The translations under genes were made by a program, and so were the position numbers. From positions 1 to 40,200 of the IMG/VR virus record IMGVR_UViG_3300045118_000528: a stretch of 40,200 nucleotides of DNA; one strand, 5' to 3'. The first letter of the stretch is position 1; each line of letters begins with the position of its first letter. Below the pieces are notes generated by a model. The model ran no database searches. It had not been told where the DNA came from and saw only the letters and a program-made list of their open reading frames with translations. The DNA is from a virus. This document shows, piece by piece, positions 1-40,200 of the stretch.

Positions 1-127
1 AAATAAAAGCGGCCGCACCCCCCCCCTATACCCCGGCCTTGGGCTAGGCCTGGGTTTTGGGCTACCACACTCCACGACCCTACCCCTGACCAGGCTCAAG
101 AGTCATTATCCAGGTAGCCTGGCATAC
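1..127. repeat. Exact 127-bp direct repeat, left copy
   Basis: These 127 bases are identical to 39816-39942, including a run of nine C residues and two GGCCT/AGGCC-type segments. A short inverted repeat (CCAGGCT 90-96, AGCCTGG 116-122) lies at its right end. The match stops abruptly after base 127, and the two copies are then followed by related but different sequence. It may mark a circular or terminally redundant genome; 127 is also a common assembler k-mer length, so the exact boundary may be technical. Confidence 0.95.
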
Positions 128-464
128 CCCATCAAATCACTCGGCAATCCCCCTTTGTGCGCTCTAGGAGACAAATCCCCCTTTTTGGCTGGGATTGGCG
201 ATTATTGCTCAAGCCTGTTGGCCCGCGGGACATAGATTGGATACATAATACCATTTATCGGACGCTCTCAAGCGTGCGGGACGGCATTATCCCCAAATCA
301 GTTACCCAACCTGCTCCAGCCGAGGCAGCCAGGCCGGAATCGTCCAACGAGAGGCGCGAGCGCTCGGGGTGGGGAGGAACGGATACCTACGCTCGTCTAG
401 CAGGGGAGGGCGGGGGAGGAGGAGGGGGGAGAGAGGTGCGGGAGGAGAGGGATGGATGATCTAA
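128..464. other. Variable non-coding region with conserved islands
   Basis: This stretch is a diverged counterpart of 39943-40200. Two islands are nearly invariant: 234-276 matches 40051-40093 with two differences in 43 bases, and 351-398 matches 40136-40183 with one difference in 48. Sequence between the islands differs by substitutions and single-base indels, which argues against protein coding. The 399-460 part is a purine-rich G tract. The pattern suggests cis-acting DNA (packaging, origin or regulatory sites) that varies between related phages. Confidence 0.6.
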
Positions 465-749
465 TAAATAGATTAGATTAAATCTACCAGAGTCTCCCTA
501 TCCCCCTAAAGTCCCCCTTTCCCTCTTTTTTGGGGTTTGTTTGCTGGTTATCGCGTTACTGGCAAACAAAAAAATGCTCTAGGATTGCCTGTGGGCCGCG
601 TTCGGGTGGGCAGTAATGGATAGATACGGGATATTTGATAGTGCGTTCTGGGCTGCGCTGGTGGCGGGGGCGGGCTATGAGTGTAATATTATCAACTAAC
701 CTACCGCAAAATATTTACATCTGGCGAAGCAAAAAATGATAAAAAGGTC
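465..749. other. Gene-free region with a 9-bp inverted repeat
   Basis: No convincing gene is present; a 27-codon ORF beginning at ATG 616 has only a weak GGGTGGG upstream. A perfect inverted repeat pairs TTTGTTTGC (536-544) with GCAAACAAA (562-570), and G-T wobbles plus one G-C pair could extend the stem inward. The flanks are T-rich on the left and A-rich on the right. No T tract follows on the plus strand, so a terminator is doubtful; an origin or protein-binding site is possible. Confidence 0.5.
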
Positions 750-778
750 TTGACGCATGGAATATATAGATATATAAT
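750..778 (+). promoter_or_regulatory. Strong sigma70-like promoter for the early genes
   Basis: The -35 box TTGACG (750-755) and -10 box TATAAT (773-778) are separated by 17 bases, close to consensus. Predicted transcription starts near 785, about 40 bases before the first early gene at 826. The surroundings are AT-rich. This is the best promoter in the window and probably drives the plus-strand early operon using host RNA polymerase. Confidence 0.8.
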
Positions 779-781
779 AAG

Positions 782-820
782 GCATAAGCCCCGACCATAC
801 GGCGGGCGGCTGGAGGGAGG
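782..820 (+). repeat. Repeated 5' leader element, copy 1
   Basis: The leader GCATAAG-CCCGACC-(4-5 nt)-GGCGGGCGGCTGGAGG occurs here and again at 1785-1820 with few changes. Both copies can pair CCCG with CGGG over a short loop and end in a Shine-Dalgarno sequence just before a start codon. Because it lies at the predicted transcript 5' end it could control translation or stability. Confidence 0.55.
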
Positions 821-825
821 ATGAA

Positions 826-1341
826 ATGGTAGCGACTTACTTTTACAAAGGCCGCGGTAGAAGCCTGAACGCGGAATATTGCGAGAGAAACGAACGATTT
901 CCGCTTACCCGCGCTATAAAAAAATTAAAATCCTGCACCGATTGGACTGCTAGGCAGTGCCGCGAGATTCTACTCGAAACTGGCCCAAACGAAGCGCACC
1001 ATGTAGGCAAGTTCGCTAGGCTAACTGATTATTATGACCTACAGTTTGCGCTGGAAGAAGTTCGCGAGGCGGGTGGGCCGGAGGAATTTTTGGCCGCGCG
1101 TGAAAAAGAAAAAATGCTACGAGAATGTCAAGGCGATCCTGTCTTCTACCTGAAATTTTGCGAAAATGAGGTTCGTAATCGTCGCGAATTTTTGGTAGGC
1201 GTCTCAGAGGACGATTTAAATTGGAAAATCCATTATCCTATCCTACAAAAATTACAGGCTCGCCTTGAACGCGCAAAACAGATTTGCGAAAAACTAGGGG
1301 CGAAAAATGAGATGAGGATCACTAATGAAAAAACGAACTAG
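826..1341 (+). CDS. Hypothetical early protein (171 aa)
   Basis: First gene of the plus-strand early operon, immediately behind the strong promoter at 750-778. The start ATG at 826 follows a GGAGGGAGG ribosome binding site; an ATG at 821 opens only a three-codon frame. The product is charged and soluble, with no signal peptide or membrane segment. It contains six cysteines without a CxxC spacing (for example at residues 19, 37 and 45), and its C-terminal 40 residues are rich in Lys/Glu and likely helical. I do not recognise the family. Position behind an early promoter would fit a host-takeover or regulatory role, but this is inference only. Confidence 0.7.
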   Translation: MVATYFYKGRGRSLNAEYCERNERFPLTRAIKKLKSCTDWTARQCREILLETGPNEAHHVGKFARLTDYYDLQFALEEVREAGGPEEFLAAREKEKMLRECQGDPVFYLKFCENEVRNRREFLVGVSEDDLNWKIHYPILQKLQARLERAKQICEKLGAKNEMRITNEKTN

Positions 1342-1401
1342 TTGCCTGGAAATAATTTTGAGGCAGAAAGATTTCACGCGATCGGCTAGGAGGTAAGCGG
1401 A

Positions 1402-1758
1402 ATGAAGTGGATAAATTGCACTGGAGATGCCGTAGTGGGCGACACAATTCGGTTCGTAGAAAATGTTTTTGAAGGTTCATTTTACAGCCCGTGTTTTTTG
1501 GGTAAACGAGAAGTAATTGCAGAAATAGTTGCCGATTCGTATGGCGCGAAAAAACAACAGCATACTTTCACACTAAAAATTATCAAATCGGCTGGCTGTA
1601 AACCGCTAGAAATCGCTTCCAAAATTCGACGCAAGGGACGCAATATTTATCGCAACGGGACAGAACGATTGAAATGGGAAAACGAGTCTCAGCGCGACGC
1701 GGTAGCCGCCGAAAAACATTTGCGGGGAGATGTGGTTAGGGCCAGGCGCTTTGCTTAA
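1402..1758 (+). CDS. Hypothetical phage protein, possibly beta-rich N-terminus (118 aa)
   Basis: Starts at ATG 1402 after a strong GGAGG site in the recurring initiation box GGAGGTAAGCGGAATG, which also precedes the gene at 1828. The N-terminal 60 residues alternate hydrophobic and polar residues (VVGDTIRFVENVF, then VIAEIVADSYG and FTLKII), suggesting a small beta-barrel. The C-terminal half is Arg/Lys-rich and probably basic. The GDTIRF...IVADSYG...HTFTL pattern resembles small phage proteins of unknown function. Contact with nucleic acid is plausible from the basic tail but unproven. Confidence 0.7.
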   Translation: MKWINCTGDAVVGDTIRFVENVFEGSFYSPCFLGKREVIAEIVADSYGAKKQQHTFTLKIIKSAGCKPLEIASKIRRKGRNIYRNGTERLKWENESQRDAVAAEKHLRGDVVRARRFA

Positions 1759-1784
1759 AATAGAAATAATTTTTGATAAGACTA

Positions 1785-1820
1785 GCATAAGTCCCGACCG
1801 AGAGGCGGGCGGCTGGAGGT
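1785..1820 (+). repeat. Repeated 5' leader element, copy 2
   Basis: Second copy of the leader seen at 782-820 (GCATAAG, CCCGACC, GGCGGGCGGCTGGAGG). It lies between the genes at 1402 and 1828 and supplies the ribosome binding site of the latter. The matching upstream positions hold only weak promoter-like sequence (TTGCTT 1751-1756, GATAAG 1775-1780), so a second promoter is not clear. Confidence 0.5.
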
Positions 1821-1827
1821 AAGCGGA

Positions 1828-2043
1828 ATGGAAAAAGTGAGATTCAGATCCACGATAATCTCGCGGCTAGATGATCGCGGAATTTTACGGTTGAGTCCGC
1901 GGCAGATCTCGCGGCTGCGGAAGGACAGGATGCCGCTATTGTGCAATGTCGGGGGTGGCAACGCCAGAGAGCGCGGGGCGGACAATCCCTATCTTGAGCC
2001 AATTGTCCACCCCGAAGGAATCGTGGGCTGGGAAATAATATAA
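1828..2043 (+). CDS. Hypothetical small basic protein (71 aa)
   Basis: Start ATG 1828 follows GGAGGTAAGCGGA, the same initiation box used at 1402. The N-terminal half is Arg-rich and could be a short nucleic-acid-binding segment (ISRLDDRGILRLSPRQISRL); the rest has no recognised motif. Minus-strand open frames overlap this segment but lack comparable ribosome binding sites. Function unknown. It sits in a run of closely spaced small early genes and is probably cotranscribed with them. Confidence 0.55.
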   Translation: MEKVRFRSTIISRLDDRGILRLSPRQISRLRKDRMPLLCNVGGGNARERGADNPYLEPIVHPEGIVGWEII

Positions 2044-2059
2044 ATAGCAAGGAAATTCT

Positions 2060-2275
2060 ATGAAAAAACGAACCAGCGGCCACGGCCGCCAGCAGCTTTT
2101 TCTGCTGAACCAGGCCCTGTGCGAGCGGGCGAAAGAAGTCGCCTGGGCACAGAGAAAATCGTTCTCACTGTGGATGGAGGAGGCAATCTCCGAAAAACTG
2201 GAGGCGGATGAGGTGAGAAGCCTATTGCCAGAAAGGACAGGGGAGATAAGCCATGAGAAAGAGTCTGATCTGTAA
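2060..2275 (+). CDS. Ribbon-helix-helix-like DNA-binding protein (71 aa)
   Basis: Residues 10-50 read like a ribbon-helix-helix (CopG/Arc-type) fold: a short strand (QLFLLNQ), a helix with ERAKEVAWAQ, a turn, and a second helix with SLWMEEAISEKL. Proteins of this class dimerise and bind operator DNA, so this may be an early transcriptional regulator. The start at 2060 follows AAGGAAATTCT, a moderate site. The first 17 bases of the gene closely resemble a 23-codon ORF at 1325, suggesting a partial duplication. It overlaps the next gene by 23 bases. Confidence 0.6.
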   Translation: MKKRTSGHGRQQLFLLNQALCERAKEVAWAQRKSFSLWMEEAISEKLEADEVRSLLPERTGEISHEKESDL

Positions 2276-2447
2276 ACGAGAGCCTAACTGGCGGCTCTTG
2301 ATGGAGGGATTCACGGGGCGGGATGGTATCCTGCGATTCCGCTCTCCGCGGGCAAAAGGACAGACGGAACCCATAGATTATAACAAGCAACTGGAAATCC
2401 TTTTTGCCCAGTTTGCGGCTATTAGGACGGCTCGACTTGACAAATAG
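2253..2447 (+). CDS. Hypothetical small protein (64 aa)
   Basis: Begins inside the 3' end of the ribbon-helix-helix-like gene, with GGGGAGATAAGCC upstream of ATG 2253. The product mixes basic and aromatic residues, has one cysteine, and shows no recognisable domain. It is the last gene before a terminator-like hairpin at 2507-2547, so it probably ends the first early transcription unit. Function unknown. Confidence 0.55.
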   Translation: MRKSLICKREPNWRLLMEGFTGRDGILRFRSPRAKGQTEPIDYNKQLEILFAQFAAIRTARLDK

Positions 2448-2506
2448 AGGCTTCATAGTGTATTATCAAGATAGGGTAGGCCACATGAGAAAACTACTCA
2501 AAGAAC

Positions 2507-2547
2507 AAAACCCGCGAAAAACAAGAAGCGATTCTGCGCGGGTTTTT
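2507..2547 (+). terminator. Rho-independent terminator
   Basis: AAAACCCGCG (2507-2516) pairs perfectly with CGCGGGTTTT (2537-2546), followed by a T tract ending at 2547. A 10-bp stem with a U-run on the plus strand is the standard intrinsic terminator design. It would end or attenuate transcription of the first group of early genes (826-2447). Confidence 0.75.
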
Positions 2548-2552
2548 CAATT

Positions 2553-2597
2553 CCACCTGGGGCCAGGCCTCTCGGCTTACCCACTGGCCCCGGGTGG
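2553..2597 (+). other. 14-bp RNA hairpin directly after the terminator
   Basis: CCACCTGGGGCCAG (2553-2566) pairs along its whole length with CTGGCCCCGGGTGG (2584-2597), with one T-G wobble and a 17-base loop. It begins six bases beyond the terminator T tract. A further 25-60 bases downstream the 9-base near-palindrome GCCCTGGGC occurs twice (2622-2630, 2657-2665). No gene explains this structure. Confidence 0.6.
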
Positions 2598-2679
2598 TTC
2601 GTTACCCCGTCCGTCTCTTGCGCCCTGGGCATAACTGTGTGCGCGTGTCATGGTTTGCCCTGGGCGGAAGGGATGAGAG

Positions 2680-2874
2680 ATGAGCGACCATGCGCTTTTC
2701 CGCAACTGTTTCCGTTGCTCCTATTACAAGGCCCTTCGGGCGGGCAAGTTGGCATTTGAAGCCCGGCCCTGCCCGAAAGTAGGCCGCCATCAACTAACTG
2801 ACCAGAGAGTTCGCAAATACCAGCCGTCAAACTGGATTTGTCCAGTTAAATCCAACGCAAAAGGAGGGGTGTAG
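2680..2874 (+). CDS. Small Cys-containing, putative zinc-binding protein (64 aa)
   Basis: Start ATG 2680 follows GGCGGAAGGGATGAGAG. Cysteines at residues 10, 13, 31 and 54 give a CxxC pair plus two spaced cysteines, a pattern that could bind one zinc ion. The remainder is basic and without recognised homology. The gene is flanked on both sides by strong hairpins, so its expression may be controlled by RNA structure. It could be a small DNA- or RNA-binding protein; function is unknown. Confidence 0.5.
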   Translation: MSDHALFRNCFRCSYYKALRAGKLAFEARPCPKVGRHQLTDQRVRKYQPSNWICPVKSNAKGGV

Positions 2875-2922
2875 CCTATAGAGGGTTCGTCGCGAAAATC
2901 AATAACTGTGGATGAAGTTGCA

Positions 2923-3016
2923 GGGCAGAGGGTGCTAGTGCCTTCTGCCCGGAGGGTCAGCCTAAAGCGGTCTGCCAACTTCCCCTTGGCAATTACTCAA
3001 CAGGCTGATCCTCCGG
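2923..3016 (+). ncRNA. Candidate structured leader RNA upstream of 3041
   Basis: Two stacked structures fill this gap. Hairpin 1 pairs 2923-2932 with 2941-2950 (10 bp, one wobble, 8-base loop). Stem 2 pairs CCGGAGGGTCAGCCT (2949-2963) with AGGCTGATCCTCCGG (3002-3016), 15 bp with one wobble. It encloses a third hairpin, TGCCAA (2973-2978) with TTGGCA (2986-2991). The structure ends 24 bases before the next start codon. I do not recognise it as a known riboswitch or ribozyme. No T tract follows, so it is not a simple terminator. Confidence 0.5.
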
Positions 3017-3040
3017 GGAGAATGCCGAGAGGAGAATAAA

Positions 3041-3667
3041 ATGCTAACAACAAGCCTGAGAAAACTCAGGGAGAACAACGCCTGTCTTAATCGCTATAGC
3101 TATTTGAACGAGCGATTAACCCCCGCGGAAAAAACTGGGGAACTTTCGCTTTGGCGCATAGCAGAAATAAATGGTCTGAGGGATTGTCTATGGGCATTTC
3201 GAGCCGTGCACGAAGAGCAAAAACCCCAAGCAAAAATAACAGCCATTCGCTTAGCCGTTTTTTGCTCGCGAGAGTGTCTGAGCAATTTCACCGCAAATTT
3301 TCCCAAAGATAAGAGGCCCCTAAAGGCTATCCTAGCCGCGGAGAATTATATAAAAAAGCCCAGTAAGAAAAACGCAAGAGCGGCGTGGAACGCGTCGTGG
3401 AGCGCGGCGAGCGCGGCGAGGAGAGCGGCGGAGAGCGCGTTGTGGAGCGCGGCGAGCGCGGCGGAAAGCGCGGCGTGGAGCGCGAGGAGCGCGTGGAACG
3501 CGACGGAGAGCGCGTGGAACGCGGCGGAGAGCGCGTGGAGCGCGGCGGAGAGCGCGCGGAACGCGGCGGAGAGCACGTGGAGCGTGGCGGAGAGCGCGGA
3601 GAGAGCGGAGAGCGCGGCGCGGGAAAAATATACAGATTATTTAATTGAATTGCTCAAGGAAAGTTAG
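3041..3667 (+). CDS. Ala/Ser/Trp-repeat protein, Imm-5-like (208 aa)
   Basis: ATG 3041 follows GAGAGGAGAATAAA. Residues 1-110 form a mixed helical domain with DCLWAFRA and KRPLKAILAAENYIKKPSKKNARAAW. Residues 111-198 are about a dozen 7-residue repeats of the type ESAWNAA/ESAWSAA, likely one long alanine-rich helical array. The DNA is correspondingly repetitive (GCGGAGAGCGCG units) and stays open in other frames. Architecture resembles phage proteins annotated as putative immunity protein (Imm-5-like); no activity is established for them. Minus-strand and frame-shifted open frames here are by-products of the repeat. It follows the structured RNA 2923-3016. Confidence 0.65.
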   Translation: MLTTSLRKLRENNACLNRYSYLNERLTPAEKTGELSLWRIAEINGLRDCLWAFRAVHEEQKPQAKITAIRLAVFCSRECLSNFTANFPKDKRPLKAILAAENYIKKPSKKNARAAWNASWSAASAARRAAESALWSAASAAESAAWSARSAWNATESAWNAAESAWSAAESARNAAESTWSVAESAERAESAAREKYTDYLIELLKES

Positions 3668-3669
3668 AA

Positions 3670-3879
3670 ATGCCAACCTATGATCTTAAAGATTGTTACC
3701 TGGTTGCCGTTGCAGTAGCCGCAATTATGATAGCGGCTTTTTGCCTGCTCGATTGGGCGGCATATTTGTATCGCTATTACAAGCGCGCCCAGCGGCGGCG
3801 GGAATGGGAAACCTTGATGCGTTGCCAGGCCAAGGTGAAAATGATGCGAAGATTGCAGACCGAGAGGATAAGAAAATAA
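3670..3879 (+). CDS. Single-pass membrane protein (69 aa)
   Basis: The gene starts two bases after the stop of the previous gene. Residues 9-27 are a hydrophobic segment (YLVAVAVAAIMIAAFCLLD), followed by a long basic, Arg/Lys-rich cytoplasmic tail with a helical look. Topology is probably N-out, C-in by the positive-inside rule. No family is recognised. Small early membrane proteins of phages often modify the host envelope or exclude other phages, but nothing here proves that. It is an unlikely holin because it lies in the early region, far from the endolysin. Confidence 0.6.
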   Translation: MPTYDLKDCYLVAVAVAAIMIAAFCLLDWAAYLYRYYKRAQRRREWETLMRCQAKVKMMRRLQTERIRK

Positions 3880-3886
3880 AGAAACG

Positions 3887-4297
3887 ATGACAACTACACG
3901 ATCCAAAAAATTAATAGACTTATTTCATAAATGGCGAAGAATAGAGAAAAAAATGAACATCAAAACCGCGCTTAGAGTAACGCTGTCCTCATGGCGTAGA
4001 ATTTTGGCGGCCGCGGAGCAGGGGGACTGGAAAAAGGCCAATGATATTTGGGAAAAAGCCAGAGACAGCGCATTCGCCAGGTATCATTATTATATTTGTG
4101 CTTTATGTTATGTCTGTAAGATTCATTGTTTAAAATGCCCGATTGACGAATATAAAATCCCTTTTTGCTGTGATGACAGATGGCATTTGACAACGCTAAG
4201 GGTTCAGGAGGGCGAAATTAGAAAATCCACGGCCTTAAAACGCCTCCGCAAAATCGTGAAAGTGCTGGAGGAAAAATATAAGGAGGTGTCGGAATGA
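3887..4297 (+). CDS. Cys-rich, putative zinc-binding protein (136 aa)
   Basis: The N-terminal 65 residues are helical and basic. A cysteine cluster follows at residues 71, 74, 77, 81, 84, 94 and 95 (CALCYVCKIHCLKCP then FCC), enough to bind one or two zinc ions. The C-terminus (residues 105-136) is Lys/Arg/Glu-rich and probably helical. The start ATG 3887 overlaps GATGA without an obvious strong ribosome site, so coupling to the upstream gene is likely. Its stop overlaps the next start (ATGA). Function unknown; a metal-binding regulatory protein is plausible. Confidence 0.65.
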   Translation: MTTTRSKKLIDLFHKWRRIEKKMNIKTALRVTLSSWRRILAAAEQGDWKKANDIWEKARDSAFARYHYYICALCYVCKIHCLKCPIDEYKIPFCCDDRWHLTTLRVQEGEIRKSTALKRLRKIVKVLEEKYKEVSE

Positions 4298-4572
4298 TAC
4301 TATACGAAAAGGAAAGCAATGAAGCGTGCGCCGAGCCAGAAAACGCGAGAGCGCAGGAATTAAAAGAATTGGCCGAGGCTGCGCTTAATGCACTAGAAGA
4401 TATTGAGAATAGCCTCTATGATGCGGATATTAGAAAACAAATAGAGGTTTTCTTTGAATCACTCGAAAACACCGATGGGCCAAAATGGATATTTCAGGGC
4501 ATACAGAGCGCGATAGAATCGTGTAAAGAAATTATCGGCAATGCCCTTGAAGAAGAATTGAGGAAACTATGA
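4294..4572 (+). CDS. Hypothetical acidic helical protein (92 aa)
   Basis: ATG 4294 overlaps the previous stop and is preceded by AAGGAGGTGTCGGA, a strong site nearly identical to the one before the annealing protein at 5510. The product is acidic (many Glu/Asp) and predicted mostly helical, with no recognised motif. It ends in an ATGA overlap with the nuclease gene, so it is translationally coupled to the recombination genes and may support them. That link rests only on operon position. Confidence 0.65.
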   Translation: MILYEKESNEACAEPENARAQELKELAEAALNALEDIENSLYDADIRKQIEVFFESLENTDGPKWIFQGIQSAIESCKEIIGNALEEELRKL

Positions 4573-5513
4573 TCCAAACCTGGGATGTTCGCGAACTCTT
4601 AGATGAAGCCCGCCGATTGCGGCGCGAAGAAGATACTTGGGTGGCTGAACACAAGGGCGCGCTGGCGGCTTCGCAACTTGGCGGCTGTCTGCGGCGGGAG
4701 AAATTGCGGCTCATGGGAACGCCAGAAACTAATCCACCTACGCCTGCCCAACTGCGGCGGTGGCGATGGGGGAATAATTATCAAGAGGAGGTCTATCAGA
4801 ATGCGATCAAAGCAGGCCGACGGCCCAATAAGGCCGCCAGGGTTGAGATTGAGTGCGAAGGCATTGTAATTCGCGGCATCCCCGACTTGGTTTTCACCGA
4901 GGGCGTGCTGGAAATCAAGACAACCTCCGCTTGGGAGATGGACGCGCAATATCTCCCGTTCTCTCATCTGATGCAGTTAGGCGCGTATATGCACGGGCTG
5001 CAAAGGCCCGGCCAACTGCTCTATGCCAGTTTCCAAAAAGAATGGTCATTTGACTTTCCAAGCCTGCCAGGGATTTTCCAACCCTATGTGCAAGAAGTGG
5101 CACGGCTTTTTGCCGAGCATACCGAAGATGATCCGCGGCCGTTTCCGCCAGAGAGGATGTATTGCCATTCCTGCCCCTATTTGCAGTCCTGTCCAACTGA
5201 AGAAAGCGTGATTGCAGACACGGCTGTTAACGCGCTTGAGGAGCAAATTATCGAAGCCTATTTGAAGGTTCGCGCCGAGGCTTCAGCCGCGGCCAAACGG
5301 GAGGATGAGGCCAAGGCTAAGGTTTTGGGTTTAAGAGAACAGCGGGGGATGGATGATAAAGGCATTACTTGTTTGCGCCTGCCGCGCCGAACCGTTATTA
5401 TTCAACAAAGAGCGGAGGAGCGGATTGATTATTCAGGGCTTGACCAAAAAATCAAAGAGGCTTTGCCTCATAAAACCATCATCAAAACCATCATCAAGGA
5501 GGTGTTGGAATGA
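4569..5513 (+). CDS. Cas4-like PD-(D/E)XK exonuclease (314 aa)
   Basis: Nuclease signature: G-I-P-D (D106), V-L-E-I-K (E115, K117) and a following Q136 give the RecB/Cas4 D...ExK...Q active site. Cysteines at 40, 199, 202 and 208 (C-x2-C-x5-C near the end of the domain) match the four ligands of the Cas4/AddB-type iron-sulfur cluster. The C-terminal 80 residues are a helical extension ending in tandem TIIK units. Such phage enzymes resect DNA ends for single-strand annealing, and the next gene, overlapping by ATGA, is the Bet/RecT-type annealing protein. There are no cas1/cas2 genes or CRISPR repeats, so an adaptation role is unlikely. Confidence 0.85.
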   Translation: MIQTWDVRELLDEARRLRREEDTWVAEHKGALAASQLGGCLRREKLRLMGTPETNPPTPAQLRRWRWGNNYQEEVYQNAIKAGRRPNKAARVEIECEGIVIRGIPDLVFTEGVLEIKTTSAWEMDAQYLPFSHLMQLGAYMHGLQRPGQLLYASFQKEWSFDFPSLPGIFQPYVQEVARLFAEHTEDDPRPFPPERMYCHSCPYLQSCPTEESVIADTAVNALEEQIIEAYLKVRAEASAAAKREDEAKAKVLGLREQRGMDDKGITCLRLPRRTVIIQQRAEERIDYSGLDQKIKEALPHKTIIKTIIKEVLE

Positions 5514-6445
5514 CACAAGAGAACGGAAAGAAATTAGTTGTTAGAAGGGCATTACAGCCCGCCGCAAAAATCGGCACAAGGGAAATGGTTGTTTGGCAAG
5601 ACCGGCAAGGCACAGAAATAGCCTTGACTGTTGATTTGGTTCGCCAAGTTTTGCCAAAAGGAAAATATCCTGCCACCGATGCGGAGATATTATTGTTTCT
5701 TCAGCAAGCCCGAAGCCGCCGCGCCAATCCCTTCACGGGCGATATGTATTTAATCAAATATGCTGCGGATGCTGCCGCGCAAATTGTAGTTGGCTATCAC
5801 CATCTAATCGCCACGGCAAAAAGCAATCCCAATTATGCGGGATTCAGTTTGCATTATGTTGATGGAGGCGGCAAGCGCATTGCGGATGGACTGGAGGAGG
5901 AAAAAAATGTTATCGCCGCGGTTTGTTCGGTGGCGATTAAGGGATTTGAAGAACCAGTAAAGTTCGTGGCGCGCATGAAGGAATTTCGCAAGGCTAGACC
6001 AAATCCAGACAATCCTTGGAATCAAATGCCGATAGTTATGCTCGGCAAGTGCGCGATTGCTAACGCGCACCGGCTGGCCGACCCCAATTTGGCGGGAATG
6101 TATCTGCCAGAAGAGGTTGGCCAAGGTTACATCGAAGTCGCAGCGGTAGAAATTTCAGAAACGCCAGCCGCGGATACACCACAAGAGGCCGAACCCGCCG
6201 TGCTCGAACCGCCCGCCGAAGAACCTGATAAGAAAAAGCGCGCCGAACTGATGAAGCAGTTAAAACTAGAGGGCGCAAAAATTGCCTGGGATACCAAGCG
6301 CATCACGCGGCAGATGGCGGAATATTTCATCTGCGAGATTGAACCAGAAGCGAAGAACCTATCAGATTCTCAGTTAGAATCATTCTTGGACTATATGAAG
6401 AGTTTCCAAGCCAAAGAAGGCTTCGACCCATTTGCGGGGCAGTAA
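5510..6445 (+). CDS. bet: Bet/RecT-family single-strand annealing protein (311 aa)
   Basis: Residues 55-200 carry the Bet pattern: ATDAEILLFLQQARSR, ANPFTGDMYLIKY, VGYHHLIATA, and NQMPIVMLGKCAIANAHRLADP near residue 180. These proteins coat single-stranded DNA and anneal complementary strands during recombination-dependent replication. Residues 205-240 are a Pro/Glu/Ala linker, followed by a C-terminal helical domain (241-311) that may recruit SSB or the partner nuclease. The start overlaps the nuclease stop (ATGA) and has the AAGGAGGTGTTGGA site. The nuclease/annealing pair mirrors lambda Exo/Bet, with a Cas4-like enzyme in the exonuclease position. Confidence 0.9.
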   Translation: MTQENGKKLVVRRALQPAAKIGTREMVVWQDRQGTEIALTVDLVRQVLPKGKYPATDAEILLFLQQARSRRANPFTGDMYLIKYAADAAAQIVVGYHHLIATAKSNPNYAGFSLHYVDGGGKRIADGLEEEKNVIAAVCSVAIKGFEEPVKFVARMKEFRKARPNPDNPWNQMPIVMLGKCAIANAHRLADPNLAGMYLPEEVGQGYIEVAAVEISETPAADTPQEAEPAVLEPPAEEPDKKKRAELMKQLKLEGAKIAWDTKRITRQMAEYFICEIEPEAKNLSDSQLESFLDYMKSFQAKEGFDPFAGQ

Positions 6446-6522
6446 TGAGCGGAGCGGAACTCCGCGCGGGAAGGGGCGGTTGGTGAGTAAGAAATCAAAG
6501 GAAACTTATATCCGACAAACCG

Positions 6523-6909
6523 ATGAAAGCCAACCGCCCCGTTGAAAATAAAATGCCAGCCCTAAGCCACCGAGATAATATACCGAGCCTAATAGCCGCC
6601 AGGCGCGTCGAGCATTCTGGCGCGGGGAAAACCCAGCGCGCCGCGATTCTGGCGATGGTGAGACGCATGCCTGGGATGACTTCTCGCGAAATCGCCAAGG
6701 AGACCGGCATAGAGAGCCATCGCGTCTCCAGCCGGTTAGTCGAATTGAGGGAAGATGTCTTAGTCCAGAACGATGAAATGAGAGTTTGCCAGGTGGCGGG
6801 GCAACACATGAAGACTTGGTGGCCCAGCGGGACATTCAAACAAGAGATTACACTACGGCCCGCACGACATTTTCATTCGGCGCCGGAGCAGAGGGGATTA
6901 GAAATATGA
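6523..6909 (+). CDS. Winged-helix DNA-binding protein (128 aa)
   Basis: Residues 38-85 resemble a winged helix: KTQRAAILAMVRRMPGMTSREIAKETGIESHRVSSRLVELRED... with a helix-turn-helix and a following wing. This is the MarR/replication-protein type of fold, often used in phage regulators or initiator accessory proteins. The start is uncertain: ATG 6523 lies within a 20-codon ORF (6483-6545) and lacks a clear ribosome site, and ATG 6553 is possible. The stop overlaps a 16-codon ORF (ATGA at 6906). It sits between annealing and replication genes, fitting a replication-region regulator. Confidence 0.65.
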   Translation: MKANRPVENKMPALSHRDNIPSLIAARRVEHSGAGKTQRAAILAMVRRMPGMTSREIAKETGIESHRVSSRLVELREDVLVQNDEMRVCQVAGQHMKTWWPSGTFKQEITLRPARHFHSAPEQRGLEI

Positions 6910-6952
6910 GCGCGATTAAATGTTATACGCAAAAGCAGAGCGAGGATACGGA

Positions 6953-7159
6953 ATGACCCTCAAACCTATCCCTTGCCTAATCATACTGGCTCTGGCGTTT
7001 GCCTGCGGATTTCTATCCTGCTGGTTTTGGCAGGTGAAGCAGAGTCAGGCTCGCCTGAATATCCAAGTATGGGCTGGCGGGAAAATAGTGAATGAGGTTG
7101 ACTTTCCGTTGACTTTTAAGGAGTTTGCGGGGGGTGAAATGGTAGAAAGGAGCGAATAG
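6953..7159 (+). CDS. Small membrane-anchored protein (68 aa)
   Basis: ATG 6953 is preferred over 6920 because GCGAGGA precedes it and a micro-ORF ends there with an ATGA overlap. Residues 5-24 are hydrophobic (IPCLIILALAFACGFLSCWFW), giving an N-terminal anchor or uncleaved signal. The remaining 40 residues are soluble and would face the periplasm. No cleavage site or lipobox of standard form is seen. The layout recalls small phage inner-membrane or spanin-like proteins, but it lies far from the lysis genes and the assignment is open. Confidence 0.5.
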   Translation: MTLKPIPCLIILALAFACGFLSCWFWQVKQSQARLNIQVWAGGKIVNEVDFPLTFKEFAGGEMVERSE

Positions 7160-7324
7160 AAACGGAAAAATCAAAAGCACATAAAAAGAACAGAAAATCT
7201 AAATAATTGCAGGGGGATGGAGTGATGCAGGAAAACGATAAGTAGGACAAGCAGGTATCGGCAGTAAAATTGTGCAAAACTGAAGTTGAAGTTTAGGATT
7301 ACACAAAGTAGTTGGGGTAGCGGC

Positions 7325-8290
7325 ATGGCAAAGCGGATGAGTAGCACGGATTTAAGTCTATCAGAAAGTCTAGCAGATTGCTCTGAGTTTGCTCAGTTGC
7401 TCTTTCTATATATGATACCCCATCAGGACGACTGGGGACGGCTTGTAGGCAATCCTGGGCGGGTAAAAGCCAAGGTTATGCCTCTCTGCCGGCGGCCTGC
7501 CGCCACCTTCGAGAAAGCCATTATTGAACTAGCCGAACATTCCCTTATTTGTTGGTATGGGGATGATGGAGAACGCTACATCGCCTTCAAGCCGGAATCC
7601 TGCGAGGAATACCAGCAAGGTATCCACAAAACCGCCGTAGAGCGAGGGCGCAAATCCAAGTTCCCGCCACCCGCCGACCCCCGTTTTAGGTGGGCAGAAG
7701 ACGATTCTCAGGGATTATCGCCGATAATCGCTGATGGTCAGGCATCGCGCACGCGCGCCGAACCTAACCTAACTAAACCTAACCTAACTAAACCTAACCC
7801 CCCCCTTAATTCCCCCCCCACCAAAGGGGGGAATGCCGAGAAAAACCCCATCTCGGCGGAGGAGCGGGACAAAATTGTCTCAACCTACCGGAAGGGATAC
7901 CAGGCCCTCACCGATAAAGAGCCGATAGTCCAAAAAGCGGATGTCATGGCTTTGATAGGGCTAATGAAAAAAGCCCCTCCCGAAGAGATTGCGGAGACAA
8001 TCTCTTTCGCGGTCAGTGGCGCTTATTTCACCTTTAATAACAAGCCATGCGACCTGAAAGGCTTGGTGGCTCAATACAACACGATTCAGGGGGTCATGGG
8101 GCGGCTGAACAAGGGAAATCCCAGATACCCCGATCCCCGCAAGTTTTCCCAACAGCAGGCACGGGACTACCTCAACTCCCTGGTGAAAGATGGCTCTTTG
8201 AAGGCTTACTCCAACGAGTTTATCGAACAACTTTGCAAGCAGGCAGGGGTAAAGCGGCCCGCGGACTTGGCCGAGCAATGGGGCAAATGA
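7325..8290 (+). CDS. Replication organiser-like protein (321 aa)
   Basis: The N-terminus (MAKRMSSTDLSLSESLADCS, then AQLLFLYMIPHQDDWGRL) matches phage replication initiators of the O/DnaD-like group, which begin with a winged helix and bind the origin. Residues 135-175 are a low-complexity linker with repeated NLTKP units, encoded by tandem CCTAACCTAACTAAA repeats. The C-terminal domain (about 185-321) is helical and may load host helicase. ATG 7325 is chosen because the family starts here and GGGGTAG precedes it. A poly-C/G hairpin-prone tract at 7799-7830 lies in the linker, where O-type phages often place their origin; that is inference. Confidence 0.7.
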   Translation: MAKRMSSTDLSLSESLADCSEFAQLLFLYMIPHQDDWGRLVGNPGRVKAKVMPLCRRPAATFEKAIIELAEHSLICWYGDDGERYIAFKPESCEEYQQGIHKTAVERGRKSKFPPPADPRFRWAEDDSQGLSPIIADGQASRTRAEPNLTKPNLTKPNPPLNSPPTKGGNAEKNPISAEERDKIVSTYRKGYQALTDKEPIVQKADVMALIGLMKKAPPEEIAETISFAVSGAYFTFNNKPCDLKGLVAQYNTIQGVMGRLNKGNPRYPDPRKFSQQQARDYLNSLVKDGSLKAYSNEFIEQLCKQAGVKRPADLAEQWGK

Positions 8291-8352
8291 TGAAAAATAT
8301 ACAGAGAGAAGCGGCTTTGGCAGAGTATGCGCGGAGGAGTCGCAAAGACTAG
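8287..8352 (+). CDS. Micro-ORF coupled to replication gene (21 aa)
   Basis: A 21-codon frame starts at ATG 8287, overlapping the TGA stop of the replication gene (ATGATG). The product is basic and helical (AALAEYARRSRK). It has no independent ribosome site, so translation would depend on re-initiation. It may be a real small gene or merely a coupling spacer to the next gene. Confidence 0.3.
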   Translation: MMKNIQREAALAEYARRSRKD

Positions 8353-8356
8353 AAGA

Positions 8357-8554
8357 ATGAGCAAAATTATTATTGAACGAGAGAATAAAGGTTCTTCCAA
8401 GTGGCCGCTATATTTCTATTGCGCTTATTGTAGTTGTGGCTGGAGCGGTATGGCCCGCGAGAGAATAAGCGATGCAGAGGATGACGCCAATTCTCATGAG
8501 AGCCATTGTTTTGACGAGTCGCCTAATGACCCGAAAAAGGAAAGCAATGCTTAA
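8357..8554 (+). CDS. Small zinc-finger-like protein (65 aa)
   Basis: Cysteines at residues 22, 25 and 27 (CAYCSCGWSG) and a downstream H47, H50 and C51 (SHESHC) form a plausible C2H2/C3H zinc site of the type common in small phage proteins. ATG 8357 is used; an in-frame ATG at 8327 would add ten residues. GGAGGAG lies at 8331-8337, rather far from 8357. The function is unknown; the gene lies between replication and DUF5131 genes. Confidence 0.55.
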   Translation: MSKIIIERENKGSSKWPLYFYCAYCSCGWSGMARERISDAEDDANSHESHCFDESPNDPKKESNA

Positions 8555-8575
8555 ACGGAAAAAAGCGGAAGCGAG

Positions 8576-9358
8576 ATGAACCGACAAGGCCCCGGCAAAA
8601 TTGAATGGACGGATTATACTTGGAATCCAGTTACTGGCTGTAAGCACGGCTGCGACTATTGCTATGCCCGTCGAATCGCCGAAAGATTCGGCCCTTCCGA
8701 CCAGGAATTGGATTTGATTCTTCAATTCCATCCACTTATGAATACCTATTTGCAGGAGCCAATTTTCAACGAGAAAAGACAATTTGCCTTCCCTTTTCGA
8801 TTTTATCCAACCTGCCATGCCTACAGATTCAAAGAGCCGCAAGAAATTACCAAGCCGAGCAAAATATTTGTTTCTTCAATGGGCGACCTCTTCGGCGAGT
8901 GGGTTCCCGCCAGTTGGATTCAAAAAATATTAAGCATAGTGCGATCCTGCCCCCAACATACTTTTCAATTCCTCACTAAAAACCCAGGGCGTCTTCCTGA
9001 CTTCAATCCCTGGCCAGAAAATTGCTGGGTGGGTTTTACCGCGACAACAGGCCGGGAATTCAGCGACAATAGTTTTCGAGGTTGGCGCTGCGAAGCAAGG
9101 CTGCGTTTTGTTTGTTTCGAGCCAATATTAGAGATGATGGATGGCGTTTGGCTGGAAGGCTATCAATGGGTAATTATTGGAGCGCAGACAGGCCCGAAGG
9201 CGAAATCAGTCCCAACCGAATGGATAAGTGAATTGCTTGGTCGTGCGGCTATCCATAAAGTTCCCATCTTCATGAAATCCAACCTCCGCCCTTACTGGCC
9301 GGGCGAGTTGAGGCAGGAGTTTCCGAGACAAACAGATGCAAAGGAGAAAAGCAAATGA
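8576..9358 (+). CDS. DUF5131 (phage Gp37/Gp68) radical-SAM-like protein (260 aa)
   Basis: Begins with the family hallmark IEWTDYTWNPVTGC and C22-x3-C26-x2-C29, the spacing of radical-SAM [4Fe-4S] clusters (GCKHGCDYCYAR). Later segments FVSSMGDLFGEW, TFQFLTKNPGRL and WVIIGAQTGPKAK are also typical of DUF5131. The family is widespread in phages; its reaction is not established to my knowledge, though the fold suggests a SAM-dependent radical chemistry. ATG 8576 follows GGAAGCGAG. Its stop overlaps the next gene by four bases. Action on nucleotides or DNA is a guess from the phage context. Confidence 0.85.
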   Translation: MNRQGPGKIEWTDYTWNPVTGCKHGCDYCYARRIAERFGPSDQELDLILQFHPLMNTYLQEPIFNEKRQFAFPFRFYPTCHAYRFKEPQEITKPSKIFVSSMGDLFGEWVPASWIQKILSIVRSCPQHTFQFLTKNPGRLPDFNPWPENCWVGFTATTGREFSDNSFRGWRCEARLRFVCFEPILEMMDGVWLEGYQWVIIGAQTGPKAKSVPTEWISELLGRAAIHKVPIFMKSNLRPYWPGELRQEFPRQTDAKEKSK

Positions 9359-9582
9359 AAATGAAAAGAGGAATGATTCTATTCATGTCAGCAATCCTGC
9401 TGGCCCTAACTACTGCGGCATTTGCCGTGCCGACAACAGTTGAGCCAGGTGTAACGGTTGAAACCGTCTGGACTCCGGCGAGCCTGACCTTGCCGGGCGA
9501 GGCCACAGCAACCACGACTATCGTGAACTCCAACCAAGACGGTAGTAAGGAATTTGCTTCACCCCGCGTCTGGAAGAAATGA
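9355..9582 (+). CDS. Secreted protein, N-terminal part (75 aa)
   Basis: Clear signal peptide: basic MKMKRG, a hydrophobic core (MILFMSAILLALTTAAFA) and an AFA-VP cleavage site near residue 24. The mature part (VPTTVEPGVTV...) is Thr/Val-rich and beta-like. It ends at TGA 9580-9582, and the next open frame (9583-9819) continues in exactly the same frame with similar composition. So this may be the first half of a single ~153-residue exported protein broken by one stop codon. Export to the periplasm is likely; function is unknown. Confidence 0.6.
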   Translation: MKMKRGMILFMSAILLALTTAAFAVPTTVEPGVTVETVWTPASLTLPGEATATTTIVNSNQDGSKEFASPRVWKK

Positions 9583-9819
9583 GTGCCGGAGACTATCCTG
9601 GCGAACTGGATTCCCATGACCCTGACGGGAATCGTGTCGGGTGCGAAGAACGGTCGGGCGATGACAGTGGCCGTTCCCGCCGATGCGACTTTGCTGACGC
9701 TGAAGATTAACGGCGTGGCGCAGACTCTACCCGCGGCTGGAGCGTCTTTTGACTTGCCATTAAACCTGCCCGCAAATTCAACAACTATCGTGGCGGAGGG
9801 CTACCGTTTCCCGGAATGA
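9583..9819 (+). pseudogene. Probable second half of the exported protein, same frame
   Basis: This 78-codon frame begins at GTG right after the stop of 9355-9582 and stays in the same frame. It has no convincing ribosome site of its own. The sequence is Ala/Thr/Val-rich with a small beta-domain look (LTGIVSGAKNGRAMTVAVP, LKINGVAQTLP). Possibilities are a nonsense mutation in a once-continuous gene, stop-codon readthrough, re-initiation at GTG, or a sequencing error. TGA is used as a true stop in many ATGA overlaps here, so global recoding is excluded. Confidence 0.5.
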
Positions 9820-9872
9820 CAGGCTCAGTCGAATACAACGGCTCTCAAGCGAGAGCGAGGACTGGGCCGGAG

Positions 9873-9989
9873 ATGGCAGTAAGTAATCGGGTTTGGTTGG
9901 GGATTTTAAAGTGTTCTTGTTGTAGAATCTCTTTCGGCGAACCAATTCTCTGGGATGAGGCCATAAACTGGGAGAAGGTGAGGGAATGA
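9873..9989 (+). CDS. Small Cys-containing ORF (38 aa)
   Basis: A 38-codon frame starts at ATG 9873 after GGCCGGAG and ends in the initiation region of the next gene. It carries a CxCC cluster (KCSCCRIS) followed by an aromatic, acidic tail (LWDEAINWEK). Its close fit between 9819 and 9991 supports a real gene, but it is too short to be sure. Confidence 0.35.
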   Translation: MAVSNRVWLGILKCSCCRISFGEPILWDEAINWEKVRE

Positions 9990-9990
9990 A

Positions 9991-10296
9991 ATGATTGACC
10001 AACCGCGAGCATATTTTCTCGCCCGAAATGTTTTGGATGATTTGGCAAATAAAGAATCTTTAATGCAAGCGATAAAAGCATCGGGTTTCAAGATTGTCCG
10101 TCATTCGTGGCAATCAGATGTTTTTTTATGTGTCTCTGCTCTTTGCCCTATTTGCAGAATTTCTTGGTTCGTTTGGAATCTTTATTCTTCGGCATGGCAA
10201 GCCATATTTCGCCTTGCCTATAAAAGCGGCCATCTCATCACGGAAGAAGGTGTTATACCAACTTGGCGGGATTTACGCTTTAAAAAAATAAAGTGA
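9991..10296 (+). CDS. Hypothetical protein with CPxC motif (101 aa)
   Basis: ATG 9991 follows GGTGAGGGA, a good ribosome site that recurs before 10301. The N-terminal half is soluble; the middle carries C-x4-CPIC and aromatic residues (WFVWNLYSSAW), and the end is basic. A competing frame at 10094/10118-10291 would encode a hydrophobic peptide, but lacks a ribosome site. I prefer the longer frame because of its start signal, though a frameshift at the T7 run near 10121 cannot be excluded. Function unknown. Confidence 0.5.
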   Translation: MIDQPRAYFLARNVLDDLANKESLMQAIKASGFKIVRHSWQSDVFLCVSALCPICRISWFVWNLYSSAWQAIFRLAYKSGHLITEEGVIPTWRDLRFKKIK

Positions 10297-10300
10297 GGGA

Positions 10301-10708
10301 ATGATTTTTCTCACCATCCCTGGCAAGCCTATCGCGAAAAAACGGCCGCGCTTTGTTAGGCGGGGCAATTTCGTGGGTGCATATAATTGCCAAGAAACCG
10401 AAGAGGGCAGGTTTTTATTAGAAGTCAAAAGGCAATTAAAGGGGAAACCCCTAGAAGGGCCTTTAAGCGTAACTTATTATTTCTTTTTTCCTGTTCCCAA
10501 GGGTATCAGCAAAAAGAAACGCGAACTGATGCTACAGAATAAAATTAAACATACCAAGAAGCCCGACCGCACTAACCTTGAGAAATTTGTGGAAGATTGC
10601 TTGAATGGAATTGTTTGGCGAGATGACGCGCAAGTTTGGAGCGGCGGGTCATGCAAACTATATGCGGAAGAACCCAGAACAGTGATAGAGATAGAAGATG
10701 CCGAATAA
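10301..10708 (+). CDS. rusA: RusA-family Holliday junction resolvase (135 aa)
   Basis: Has the RusA profile: FLTIPGKPIAKKRPRF at the N-terminus and KKPDRTNLEKFVEDCLNG with WRDDAQV at residues 86-112. The family resolves four-way DNA junctions created by recombination, before packaging. Acidic residues D89, D99, D108 and D109 are present. The second Asp of the usual D-x-D-N catalytic pair is replaced by Thr91 (D-R-T-N), a variant I believe also occurs in some phage members. GTGAGGGA precedes ATG 10301, and the gene overlaps the next by 11 bases. It completes a set with the nuclease and Bet proteins. Confidence 0.85.
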   Translation: MIFLTIPGKPIAKKRPRFVRRGNFVGAYNCQETEEGRFLLEVKRQLKGKPLEGPLSVTYYFFFPVPKGISKKKRELMLQNKIKHTKKPDRTNLEKFVEDCLNGIVWRDDAQVWSGGSCKLYAEEPRTVIEIEDAE

Positions 10709-13307
10709 ACGAGTCTGTCAAAACTGCGGCCATTATGACGAAAAAAATAATCTCTGCTGGATAGGCAATAAGGGCACTTGCCGTTTCCCTTTAATGCCGA
10801 AGAGCGGTCTTAATTATCGGCGACCCAAGGGGTTTCCGCAAAGAGGCGGCTATACTTCACCTGGAATAACTTTAATAATTGCGGATTTCAGCGCGGATGT
10901 TTTGTCCGGTGTCTGTCCGCTAATAGTTCAATTCACAGATGATTCTATTGGCAATCCGACAGGTTGGCTTTGGGATTTCGGCGATGGAAATACGAGCGAT
11001 GAGCAAAATCCAAGTCATCAGTATATTGTTCCTGGAACTTATACGGTTAGTCTTACGGCAAGCAAAACTGGTTCAAGTGATTCCATAACCAAGACAAATT
11101 ATATTACTGCGACTGAATATGTGCCTCCCATTAACGCCGCTTTTCATGCAAATATATTTTCTGGCGATTATCCGCTATCAGTTAATTTCACCGATGATTC
11201 GACAGGAAGCCCTGTAGTCTGGTCGTGGAGTTTTGGCGATGGCGGCACTAGTGCTTTACAAAACCCTTCACATATTTATACCGCAGAAGGAACTTATACG
11301 GTTACCCTCATTGCCTCTAAACCAGGTTCAACCGATACGGAAATAAAGATAGCCTATATTACGGTCAGCGCGCCTGCACCCGCAGTAGTGGCGAACTTTA
11401 CCGCGGATGTAGTTAGCGGGGATGCACCCTTGACGGTGAATTTCACCGACACCTCTTCGGGTTCTCCCGTAACCTGGCTTTGGGATTTTGGGGATACAAG
11501 CAGCAGCACTTTGCAGAACCCGATACATGAGTATAGTAGCGCGGGAACTTATACCGTTACCTTGACGGCCTCCAAACCTGGTTCTTCGGATGATGAAGTC
11601 AAGACGAATTACATCACCGTTACCGAGGCGGAAGTGCCCGCCTTCGATGGCACAATAGAGTCCTATGCCACGATTGTTAATTCTTCTATGTATATTCGCC
11701 CCCTTCCAACGGCATGTGTGGCAGGCAGATTTTATTATCGGGTAAATGGTGAGTCCACTTGGGTTCAAGGCCGCGATCCGATTGAATGCGTGGCGAACTC
11801 ACTTCTGGAGTCGAGGGATGGCCAGGGGGCTTATGAAGATTTGGATGTGGTTTTGACAGAGGAAGGGGCAATGATTCGCCGCTTCCACGCCTCGGCGCGA
11901 AATTTAACGCCTGAAACGCTGTATGATTTAAAGATAGAATTGTTGGATTCAGGAAACAATATCCTATCGGTTGCAACTACTACTGCCACCACTAAATCTG
12001 AATCTCTCACCTATGGCACAGGGACTACCCGCCGCTATCCCTCTGGCGGTTATGGTTCGATTCAAGCGGCTTTTAACGCTTGCTCCGCGGGGGATATTCT
12101 CATAATCGAGGCAGGCAATTATTACGAGCAATTATATGTTAACAAGAGCGGCACGGTTGGTCAGCCGATCACCATTCGCGGTGAAGGCACGGCGGTCTTT
12201 GCCAATAACGGCGTGGTATCAATTCCTGTGCAGATAACCGATGGCGTGCATGACATCAATTTCGAGTATCTGGATTTTGATGGACTGCATATTAACAGTC
12301 CCCATCGCCGAGAACATATACTGGCTCAGGGCAAGGAATTTACCCGCATCTGTTTCGATAATTGCGATTTCACAAGCGCGGCGGTGGCGGACACGGCTTA
12401 TTTCATTTTTTGGGAAACCTGGAATCGGGGGGCGGGGCCGGGGTTTGTGGATTGTCGAATACAAAACTGTTCATTTACCGCCACTGGCGCAATGGCAAGC
12501 ACCTCCAAGCCGCTCTATATTGACCACGGCAAGGGTTTAATATTCTGGAATAACACCATAAATGTCGGCTCTTGCGAGGATGTAGTGGCTATTCGCCGCG
12601 GCCCGCATAAAGACTTCGATATTTACGAGAACACCATTACCGGCAACCCGACCGATGACGGGATGGAATGCGAGGGCGGGGTCAATATAAATGTGAGAAT
12701 TTGGAATAATACTTTCAACTTCGATGGCGGCCAGCGGGCCAGCATATCCCATACCCCCGTGCTGGTAGGCCCGATTTATGCCGACCACAACACCATCTAT
12801 GGCGCAGAGCAGTTTATCAAATGCGCGTCAAATCTGGTTATCTCCTATATCCAGCAGGGTTACAGTCCCGCGGATTTTGGCCCGATTTATTACGAGAACA
12901 ATACCTTCTATGCCAAGTCAAGCAAGTGGTCAACCCATCAATTCCTGCGCTATAACCGATTGTGTCATATCAACTTGATTCTAAAGAACAATCTAATTTA
13001 TGGCGACCGGCTCGACCAGGAGGCGGGATATTACACGACCATTTCCCGAACCTCGGAGAACTGGGGGCAACTCGACTTTGATTATAATATATGGTGGGAT
13101 GGAAATGGCACGAACCCGAACGCGGCTTATGACCTAGACCTGCATAGTCTCTTCCAAGACCCGTTATTAGTGAGTTCGTCCTGGCCGAACCCCGATGTCC
13201 ACCTACAGGCGGGTAGTCCCGCGATTGACGCGGGAATTGAGATAACCCAGGTTACGGAGGGTTATTTGGGCGATGCGCCAGACTTGGGGAGATATGAGAA
13301 GGCCTAA
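10698..13307 (+). CDS. PKD-repeat and beta-helix surface protein (869 aa)
   Basis: Domain order: a Cys knuckle (C7, C10, C20, C28); three PKD domains at about 60-140, 147-224 and 231-308, each with W-x-FGD; a probable fibronectin-III-like domain at 318-430; and a right-handed parallel beta-helix from about 440 to the end, resembling pectate-lyase-like or tailspike folds. No signal peptide or membrane segment is visible. PKD domains commonly bind polysaccharide, and beta-helices degrade or bind glycans, so a depolymerase, fibre or adhesin is plausible. It lies on the early strand, apart from the tail genes. The start overlaps rusA and has a weak ribosome site. Confidence 0.8.
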   Translation: MPNKRVCQNCGHYDEKNNLCWIGNKGTCRFPLMPKSGLNYRRPKGFPQRGGYTSPGITLIIADFSADVLSGVCPLIVQFTDDSIGNPTGWLWDFGDGNTSDEQNPSHQYIVPGTYTVSLTASKTGSSDSITKTNYITATEYVPPINAAFHANIFSGDYPLSVNFTDDSTGSPVVWSWSFGDGGTSALQNPSHIYTAEGTYTVTLIASKPGSTDTEIKIAYITVSAPAPAVVANFTADVVSGDAPLTVNFTDTSSGSPVTWLWDFGDTSSSTLQNPIHEYSSAGTYTVTLTASKPGSSDDEVKTNYITVTEAEVPAFDGTIESYATIVNSSMYIRPLPTACVAGRFYYRVNGESTWVQGRDPIECVANSLLESRDGQGAYEDLDVVLTEEGAMIRRFHASARNLTPETLYDLKIELLDSGNNILSVATTTATTKSESLTYGTGTTRRYPSGGYGSIQAAFNACSAGDILIIEAGNYYEQLYVNKSGTVGQPITIRGEGTAVFANNGVVSIPVQITDGVHDINFEYLDFDGLHINSPHRREHILAQGKEFTRICFDNCDFTSAAVADTAYFIFWETWNRGAGPGFVDCRIQNCSFTATGAMASTSKPLYIDHGKGLIFWNNTINVGSCEDVVAIRRGPHKDFDIYENTITGNPTDDGMECEGGVNINVRIWNNTFNFDGGQRASISHTPVLVGPIYADHNTIYGAEQFIKCASNLVISYIQQGYSPADFGPIYYENNTFYAKSSKWSTHQFLRYNRLCHINLILKNNLIYGDRLDQEAGYYTTISRTSENWGQLDFDYNIWWDGNGTNPNAAYDLDLHSLFQDPLLVSSSWPNPDVHLQAGSPAIDAGIEITQVTEGYLGDAPDLGRYEKA

Positions 13308-13334
13308 AAGGCTCCTGGAAGCCCCTAGAATGAG

Positions 13335-13388
13335 CCTAGATTGGCGGGATGGGGGATTCCTTACTTTTTGCATTGCGTTCAATCTAGG
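13335..13388. other. Inverted repeat in the convergent gap
   Basis: CCTAGATTG (13335-13343) pairs perfectly with CAATCTAGG (13380-13388) across a 36-base loop. An alternative pairs CCCCTAG (13322-13328) with CTAGGGG (13384-13390). The element lies between the ends of the plus early operon and the minus late operon, where a bidirectional terminator is expected. There is no clear T tract on either side, so the role is uncertain. The rest of 13308-13487 holds no convincing gene. Confidence 0.4.
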
Positions 13389-13487
13389 GGGCACGCAGGC
13401 GGCAAAGTGGGTATTCTGGCGGGGCGAGACGGCTGGATTTGGGTTTTGGATAGAAATACCAGCAAAAGCAACTATTTGTCGGTAGAT

Positions 13488-13751
13488 TTATTCTCGGACA
13501 ATTCTGAGGCTTTCTATCGAACCCCACAAGATAGAATTATACTGGGTTTTGCCGTCCTTGCCCTCTACCGGCTCTTCGGGATGTATCCGCAATGTCCGCC
13601 CATCTGATTGATCAAAGTAGCCTACCGCCTTTAAGACGGCCAAATCCTCAGTAGGTTTGGGGGCCGCCTCCCCGATTTCCCGATAGCCGCTTGTCGGGTC
13701 AAGCCAGGTAATTTCTATTAGCGCACCCTTGATAATTCTTTTGGGTCTCAT
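13488..13751 (-). CDS. Hypothetical protein (87 aa)
   Basis: Last gene of the minus-strand late block. ATG 13751 overlaps the stop of the metallophosphoesterase gene (TAATG), implying translational coupling, so the longer upstream start is not used. The product (MRPKRIIKGALIEITWLDPTS) is mixed alpha/beta, with an acidic centre and a C-terminal strand-rich segment (ILWGSIESLRIV). A similar small gene follows phosphoesterases in other phages as far as I recall, but I cannot name a family. Function unknown. Confidence 0.65.
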   Translation of the reverse strand: MRPKRIIKGALIEITWLDPTSGYREIGEAAPKPTEDLAVLKAVGYFDQSDGRTLRIHPEEPVEGKDGKTQYNSILWGSIESLRIVRE

Positions 13752-14794
13752 TAGAAGGGATTCTCCGCCAGCCAATAATTAGTCTTGTTCGGGTCAACCC
13801 TGCCCTGCTTGTCCAGAGTTACATAGGAACAACCCGCATACCAGCGGTCTGTCCGGTTCGCCGCCACAACCTTACCCCGTAAATTATAATCATGCGGATA
13901 GCATAGACAGCCGCCTTCGATGTGTAATCTCTTCTTTATCATCTGGTTTGAAACGCGGTGCGTATGCCCAATTATTACCGTAGTGAAATTTTCAATCCCA
14001 AATTCCTCTTCCCAATTCTCCAAATATTCTTTTGTCCATTGCGCCGAACGGCCTGGGATGGAAGAAAAACACGAGGGATGAGCAATCGCGCACTCCCCCG
14101 CTTTAAGTAGGAAACCATAGCCGGCCTCGGCCTGCATTTCCTTGCCGGACAAATCTACAAGGTTCTCTTTGCATTTGATAATCTTCAGAAAAAGCCGCAT
14201 TATTTCGCTTAACCGCTGGTCGCCCCATTGCGCCATGAGCAAGGCCTTGGCGAACCAGTCCTCATGATTGCCAAGGCTCATAAAAACATATTCATAGATT
14301 TGCAAGAGTTTTTCTACAAATTCACGGGCGCGCTCGAAACTTTCCGAAAGTTCTTCCGTCTTATGCTCGTAAAATTTTAGGTTATCGCACCCATAAGTAT
14401 CCCCGTTCAACACACACCATTGCGCGTCTTGATGCGCCTCAATACATTGCCAAGCCGCATTCCAGTTCGTTTTGGGGATATGCAAATCGTTGAGGATAAG
14501 GCCCTTAGAGGGGCAGAGCTTGAGGATTTTCTCGTTGAGGGCAAGCCGTTGTTCTCGGCTGGTAATCCACTGGAAGAGTTTTCCGTCAACCGGAATGACC
14601 CTATCGGGCAGGGATTCCACGCCTTCAATCTTCAGTTTATCGCGGGCTAGTTTAAGCCGGCCCCGCGCCGCCGCATAAGAGATACCATAAGTGCGGGCAT
14701 AATCTATCGCGATGGATACAAGCGGTTCGCCCGATAGGAGCCGCTGGCCGGCAAATTGAAATGCTTCATCCCGCCCGCGTGATGGACAGGCCAT
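13751..14794 (-). CDS. Calcineurin-like metallophosphoesterase with HTH-like N-terminus (347 aa)
   Basis: Metal-binding motifs occur in order: D103-x-H105 (NDLHIP), G131-D132 (NGDTYG), GNHE 175-178, H239 (AHPS) and GHTH 276-279. Together they form the binuclear phosphoesterase site. The first 60 residues are helical and look like the helix-turn-helix of terminase small subunits (SIAIDYARTYGISYAAARGRLKLARDKL), suggesting DNA-binding recruitment of the enzyme. Substrate is unknown; DNA ends, RNA or nucleotides are candidates. AAGGATATACCAG precedes ATG 14794, which lies 29 bases inside the upstream gene. It is far from replication genes, on the late strand. Confidence 0.85.
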   Translation of the reverse strand: MACPSRGRDEAFQFAGQRLLSGEPLVSIAIDYARTYGISYAAARGRLKLARDKLKIEGVESLPDRVIPVDGKLFQWITSREQRLALNEKILKLCPSKGLILNDLHIPKTNWNAAWQCIEAHQDAQWCVLNGDTYGCDNLKFYEHKTEELSESFERAREFVEKLLQIYEYVFMSLGNHEDWFAKALLMAQWGDQRLSEIMRLFLKIIKCKENLVDLSGKEMQAEAGYGFLLKAGECAIAHPSCFSSIPGRSAQWTKEYLENWEEEFGIENFTTVIIGHTHRVSNQMIKKRLHIEGGCLCYPHDYNLRGKVVAANRTDRWYAGCSYVTLDKQGRVDPNKTNYWLAENPF

Positions 14795-15119
14795 CTGGTA
14801 TATCCTTTAGGGAAAAATATACGGGTTTGCCCAATGCCTCTGCCCGCGCCACTTCTTTATTCGCTCCTGGCGAAGGCTTCAGTAAAAAAACGCCATCGCA
14901 AACCTCGATCCAGGATAATCCCCACTCCAGCCATTGCTCGCAAGAAAATTGCCGCCCACGGAATTTCTGCCAATAATCTATGAAATGAGCAAGATGCGGG
15001 ATAAAGGGCTGGTGTCCGGCCCGCATGAGGGCCTCGCCCGCTTCCATTGCCGCGCGCACATTGGTCAATATCTCGTTCTCATTCTTACCGGAATAAGGGC
15101 CAGCCACATAAATTCTCAT
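14766..15119 (-). CDS. DUF4406 nucleoside deoxyribosyltransferase-like protein (117 aa)
   Basis: MRIYVAGPYSG at the N-terminus, HQPFIPHLAHF in the middle, and D75/E89 in CDGVFLLKPSPGANKEVARAEALGKPV form the DUF4406 / nucleoside 2-deoxyribosyltransferase-like pattern. Related enzymes break or exchange the base-sugar bond of nucleotides. In phages this could salvage or modify nucleotides, or act on NAD-like compounds; the substrate cannot be told here. Its start overlaps the preceding stop (ATGA), so it is coupled to the 84-residue gene upstream and to the phosphoesterase downstream. Confidence 0.75.
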   Translation of the reverse strand: MRIYVAGPYSGKNENEILTNVRAAMEAGEALMRAGHQPFIPHLAHFIDYWQKFRGRQFSCEQWLEWGLSWIEVCDGVFLLKPSPGANKEVARAEALGKPVYFSLKDIPDGLSITRAG

Positions 15120-15370
15120 TCTGGCCTCTTATCCTTTAGGAGTGAAATGAAAAATTCATAGATAAGCGCATCGGCTAACTCTTCCCGCAAGGCCTTACGA
15201 TTGCCTGATAGACCGCGCTTTAACCAGTCTCGGCCATACATCACATCGCCCATAATTAGCCGTTCCCTGCCCAAGTCGAGAAGTTCTGGCGAGATGCGGA
15301 ATGTATAAAGCAGGTTTCTTCTCTCATCGCAAAAGAAGTCATATTGTTTTAAGAGTTCGCTAAGTTCCAT
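15116..15370 (-). CDS. Hypothetical protein, MazG-like resemblance weak (84 aa)
   Basis: The product is helical and charged. The segment LREELADALIYEFFISLL recalls the ExxDA helix of MazG/dUTPase-like nucleotide pyrophosphohydrolases, but other required motifs are not seen. ATG 15370 has no Shine-Dalgarno sequence; instead a GGCG-AAAC-CGCC hairpin (15384-15395) and a 17-bp palindrome (15410-15426) lie just upstream. A nucleotide-handling role would match the adjacent DUF4406 gene, but this is a weak inference. Confidence 0.5.
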   Translation of the reverse strand: MELSELLKQYDFFCDERRNLLYTFRISPELLDLGRERLIMGDVMYGRDWLKRGLSGNRKALREELADALIYEFFISLLKDKRPE

Positions 15371-15409
15371 GTTTCAGCGTAACGGCGAAACCGCCAAATA
15401 ACCGAAACT

Positions 15410-15426
15410 TTGCATTTCAAATGCAA
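15410..15426. promoter_or_regulatory. Perfect 17-bp palindrome, operator-like
   Basis: TTGCATTTCAAATGCAA is a perfect inverted repeat around a single central base, 40-57 bases upstream of the minus-strand start at 15370. The size and symmetry resemble a dimeric repressor operator. A candidate binder encoded here is the ribbon-helix-helix-like protein (2060) or the winged-helix protein (6523), but no second copy of the site was noticed. A role as an RNA hairpin is less likely because the loop would be one base. Confidence 0.5.
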
Positions 15427-15433
15427 TATATCT

Positions 15434-15542
15434 ATTGGCGCGCTACACCCATTTCCCTGCGCCAGCAACCCCGCGCTAACGGGGAAATTGCTCAGGCTGC
15501 TTTTATGCTGACTCCAAACCTACTATACCCTGACGCGCCAAT
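15434..15542 (-). ncRNA. Candidate structured RNA between endolysin and nucleotide genes
   Basis: The 109-base interval is closed by a perfect 9-bp stem, ATTGGCGCG (15434-15442) with CGCGCCAAT (15534-15542). Inside is a strong hairpin: AGCAA (15464-15468) with TTGCT (15488-15492), and CCCCG (15469-15473) with CGGGG (15480-15484), with a three-base bulge. Minor pairing (TCAG with CTGA) occurs in the 3' half. No gene occupies this gap, and a U tract is missing. It may be a structured leader, a processing site or an independent ncRNA. Orientation is assumed from the flanking genes. Confidence 0.45.
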
Positions 15543-15571
15543 CCCTGGGGAAAGAAAGGGATACTACTTTA

Positions 15572-15829
15572 TCAGAATTTCTCAGCCTTGAAATCCAGCC
15601 ACATCAAAGCACCAGGCAGGCCCGCGGTAAAAACCTCCTGGTCTTCCAGCGAAAGCCGTGATAGAAAAAGCGCAGTTCCAGGGTCATCTGTTAGCAACTG
15701 ACTAGCGGCCGGCGCATAAGACGCAGGTGTGGTGCTTGGGTCTGTGGCTTTGACGGCTTTGAGCAATGCCAGGATGCTGGCGATTTTCGAGATAACTGAA
15801 ATATAACTCAGCCATTTGAAGAAATCCAT
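15572..15829 (-). CDS. Small protein with N-terminal membrane segment (85 aa)
   Basis: The start ATG 15829 follows GAGGTGAGAAA, a strong site. Residues 5-26 are hydrophobic (KWLSYISVISKIASILALLKAV), so an N-terminal anchor is likely. The rest is soluble, with Ala/Ser/Thr/Pro stretches and an acidic patch. It lies directly after the endolysin, where spanin-like or accessory lysis proteins are often found. The lack of a second spanin partner or lipobox prevents a firm call. Confidence 0.55.
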   Translation of the reverse strand: MDFFKWLSYISVISKIASILALLKAVKATDPSTTPASYAPAASQLLTDDPGTALFLSRLSLEDQEVFTAGLPGALMWLDFKAEKF

Positions 15830-15850
15830 TTTCTCACCTCCTTTACTACT

Positions 15851-16234
15851 TTATTTCATCTCAAAATGCGGCCGGTCTCCCCAACCCCCGCCCCATTTAG
15901 CCTTCAATCGGTAAGTCCATAATCCGCCAAGCATATCCCAGGTTTCATCATGGCCCTTATAGGGGTGGGTCAATTTCCCGTTAATTCCCTCAAAGTGGAC
16001 ATCAAAGGCTTTGCGTTGAGTGTGTGGGGAGCGTTTAGTCCAAGTAATAATCGGGCCAGGGGTTGTTCGACCCTGGGCATAAAGTGCGTTTTGGCGGGCC
16101 TGGCTGCGATAGGTTTCGCTAATGCTGAGTTTGAGGTCATATTGGCTTAATCGGGCATTGGCTATCCGCAGGAACTCTTTGCATTTTTTTTGCATGGGTG
16201 CGGTCAATTCTTTTATGTCTTTGAATACTTGCAA
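15851..16234 (-). CDS. M15-family peptidase endolysin (127 aa)
   Basis: Matches L-Ala-D-Glu/D-Ala-D-Ala-type peptidases (VanY/CwlK, family M15): ISETYRSQARQNALYAQGRT, then SPHTQRKAFDVHFEG with zinc ligands H71 and D78, and RPHFE with H123. The enzyme cuts peptide stems of peptidoglycan and releases progeny. There is no signal peptide, so it needs the membrane genes at 16236 and 16498 to cross the inner membrane. Its start is TTG at 16234 with GGGAGG seven bases upstream, inside the end of the preceding gene. Confidence 0.85.
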   Translation of the reverse strand: MQVFKDIKELTAPMQKKCKEFLRIANARLSQYDLKLSISETYRSQARQNALYAQGRTTPGPIITWTKRSPHTQRKAFDVHFEGINGKLTHPYKGHDETWDMLGGLWTYRLKAKWGGGWGDRPHFEMK

Positions 16235-16235
16235 A

Positions 16236-16475
16236 TCAACCTCCCAGGTATTTGGTTATTAAAGAAACAATCACGCCGCCAGCCAAGGCCGCCCCGCCCG
16301 TGATAAAGCCGAATTTCAAGGATAAGACATCAAACTTCTTATCAATTTCGTGGAGTTTATCTTCTATAGTTCGCAAATGATTGTTTTTTATGTTTCCCAT
16401 GCATTCTTCTAGTTGTTCAACTTGAACTTTCAACATGGCCACATTCTCCCGTTGGATGCAGTCGTGAGGGGTCAT
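16236..16475 (-). CDS. Putative holin, XhlA-like coiled coil plus membrane segment (79 aa)
   Basis: A heptad-type coiled coil spans roughly residues 15-50 (MLKVQVEQLEECM, IEDKLHEIDKKFDVL), followed by one C-terminal hydrophobic segment, residues 56-75 (GFITGGAALAGGVIVSLITKY). This is the layout of XhlA-type haemolysin/holin accessory proteins. GGGAG precedes ATG 16475. It lies between another small membrane protein and the endolysin, giving a standard lysis cassette. Either this or 16498-16683 may be the pore former. Confidence 0.65.
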   Translation of the reverse strand: MTPHDCIQRENVAMLKVQVEQLEECMGNIKNNHLRTIEDKLHEIDKKFDVLSLKFGFITGGAALAGGVIVSLITKYLGG

Positions 16476-16497
16476 TGAAGTCTCCCGATATGGAACT

Positions 16498-16683
16498 CTA
16501 TTTGTGCGCCAAATAATTTTTCAACTGCGCCAAAACAACCATTACAACCGGAACTACATATTGGGTCTGCGCGAACGGCGGCGGATTGTCTGTAATGAAT
16601 TTTATCAGCCAGTCCACCGCGAACCCGGCCAGCGCATATACAATGCCCAGCCCCAATTTCTTAAACCAAATTGCCCAGTTCAT
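16498..16683 (-). CDS. Putative holin, two membrane segments (61 aa)
   Basis: Two hydrophobic stretches, residues 10-29 (KLGLGIVYALAGFAVDWLIK) and 42-55 (YVVPVVMVVLAQLK), joined by a short Asp/Pro loop, with a basic C-terminus. AAAGGAGA precedes ATG 16683 at ten bases. Size, topology and position before the XhlA-like and endolysin genes suit a class-II-like holin. Sequence alone cannot separate holin from other small membrane proteins. Confidence 0.6.
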   Translation of the reverse strand: MNWAIWFKKLGLGIVYALAGFAVDWLIKFITDNPPPFAQTQYVVPVVMVVLAQLKNYLAHK

Positions 16684-16707
16684 TTCTCGAATTCTCCTTT
16701 GGATTTT

Positions 16708-19700
16708 TTAATAAAATAATTCATCTTTGAAGGCTTCCCTTACTTCGCCCCGAATCGAATTTGTTAATCTTTCCGCCTCTTCCAATTGCGCGGCTTTATC
16801 AAGCGAGCGGTAATAATCCGTATGGTAAAGTTCATATAGGCTTTCCCATAATAGATTGCCGGAAATTCTTTGATATTCCTGATATTGTTTGCTCGTTAAT
16901 TTGAGTTCTTTGCCGTCAACCGTTAATTTGTTTTTAGGAATTGCGGGATATAATCCGATGCGCGTTGATTCCCTTATCACAAAGTCTTTTGTATCCTTGG
17001 TTACGCGGATAGGGGCAAAAGTCCACCATCCGCCTAGCCGTTTGGCGGGACGGCCATAAGGGTCATATCTTGCCGGAGTTCCCTTGGAAAGAACTGGGAG
17101 GCCAGCCTTGACATAGTTCCAAACCGATTCGGGATTATCCAGGTCTATTGCTTCGGGCTTGCGGATTATGGGGTCAAAAACTTCTTTAGTAAAACGCAAA
17201 GCCCCCGCCGGCCAGATGAAACCTGTGCCAAGCCTAGCCGCGTATTTTTCGCCAAAGCGGTCGGGTTCTTCCATTGCGTTAAGGGCGTCCTTCAAGCCGG
17301 TCAAATAAGTTGCATCCATGCTATATTTGCCCAGCATCATGCCCAAACGGAAAATAGCCGTATGGGTCGGAATCTTGCCTTTTTCTTCAAATTCATTAAA
17401 CATGGCGGCGGCGGCGGCCAAGGGAAATCCATGCGGGCCAAGCGAACGGTAAGAAACCCATTTATCCCCAATCTTAAGGCTGTATTCCTGCATACCATTC
17501 GCATAAAAGGCTTCCCTGGAGTTTTTATCCCGCGGGACAGCACCCGTAATCAATCCCCGCATAGCATAGGAAGAAACCCCCAATAACAGCGTTGAACCTA
17601 TCATAGCCTCGGCTATAACATCACTTACTAAAGGCGTGCCCCTAATAGCGGGATTGCGAATTAAGCGAGATAAACCAAAGGGTGAAAAGCGAAAGGAAGT
17701 GCCCAGGATATTGTAGGGAGTTTCCACGAAAGTCATTATGAACTTTGAAGGAAATCCCCTTTCCTGTAATTTCTGCCGCAATTTCAAAAGTGTCCGCATG
17801 ATTTCATCGGGTTTATTGGTGAAGACTAAATCATTAGAAACTTCTGATGCTTCTTTAAGCATGGCTTCGGTCGGGCTATCCAGTAATTCCGCCATGCGCT
17901 GCGCTATTTTCTCGCCGCGCAATCCTTCAGAACGAGCAATCCTATAAGCCTTCGCGCGCAATGCAATCTCATAATTGATAGACCGAAATATGGCATCCTC
18001 CGCGCCAAGCGCGCGCAAGGGATAAGTAAGTGGATTCTTCAAGCCGCCGCGCGGCTCATATCTAATGGCATATTCCCCCTGCCCTAGAAATTTAGCCGCC
18101 TCTTCTGTCTTTATCCCGCTTATAAATGCCTCCAGCCCCTTCCTAAATCCCTTCGGCGTGCCATCAACTAAACCGATGGCCGCAGGGGAAATTTCGTTCC
18201 AGTAATAGTATTGCGGTCGTTTTTGCAATTTGGAGACGGGAATATCAATAAGTCCGCGGATGGGCCGTTTGGCAAAATGCGCTATAGTATTGAAAGCATT
18301 AGAAATACTATTTGTAGTATGGGTAATCGGATTGGAAAGTATACTGGAAATGAAATAATAATAAGCCTTGTCGCTAAAAGTATGCTTACCGAATTGCCGC
18401 AAGAAACGGATATGCGCAGCAGGGTCATCCTTCGGCAGTTTGATAAAAGCATCTAAGATATTATCAGGAATGATGCCGTCAAGGTTTTTGGTGAGTTTTT
18501 CTAGAGTTTTGTTGGAAAGATTCCTAGTTTGCCAAGCCTGCTTTTGCTGGCGAAGTATATTCAGCGAACGACCTGCCTCGGTCGCGCTTCCCGCCGCTGC
18601 TTGTATGGTTGTCATGCTTTCTTGCAGGGCTAATTTGGCGGCTATTCTATCCGATGCGGCCCCTGTTTGATTATATTTTTCTGCGAGTTTTACCGCCCGC
18701 TCCGCCGAACCCTTCATTATATTGCCAACAGCTCTTTGTTGCGCGGCATTAAGCGCCGTCCCCGCTCTTATGTTAGCAATATCTTCCAGCGTCAACCCTA
18801 AATCCGCGGCTTCCTTTTCTGTCATTTCCCAGGTCTTAACTCCGCGCCGCTGGATATTCAAATCTTTTTCCATCACCACCGCGGTCTTGACAATATGGTC
18901 TTTTAATTTCTTGCCCGTTCCAAGCCGTTCATCCAGCATATTGATACTGGCAATATATTTCTCATTTATGTATTGGGAATTAACCGCCTGCCATAATTTA
19001 TCAAGATGCGGGGCTGCTGGCTCGCCAAACTCGCGCACCATCAGTTTCGCCCAATCATCAAATTCCCTTATGCCTTTCTCGAAATGATAGCCGCCATAAA
19101 TTAGAAGGTCGGCTAAATCATCGGAGTTGACTTCAGGCGCGGTAGCCCGCATTGTCCCCCATTTTTGGCGCAAGCGTTCTTTAGCGGCCAAGGCATCGGC
19201 TTCCTTGAAAATGGTCGTAGGAGCGGCTTTCACGGTTTCAGTAATGGTGGGCTTAGGCTCAGCCAGTTTCGGCGGCTCTATGGCGGTTACAGGCTCTCTG
19301 GCCAATGGTTTTAAGGGTTCTGGCGGGGCAATAACAGGCTTAGCCCTTTCTATTGCTTGGCCTGCTTGCTTTGCCTCCTTAATTATAAAAGGAATTTTCT
19401 CCGCTATCGTGGCAGGCTTGCCTCCTCTCTTTATCAAACGGCCTGCTAATTTAATGGTTGCTGGCCCCTTTTCTATAGGAGCAAAAGCGGTTAAACTTTC
19501 GGCCACGGCCTCCTTACCAAACTCAAGATAAGGCACATATCTGCCTAGCCAGCGTTCTTGCTGTTCAGGCGTTAATTCTAAAATATGGGGCATGACGGCT
19601 TTTTCTATGGGGCCGGATAGAATTTTTCGGGATATATTGCCTTTAGGAGTTATTCCTTCAAGAAAGGTCCGACCTGCGGCCTGGGCTTGCTTACCAATTC

Positions 19701-20046
19701 TGCCTTTGACTTCACCCGCGGCGCGGCCAGCCTTAAACGCGGCTCCAGGCGTTTTCAATAGAGCACGGCCAGCATATTCCAGATATTCGGGAACTTTTGT
19801 CACCCCCACTAAAGGCGTGGCCGCAGTTCGCCATATGGCTTCACCCACTTCTTCTGCCGTTGGCGGGCCAGTAAGTGCCTGCATTTTCTTTCTTGCGGTT
19901 TCTGGCCATATTTCAGCATCTACTTCGCTTGGGTCAATACCACGAGAGCGAAGCAAACTGCCAACCTCGCCGCGGCTTTTCCCTGCATTAAGCCGCGCCG
20001 CCGCCCAGTCTCGTAACCAAGTTTTATCTTGTGGGGATAATGCCAT
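16708..20046 (-). CDS. Large internal virion / ejection protein (1112 aa)
   Basis: ATG 20046 is favoured (MALSPQDKTWLRDW) because it overlaps the previous stop as TAATG; an upstream frame adds ten residues. Around residues 305-355 is a helical module (DLADLLIYGGYHFEKGIREF, DWAKLMVREFGE) typical of large polyvalent proteins found in phages and conjugative elements. The N-terminus has amphipathic Ala/Gly helices and a Pro-rich linker (residues 240-275). The C-terminal half has a hydrophobic stretch (ETPYNILGTSFRF to GSTLLLGVSSYAMRG). As the largest late protein next to two smaller helical proteins, it suits the inner-core/ejection set of short-tailed phages. No lysozyme motif was noticed. Confidence 0.7.
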   Translation of the reverse strand: MALSPQDKTWLRDWAAARLNAGKSRGEVGSLLRSRGIDPSEVDAEIWPETARKKMQALTGPPTAEEVGEAIWRTAATPLVGVTKVPEYLEYAGRALLKTPGAAFKAGRAAGEVKGRIGKQAQAAGRTFLEGITPKGNISRKILSGPIEKAVMPHILELTPEQQERWLGRYVPYLEFGKEAVAESLTAFAPIEKGPATIKLAGRLIKRGGKPATIAEKIPFIIKEAKQAGQAIERAKPVIAPPEPLKPLAREPVTAIEPPKLAEPKPTITETVKAAPTTIFKEADALAAKERLRQKWGTMRATAPEVNSDDLADLLIYGGYHFEKGIREFDDWAKLMVREFGEPAAPHLDKLWQAVNSQYINEKYIASINMLDERLGTGKKLKDHIVKTAVVMEKDLNIQRRGVKTWEMTEKEAADLGLTLEDIANIRAGTALNAAQQRAVGNIMKGSAERAVKLAEKYNQTGAASDRIAAKLALQESMTTIQAAAGSATEAGRSLNILRQQKQAWQTRNLSNKTLEKLTKNLDGIIPDNILDAFIKLPKDDPAAHIRFLRQFGKHTFSDKAYYYFISSILSNPITHTTNSISNAFNTIAHFAKRPIRGLIDIPVSKLQKRPQYYYWNEISPAAIGLVDGTPKGFRKGLEAFISGIKTEEAAKFLGQGEYAIRYEPRGGLKNPLTYPLRALGAEDAIFRSINYEIALRAKAYRIARSEGLRGEKIAQRMAELLDSPTEAMLKEASEVSNDLVFTNKPDEIMRTLLKLRQKLQERGFPSKFIMTFVETPYNILGTSFRFSPFGLSRLIRNPAIRGTPLVSDVIAEAMIGSTLLLGVSSYAMRGLITGAVPRDKNSREAFYANGMQEYSLKIGDKWVSYRSLGPHGFPLAAAAAMFNEFEEKGKIPTHTAIFRLGMMLGKYSMDATYLTGLKDALNAMEEPDRFGEKYAARLGTGFIWPAGALRFTKEVFDPIIRKPEAIDLDNPESVWNYVKAGLPVLSKGTPARYDPYGRPAKRLGGWWTFAPIRVTKDTKDFVIRESTRIGLYPAIPKNKLTVDGKELKLTSKQYQEYQRISGNLLWESLYELYHTDYYRSLDKAAQLEEAERLTNSIRGEVREAFKDELFY

Positions 20047-21173
20047 TATTGACTCAGATTTCTGCTTTGCTTCCAAGCATCAAGCGCATCCACACTTCCT
20101 TTTTTGGGTTTGGCCCTGCCAAGTAATTCTTTTATTCTAGCCTCTTTTTGGCTTTTGCTAAGTCCTGCCTGCGCGCCTATAATTCTGCGTAAAATTACTT
20201 CATAATTCTTGCCCGCAGTATAAGACACTATAATAGGAAACCACTTCGCTTTAGGCAGTTTTGCTAATTCATTGGCGAGGGTAGGCCCGCCGGATTTAAG
20301 GGCCTTTGCCATTGCCCAATCTGCTTTCTCACCCTCGGTCTTCTTTTTCTCTTTGCCTGCGTTGCCGCCGCCGCCGCCGCCAAGATTATTTCTTTGCGCG
20401 GCTCCGGTTTGGGCTTTCTTTAATGCGATATTAGCCTCGGTTTCCATATTCTCCAAAAAAGCCTTTTTGACTTTAGCCTCGGCCGTTTGTAAGGCTACAT
20501 TAGCATCAATATTTTTCTTCTGCGCTTCGGCTAAATTACCCGCCGTTCCCGCTTTATTCGCTTCCTGTATCAGTTTTGCGGCTTCTTGATATTCCGCCGG
20601 AGCATCGGGGTCTATAATTCCTTGCTGTGCGTTAAGCCGCCAATTATCTGTCTGCTCATTTGTCATCTTCCAGAGAAACTCTTGTTGAGCCACTTTGTTT
20701 CTTTCGGCCGCATTTCTTTGTTCTTGCAAACTCTCCCAATAATCTCCCGCTCCTGCCAAATTAAACATAAGGCCCATATATGGAGATTCCATTTCTTCTT
20801 GTGCGGTAGTCGCTTTTTGCTGTAATGCAGGTTCTAGCATTTGTCCAAATAAAGGCATAAATGGAATGGGCGTGGATTCCAGGGATTGTTGCATGACTGG
20901 GGCTTGCATAAGCGCAGATTGACTGCCACTAACATTTTGCAATAAGCCGAGGATTTGTGTCATTGCGTTTTTACGCGTTTCATAGTCTTCGCGCTCGCGT
21001 TGTGCCTTGGCTTTATTTTCCTCTATGAGTTGTTGGCGTTCCGCATCCTCTCGTTCCTCTCTTTTTCGCTGCCATTTGCGGTCTTCTAAATCCCATTTTT
21101 GTTGATTCGCCATCCGCAAACCTTCAATGAAGCCCACGCCGATATTGCTGATTTTTCCCGCTGTGTTGCCCAT
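20046..21173 (-). CDS. Putative internal virion protein (375 aa)
   Basis: Starts at ATG 21173 with GAAGGAG seven bases upstream. Residues 25-70 are highly charged, predicted coiled coil (DLEDRKWQRKREEREDAERQ), and residues 185-265 are Ala/Lys/Glu helical with a Gly-rich stretch (NNLGGGGGGNAGKE). The centre carries Gln/Met-rich segments. Such helical composition, with position between a 176-residue protein and the 1112-residue protein, resembles the three ejection proteins of P22-like and T7-like virions. No enzymatic motif is visible. Confidence 0.65.
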   Translation of the reverse strand: MGNTAGKISNIGVGFIEGLRMANQQKWDLEDRKWQRKREEREDAERQQLIEENKAKAQREREDYETRKNAMTQILGLLQNVSGSQSALMQAPVMQQSLESTPIPFMPLFGQMLEPALQQKATTAQEEMESPYMGLMFNLAGAGDYWESLQEQRNAAERNKVAQQEFLWKMTNEQTDNWRLNAQQGIIDPDAPAEYQEAAKLIQEANKAGTAGNLAEAQKKNIDANVALQTAEAKVKKAFLENMETEANIALKKAQTGAAQRNNLGGGGGGNAGKEKKKTEGEKADWAMAKALKSGGPTLANELAKLPKAKWFPIIVSYTAGKNYEVILRRIIGAQAGLSKSQKEARIKELLGRAKPKKGSVDALDAWKQSRNLSQ

Positions 21174-21260
21174 GAGGAACTCCTTCTATTAAGGTCATAT
21201 CTCCGACAATTATGGATTTGGGGAACTGGCAGTTGAAGTTCCTGCCCCCGCAGCATCTAG

Positions 21261-21791
21261 CTAAGCTATGCCATACATATAGCCGAGCATCTTGCCAAGA
21301 TTGCTGAGGTTCTGGCCCTGTTGTGCCGCGCTCGTTTGATAACTCTGGCTTGCCGTTTGCAATCCAGACTGACTTTGGCCAAGCAAATTCATATAATTGC
21401 CGAATAATTGTTGCCCATAACTTTGCTTTGCCGTAGCCGTATAATTTCTAAGCCAATCCATCAAGTCTTTCCCCTGCATCCGATAGAGATAGGATTGCAT
21501 ACCAGGCACTACCGAATTATAATCTTGCGCGCTTCCACCCATTTTAGTTTGCAGGTTCGCCAGCATATTATTCATAAGCGGCTGCCAATAACGCTGAGAT
21601 TCCACCTGTTGTTGTTTCCAAGCCGCCTGAAATTCCTTACCATAGGGGTCTTGGAAAAGGCCATAAAGATAGTTTTGAAATTCGCTCATCGGCCCTTTGC
21701 TTTGTTTTATCCAATACTTAGCAAGGTTGCCTAATTGCGAAGCATATGGGTCTGCCTGCGCACCGCTAAATAAATCGCTTAACCATGACAT
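21261..21791 (-). CDS. Putative ejection protein, Gln/Ser/Tyr-rich (176 aa)
   Basis: ATG 21791 follows AGGGAGTTAGAG. The N-terminus (MSWLSDLFSGAQADPY) is amphipathic; the body is rich in Gln, Ser, Tyr and Gly with helical periodicity (YNSVVPGMQSYLYRMQGKDL, SQSYQTSAAQQGQNLSNLGK). This composition is usual for small internal virion proteins delivered with DNA. The frame ends in TAG (21261-21263), and 16 further codons with protein-like composition (LDAAGAGTSTASSPNP) follow in frame before TAA at 21210-21212. Readthrough is possible but unproven. Confidence 0.6.
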   Translation of the reverse strand: MSWLSDLFSGAQADPYASQLGNLAKYWIKQSKGPMSEFQNYLYGLFQDPYGKEFQAAWKQQQVESQRYWQPLMNNMLANLQTKMGGSAQDYNSVVPGMQSYLYRMQGKDLMDWLRNYTATAKQSYGQQLFGNYMNLLGQSQSGLQTASQSYQTSAAQQGQNLSNLGKMLGYMYGIA

Positions 21792-21793
21792 CT

Positions 21794-21997
21794 CTAACTC
21801 CCTTCGCCTTCAGTCTTTTCCGTTTCTTCCGGCTTTTTATTTTCTGCCTGAATTGCGCTGGACAATTCGAATTTCAGTCTAAATATTTCCCCTTCATTGC
21901 GGGATACAATGGCCTGTAATTCCGCCGCCTTTTGCTGAAGGTCATCGCGCAAAAGATAGGCCTCCGCGAGTTTGATTTTAATTTCCGTGCTTGTCAT
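21794..21997 (-). CDS. Small coiled-coil protein (67 aa)
   Basis: Residues 5-52 form a heptad-repeat helix (IKIKLAEAYLLRDDLQQKAA, then ELQAIVSRNEGEIFRLKFEL) and the C-terminus is acidic and disordered (KKPEETEKTEGEGS). The start overlaps the stop of the preceding gene (ATGA), showing coupling. It may be a virion assembly chaperone or oligomerisation partner for the adjacent ejection proteins, but I know no family to name. Conservation of a helix plus acidic tail suggests protein-protein contact. Confidence 0.6.
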   Translation of the reverse strand: MTSTEIKIKLAEAYLLRDDLQQKAAELQAIVSRNEGEIFRLKFELSSAIQAENKKPEETEKTEGEGS

Positions 21998-22134
21998 TTC
22001 TTCTTGCCCCTATGTTTGAAATATTCCACCTGGCGTAAGCGTTCAACGGCTTGCTCTTTTGTCGGATATGGGCCACCCAAGTTCTTGCCAGTTTCACTAA
22101 CCACCCGATAGCCTTTTTTTACTTTCCGAATCAT
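21994..22134 (-). CDS. Small basic phage protein (46 aa)
   Basis: Start ATG 22134 is chosen because GGGGG lies at a normal distance and the product then reads MIRKVKKGYRVVSETGKNLG. The remainder (PTKEQAVERLRQVEYFKHRG) fits a widespread small phage protein with a strand-strand-helix fold resembling KGYxVVSxTGK...A...LRAVEYFKH. A longer upstream frame to 22185 crosses the plus-strand promoter and is unlikely. Function unknown; it is the first gene after the sialidase-like insert in the late transcript. Confidence 0.65.
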   Translation of the reverse strand: MIRKVKKGYRVVSETGKNLGGPYPTKEQAVERLRQVEYFKHRGKKK

Positions 22135-22152
22135 CGCAAACCCCCGTTTGTC

Positions 22153-22182
22153 TTGATTTTCTGCCCTCACACCCGCTATAAT
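22153..22182 (+). promoter_or_regulatory. Candidate promoter of the sialidase-like gene
   Basis: TTGATT (22153-22158) and TATAAT (22177-22182) are 18 bases apart, a near-consensus sigma70 promoter on the plus strand. The predicted start near 22189 leaves a very short leader with GAGGG ahead of ATG 22198. It would give this gene transcription independent of, and opposed to, the late operon. Confidence 0.65.
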
Positions 22183-22197
22183 CAAAGTGAGGGATAT

Positions 22198-23322
22198 ATG
22201 AAAAGATTTAGTCTTTTACTCTTCTTTTTATTATTGGTCGTCAGTTGCCAAGCCTCGACTATTCCAATTGGCACGGTCATTCATTACAGCCCTGCCGCAT
22301 CGGGTAATTACATCGGCGACCCGCAAATCCTTATTCTGCCTGATGGTTCTTATCTCGCTTCTCATTGCTATTTCAATTTTGTAATTCCAGGCTATGCGAA
22401 TAATCGCACTTTTCTATATAAATCCACGGATAAAGGGCAATCCTGGCAATTCCTTATTAAATTCACAGGCTTGACTTCTGCTAACCTCTTTCAATATAGA
22501 AATAAGGTTTATCTCATGGGCATTACAGGTTATGTTCGCCGCCAGCCCCATGCCGTTACCCTGCGCTATTCTTCCGACAGCGGCAAAACCTGGTCTAGTC
22601 CAATTGAAATTCTCAAGCCCGACCTCTGGAATCTCCAGCCTATGCCCTTTCTGATTCATAATGGGCGCCTCTATCATGAAATAGGACTCATGCGATTGCC
22701 CTGCCGCTCCTGGTTGGATAATGCTACTTGTGTTATCTCTGCCCAGCTAAATTCCAATCTTATGTCCGCGGCTAGTTGGTCTGTTTCTAAACCGCTTTTC
22801 TTTGACCCCGCATGGTATCCAAAAGGCACTACTCCAGGTTGGAGTGAGGGAAATATCTTGGAATATCGCGGGAAACTCTTTAATATCTTGCGGGTCAATT
22901 CCGAACCCCAAACAGGGGTGGCCGCAATAACTTCTTTCAAGGGCGAGAGTCTTTCTTTTAATCCTAAAACTGACTTCATTTCTTTGCCTGGCGGCATGAG
23001 CAAATTCGCTATTCGTTATGATTCCAAGAGCCGCCGCTATTGGTCTATCTGCAATCCCGTTGGCAATCCCGCCAATGCCCGCCAGCGCAATATCGTTGCC
23101 TTGGTTTCTTCCGCCGACTTGCGGAACTGGAAGACCCACTGTATTCTATTTGTTCTCCCTGGCGATGATACGCTTGTCGGCGCGCATTATTTCGACTGGC
23201 AATTTGATGGTAACGATATTATCGGGGTGTGCCGGTTTGCTTGGAAAGGCGCGCATTCCTACCACGATGTTAACTATTTCACCTTTCATAGATTTAAGAA
23301 TTTCAGGCAATCCAACCGATAG
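22198..23322 (+). CDS. Sialidase-like lipoprotein with Asp-box motifs (374 aa)
   Basis: The N-terminus is a lipoprotein signal peptide: MKRF, a run of Leu/Phe, and lipobox LVVSC with the lipidated Cys at 17, followed by Gln, typical of outer-membrane sorting. Two Asp boxes, S76-T-D-K-G-Q-S-W83 and S125-S-D-S-G-K-T-W132, indicate a sialidase/BNR beta-propeller. Catalytic residues of GH33 cannot be confirmed by eye, so glycan binding or another hydrolase is possible. It is the only plus-strand gene in the late block, with its own promoter, like a moron. It may alter host surface glycans or block superinfection. The ends at 23322 and 23338 converge within 16 bases. Confidence 0.75.
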   Translation: MKRFSLLLFFLLLVVSCQASTIPIGTVIHYSPAASGNYIGDPQILILPDGSYLASHCYFNFVIPGYANNRTFLYKSTDKGQSWQFLIKFTGLTSANLFQYRNKVYLMGITGYVRRQPHAVTLRYSSDSGKTWSSPIEILKPDLWNLQPMPFLIHNGRLYHEIGLMRLPCRSWLDNATCVISAQLNSNLMSAASWSVSKPLFFDPAWYPKGTTPGWSEGNILEYRGKLFNILRVNSEPQTGVAAITSFKGESLSFNPKTDFISLPGGMSKFAIRYDSKSRRYWSICNPVGNPANARQRNIVALVSSADLRNWKTHCILFVLPGDDTLVGAHYFDWQFDGNDIIGVCRFAWKGAHSYHDVNYFTFHRFKNFRQSNR

Positions 23323-23337
23323 TTTGCAAATCATCTA

Positions 23338-23580
23338 TCAAGAATTTGCGGTCAAATCTGCGAAAATCGGAAGTTTCTCAACCGCCTCCACCGCCCCCTG
23401 TCGCGCAATTCCCGCGGCCTTCGAGCCTTCGGCGGCTTGCATCAATTCTTTCAGGTGTAATAGCAAGGTTCGCTTAATATATTCATCGGGCTTGTCCTTC
23501 CCCTCTTCGCCGTGAAAGACCCTCAAAGAATCTACAAGGCTCTGCACTATATCATCAGGTATATCAATCTGAATTATCAT
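23338..23580 (-). CDS. Small tail-associated protein (80 aa)
   Basis: ATG 23580 is strongly supported by AGGAGGCGAGACA; the longer frame to 23646 runs into the tail fibre gene. The product begins MIIQIDIPDDIVQSLVDSL, then a helix with KRTLLLHLKELMQAA, and an Ala-rich C-terminus. Similar short proteins often follow tail fibre genes in phages and may be assembly factors. No enzymatic motif is seen. Its 3' end converges with the sialidase-like gene. Confidence 0.65.
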   Translation of the reverse strand: MIIQIDIPDDIVQSLVDSLRVFHGEEGKDKPDEYIKRTLLLHLKELMQAAEGSKAAGIARQGAVEAVEKLPIFADLTANS

Positions 23581-23591
23581 TGTCTCGCCTC

Positions 23592-25736
23592 CTAATCTAT
23601 CCTCACCCAATTCGCGCCGTTGGACATAATTGCTAGTCTGTCCCATTGCGCCGCCAAGGAAACGGTAGTCGCTCCATTTATAGTCTCAGAAGCATTGCCA
23701 TCTACTGTAACCGCCCCCGCACCCGCGTCTATTTTGACTACACAATACATTCTTCCGGTAATACCGATGGCAGTTGGAAGTGTTATGGTTTTGCCAGATG
23801 CACCTGTAGTAACCGCGACCATAAAATCCGTTGCCGTTACTGTGTAGTTTGCCACAACCGCAGTATAGGGACAGGCAAATGAACCGCCTATCTGGACGGT
23901 GCTAGTTGCATCTGTGAAAGCCCCCCAATAAAGTTTGCCGGTGGAGGAGATACAGCCTGCACTGATTTCATACGTATCATCCCTGTTCGCATCAACCGCA
24001 AATCTGAGTTGTGAACCATCACAAATTATTTGGGTTTGAATCGCACCTGAAGACCTATCCCAGAACTTTATATTAGGCGCAAAGTTTTGAATAAAAATGC
24101 CCTCGGAGCCGTCATTTGTTCCGCCGTAAAGATGAAGCAAGGCAAGGGAACTCGGTGAACCTGTTCCCAATGCCATGCGATAGGAAGAATTGATTACGGC
24201 TTTTACTGCATCTGCGCTATCAGTAACGCGCAAAATATCGGTCGCAGGCGAGGCCGCCGCCTTGATAGTGGCGCAAACCAAGGAATTATCCGAGGGATTG
24301 ATTAAGACATTACCGTAGAAAGTTGCGAGTTTATTGGACGCGAGACGCATAACCTCGGCAATCGCCGCGCCATTGGCCCTTGTGTGAAGAGAAAGATAGC
24401 CTCCATATTCGCCGTCAGTCGCATTTTCCTTAGTGGCCGAAATACCCCCCCAAAGCGCAGTATTATTAGAAGAATCATACCGCCCACCTAGATAAAGCCC
24501 TGCTATTGGGGTGGAATTATAGGCCGTTGTATCTACTAAACGCCATTGGCCACCCATAGAACCGCTGGTAACTTTCGCCCACGCCACATTAACTGCATAG
24601 CCAGAAAGTGATTCGTCTCCAATATAAAGTTGACCAGTTTTAGCCAGACCCGCCAAAAAAACTCCAGCGGAATCCACCAATTTGAGAAGATGTCCTGATT
24701 GCGTGGCCGAATATGCTTTAAGAATAATTGGATTAACTGCATCAGCAGTCGCAAGCCAAGTTACCCCATCACTTTGAATTGTTCCTGACCCGAACCTGCC
24801 CAAATAACTTAAAGTGCAATTTGAAGGAGGTGTCGGAAAATTAAACCAGCGGAAAAGAGCAATTTTATTGGCGACTTCTATATTCCCGTTGTAACCTTTA
24901 ATAAAGTTAAATTCAGGAATAGTTCCAGTCGCGCCTAATTCATAGGTAGGATGTAGCCAGATACCGCACAACTCAGGTATAGTGCCAGTAAAATTAGTAG
25001 TCATACCTGCATTTACATCTATTGCCGCAGGAGGCTGTGTATCTGCACCAGGAGAAGGAAAGGTGGCACTACCATTGAAAATTAAAGTAGCCTGAAGTGC
25101 TTCCGAATTGGCTATGCTCTTATTTGTTCCATCGTATTGCAAAGTGAAGTTGGCTGTAGTCATTGAATAAGATGTGCCACTATAATCAGGGTATAGTAGC
25201 ACATTCACCATCACCACATCTTCAACAGGTGCTATTTCAGCCGCCGCTTTTAAAGCCTCTTGTGAGTTCCTTGTCTGATACGCTTGGTCAGCAATTACCA
25301 CAGGGCGAAAAGTGCCGCCGCTAGTAATTTCACCCACATTGACTTGATAGCCGCTTGCGGGCAGAAGTTGTAAATTCTGCCGCGCATCCACCAAAGGCGT
25401 AAGCAAGCCTACTGTTTGTTCTTGATGTGGCCCATGCGGGTCAACGGTTTTTCTTACATGAACCGCAAGACTATCATCTGAAGTCAGCCAATCGCCAAAA
25501 GCCGTAGCCGCGGAAATAGAAGTATCACTACGCTTTTTTAACTCATCCCAAAATTCCGCACCTTTTTTTAAGATAGTTGTCGAGGTGCGGCCTGTTGGCG
25601 TTGTCCCGAAGGCTTTTTTATCGAGCGCGGCAACTTTCGCCCATAAATCATCAAATTCCTCGCGGCAGCCGCGGAATATAGCCTCGCCTGCATAGGGATG
25701 GCGGGATAGTGCCGTGCCTTTGGCATTATCAGCCAT
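23592..25736 (-). CDS. Tail fibre / receptor-binding protein (714 aa)
   Basis: ATG 25736 follows GGGAGGTGCGCTA and overlaps the previous stop (TAATG). The N-terminal 150 residues are helical and likely attach to the tail; the rest is Gly/Thr/Asn-rich with repeated short beta segments (LYIGDESLSGYAVNVAWAK, LYLGGRYDSSNN), as in trimeric fibres. The last 85 residues (TATDFMVAVTTGASGKTITL, NGATTVSLAAQWDRLAIMSN) resemble a C-terminal module shared by many phage fibre and head-decoration proteins. This is the likely host-recognition protein; it carries no obvious enzymatic motif. Confidence 0.75.
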   Translation of the reverse strand: MADNAKGTALSRHPYAGEAIFRGCREEFDDLWAKVAALDKKAFGTTPTGRTSTTILKKGAEFWDELKKRSDTSISAATAFGDWLTSDDSLAVHVRKTVDPHGPHQEQTVGLLTPLVDARQNLQLLPASGYQVNVGEITSGGTFRPVVIADQAYQTRNSQEALKAAAEIAPVEDVVMVNVLLYPDYSGTSYSMTTANFTLQYDGTNKSIANSEALQATLIFNGSATFPSPGADTQPPAAIDVNAGMTTNFTGTIPELCGIWLHPTYELGATGTIPEFNFIKGYNGNIEVANKIALFRWFNFPTPPSNCTLSYLGRFGSGTIQSDGVTWLATADAVNPIILKAYSATQSGHLLKLVDSAGVFLAGLAKTGQLYIGDESLSGYAVNVAWAKVTSGSMGGQWRLVDTTAYNSTPIAGLYLGGRYDSSNNTALWGGISATKENATDGEYGGYLSLHTRANGAAIAEVMRLASNKLATFYGNVLINPSDNSLVCATIKAAASPATDILRVTDSADAVKAVINSSYRMALGTGSPSSLALLHLYGGTNDGSEGIFIQNFAPNIKFWDRSSGAIQTQIICDGSQLRFAVDANRDDTYEISAGCISSTGKLYWGAFTDATSTVQIGGSFACPYTAVVANYTVTATDFMVAVTTGASGKTITLPTAIGITGRMYCVVKIDAGAGAVTVDGNASETINGATTVSLAAQWDRLAIMSNGANWVRID

Positions 25737-28084
25737 TAGCGCACCTCCCTTTTATAAATACAAATACTGCGAATTTTCACGGCTTCCGTTGCGCTCACAT
25801 TCAGGCCTATCTGAATTTTCTTTGCCAATGCGCTGTCCGGCAGGCTGCCCTCAACCTCGATAATTCCGCTTCCCTGCAAGGCATAAGTGGAAGAAGAATC
25901 AAAGGTATCTCCCAGACTGGCGTTCTTATTGCGATACACCCCCAGGGTCGCATTGACCGCGCTGGTAGTCCCATCCGCGTTAATATCACAATAACGCAGG
26001 GCCAAGGTTTCCGTGCCATTATTCAAATGCCCCGTCAATATCTTTCCTGCAATCGCTACACCTGTATCACTCGTGCCGGTTTCGGCTTGATAGATATACG
26101 CCGTGTTGGATGACCCATACCAAAGTTCATTGTTATCCCCTGGGTTCTTGCCAACTACCATAACTCCGATATTCTGGCCCGTCTCATCTGTCCACGCGCC
26201 CGTCCTGAAGTCATAAACCAATTTGCGGCTGTTATATGTCCCGCCCGAAACTGTATAAGCAATGTGCATCCTGCGGTCATGGTAACGGACATCCACGAAT
26301 TTCTGATAAGCCGAAGGAATTGATTGAATGATTGAGGCGATAGGCCAGCCAATATCGAATAATTCTCCTGCCCGCCACATCCAGACGGTATTGCGCCCCA
26401 CCCAAATAGCCTCATTCTCGCTTGCATCGGCCGCCCAGGGGCCTACACAACCCGCCTGCGCAGAAATTAAATCATAGCGAAATATATTCGACCCGAAGGG
26501 ATTAAAGGTATCGCCGACCCAAACATAAAAACTCTGCTCTTTCAAAAGCAAAACCGAGGATTGAAAGGGCAAAACGCAAGTTAGGGCCTGTCCGTCTTGT
26601 TTGGCAATATCCCGCTTGCCGCCCGTTGTATCATCGAAAACATCGGCATCTGTGGGCCAAGTAACCGTAGGGCAGGTTTCGGGGTCATTGCGGTTAGAAA
26701 CATAAAGCGTAGAAGGATTATTCAGGCAACCGCTCCAATACATGCGGTCTTTATGCAAGACTACTATAGAAGCATCTTCCGGCGGGGCCTGAACGCCAGA
26801 TGCGTTATATTCATTGTAAACGTCGCCTAATTCCGAGTCCGTAAAGCGGTCGGTATAACTCCACGAACCCGATGCGGGATTGTCAATCTCGGCCACCAAG
26901 TAAAAAGGCACATCCGGATTAGTTAAGTCCGCGCCCGAAATAGTGCGATAAATGCGGACTTTATTTACTCCGCTTTGCGATGAGCGCGCCCCCGCTATCA
27001 GATTTTCTATCAAGTCATTGATGTTTTTAATGCTCGCCGAAAATGGAGACATGAGACTGGATTTATTTGTTGTCGAATTGTAATAGGTGTATCCATATTG
27101 CCGCTCTTCTCCGATGCCAACCGTGCCGCCCGCGACCAAATAATCTATATAGCCATGAATTATATTGCTGGGGCTGTTATAAATATAAAAACGCACATAA
27201 CGAATTGCATCTCTTTGGGCTTCCGCAATGCCTGAAATATCAAAACTAATTCGTTGCCAGGTCATATCTCCGACAATGGTAACAGGGTCTTGTCCATACC
27301 AAGTAGTTCCGTCTTCACTCCACTTGAGGGCGATTTGCATACCAGAAACGCCGCCCGTTCCCGCGCTATTCGTTAATTTAACCCAATAGGTCTTCTGCTT
27401 ATAATCCGACCAATCTTGAGGATTGCCTGCGCCATAGTCATAGCGCAGATTATAATTCTTCGGCGGTGAGGAAGTAGTTGTCCATTTAAGACAACCCGTT
27501 CCTTCATACATTTCTGCGGTTTCAAGACTTTCACTCACCTCGGAAGAAGAATCAGTCCAGCCGGTAATGGCATCCATGCTAAAAATTGTAGTAGATTGAG
27601 GGGTTATTGTGGGCGCGGTGGAAGGAGTAGATACGACTTCATCCGCCAACTTAACGAAACTTGTCCCGTCATAACGAATAGCCCCAGCCGCGGTAGAATC
27701 ATGGGCGATATAGCATTTATCCCCATATTGCGCCGCGGTCATCTGCGTCAAGCCCGTAAGCCCTAAACCTGCGCCTGCACTTATGCTATTGGGAGAACCT
27801 GGAGTGCCTACGCGTATATCCGTGCCGCAGGCGATGATAAAGCGTTTATTGCCGCTGTAATAATAGCGGAAAAGGCCCTTGCAGTATTCTGTTTCGCTCC
27901 ACGCGTCGGCATTCCATTTGCTATTTCCTGGCCGCAGAACCAAATCGCCGTCTTCCACGCGGAAATTCTGTATCTCCCGCAGGCGATTGGAATAAGAAAT
28001 CAGGAGTTCATCCGCGGGCGTTTTCTTGTCCATACCGCCGGAAAAGTCAACTAAAAACAGTTCTTTATAGCGTTTTCTGCTCAT
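25736..28084 (-). CDS. Large tail protein, beta-rich tail hub/stabilisation (782 aa)
   Basis: Begins MSRKRYKELFLVDFSGGMDK, then NRLREIQNFRVEDGDLVLRPG, a pattern seen in beta-propeller tail hub or stabilisation proteins of short-tailed phages. A jelly-roll-like carbohydrate-binding stretch lies near residues 165-320 (MDAITGWTDSSSEVSESLET, KTYWVKLTNSAGTG). The rest consists of strands with repeated W/G motifs (WAADASENEAIWVGRNTVWM). Position between the head-tail adaptor and the fibre supports a role at the distal tail. ATG 28084 has a modest ribosome site. Confidence 0.7.
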   Translation of the reverse strand: MSRKRYKELFLVDFSGGMDKKTPADELLISYSNRLREIQNFRVEDGDLVLRPGNSKWNADAWSETEYCKGLFRYYYSGNKRFIIACGTDIRVGTPGSPNSISAGAGLGLTGLTQMTAAQYGDKCYIAHDSTAAGAIRYDGTSFVKLADEVVSTPSTAPTITPQSTTIFSMDAITGWTDSSSEVSESLETAEMYEGTGCLKWTTTSSPPKNYNLRYDYGAGNPQDWSDYKQKTYWVKLTNSAGTGGVSGMQIALKWSEDGTTWYGQDPVTIVGDMTWQRISFDISGIAEAQRDAIRYVRFYIYNSPSNIIHGYIDYLVAGGTVGIGEERQYGYTYYNSTTNKSSLMSPFSASIKNINDLIENLIAGARSSQSGVNKVRIYRTISGADLTNPDVPFYLVAEIDNPASGSWSYTDRFTDSELGDVYNEYNASGVQAPPEDASIVVLHKDRMYWSGCLNNPSTLYVSNRNDPETCPTVTWPTDADVFDDTTGGKRDIAKQDGQALTCVLPFQSSVLLLKEQSFYVWVGDTFNPFGSNIFRYDLISAQAGCVGPWAADASENEAIWVGRNTVWMWRAGELFDIGWPIASIIQSIPSAYQKFVDVRYHDRRMHIAYTVSGGTYNSRKLVYDFRTGAWTDETGQNIGVMVVGKNPGDNNELWYGSSNTAYIYQAETGTSDTGVAIAGKILTGHLNNGTETLALRYCDINADGTTSAVNATLGVYRNKNASLGDTFDSSSTYALQGSGIIEVEGSLPDSALAKKIQIGLNVSATEAVKIRSICIYKREVR

Positions 28085-28087
28085 GTG

Positions 28088-28726
28088 TTACCATCGTAAA
28101 GAAGACGAAATAAATGTTGGCCCCGCGGTGGGATTGGCAACAATGCTTTGAAGTTGCGTGATAGCCGCCCCATACATTGCCAGAAACTTTGCCCCCTCCT
28201 GCTGGTTCGCATCAGGGTCGCCTAATTTCAGGAAATAACACGCATAGAGGGCAATCGCAGCCTTGAAATAATCTGGAAAATCGCTCGATGCCGAATCCGT
28301 GCTGAAATCGGAAGGCACATTATAAGAATACATCTTGATAACTTTTGCCGTTATATTGGGGCATGGATAAAGCCTGAATTTGCCCGTGGTATCTCCATCC
28401 GTCCAACACCAGGGGGTTCCATTGCCATCGCTTCGCCAATCGGGATAATCGTTCGATAATTGGCTTTTAGTGCGATATTCCAGTTCAGTTTCATCCCCGT
28501 CCCAGCATATCTTGAAAAAGCCCAGCGCGTTTGAGGGATAACTATATTCCGCCGTTCCCTCAGTGGAAGTTGTGCTGGTTGTAATGACTCTAATGTAATT
28601 CGTATCAATCGCGGCTTGTTTGCAGGCTTCATAGATAGCAAGATTCAATTTTGCGTCTGTGAAAAAATCTGTAGCCGATTCCGCCAACAGATTCCGTATC
28701 ATCGTTTTAATTTCGCTTCTGGTCAT
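28088..28726 (-). CDS. Head-tail adaptor protein (212 aa)
   Basis: ATG 28726 is used because GGGATAAAGAG precedes it and it falls four bases after the glycosyltransferase stop; a longer frame would overlap that gene. The sequence (MTRSEIKTMIRNLLAESATD, DAKLNLAIYEACKQAAID) starts with the helical bundle common to adaptor/neck proteins of the gp4/gp6 type. The middle is beta-rich, and the end returns to helices (DYFKAAIALYACYFLKLGDP). It should join the portal to the tail. Normally this gene directly follows the capsid gene, but here six genes lie between. Confidence 0.75.
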   Translation of the reverse strand: MTRSEIKTMIRNLLAESATDFFTDAKLNLAIYEACKQAAIDTNYIRVITTSTTSTEGTAEYSYPSNALGFFKICWDGDETELEYRTKSQLSNDYPDWRSDGNGTPWCWTDGDTTGKFRLYPCPNITAKVIKMYSYNVPSDFSTDSASSDFPDYFKAAIALYACYFLKLGDPDANQQEGAKFLAMYGAAITQLQSIVANPTAGPTFISSSLRW

Positions 28727-28730
28727 CTCT

Positions 28731-29513
28731 TTATCCCTGCGCGCAGAGTTGGTAAATTTTGTTCGCGGGCATGGCGGCAATTTGCGGACTTTTCAGGATT
28801 GCCACACTTTTTTCAAACATATTCCGTCGGCGCGTTTGGCGGCGATTGGCTTCCTGTTCCCCTAATTGACGGATTAAAAGTTTGCGACTGGAATTTAAGG
28901 GATGCAGATATTTAATTTTTTCATCGTAAACATGCGCCCAGCGAATCCCCTTGGCATAAGCCACCGCGCTCATTATGGTGTCTTCAAAACCCCAGCCCGC
29001 TTCCTGATATTCGGCTACTTCTGGGAAAGGTATTTCCTGCAAGAACGGTTTGCGGTAAATGCCGACATTCGTGCAAGAAGTTTGGCTTTCATGCACCTCC
29101 CGCAATTTATCCAATTTGTCTGTGTAATTATTGCTATCCGCGGTGCAGAGCGCGGGATATATGCTTATCGCCCGATGTTGCGGGTTTTCATCCAGGTATT
29201 GATTCGCCAAGGCAATCCAGCCGCGAGGGATTAAAATATCTCCATCTAACAACATAACTCTGCTGTATTGGGCCAAAGTCACACCATAATTGCGGGAGCG
29301 CGAAACCCCCTTGTTTTCCTCAAACAATTTCAGTTTATCTATCAGGCCGCATTTCAGGGCTTCCCGCAAATAAAAAGGCGTGCCATCTTTAGAGCCGTTA
29401 TCCATTACGATTATTTCCCCTTCGCCAATTTCTTCCCGCGCCCGAATAATGCAGCGGCGATGATACGGCTCTAACAGATTCCAGGTGGAAATTACTATTG
29501 AAGTGCGCGCCAT
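28731..29513 (-). CDS. GT-A glycosyltransferase (family 2-like, 260 aa)
   Basis: N-terminal STWNLLEPYHRRCI and IIVMDNGSKDGTPFYLREAL give the nucleotide-sugar fold of family 2. NKGVSRSRNYGVTLAQ and the LLDGDIL D-x-D motif (metal and sugar-nucleotide binding) follow, and GWGFEDTIM supplies the catalytic acidic motif. It transfers a sugar to an unknown acceptor. AAAGGGGAA precedes ATG 29513. It overlaps a second glycosyltransferase by 19 bases. Placed inside the capsid/adaptor block, it probably glycosylates a virion or host-surface component during assembly. Confidence 0.85.
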   Translation of the reverse strand: MARTSIVISTWNLLEPYHRRCIIRAREEIGEGEIIVMDNGSKDGTPFYLREALKCGLIDKLKLFEENKGVSRSRNYGVTLAQYSRVMLLDGDILIPRGWIALANQYLDENPQHRAISIYPALCTADSNNYTDKLDKLREVHESQTSCTNVGIYRKPFLQEIPFPEVAEYQEAGWGFEDTIMSAVAYAKGIRWAHVYDEKIKYLHPLNSSRKLLIRQLGEQEANRRQTRRRNMFEKSVAILKSPQIAAMPANKIYQLCAQG

Positions 29514-30151
29514 TTCCCCTTTAATTTCTCCATATGCCGCAAGTCTATAGCAAAGTAATTGCGGCTATCGTGATGGTGGTAAATTATGGCTTGCGGACAA
29601 TCTTTTATTTCAAAACCCGCGGCCTGGATGCGCCAGGACAAATCTATGTCTGCGCCATAATAAAAATTTTCATCATACAAGCCTAGATACTCATATAAAA
29701 AGCGCGGCATTAGGCCTTTGGCGACATAGCCTAAACTCTCGCCATTCGGCTGTTCTGCACCCACAATTTGCTCTTTTTGGTGTTGCCCGAAAAGTATCTT
29801 GAAAGCCACCTGCCCGACATTGCCCTTACAGCAATTTATGGCCTCTATTTCCCAGCCTGGGGATACTTCAGCATCTTCCGAAAACGGCAGGGTAAGATAA
29901 AGACCCTGCGCCTGCATGATGCAGCGATTCGCATTGCCCGGCCAGCCCTTCACAGCCTTGTGATTTGGAAGATATATTATGCGCGAACGCAATGCGCCTG
30001 GCAGCCTAGCGTAAAGTTTTTCCGTATCTTCGGAATTATCTCCGACAATTATTTCATATTCCACCTGGGTATTTTTTATAATGCTTTCCAGTAGGCGTTC
30101 TAGATGTTCTGGCGCATCTTTGCTAGTGATGATGACGGATAGAAGCGGCAT
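29495..30151 (-). CDS. GT-A glycosyltransferase, second copy type (218 aa)
   Basis: MPLLSVIITSKDAPEHLERL and YEIIVGDNSEDTEKLYARL are typical of family 2, followed by KGWPGNANRCIMQAQGLYL and a D-x-E-type metal motif (PFSEDAEV). The acceptor region has GADIDLSWRIQAAGF, a conserved GT2 element. The sequence is clearly different from the neighbouring 260-residue enzyme, so the pair may add two distinct sugars or linkages. It overlaps genes on both sides and is part of one cotranscribed cassette. Confidence 0.8.
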   Translation of the reverse strand: MPLLSVIITSKDAPEHLERLLESIIKNTQVEYEIIVGDNSEDTEKLYARLPGALRSRIIYLPNHKAVKGWPGNANRCIMQAQGLYLTLPFSEDAEVSPGWEIEAINCCKGNVGQVAFKILFGQHQKEQIVGAEQPNGESLGYVAKGLMPRFLYEYLGLYDENFYYGADIDLSWRIQAAGFEIKDCPQAIIYHHHDSRNYFAIDLRHMEKLKGKWRALQ

Positions 30152-30500
30152 CGCTTCGTGCCATTTCTCTGGCTTTCTCTTCTGGAATACTATTTAAGAC
30201 CGGAGACTTGAAAGATTCGGACGGGGGATAGGCAATCGCGCCTTCACAATCAATATTTGTGTTGTAAACTCCATGCACCGGAATAAAAGGCGGGGCTTTT
30301 TGGGGGGCAATCTCTTCAATATTCTCCACCTGTTTTTGTTTTAATTTTTCTATGCCAGCAAATTCCAAAAATTTCCAAAGAATACTGCCTGGAATCTCGG
30401 CTTGGGCATGAGCGCGGCAGACATACTCAATTTCATTCCATAGCACTTTTACATCTTTATCACTATTATTTTTGATGATAATTACTTCAGGCATTCCCAT
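30123..30500 (-). CDS. Hypothetical protein of the glycan-enzyme cassette (125 aa)
   Basis: Two adjacent starts exist (ATG 30500 and 30494); both overlap the methyltransferase stop. The product begins PEVIIIKNNSDKDVKVLWNE, a small beta-domain, followed by a helix (ILWKFLEFAGIEKLKQKQ) and a Pro/Ser/His-rich disordered tail ending RHHH. The N-terminal half resembles short phage proteins near capsid genes, some of which bind the capsid. It could be the acceptor or an adaptor for the flanking sugar enzymes. Function is unknown. Confidence 0.55.
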   Translation of the reverse strand: MGMPEVIIIKNNSDKDVKVLWNEIEYVCRAHAQAEIPGSILWKFLEFAGIEKLKQKQVENIEEIAPQKAPPFIPVHGVYNTNIDCEGAIAYPPSESFKSPVLNSIPEEKAREMARSDAASIRHHH

Positions 30501-31128
30501 ACCATTCGGCGACCAGATGATTCTCCCCTTGCTCTATCTGTTTGAAAGCATATTTTTCTTTTATCAATTCATCCACCGCGCGTTGCAGGCCCGGATATTG
30601 CGGCGAATAATCATGCAGCCACATCCGCCCTTTATGTTTAAGCAATTTGCGGTAAAGGATTATATCGTTATAAACATTGTCGTATTGATGGGAGCCATCT
30701 ACCACAATAAAACTACAACCGCTTTTTAAAAATTGCCCCGCCATAAAAGAAGTCGCGCTGATAACAAAGGAATAATCCCCCGTTCCCCATTTTCTCTGCA
30801 TCGCCTTGTAAATGGCATATTCGCCGTAGTCATTCCAAGTATTGTCCGTGCTTTCATAAAAAGCATCTATGGAAACCAGATAATTGTATTTAGTCGGCAA
30901 ATCCATCAATACGCGTGAAATAAAAGCCGCAGTCTCCCCCCAATAAGTGCCAATCTCGATTACCCAGTCATTGTCTGCGGTAACGGTTTCTTTTATATGA
31001 AAAGCCATAGAGCGTAGGCAATCGGCCGTCATCATTTCGGGCCGGTCGAAACGGGCGATAAGTTGCTCTAAATCTAATTTTGCGGCTTTATTTTTGGAAA
31101 GCAATTTAATTTTCCGTCTGGACTGCAA
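30487..31128 (-). CDS. Class I SAM-dependent methyltransferase (213 aa)
   Basis: Motif I (VIEIGTYWGETAAFISRVL) and the later SFIVVDGSHQYDNVYNDIIL, RMWLHDYSP are the hallmarks of Methyltransf_24-type enzymes that methylate sugars or small molecules. The start is uncertain: TTG 31128 overlaps the previous gene by 55 bases, and TTG 31104 is possible. Between two glycan-related genes it most likely O-methylates a sugar added by the cassette, which would cap or shield a glycan. No direct proof. Confidence 0.75.
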   Translation of the reverse strand: MQSRRKIKLLSKNKAAKLDLEQLIARFDRPEMMTADCLRSMAFHIKETVTADNDWVIEIGTYWGETAAFISRVLMDLPTKYNYLVSIDAFYESTDNTWNDYGEYAIYKAMQRKWGTGDYSFVISATSFMAGQFLKSGCSFIVVDGSHQYDNVYNDIILYRKLLKHKGRMWLHDYSPQYPGLQRAVDELIKEKYAFKQIEQGENHLVAEWYGNA

Positions 31129-31688
31129 TCGAATATTCGCCCTCGACCCGCTAATTCCGAGAGAAATTCAAAGCCGCGATGCATTAAATTCCACCCATGC
31201 TCATAAACCTCTTTGGATTGGCAAAGGGGCTCTTCCGTGCAATAAACCTGCTTATCTGGGCCCAAAGATAAATCCACGCCGCATAGATAAATTGGGTTGC
31301 ATTCGGCAATCAAAGCAATGTGCAAAGCCGCATGACTGCTCGTGCCATCGGCAATTATTTTTCCTGCCGTGCTTTCCAGCCGGTAATTCTCTACTTCTTC
31401 CCAATGGAAACTATCGAGAATAAAGGGATGCCGGACGCAGATAAATTTCTCACCAAACAATTGCGGGGCCTTTTTGTAAATCAGCGAAAAATTGTCATCC
31501 GCGGTTATCAGATATTTAGGCTTTTTTAATTTATTCTCTTCAAAATAGCGGTAAGCCGCATTAACCGCAAAGACCGGATAGCGTTGCAAAAAGGCGGCGG
31601 GCAATTCCCGCAAAGACCAGCCAGAAGCCGCCACAATCGCGGGCTGGCCTTGATATATTCCAGTTAAAAAACTATATTTGCTATTCAT
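31074..31688 (-). CDS. MptE/DUF115-like glycan-associated protein (204 aa)
   Basis: The N-terminus GQPAIVAASGWSLRELPAAF recalls the G-x-P-A-xx-V-xx-G-x-S-L motif of DUF115/MptE-like proteins. PKYLITADDNF and NPIYLCGVDLSLGPDKQVYC with the G-x-D-x-S motif continue the fit. Such proteins occur with surface-glycan, flagellin-glycosylation and sialic-acid-type loci. It might transfer or activate the first sugar. ATG 31688 overlaps the end of the preceding gene by eight bases and lacks a separate ribosome site, so coupling is likely. Confidence 0.7.
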   Translation of the reverse strand: MNSKYSFLTGIYQGQPAIVAASGWSLRELPAAFLQRYPVFAVNAAYRYFEENKLKKPKYLITADDNFSLIYKKAPQLFGEKFICVRHPFILDSFHWEEVENYRLESTAGKIIADGTSSHAALHIALIAECNPIYLCGVDLSLGPDKQVYCTEEPLCQSKEVYEHGWNLMHRGFEFLSELAGRGRIFDCSPDGKLNCFPKIKPQN

Positions 31689-32166
31689 AAGATTTTACGC
31701 GGCGCAATTTCATTTTAGGCGTAGGGTCGGGTTCTACTCTTATATCCCCGCCACCGAATTTCTCCTCCAACCCCTTTTGTATCGCGCGCTTGTAATATTT
31801 GATTTGCTCCTTAAATTCTTCATCCTGATTGGCTTTTTCTTTTTCTTTATGCTCATGGCCCGCTTTCCACCACTTTAGAATATTCTGCCGCCCGCCTCTG
31901 CGCGTGTCCCAATAAGCCAGCACTTCCGCCAGCCAAGGGCCGGGGTCGGCAATCGCCCCATCCGGCATTATGCAATTCATCAGTTTGTAGTAATCGCCAT
32001 TGCAAAATCTGAATTGATATTCCTCGGCTTCATTGGCATCACGAGGAATAGGCAGCCCTGGGCGCATTTTGAGCCATACCTCCCACCAGCCGTTTTCTTT
32101 GTCAAAGACCACAAAAAGCCGCTTGTCTAAGCGCGGCAAATTATCTTCTGCCCATTTATTACGCAT
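31681..32166 (-). CDS. Hypothetical late protein next to capsid (161 aa)
   Basis: ATG 32166 (MRNKWAEDNLPRLDKRLFVV) is preferred; the longer frame to 32220 includes the hairpin after the capsid gene. No Shine-Dalgarno sequence is clear. The N-terminal domain has several Trp residues (ENGWWEVWLKMRPGLP), a central GDYYKLMNC segment and a lysine/glutamate-rich helical tail (HEHKEKEKANQDEEFKEQIK) with basic C-terminus. It may be a small head or neck protein. I cannot name a family. Confidence 0.55.
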   Translation of the reverse strand: MRNKWAEDNLPRLDKRLFVVFDKENGWWEVWLKMRPGLPIPRDANEAEEYQFRFCNGDYYKLMNCIMPDGAIADPGPWLAEVLAYWDTRRGGRQNILKWWKAGHEHKEKEKANQDEEFKEQIKYYKRAIQKGLEEKFGGGDIRVEPDPTPKMKLRRVKSYE

Positions 32167-32182
32167 AAGTTTGATAAGAGAG

Positions 32183-32211
32183 GGGCAGGGGCGGAGAGCG
32201 CGCCCCTGCCC
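32183..32211 (-). other. 11-bp hairpin directly after the capsid gene
   Basis: GGGCAGGGGCG (32183-32193) pairs perfectly with CGCCCCTGCCC (32201-32211) around a seven-base loop. It lies 18 bases downstream of the major capsid stop in the minus direction. No T tract follows in that direction, so it is likely a partial terminator or a 3' stabiliser that raises capsid mRNA, rather than a full stop, since the next gene follows at 32166. Confidence 0.55.
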
Positions 32212-32228
32212 TAGGCCCAAAGAGGAGG

Positions 32229-33476
32229 TTAGGCCGCGGAAGCATTATTGATGGTAATACCAGGAACATAGGCATGGGGCTTGTAAGCCGTTGCCACTAA
32301 GCCAGAGGTATAACAAATCAATTTGCTTGCAACCGTATCAGTCGAAGCCCCGCCTGGCAGCCAGCCCTCTGGGTCGAGATGAGGGGCTTCTGTCCAGTTC
32401 ATTTCCAGGAATTCTAGATTCAGGAATACCGCCGGGGCCGTGGTCGCAGATTCAGGGCAATATGGGTCTTCGATAACCTTTATGCCATTGTAGGAAAATT
32501 CATTGCGACCAAGCGAAAGTTGCGGCGCGCCGCCCGCGGTGGCCGTCGGCATATTGTAGTGAATTTTGTTGTCGGCCAGATAATACAAAGAGTTGCATAC
32601 ACCTGGGCTGGTAACAATCACTTTTCTATCCGATTTATTGGCCCCGCCGTTGGTTCGCATCGCGGCAATTCTCGGCAAGAAAGTCGAGTTGATATTATTA
32701 CCCGCGGCAGTTGTGCCGTTGGCATAAGTCCAGATATTGCTGGAACGGGTCAGGCCATTTATGCTGGTAACTGCGGCTGCGCCCCACAGCGCAGTTGTGC
32801 CATCATAAAGAATACCGCCCAAACCCATCGGTTCAATATCTTTGTTCCCGTCAATATAAACTATGTCATTGTCGGCATAGTTTTGCGACGCGCTTGCGGT
32901 AAACTGGGTTCCGCTGTCAACACTAGATATTGTGGTGTCGTCAAGACCAGCCCCTACATCTAGTATCATTCCATCGGAAAGATATTGTGTTCCAGGGGTA
33001 TCCACAGCAATCGTTGTGCCAGCGGAAACCGCGCCGTTAATCAGGCACAAGTGGCCTGTGCCAGTTCCCCATAAAACGCGCGCCATATTACGCGCAAAAC
33101 CGAGATTCGCCGTATTGATAGCCTCGGTTGTCGCGTCAATCAGCGCGGCTTCTTTGCCGCGTCCAAATTCCCGTGCCGGCCCGGTCAGCGTGATAGGCCA
33201 ATACAAATAGCGCGCAGGCACTACCTGTTCGGCATAATCCGCCGGAATCGCGGTTCCAATAGTCCCTCCTTCTGCGCGGGAATAGAAACCCGCAGCACGG
33301 GTCTTGCGAGCAGGTCTCAGCCAGCCCGATGTGCGGCCCTTAAAATCTAGCGTCCTTACTTCAGCTTTCACCAAATCAAAAAGGACGCTTTCATCCGAAT
33401 AGGCCGAGACAACGGGCGCAACCTGAATATATTTATTTATCTCAGCCAGAACAGTTCTGGTAATTTCTCCAGCCAT
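32229..33476 (-). CDS. Major capsid protein, HK97-fold type (415 aa)
   Basis: GAGGTGAAAT precedes ATG 33476, one of the best ribosome sites in the late block, fitting a highly expressed gene. The order is helical N-arm (MAGEITRTVLAEINKYIQVA), E-loop-like segment (GWLRPARKTRAAGFYSRAEG), a spine helix (EAALIDATTEAINTANLGFA), an inserted beta-domain (residues 140-230), and a final A-domain (DRKVIVTSPGVCNSLYYLAD, NEFSYNGIKVIEDPYCPESA). Length and genomic order after a scaffold and portal match HK97-fold capsid proteins. A strong hairpin follows it. Confidence 0.8.
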   Translation of the reverse strand: MAGEITRTVLAEINKYIQVAPVVSAYSDESVLFDLVKAEVRTLDFKGRTSGWLRPARKTRAAGFYSRAEGGTIGTAIPADYAEQVVPARYLYWPITLTGPAREFGRGKEAALIDATTEAINTANLGFARNMARVLWGTGTGHLCLINGAVSAGTTIAVDTPGTQYLSDGMILDVGAGLDDTTISSVDSGTQFTASASQNYADNDIVYIDGNKDIEPMGLGGILYDGTTALWGAAAVTSINGLTRSSNIWTYANGTTAAGNNINSTFLPRIAAMRTNGGANKSDRKVIVTSPGVCNSLYYLADNKIHYNMPTATAGGAPQLSLGRNEFSYNGIKVIEDPYCPESATTAPAVFLNLEFLEMNWTEAPHLDPEGWLPGGASTDTVASKLICYTSGLVATAYKPHAYVPGITINNASAA

Positions 33477-33497
33477 ATTTCACCTCACAGAAAGTTA

Positions 33498-34178
33498 TTA
33501 GCCACTTTCTGACAGGCGAGCAAGGATTGCCTCCCTTGCATCTTTCGCCCATTGCGCCATCTGCTCCCTGGCCGAACCGCTGTATTGCGGCCCTTTTTCC
33601 GCCTCGGAAACAGGCTTTTGCGGCGAAATGGTCGGCGCAGGCCCCTGCTTTTTTGCCTGTTGAATTGTGGCTTGCACTACACTACTTAATTCCGCTTTTA
33701 ATTGAACGGGGTCTGTATCAGGGTATTGCTGACGCAGGGCTTTATAGGCTTTCTGCAATGTCGGGGTTAACCCCGTAGCCGCGGCTTCGCGCTCCAAGCG
33801 TTCGGCCGCGCTTTCATTGCGAAGGCTTTCTAAAGTCATTTCCGCCCGCATAACGCGGTCAAGTAGTTGAGCGGCTTCGCGTTTGGAAAGGAATTCTTCC
33901 CCTTCATCATAACCGCCCGCCGGAGGTGACTCCACATTTGACTGGCGCATCTGCTCCTGCATTTTTTCCAACTCTGACCGTGTAGGCATATTCCCTAGAT
34001 TGGTTTTGAGTTCATCAATGCTAAAGCCCTTGGATTCCAGGGTCTTACGCAGGGATTCATATTCCCTGTGATCGCGCCAGACATTATCTGGCCTGCCTCC
34101 GGTATCCGCCGCAGTTTGCCCCGTTTCCGCTGGCGGGTTTGCCCCATCTGGTTGCCCCATTTTTAATTCTTCTGACAT
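33498..34178 (-). CDS. Scaffold-like head assembly protein (226 aa)
   Basis: AGGAG precedes ATG 34178. The sequence is highly charged, helical and low in hydrophobic residues, with a coiled-coil span at 75-165 (RSELEKMQEQMRQSNVESP, EFLSKREAAQLLDRVMRAEM) and disordered ends rich in Pro/Gln/Gly. This composition and its position between portal and capsid are typical of scaffolding proteins that fill the prohead interior and leave before DNA entry. No protease motif is seen. Confidence 0.75.
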   Translation of the reverse strand: MSEELKMGQPDGANPPAETGQTAADTGGRPDNVWRDHREYESLRKTLESKGFSIDELKTNLGNMPTRSELEKMQEQMRQSNVESPPAGGYDEGEEFLSKREAAQLLDRVMRAEMTLESLRNESAAERLEREAAATGLTPTLQKAYKALRQQYPDTDPVQLKAELSSVVQATIQQAKKQGPAPTISPQKPVSEAEKGPQYSGSAREQMAQWAKDAREAILARLSESG

Positions 34179-34192
34179 TTAAGTCTCCTATC

Positions 34193-34309
34193 CGCAACCC
34201 CCCAAAACGCCAGAGAGGAAACCCAAAAGTTTCCTCTCCGTGGGGCTGCGTTGCTATCTGTGCGGCGATAGCGTCCGAATTGCATCCGTTAAGGTGGATG
34301 AAACCTTAA
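34193..34309 (-). other. Multi-hairpin RNA region between portal and scaffold
   Basis: The 127-base gap (34179-34305) contains three perfect hairpins and an outer stem: GAGAGGAAAC/GTTTCCTCTC (34213-34222 with 34229-34238, 10 bp), GCTATC/GATAGC (34253-34258 with 34267-34272), TTAAGG/CCTTAA (34289-34294 with 34304-34309), and CGCAACCCC (34193-34201) with GGGGCTGCG (34242-34250, one mismatch) around the first. The next gene, scaffold, is preceded by it. Roles in attenuation, mRNA processing or stability could set the ratio of portal to scaffold and capsid. Confidence 0.6.
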
Positions 34310-36147
34310 ATCCCTCCTGCTTCAGCCTGCACTAATTGGAGCAATTCCGGCGGCAGGGCATTGGTGTTTGCGCCGCCGCCCTGCATAGCCGCCTGTTGCG
34401 CCATCTGCTGGCCCATTTCTTGCGGATTAGGCCCGCCCATCATATTGCCAAAAGCCCCCATTTCCAGCATGGCCCAGAAATCGCTGTAAACCCCGCCCGC
34501 GGAAAGCATTTTTATCGCCATCGGCATAAACATCGGATTCATTCTGCCCAAACGGTCTAAAAGTGAAAGAGCAAATTCTTGGCGTTCTTGCCGTGTCATA
34601 GGCGTGCCTGGGTCGGCCTCTACGATAACATCAATACCGGAACGAATCATGGCGCGGAAATCCTCAAAAGTAATCTGGTTTTCCTGCGAGATATTTGCTT
34701 GATTGTTTATGCCCAAGGCAAACCATTGCTGGGTTCGCTGCGGCCCTAAAATATAAAAGACGCGGGAATCTTCATAATGCTCCGCGGCGATATGCAGACC
34801 TAATTTGCCCATGTGTTCATAGGCATGAATAATTTCTTTAAGCGGCTTTCCGAGGGCCTCTTGATGTTCGGCTCGCAAGGAATTGACGGCCGTGCCGGAA
34901 ATCCTTTCCCTGGCGGGGGAAATGCCTTTTACCACCGGCGGAATATTGGAAATCTCGCCCATATCCGCGCTAGCCACACCAAATTCCGTCATGTTGAAGC
35001 CTGGCGGCCCCTGCATGTAATGGGGTTCGGCCCCGATAGGGTTGTAATCCAACATCTGTCCAGGGTCGCCTGTCCAGGATTCGCGGTCTTTCGGGTGAAT
35101 GGCCCCGCGGGGATTCAGGACTGGCGGGAAAGCCATCATATCCATATATTCCGCCATGCGGCCCAGGTTGAAATTACGCGTGATTTGCGGCTGCACCAAA
35201 TCGCTCACTAAGCCCCGACCCCAATAACGGGAAGGCAGACAGCGATAGCGGGCCACGGCAAAGGGGAAATCATCCATGCCGTAAGGCAATTCCTCTTGGC
35301 TGTAAAGCACCGCGTTTTCCGTCCACACCACCCAGCGGCCCCGCGGATAAGTCTTTGAGGGCTTATCGAAGCGATGATGTATTACCGTGGGTGGTTTATC
35401 CCGCCGCCGCTTTTTATTTATAATGGGGGCGGAATTATGCGACATCGGGATATAAAATTCCGAATAAGACCGTAGGCCCGTCTCCGGCATTTCCGGCAAT
35501 TTATCTTTGCTTACCCCCCACAAGCCCGCGGCTTCGTCCCTGTCCACAATATCCAGCAGTTCCGTCCAGCGGGCTTCCCTGGGCTTATAAGCCGTGGGGT
35601 CGGGGAATACCTGCCAAGGCATTAAAACCTTGTATTCCACCTCGCCCGAATTGATAACCGCGTTTTCCCCGAAAAGATTTATATTTATGGGCGGGCTGTA
35701 AAAGGGATTATATTGACCCCAGATAATAGCCGTGCCCAGAGCCACCAGCACATCTATAAAGTCTTGAATATGGAAGTTTAATTCGGTTTTTTGCCGCTGA
35801 TAATACAAAAGCGCGGTAGCAATTTTACTGGCGGAAATATCATTTTTTTCCGGGCTGCTGGCCAGAGCAATCAAATGCGGAATAAAGGCCCCCAATTTCG
35901 AGGTTACAATATCGAAATTCGGGGCTATAAGGTTATGCACGGGCCGGCGGCGGCGGCGGGGGGTGGTGGGGCGCGGGGCTTCGTCTATAGTGCGTCTTGT
36001 GCGGTCATATTGCGTATATTGCGCCCCACCTAAAAAGGCTAAACACAATTTCCATTCGCCGTCATAGGTTTCCTGGACTTCTTTGGCCGCGTCAAAATCA
36101 TCCCGCAGGCTATTTAGCAATTTATCTTTTTTAGCGAATAAGGCCAT
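34306..36147 (-). CDS. Portal protein (613 aa)
   Basis: Long, mixed alpha/beta protein beginning MALFAKKDKLLNSLRDDFDA, with the early helical region and stem typical of P22-like portals. Central motifs include FDIVTSKLGAFIPHLIALAS, VVWTENAVLYSQEELPYGMD, FPFAVARYRCLP and RYWGRGLVSDLVQPQITRNF. The C-terminal half has TAVNSLRAEHQEALGKPLKE and a Gln/Met-rich tail (GGPNPQEMGQQMAQQAAMQG). It forms the dodecameric entry ring for DNA packaging. The start couples to the preceding gene, whose stop is two bases upstream. Confidence 0.8.
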   Translation of the reverse strand: MALFAKKDKLLNSLRDDFDAAKEVQETYDGEWKLCLAFLGGAQYTQYDRTRRTIDEAPRPTTPRRRRRPVHNLIAPNFDIVTSKLGAFIPHLIALASSPEKNDISASKIATALLYYQRQKTELNFHIQDFIDVLVALGTAIIWGQYNPFYSPPININLFGENAVINSGEVEYKVLMPWQVFPDPTAYKPREARWTELLDIVDRDEAAGLWGVSKDKLPEMPETGLRSYSEFYIPMSHNSAPIINKKRRRDKPPTVIHHRFDKPSKTYPRGRWVVWTENAVLYSQEELPYGMDDFPFAVARYRCLPSRYWGRGLVSDLVQPQITRNFNLGRMAEYMDMMAFPPVLNPRGAIHPKDRESWTGDPGQMLDYNPIGAEPHYMQGPPGFNMTEFGVASADMGEISNIPPVVKGISPARERISGTAVNSLRAEHQEALGKPLKEIIHAYEHMGKLGLHIAAEHYEDSRVFYILGPQRTQQWFALGINNQANISQENQITFEDFRAMIRSGIDVIVEADPGTPMTRQERQEFALSLLDRLGRMNPMFMPMAIKMLSAGGVYSDFWAMLEMGAFGNMMGGPNPQEMGQQMAQQAAMQGGGANTNALPPELLQLVQAEAGGI

Positions 36148-36149
36148 AA

Positions 36150-36428
36150 TTATTCATACATTCCGCCCGAATAGGAAACCGGCGAGGATTCCTCCGGCTT
36201 TATGCGGGCTGGGGCAGGTTGGGTATCTAAAAGTTGGGTGCGAAGCAAGTTATTGCCGTAATCCGTTAAATCTGTAGCCATGTTGCGGTCAAGTATTCTT
36301 TCCAGGCGGGCATTGGCTAGAATTATCTCGCCATGCAAAGAGCGGAAAAGCATTTGCGCGAAATAAATAAAAGCCGCCACCAAAAACATCACCAGTCCCA
36401 ATAAGCCCCAGATAATTGTTTCTGTCAT
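36150..36428 (-). CDS. Small membrane protein between terminase and portal (92 aa)
   Basis: One clear N-terminal membrane segment, residues 5-27 (IIWGLLGLVMFLVAAFIYFA), followed by a charged helical stretch (HGEIILANARLERILDRNMA) and a soluble C-terminus rich in Pro/Ser. It is only nine bases from the terminase stop and ends two bases before the portal start, so it is a fixed part of the packaging operon. A membrane protein at this place is unusual. I do not recognise it. Confidence 0.6.
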   Translation of the reverse strand: MTETIIWGLLGLVMFLVAAFIYFAQMLFRSLHGEIILANARLERILDRNMATDLTDYGNNLLRTQLLDTQPAPARIKPEESSPVSYSGGMYE

Positions 36429-36437
36429 TTCTCTCCT

Positions 36438-37844
36438 CTAGTCATACCATTCGCTGCAAGTTGCTTTATTTCTAATCCGCTGATCTTCTTTCAGCATGAG
36501 CCAGGCCAGGCTGCCAGGCTTGAAAATATCGTCTTCTATCAGCGTTCCGTGATAATGCTGGCCCACGATATAACGCGCCGCGTCAAGATAATGGTCATCC
36601 CCGAAATACTTATCGCTGAGGGGTTCGCCCTCCCTGGCAATCTTGTAAACCAAACCCGTGAGTTCTCGGATTAAATTCGGGCAGCCATAAAAGCGGTCGC
36701 CGACATAACCTGGCCGGAATATCTTGAATTTCCCCGCGGACAGCAAGGTCTTCATGCGGAGAATGCCGGCCTCGACATCCGCGGCTTTGCCGGTAGCCGA
36801 GGGAATTACCTCCAAACCCGCTTCCAAGTATTGCTGGCGGACGGTAATCAAGCCGCTATTGGTTTGTTGGCGCAAACCCGCGGAACGGCCATCCAGCATA
36901 GTTGAGATAATTTCGTCTTGGCCGGTTTTTTCTAAAATACTGAAAACTTGCGTAGGTATAGGCAGATTACGGCCGCCATATTCATCATAAAAATAGATAT
37001 TCTCTTGCGGGTCTACGGCGGCCCACAGGCAGGTTGTGGGTTCGTTTAAACCGTAATCCATTCCCCGATAGCGCGTCCAGCGAGAGGGAATAGCAAAGGG
37101 TTCTAGCAAATGCTTCTTTTCATCAAATTCGCTGAAAACCGCTCCTTCAAAATCCTCCCAGTCCCCATACAAATAGCGGCGCAGATACATGGGGTCATCG
37201 GCTAATTCCGTTTGCAACCGCTCCACAAAACCTTCCGGCAGATTTTGGGCATTGTCCGCGGTGCCGCCGGTGAATATCTCCCAATTCGGCGACTTGGCCA
37301 CAAAGAATTTCTTGTAGAACCAACTATTTTTCCCCAAAGGGTGGCCTGCAAAAATCCCGCAGCGTCTTACATTATGGCGGCGGGTCTGGCGGGAAAAAGC
37401 GAAAAACCAGTATTTCGGGTCTTGCAGCAGATGGGCTTCGTCTATAATCCATGCCCCACAGTTCAAAGACCCCAGGCGGCCGGCATCATCCAGGCCCAAA
37501 AAATGAATTTCGGATTTGTTATGATGCAAAACAAGTTTATGGTCGGCCTCCCGCCATTCAACATCTTTGCAGGCAAGGATTTCAGGCGGTATAACCTCCT
37601 GCAAAAAAGTAACCTTGGTAGTGCGCTTCAGGTCGGCGAGGACATCGCGGGCCACCACCACCAGGTTTTGCGGGTATTCCATCGCCAGAATCAAGGCTTC
37701 TGTGGCAATGGCGCGGGTCTTTCCCAATCCCGAAGCCCCAAAAAACCCGCGAATTTCCGCAGAAGAAGCATGAAAGGCTCGTTGCACTTCATTCATTCTC
37801 TGAGAATACTCAGAGATGATTTCCCGTAGACCTTCTACTGCCAT
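36438..37844 (-). CDS. terL: Terminase large subunit (468 aa)
   Basis: Walker A is G36-A-S-G-L-G-K42-T43, Walker B is W132-IID135-E136-AH, and the nuclease carboxylates include D263 (GMDYG), D318 (MLDGR) and D416/D417/D421 (GDDHYLDAARY). This is the packaging motor and headful- or cos-cutting nuclease. The length is typical for the compact TerL group. ATG 37844 overlaps the upstream gene by ten bases. It ends nine bases before the membrane protein gene. The nuclease segment looks intact. Confidence 0.93.
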   Translation of the reverse strand: MAVEGLREIISEYSQRMNEVQRAFHASSAEIRGFFGASGLGKTRAIATEALILAMEYPQNLVVVARDVLADLKRTTKVTFLQEVIPPEILACKDVEWREADHKLVLHHNKSEIHFLGLDDAGRLGSLNCGAWIIDEAHLLQDPKYWFFAFSRQTRRHNVRRCGIFAGHPLGKNSWFYKKFFVAKSPNWEIFTGGTADNAQNLPEGFVERLQTELADDPMYLRRYLYGDWEDFEGAVFSEFDEKKHLLEPFAIPSRWTRYRGMDYGLNEPTTCLWAAVDPQENIYFYDEYGGRNLPIPTQVFSILEKTGQDEIISTMLDGRSAGLRQQTNSGLITVRQQYLEAGLEVIPSATGKAADVEAGILRMKTLLSAGKFKIFRPGYVGDRFYGCPNLIRELTGLVYKIAREGEPLSDKYFGDDHYLDAARYIVGQHYHGTLIEDDIFKPGSLAWLMLKEDQRIRNKATCSEWYD

Positions 37845-38275
37845 TCTTCTTCGTTTGACCGCCCGCGGCCCTCTAAGACGCGGCGGCTATGGCTGGGAGG
37901 GCGATAAATGGGCCGGCGGAAGACATCTTCTATCCAACAGAGAAAGACTTGCGGCGAGACAGGCTGACCTTCTACTATAGTAAAGGCTGCATAAAGTTTT
38001 TTGGCCGCCCGTCTCGCCAGATTCTCTATCGCCGCCACGCTATAATTCCCCAATCCGCACTTTCGATAGAGTTTTTGCGGCGATTCTTTATGCAAAATGA
38101 TTTTTTTGAAGGCTATTTTCTCCGGCAGAGACAAATTCGCCAACCACCAAGCATTTTTTGTGGTTTTTTTCCCCCACCCAGGCCAAGTAAGCGACCCCCA
38201 TTCGTCAATAGAAAGTCCAATACATACATATTTGGGCGGTTTCACGGCCGGGAAATGAGATTTGGCTAACAACAC
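37835..38275 (-). CDS. Hypothetical protein between terminase genes (146 aa)
   Basis: The frame opens with GTG 38275 (MLLAKSHFPAVKPPKYVCIG), but open reading continues upstream into the end of terS without an ATG, so the true start is uncertain. The sequence contains LSIDEWGSLTWPGWGKKT, a KIILHKESPQKLYRKCGLGN stretch, and a basic tail (YRPPSHSRRVLEGRGRSNEE). Genes between terS and terL are often unknown; this one has no recognised motif. Cotranscription and overlap with terL suggest a packaging link. Confidence 0.55.
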   Translation of the reverse strand: MLLAKSHFPAVKPPKYVCIGLSIDEWGSLTWPGWGKKTTKNAWWLANLSLPEKIAFKKIILHKESPQKLYRKCGLGNYSVAAIENLARRAAKKLYAAFTIVEGQPVSPQVFLCWIEDVFRRPIYRPPSHSRRVLEGRGRSNEEEWQ

Positions 38276-38289
38276 ATCGGCCTGTTGCT

Positions 38290-38808
38290 CTAATTCCCGT
38301 TCCCGCTCGACCCCAAATCCGCAGGTATAACCGGTAGACTCTCCTCGCCTTTTAATTGGAGTTCCTCCTTGGTCGGCCTGACCATGCCTGGGAAACTAAG
38401 AATAAAAGTCGCGCCCTGGGTAGATATGCCGCGCAATTCTCTCTGCTCCTTTGTGGCATTTACTATCGAAGTTAAGGCCCCTTCACGGCTTTTTATAACC
38501 GCATTGGGCAAGTCCCGAAAAACCGCCTGGACACCCTCTTCTAATTGTCTTTGGCGGGCGACATTCCACTCGACATTAGTCAAATCGAGTTTCTCCATCG
38601 CCTTCAAGCGTATCCTATCCCGCTTTTCCGCCCAATCCTCCCTCTTCGCTAACTGCTGGATTGTCTTATGATGTCTACCTAGTTGTTTGCCAATGTCCTC
38701 AAAATACCACCCTTTGCAATACAAATCATAGGCTTGTATCTTTTCCTTCTCGCTCATGCGCGGAGATTTATACAAATTTACTGGCGGTATATTTAATAAA
38801 TCTGACAT
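38290..38808 (-). CDS. terS: Terminase small subunit (172 aa)
   Basis: First gene of the late operon. Residues 18-60 (MSEKEKIQAYDLYCKGWYFE, IGKQLGRHHKTIQQLAKRED) form a helix-turn-helix for the packaging site, followed by a helical oligomerisation region (EWNVARQRQLEEGVQAVFRD). The C-terminus is acidic and Pro/Gly-rich. The start ATG 38808 lacks a close ribosome site. AGGAGG is present 24-31 bases upstream and instead serves an 11-codon GTG frame (38793-38828) overlapping the start, so translational coupling is likely. TerL follows after one gene. Confidence 0.8.
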   Translation of the reverse strand: MSDLLNIPPVNLYKSPRMSEKEKIQAYDLYCKGWYFEDIGKQLGRHHKTIQQLAKREDWAEKRDRIRLKAMEKLDLTNVEWNVARQRQLEEGVQAVFRDLPNAVIKSREGALTSIVNATKEQRELRGISTQGATFILSFPGMVRPTKEELQLKGEESLPVIPADLGSSGNGN

Positions 38809-38903
38809 CTATGTTTAATTCTTCCCACAATATCCTCCTCTATTTTTCCCCGCTTCTTCGTTACATTCGCATAAATTGCAGGGAAATATCTTGAAAATAC
38901 TGC

Positions 38904-38932
38904 TTGATTGGGGGAACATAACGTGGTAAAAT
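38904..38932 (+). promoter_or_regulatory. Candidate promoter for small plus-strand genes
   Basis: TTGATT (38904-38909) and TAAAAT (38927-38932), 17 bases apart, sit in the divergent gap between terS and the gene at 38979. Predicted start near 38940 leaves a leader with GGGAGACGGAG ahead of ATG 38979. No equally good minus-strand promoter was found in this gap, although the late operon must start nearby. Confidence 0.6.
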
Positions 38933-38978
38933 TCTGCTTCAGTGGAATAAATCAAGGGAGACGGAGCAAACAAAAGAA

Positions 38979-39155
38979 ATGCCGCGCCTTCGTTATGTAA
39001 CCAAAAAAGAAGTCTTAGCCTACCTGAAGAGCCTCCAGCCCACCGGCGAACCCTTTCCGCCGATAACGCGTTATGTTCTTAGGAAGATATTGACTATCAT
39101 AATGCGCCTTGGGCCCGCGAAATATAAAATGCCGGAAAGTAAAGAAAAAGAATAA
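38979..39155 (+). CDS. Small basic protein (58 aa)
   Basis: A 58-codon frame starting ATG 38979 after GGGAGACGGAG; it is shorter than the usual 60-codon cut-off, yet fits exactly between promoter and the next gene. The sequence has VTKKEVLAYLKSLQPTG, a mid-protein ITRYVLRKILTIIMRL helix and a basic C-terminus. It is probably helical and nucleic-acid or membrane associated. Function unknown. Confidence 0.5.
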   Translation: MPRLRYVTKKEVLAYLKSLQPTGEPFPPITRYVLRKILTIIMRLGPAKYKMPESKEKE

Positions 39156-39160
39156 ATAAA

Positions 39161-39349
39161 ATGCCTGTCTATGAATACGAATGCTCAAAATGCAGTTATT
39201 TTGTTTCGATTCTTACAATAGACCCCGATGAGTCATGGCCCTTCTGCCCCAAATGCTTTCCTAAGAAAATTCCCCTAAATCGTCTTGTTTCCGCCGTCTC
39301 TGTCCACTTCAAAGGCCCTGGATTTACGAAATCAATACCAGAGAAATAG
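39161..39349 (+). CDS. FmdB-like zinc-ribbon protein (62 aa)
   Basis: Sequence MPVYEYECSKCSYF is the signature start of FmdB-type putative regulatory proteins, with zinc ribbon C8-x2-C11 and C29-x2-C32. A strand-rich tail (NRLVSAVSVHFKGPGFTKS) also matches. In bacteria such proteins are often uncharacterised; in phages they may be transcription-related. ATG 39161 follows AAAGAATAAATAAA with no strong ribosome site and lies six bases after the previous stop. Confidence 0.75.
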   Translation: MPVYEYECSKCSYFVSILTIDPDESWPFCPKCFPKKIPLNRLVSAVSVHFKGPGFTKSIPEK

Positions 39350-39361
39350 CATGGAGAACGC

Positions 39362-39649
39362 TTGAAACCCCACACCTATAAAACCCTCCGCAAAGACTAC
39401 TATGGCAAAAAATACCCCTGGAACGGTTCCTGCCCCGCCTGCGGCTCCGATAACCAATCTACCTGCCTCCACGATACCGGCTTCTCTACCCTCTGCCATA
39501 ACTGCCGCGACCACGAATGCCACCACGAGCAAAAAAGAAATCGCACCTCCCACCGCTCCAATAGCCTCTGGACTTCCCTCCGCAAACCCCGCCTAACCCA
39601 CAAACCCCACCCCACTATTGCCCCTTGCTCCGGCCTCCCCCCCAAATAA
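39362..39649 (+). CDS. Putative zinc-ribbon protein with TTG start (95 aa)
   Basis: The frame begins at TTG 39362 after GCATGGAGAACGC. Cysteines 24 and 27 (CPACGSDN) and 45 and 48 (CHNC), with C35 and C53, give a DksA/primase-like zinc ribbon, unlikely by chance. The C-terminal third is Pro/Arg/Ser-rich and may be spurious. Another frame (39402-39596) begins with ATG but is only Pro/Ala/Thr low complexity. Probably real to at least residue 55; function unknown. Confidence 0.45.
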   Translation: MKPHTYKTLRKDYYGKKYPWNGSCPACGSDNQSTCLHDTGFSTLCHNCRDHECHHEQKRNRTSHRSNSLWTSLRKPRLTHKPHPTIAPCSGLPPK

Positions 39650-39815
39650 ACCCTCAGCCTCCCTCCACAATACCCCACTTTATGAGGAAAAGAAGGGCTC
39701 TACGCCACGCAAACCAAAAAGTAATACCTACCCACCACCCCAAATCCGAAACGCGATTCTAGACCCTCTCAGACGGATTTTCTGGATAAGGAAAATTATC
39801 GGGGAGGATATACGC
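39650..39815. other. C/A-rich gap, no supported gene
   Basis: A frame at 39618-39821 and a 26-codon frame starting ATG 39682 are open but have poor start signals. The TTG-initiated frame ends in a basic, hydrophobic C-terminus (RRIFWIRKIIGEDIRK) and could be coding. I make no firm call. Confidence 0.3.
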
Positions 39816-39942
39816 AAATAAAAGCGGCCGCACCCCCCCCCTATACCCCGGCCTTGGGCTAGGCCTGGGTTTTGGGCTACCACACTCCACGACCCTACCC
39901 CTGACCAGGCTCAAGAGTCATTATCCAGGTAGCCTGGCATAC
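39816..39942. repeat. Exact 127-bp direct repeat, right copy
   Basis: Base-for-base copy of 1-127 in the same orientation. It lies 258 bases before the window end rather than at the end. If the genome is circular, the unit would be positions 1-39815. Confidence 0.95.
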
Positions 39943-40200
39943 TCGACCGCGCTGGTCGTCTTGCCCCCTTTGTGCGCTTAAGAAGACAAAATCCCCCTTT
40001 TGGGCTGGATTGGGAGGCATTAGAGACATGCCCGTAGGTTGGCTGGACACAGATTGGATACATAATATCATTTATCGGACACTCTCAAGCGTGGGCTCGA
40101 CATTATCAGAACTTAGTGATGGCTATCACAAAGTTGAGGCGCGAGCGGTCGGGGTGGGGAGGAACGGATACCTACGCTCGTCTGAATGGAGGATGAGGGA
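39943..40200. other. Variant of the sequence that follows the left repeat
   Basis: Related to 128-464 with the same two islands but different spacing and base changes. It is not coding by indel pattern. It may represent a second allele of the same locus from a related phage in the sample, or a genuine second terminal copy. The two islands are at 40051-40093 and 40136-40183. Confidence 0.6.

Follow-up and report, generated by a model that had tools for sequence, protein, structure and literature searches.

Virion glycosylation has reportedly been described in mycobacteriophages and other actinobacteriophages (work attributed to Freeman et al., 2023). Pairs of glycosyltransferase and methyltransferase genes in Rhodococcus phages and other actinobacteriophages are interpreted as virion glycosylation systems in one source (PMC13313380), and glycans on mycobacteriophage capsid and tail-tube proteins have been observed according to a citation in another (PMC12619734). 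Such systems comprise phage glycosyltransferases, joined in some phages by a methyltransferase, and are presumed to modify proteins of the capsid and tail. The locus reported here has the same kinds of enzymes; it differs in belonging to an unrelated podovirus-like phage, in lying between the capsid and adaptor genes, in adding a DUF115-like protein, and in that its glycan is a predicted one. Here, we analysed a window that constitutes an entire virus record (40,200 bases; the record itself may be incomplete) from a little-known, podovirus-like phage. Judging from the sequence, we lean towards the view that its cassette is an accessory glycan set within the late structural module, which would decorate the phage's own particle.

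Gene order and layout of the interval

The late genes follow the podovirus order along the minus strand: small terminase, large terminase, portal, scaffold, capsid, cassette interval, SU10-type adaptor, stabilisation-like protein and fibre. The 415-aa major capsid protein (32229–33476, minus strand) matched phrog_14242 (E = 2.3e-13) and scored 76.4 bits against the NCBIfam model capsid_maj_Podo (NF033394), just below its cut-off of 80. Membership of PF00535, PF13578, PF01973 and PF24175 was judged by a score over the curated cut-off, and the 212-aa SU10-type head–tail adaptor (28088–28726, minus strand) reached 77.3 bits against PF24175 (E = 2.7e-21, cut-off 27).

Between these two genes lie six overlapping minus-strand genes, four for glycan enzymes and two, the gene at 31681–32166 and that of a 125-aa protein, for products that are not sugar enzymes. 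An earlier note on this DNA had listed five open reading frames, all of which are present with the coordinates and strand that it gave; the sixth, 31681–32166, located between the capsid gene and the cassette, went unmentioned. From this gene down to that of the 260-aa glycosyltransferase, successive overlaps measure 8, up to 55, 14, 29 and 19 nt (55 nt being a maximum, as the start of the methyltransferase is uncertain), and a 4-nt gap separates the 260-aa glycosyltransferase gene from the adaptor gene. The overlaps suggest, rather than establish, the single transcript that the note had proposed.

Directly 3′ of the capsid stop codon, a strong terminator-like hairpin (32183–32211, minus strand) forms an 11-pair stem with 10 G–C pairs (RNA fold −27.1 kcal/mol, z −2.85), although its T-run is weak, so transcription of the cassette group may be partly independent of that of the capsid. 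The GC content of the cassette is 0.42–0.48 versus 0.46–0.54 in its neighbours, with similar codon use that also resembles that of the phage structural genes; by composition, the cassette is not clearly marked as foreign. A defence-system library search returned no match.

Elsewhere in the window, the plus strand encodes a 423-aa BNR-repeat-like protein (22051–23322; under the cut-off of PF13088). It begins close to a lipobox-like LVVSC and lies opposite in strand amid the tail genes, possibly as a host-derived surface gene. The 869-aa product of another gene on the early strand (10698–13307, plus strand) has three PKD domains and, towards its C-terminus, a possible beta-helix, and a DUF5131 protein is encoded at 8576–9358 (plus strand; PF07505, E = 6.5e-47).

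The glycan enzymes

Profile scans bore out the enzyme identities read from the sequence in the earlier note, that of the MptE-like protein more tentatively. The 260-aa protein (28731–29513, minus strand) and the 218-aa protein (29495–30151, minus strand) are both family-2 (GT-A type) glycosyltransferases (GT2), scoring 52.1 bits (E = 9.6e-14) and 35.8 bits (E = 9.8e-9), respectively, against PF00535 (Glycos_transf_2; cut-off 23.3). The former carries the motifs LLDGD and GWGFED and matches the solved glycosyltransferase 6p61 (E = 1e-5), with nothing found by tblastn against phage records; the latter contains SEDAEV and GADIDLSWR.

The 204-aa MptE/DUF115-like protein (31074–31688, minus strand) scored 34.2 bits against PF01973 (E = 2.7e-8), just under the cut-off of 34.6. 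It also matched phrog_4603, annotated as 'alpha-2;3-sialyltransferase' (E = 1.5e-5), and, weakly, the KDO transferase WaaZ (E = 0.0026), and is probably a sialyltransferase-like glycosyltransferase. Its single-sequence structure model was useless (pLDDT 38), tblastn against phage records and a single-protein search of viral contigs found nothing, a PDB sequence search gave no meaningful match, and literature searches for DUF115 returned nothing.

The SAM methyltransferase (30487–31128, minus strand) comprises 213 aa from a TTG start, the true start possibly lying later, and passed the Methyltransf_24 cut-off (PF13578; 46.4 bits, E = 8e-12, cut-off 26.3). An AlphaFold2 model built from 34 phage sequences has a mean pLDDT of 78, with only residues 1–14 below 50, and E58, G60, D144, G145, H147, Y149, D155, H172 and D173 are invariant across the 34 phage relatives. 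A PDB sequence search gave no meaningful match. The best solved-structure matches of the model were the sugar O-methyltransferases MeT1, SpnH, MycF and NovP (Z 17.6–19.4); the window protein is predicted to share their fold, at ~15% identity. Since catechol methyltransferases follow closely (Z ~17), and matches differing by no more than 1 in Z count as tied, the fold favours a sugar substrate without proving or fixing it, and the protein is probably a sugar O-methyltransferase.

In none of the cassette proteins does a hydrophobic segment exceed 1.46 (Kyte–Doolittle, 19 residues), and all appear soluble, without membrane segments. A serotype-conversion (gtr) cassette was rejected on this ground, there being no membrane flippase or membrane-bound transferase in the cassette.

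The same property bears on the possibility that, in the infected cell, the enzymes alter a glycan of the host surface (polysaccharide, LPS or S-layer sugar), for instance to block superinfection or to prevent debris from capturing virions once they are released. Both GT2s distantly match enzymes that build polysaccharides, and the lipobox-bearing BNR-like protein and the PKD protein on the other strand may act at the surface. We nevertheless regard such a role as rather unlikely, given that the cassette contains neither a flippase nor a membrane-bound transferase, its late structural position and the parallels, described below, in the capsid–adaptor interval of other phages.

The interval in capsid relatives and in other phages

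Relatives were gathered by a DNA motif common to the capsid genes of the window and of phage MW202554, which yielded 18 viral contigs, many of them fragments. A single-sequence search found capsid relatives encoded by 15 of the 18, the nearest (L024) with 35% identity over 279 residues, and the adaptor was visible by Pfam in 11 of 19 records (the 18 contigs and MW202554). Single-protein searches of viral contigs with the capsid and portal found nothing, and a search of viral contigs with a two-sequence capsid profile was likewise unsuccessful.

Comparison of gene order with these phages, a check that the earlier note had proposed, indicates that the enzymes are accessory: the full set is absent from all 18 contigs, fragmentary as many are. 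MptE-like and Methyltransf_24 proteins had no match in the 18 contigs or MW202554, and GT2 occurred in two of these records, outside the capsid–adaptor interval. No conservation, therefore, links the cassette to this particular capsid. The cassette does lie between capsid and adaptor, as had been noted, but the usual adjacency of those genes, also assumed, does not hold, since they stand about 0.7 to 8 kb apart in the relatives. That interval normally houses small resident genes, so the four enzymes are the addition, and what they break up is an interval that was variable already, not a pair of normally adjoining genes.

We defined two families of such small genes between capsid and adaptor in the relatives, A and B. 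An HMM of family B, built from eight small proteins of capsid relatives and MW202554 with the window excluded, finds the 161-aa product of 31681–32166 (minus strand, ATG at 32166) with E = 1.2e-4, and hhalign gives a probability of 90.8% (E = 1.2e-6); by these profile comparisons, the protein belongs to family B and is not a glycan enzyme. In L156 and L157, both contigs of the same metagenome-assembled genome, a family B member directly precedes the adaptor, and a search with the family B profile added no loci to those already found. The 125-aa protein (30123–30500, minus strand), left unassigned by the earlier note, likewise had no match in our family scans or by tblastn against phage records. 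It is the best window ORF against the family A core, at a non-significant E = 0.16, and hhalign gave P = 0.006 (probability 6%); the likeness, which concerns the start of the protein, is not significant. This is suggestive only of membership in family A, and the protein may be an old resident of the interval, outside the enzyme set.

A glycosyltransferase-like gene was also seen between portal and scaffold in L157 (2211–2993), a phage contig of a Bacteroidetes metagenome-assembled genome; L156, its near sibling, stops short of that position.

Parallel loci were sought by a methyltransferase DNA motif alone, which occurs in at least 119 viral contigs; among the 50 of these searched whole, five contained an SU10 adaptor. 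In G050, the capsid is followed by Methyltransf_24, GT2 and the adaptor, in that order. In G036, two small genes come after the capsid, then GT2-like, Methyltransf_24 and GT2-like genes and, beyond some further genes, the adaptor. In G063, two small genes separate the capsid from Methyltransf_24 and a radical SAM/GT2-like protein, and an adaptor-like gene was assigned solely by its position. In G031, where the capsid was not identified by profile, the genes directly ahead of the adaptor encode a Nucleotid_trans glycosyltransferase, a DUF115-like protein (called from a weak alignment) and two Methyltransf_24. The interval of G051 instead holds a 385-aa protein without family matches, and in G039 the methyltransferase lies far from the adaptor.

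The same enzyme classes as in the window thus stand in or beside the capsid–adaptor interval of G050, G036, G063 and G031, although in different sets and orders, none with the exact combination, and with capsids that are distant or not recognisably related. The composition, which the earlier note had not recognised from elsewhere, does not stand alone: other phages combine GT2 with Methyltransf_24 in the interval, or a DUF115-like protein with Methyltransf_24 and another glycosyltransferase before the adaptor. The arrangement is real but not unique, and similar sets recur at the same place in other phages; as the loci were chosen via the methyltransferase, their number is not a frequency. More generally, phage Methyltransf_24 lies within 2.5 kb of GT2 in 20 of the 27 records having both, against 5.4 expected, although about eight of the 20 seem to be related fused proteins of a single group, which reduces the number of independent events. 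Some phage Methyltransf_24 share one frame with GT2, and predicted viral proteins with this methyltransferase fold bear GT2 or MptE-like names.

These comparisons also bear on whether the cassette is a passenger block, tolerated in a permissive interval without a specific link to the virion. The varying interval length in the relatives and the absence of the enzyme set from them would suit such a passenger. Its frames, however, are intact and overlapping, contain conserved motifs and resemble the phage structural genes in codon use; together with the repeated occurrence of these enzyme classes at this position in other phages, this makes the explanation improbable.

Probable decoration of the virion

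We return to decoration of the phage's own particle as the best explanation. The two GT2s and the DUF115-like transferase would build a short glycan of two or three sugars from host nucleotide sugars, and the methyltransferase would cap it by O-methylation of one sugar. Attached to a structural protein synthesised in parallel, the glycan would end up on the finished particle. The capsid, the fibre or the 125-aa protein, the candidates named in the earlier note, may be the acceptor. That the target is a virion protein is inferred, as are the chemistry of the sugars, the sequence of steps and any benefit, be it shielding, an altered surface or altered adsorption. Soluble enzymes on the late structural strand and the recurrence of similar enzymes beside the capsid or adaptor of other phages argue for this role, and, as in virion glycosylation systems, the glycosyltransferases are phage-encoded, with two GT2 genes inside the structural module; against it, the hairpin after the capsid gene may separate expression of the cassette from that of the capsid.

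Hypermodification of phage DNA bases with sugars, for which virus-encoded DNA-modifying glycosyltransferases offer a precedent (a reference cited in PMC12619734), is very improbable, as no base-modifying enzyme was recognised among the other window proteins scanned from this possibly incomplete record, and one member of the set is an O-methyltransferase with a sugar-modifying fold.

If the particle is indeed decorated, methyl-capped virion glycosylation would not be confined to actinobacteriophages but would extend to podovirus-like phages whose hosts are uncultured, the capsid–adaptor interval would be a place to look for it, and the purpose of sugars on phage particles would become testable across many lineages. 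A bolder proposal, which we hold to be doubtful, is that this interval serves as a general docking site for swaps of glycan enzymes among podovirus-like phages, with a small resident protein, such as that of 125 aa, as the dedicated glycan acceptor of the virion.

Other groupings of sugar-related genes were seen in passing. In L155 (2630–5640), a capsid-like gene, judged by eye, is followed by a sulfotransferase, a nucleotidyltransferase, an MptE-like protein and a second sulfotransferase, with the large terminase and then a Methyltransf_24 gene downstream. The 540-aa product of L152 (3590–5212) combines a radical SAM domain with a GT2-like stretch, and its gene adjoins Methyltransf_24 and the capsid. 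In L093 (5834–9534), Methyltransf_24, two GT2, a formyltransferase-like and an aminotransferase-like gene stand in a row, possibly a sugar-synthesis cassette.
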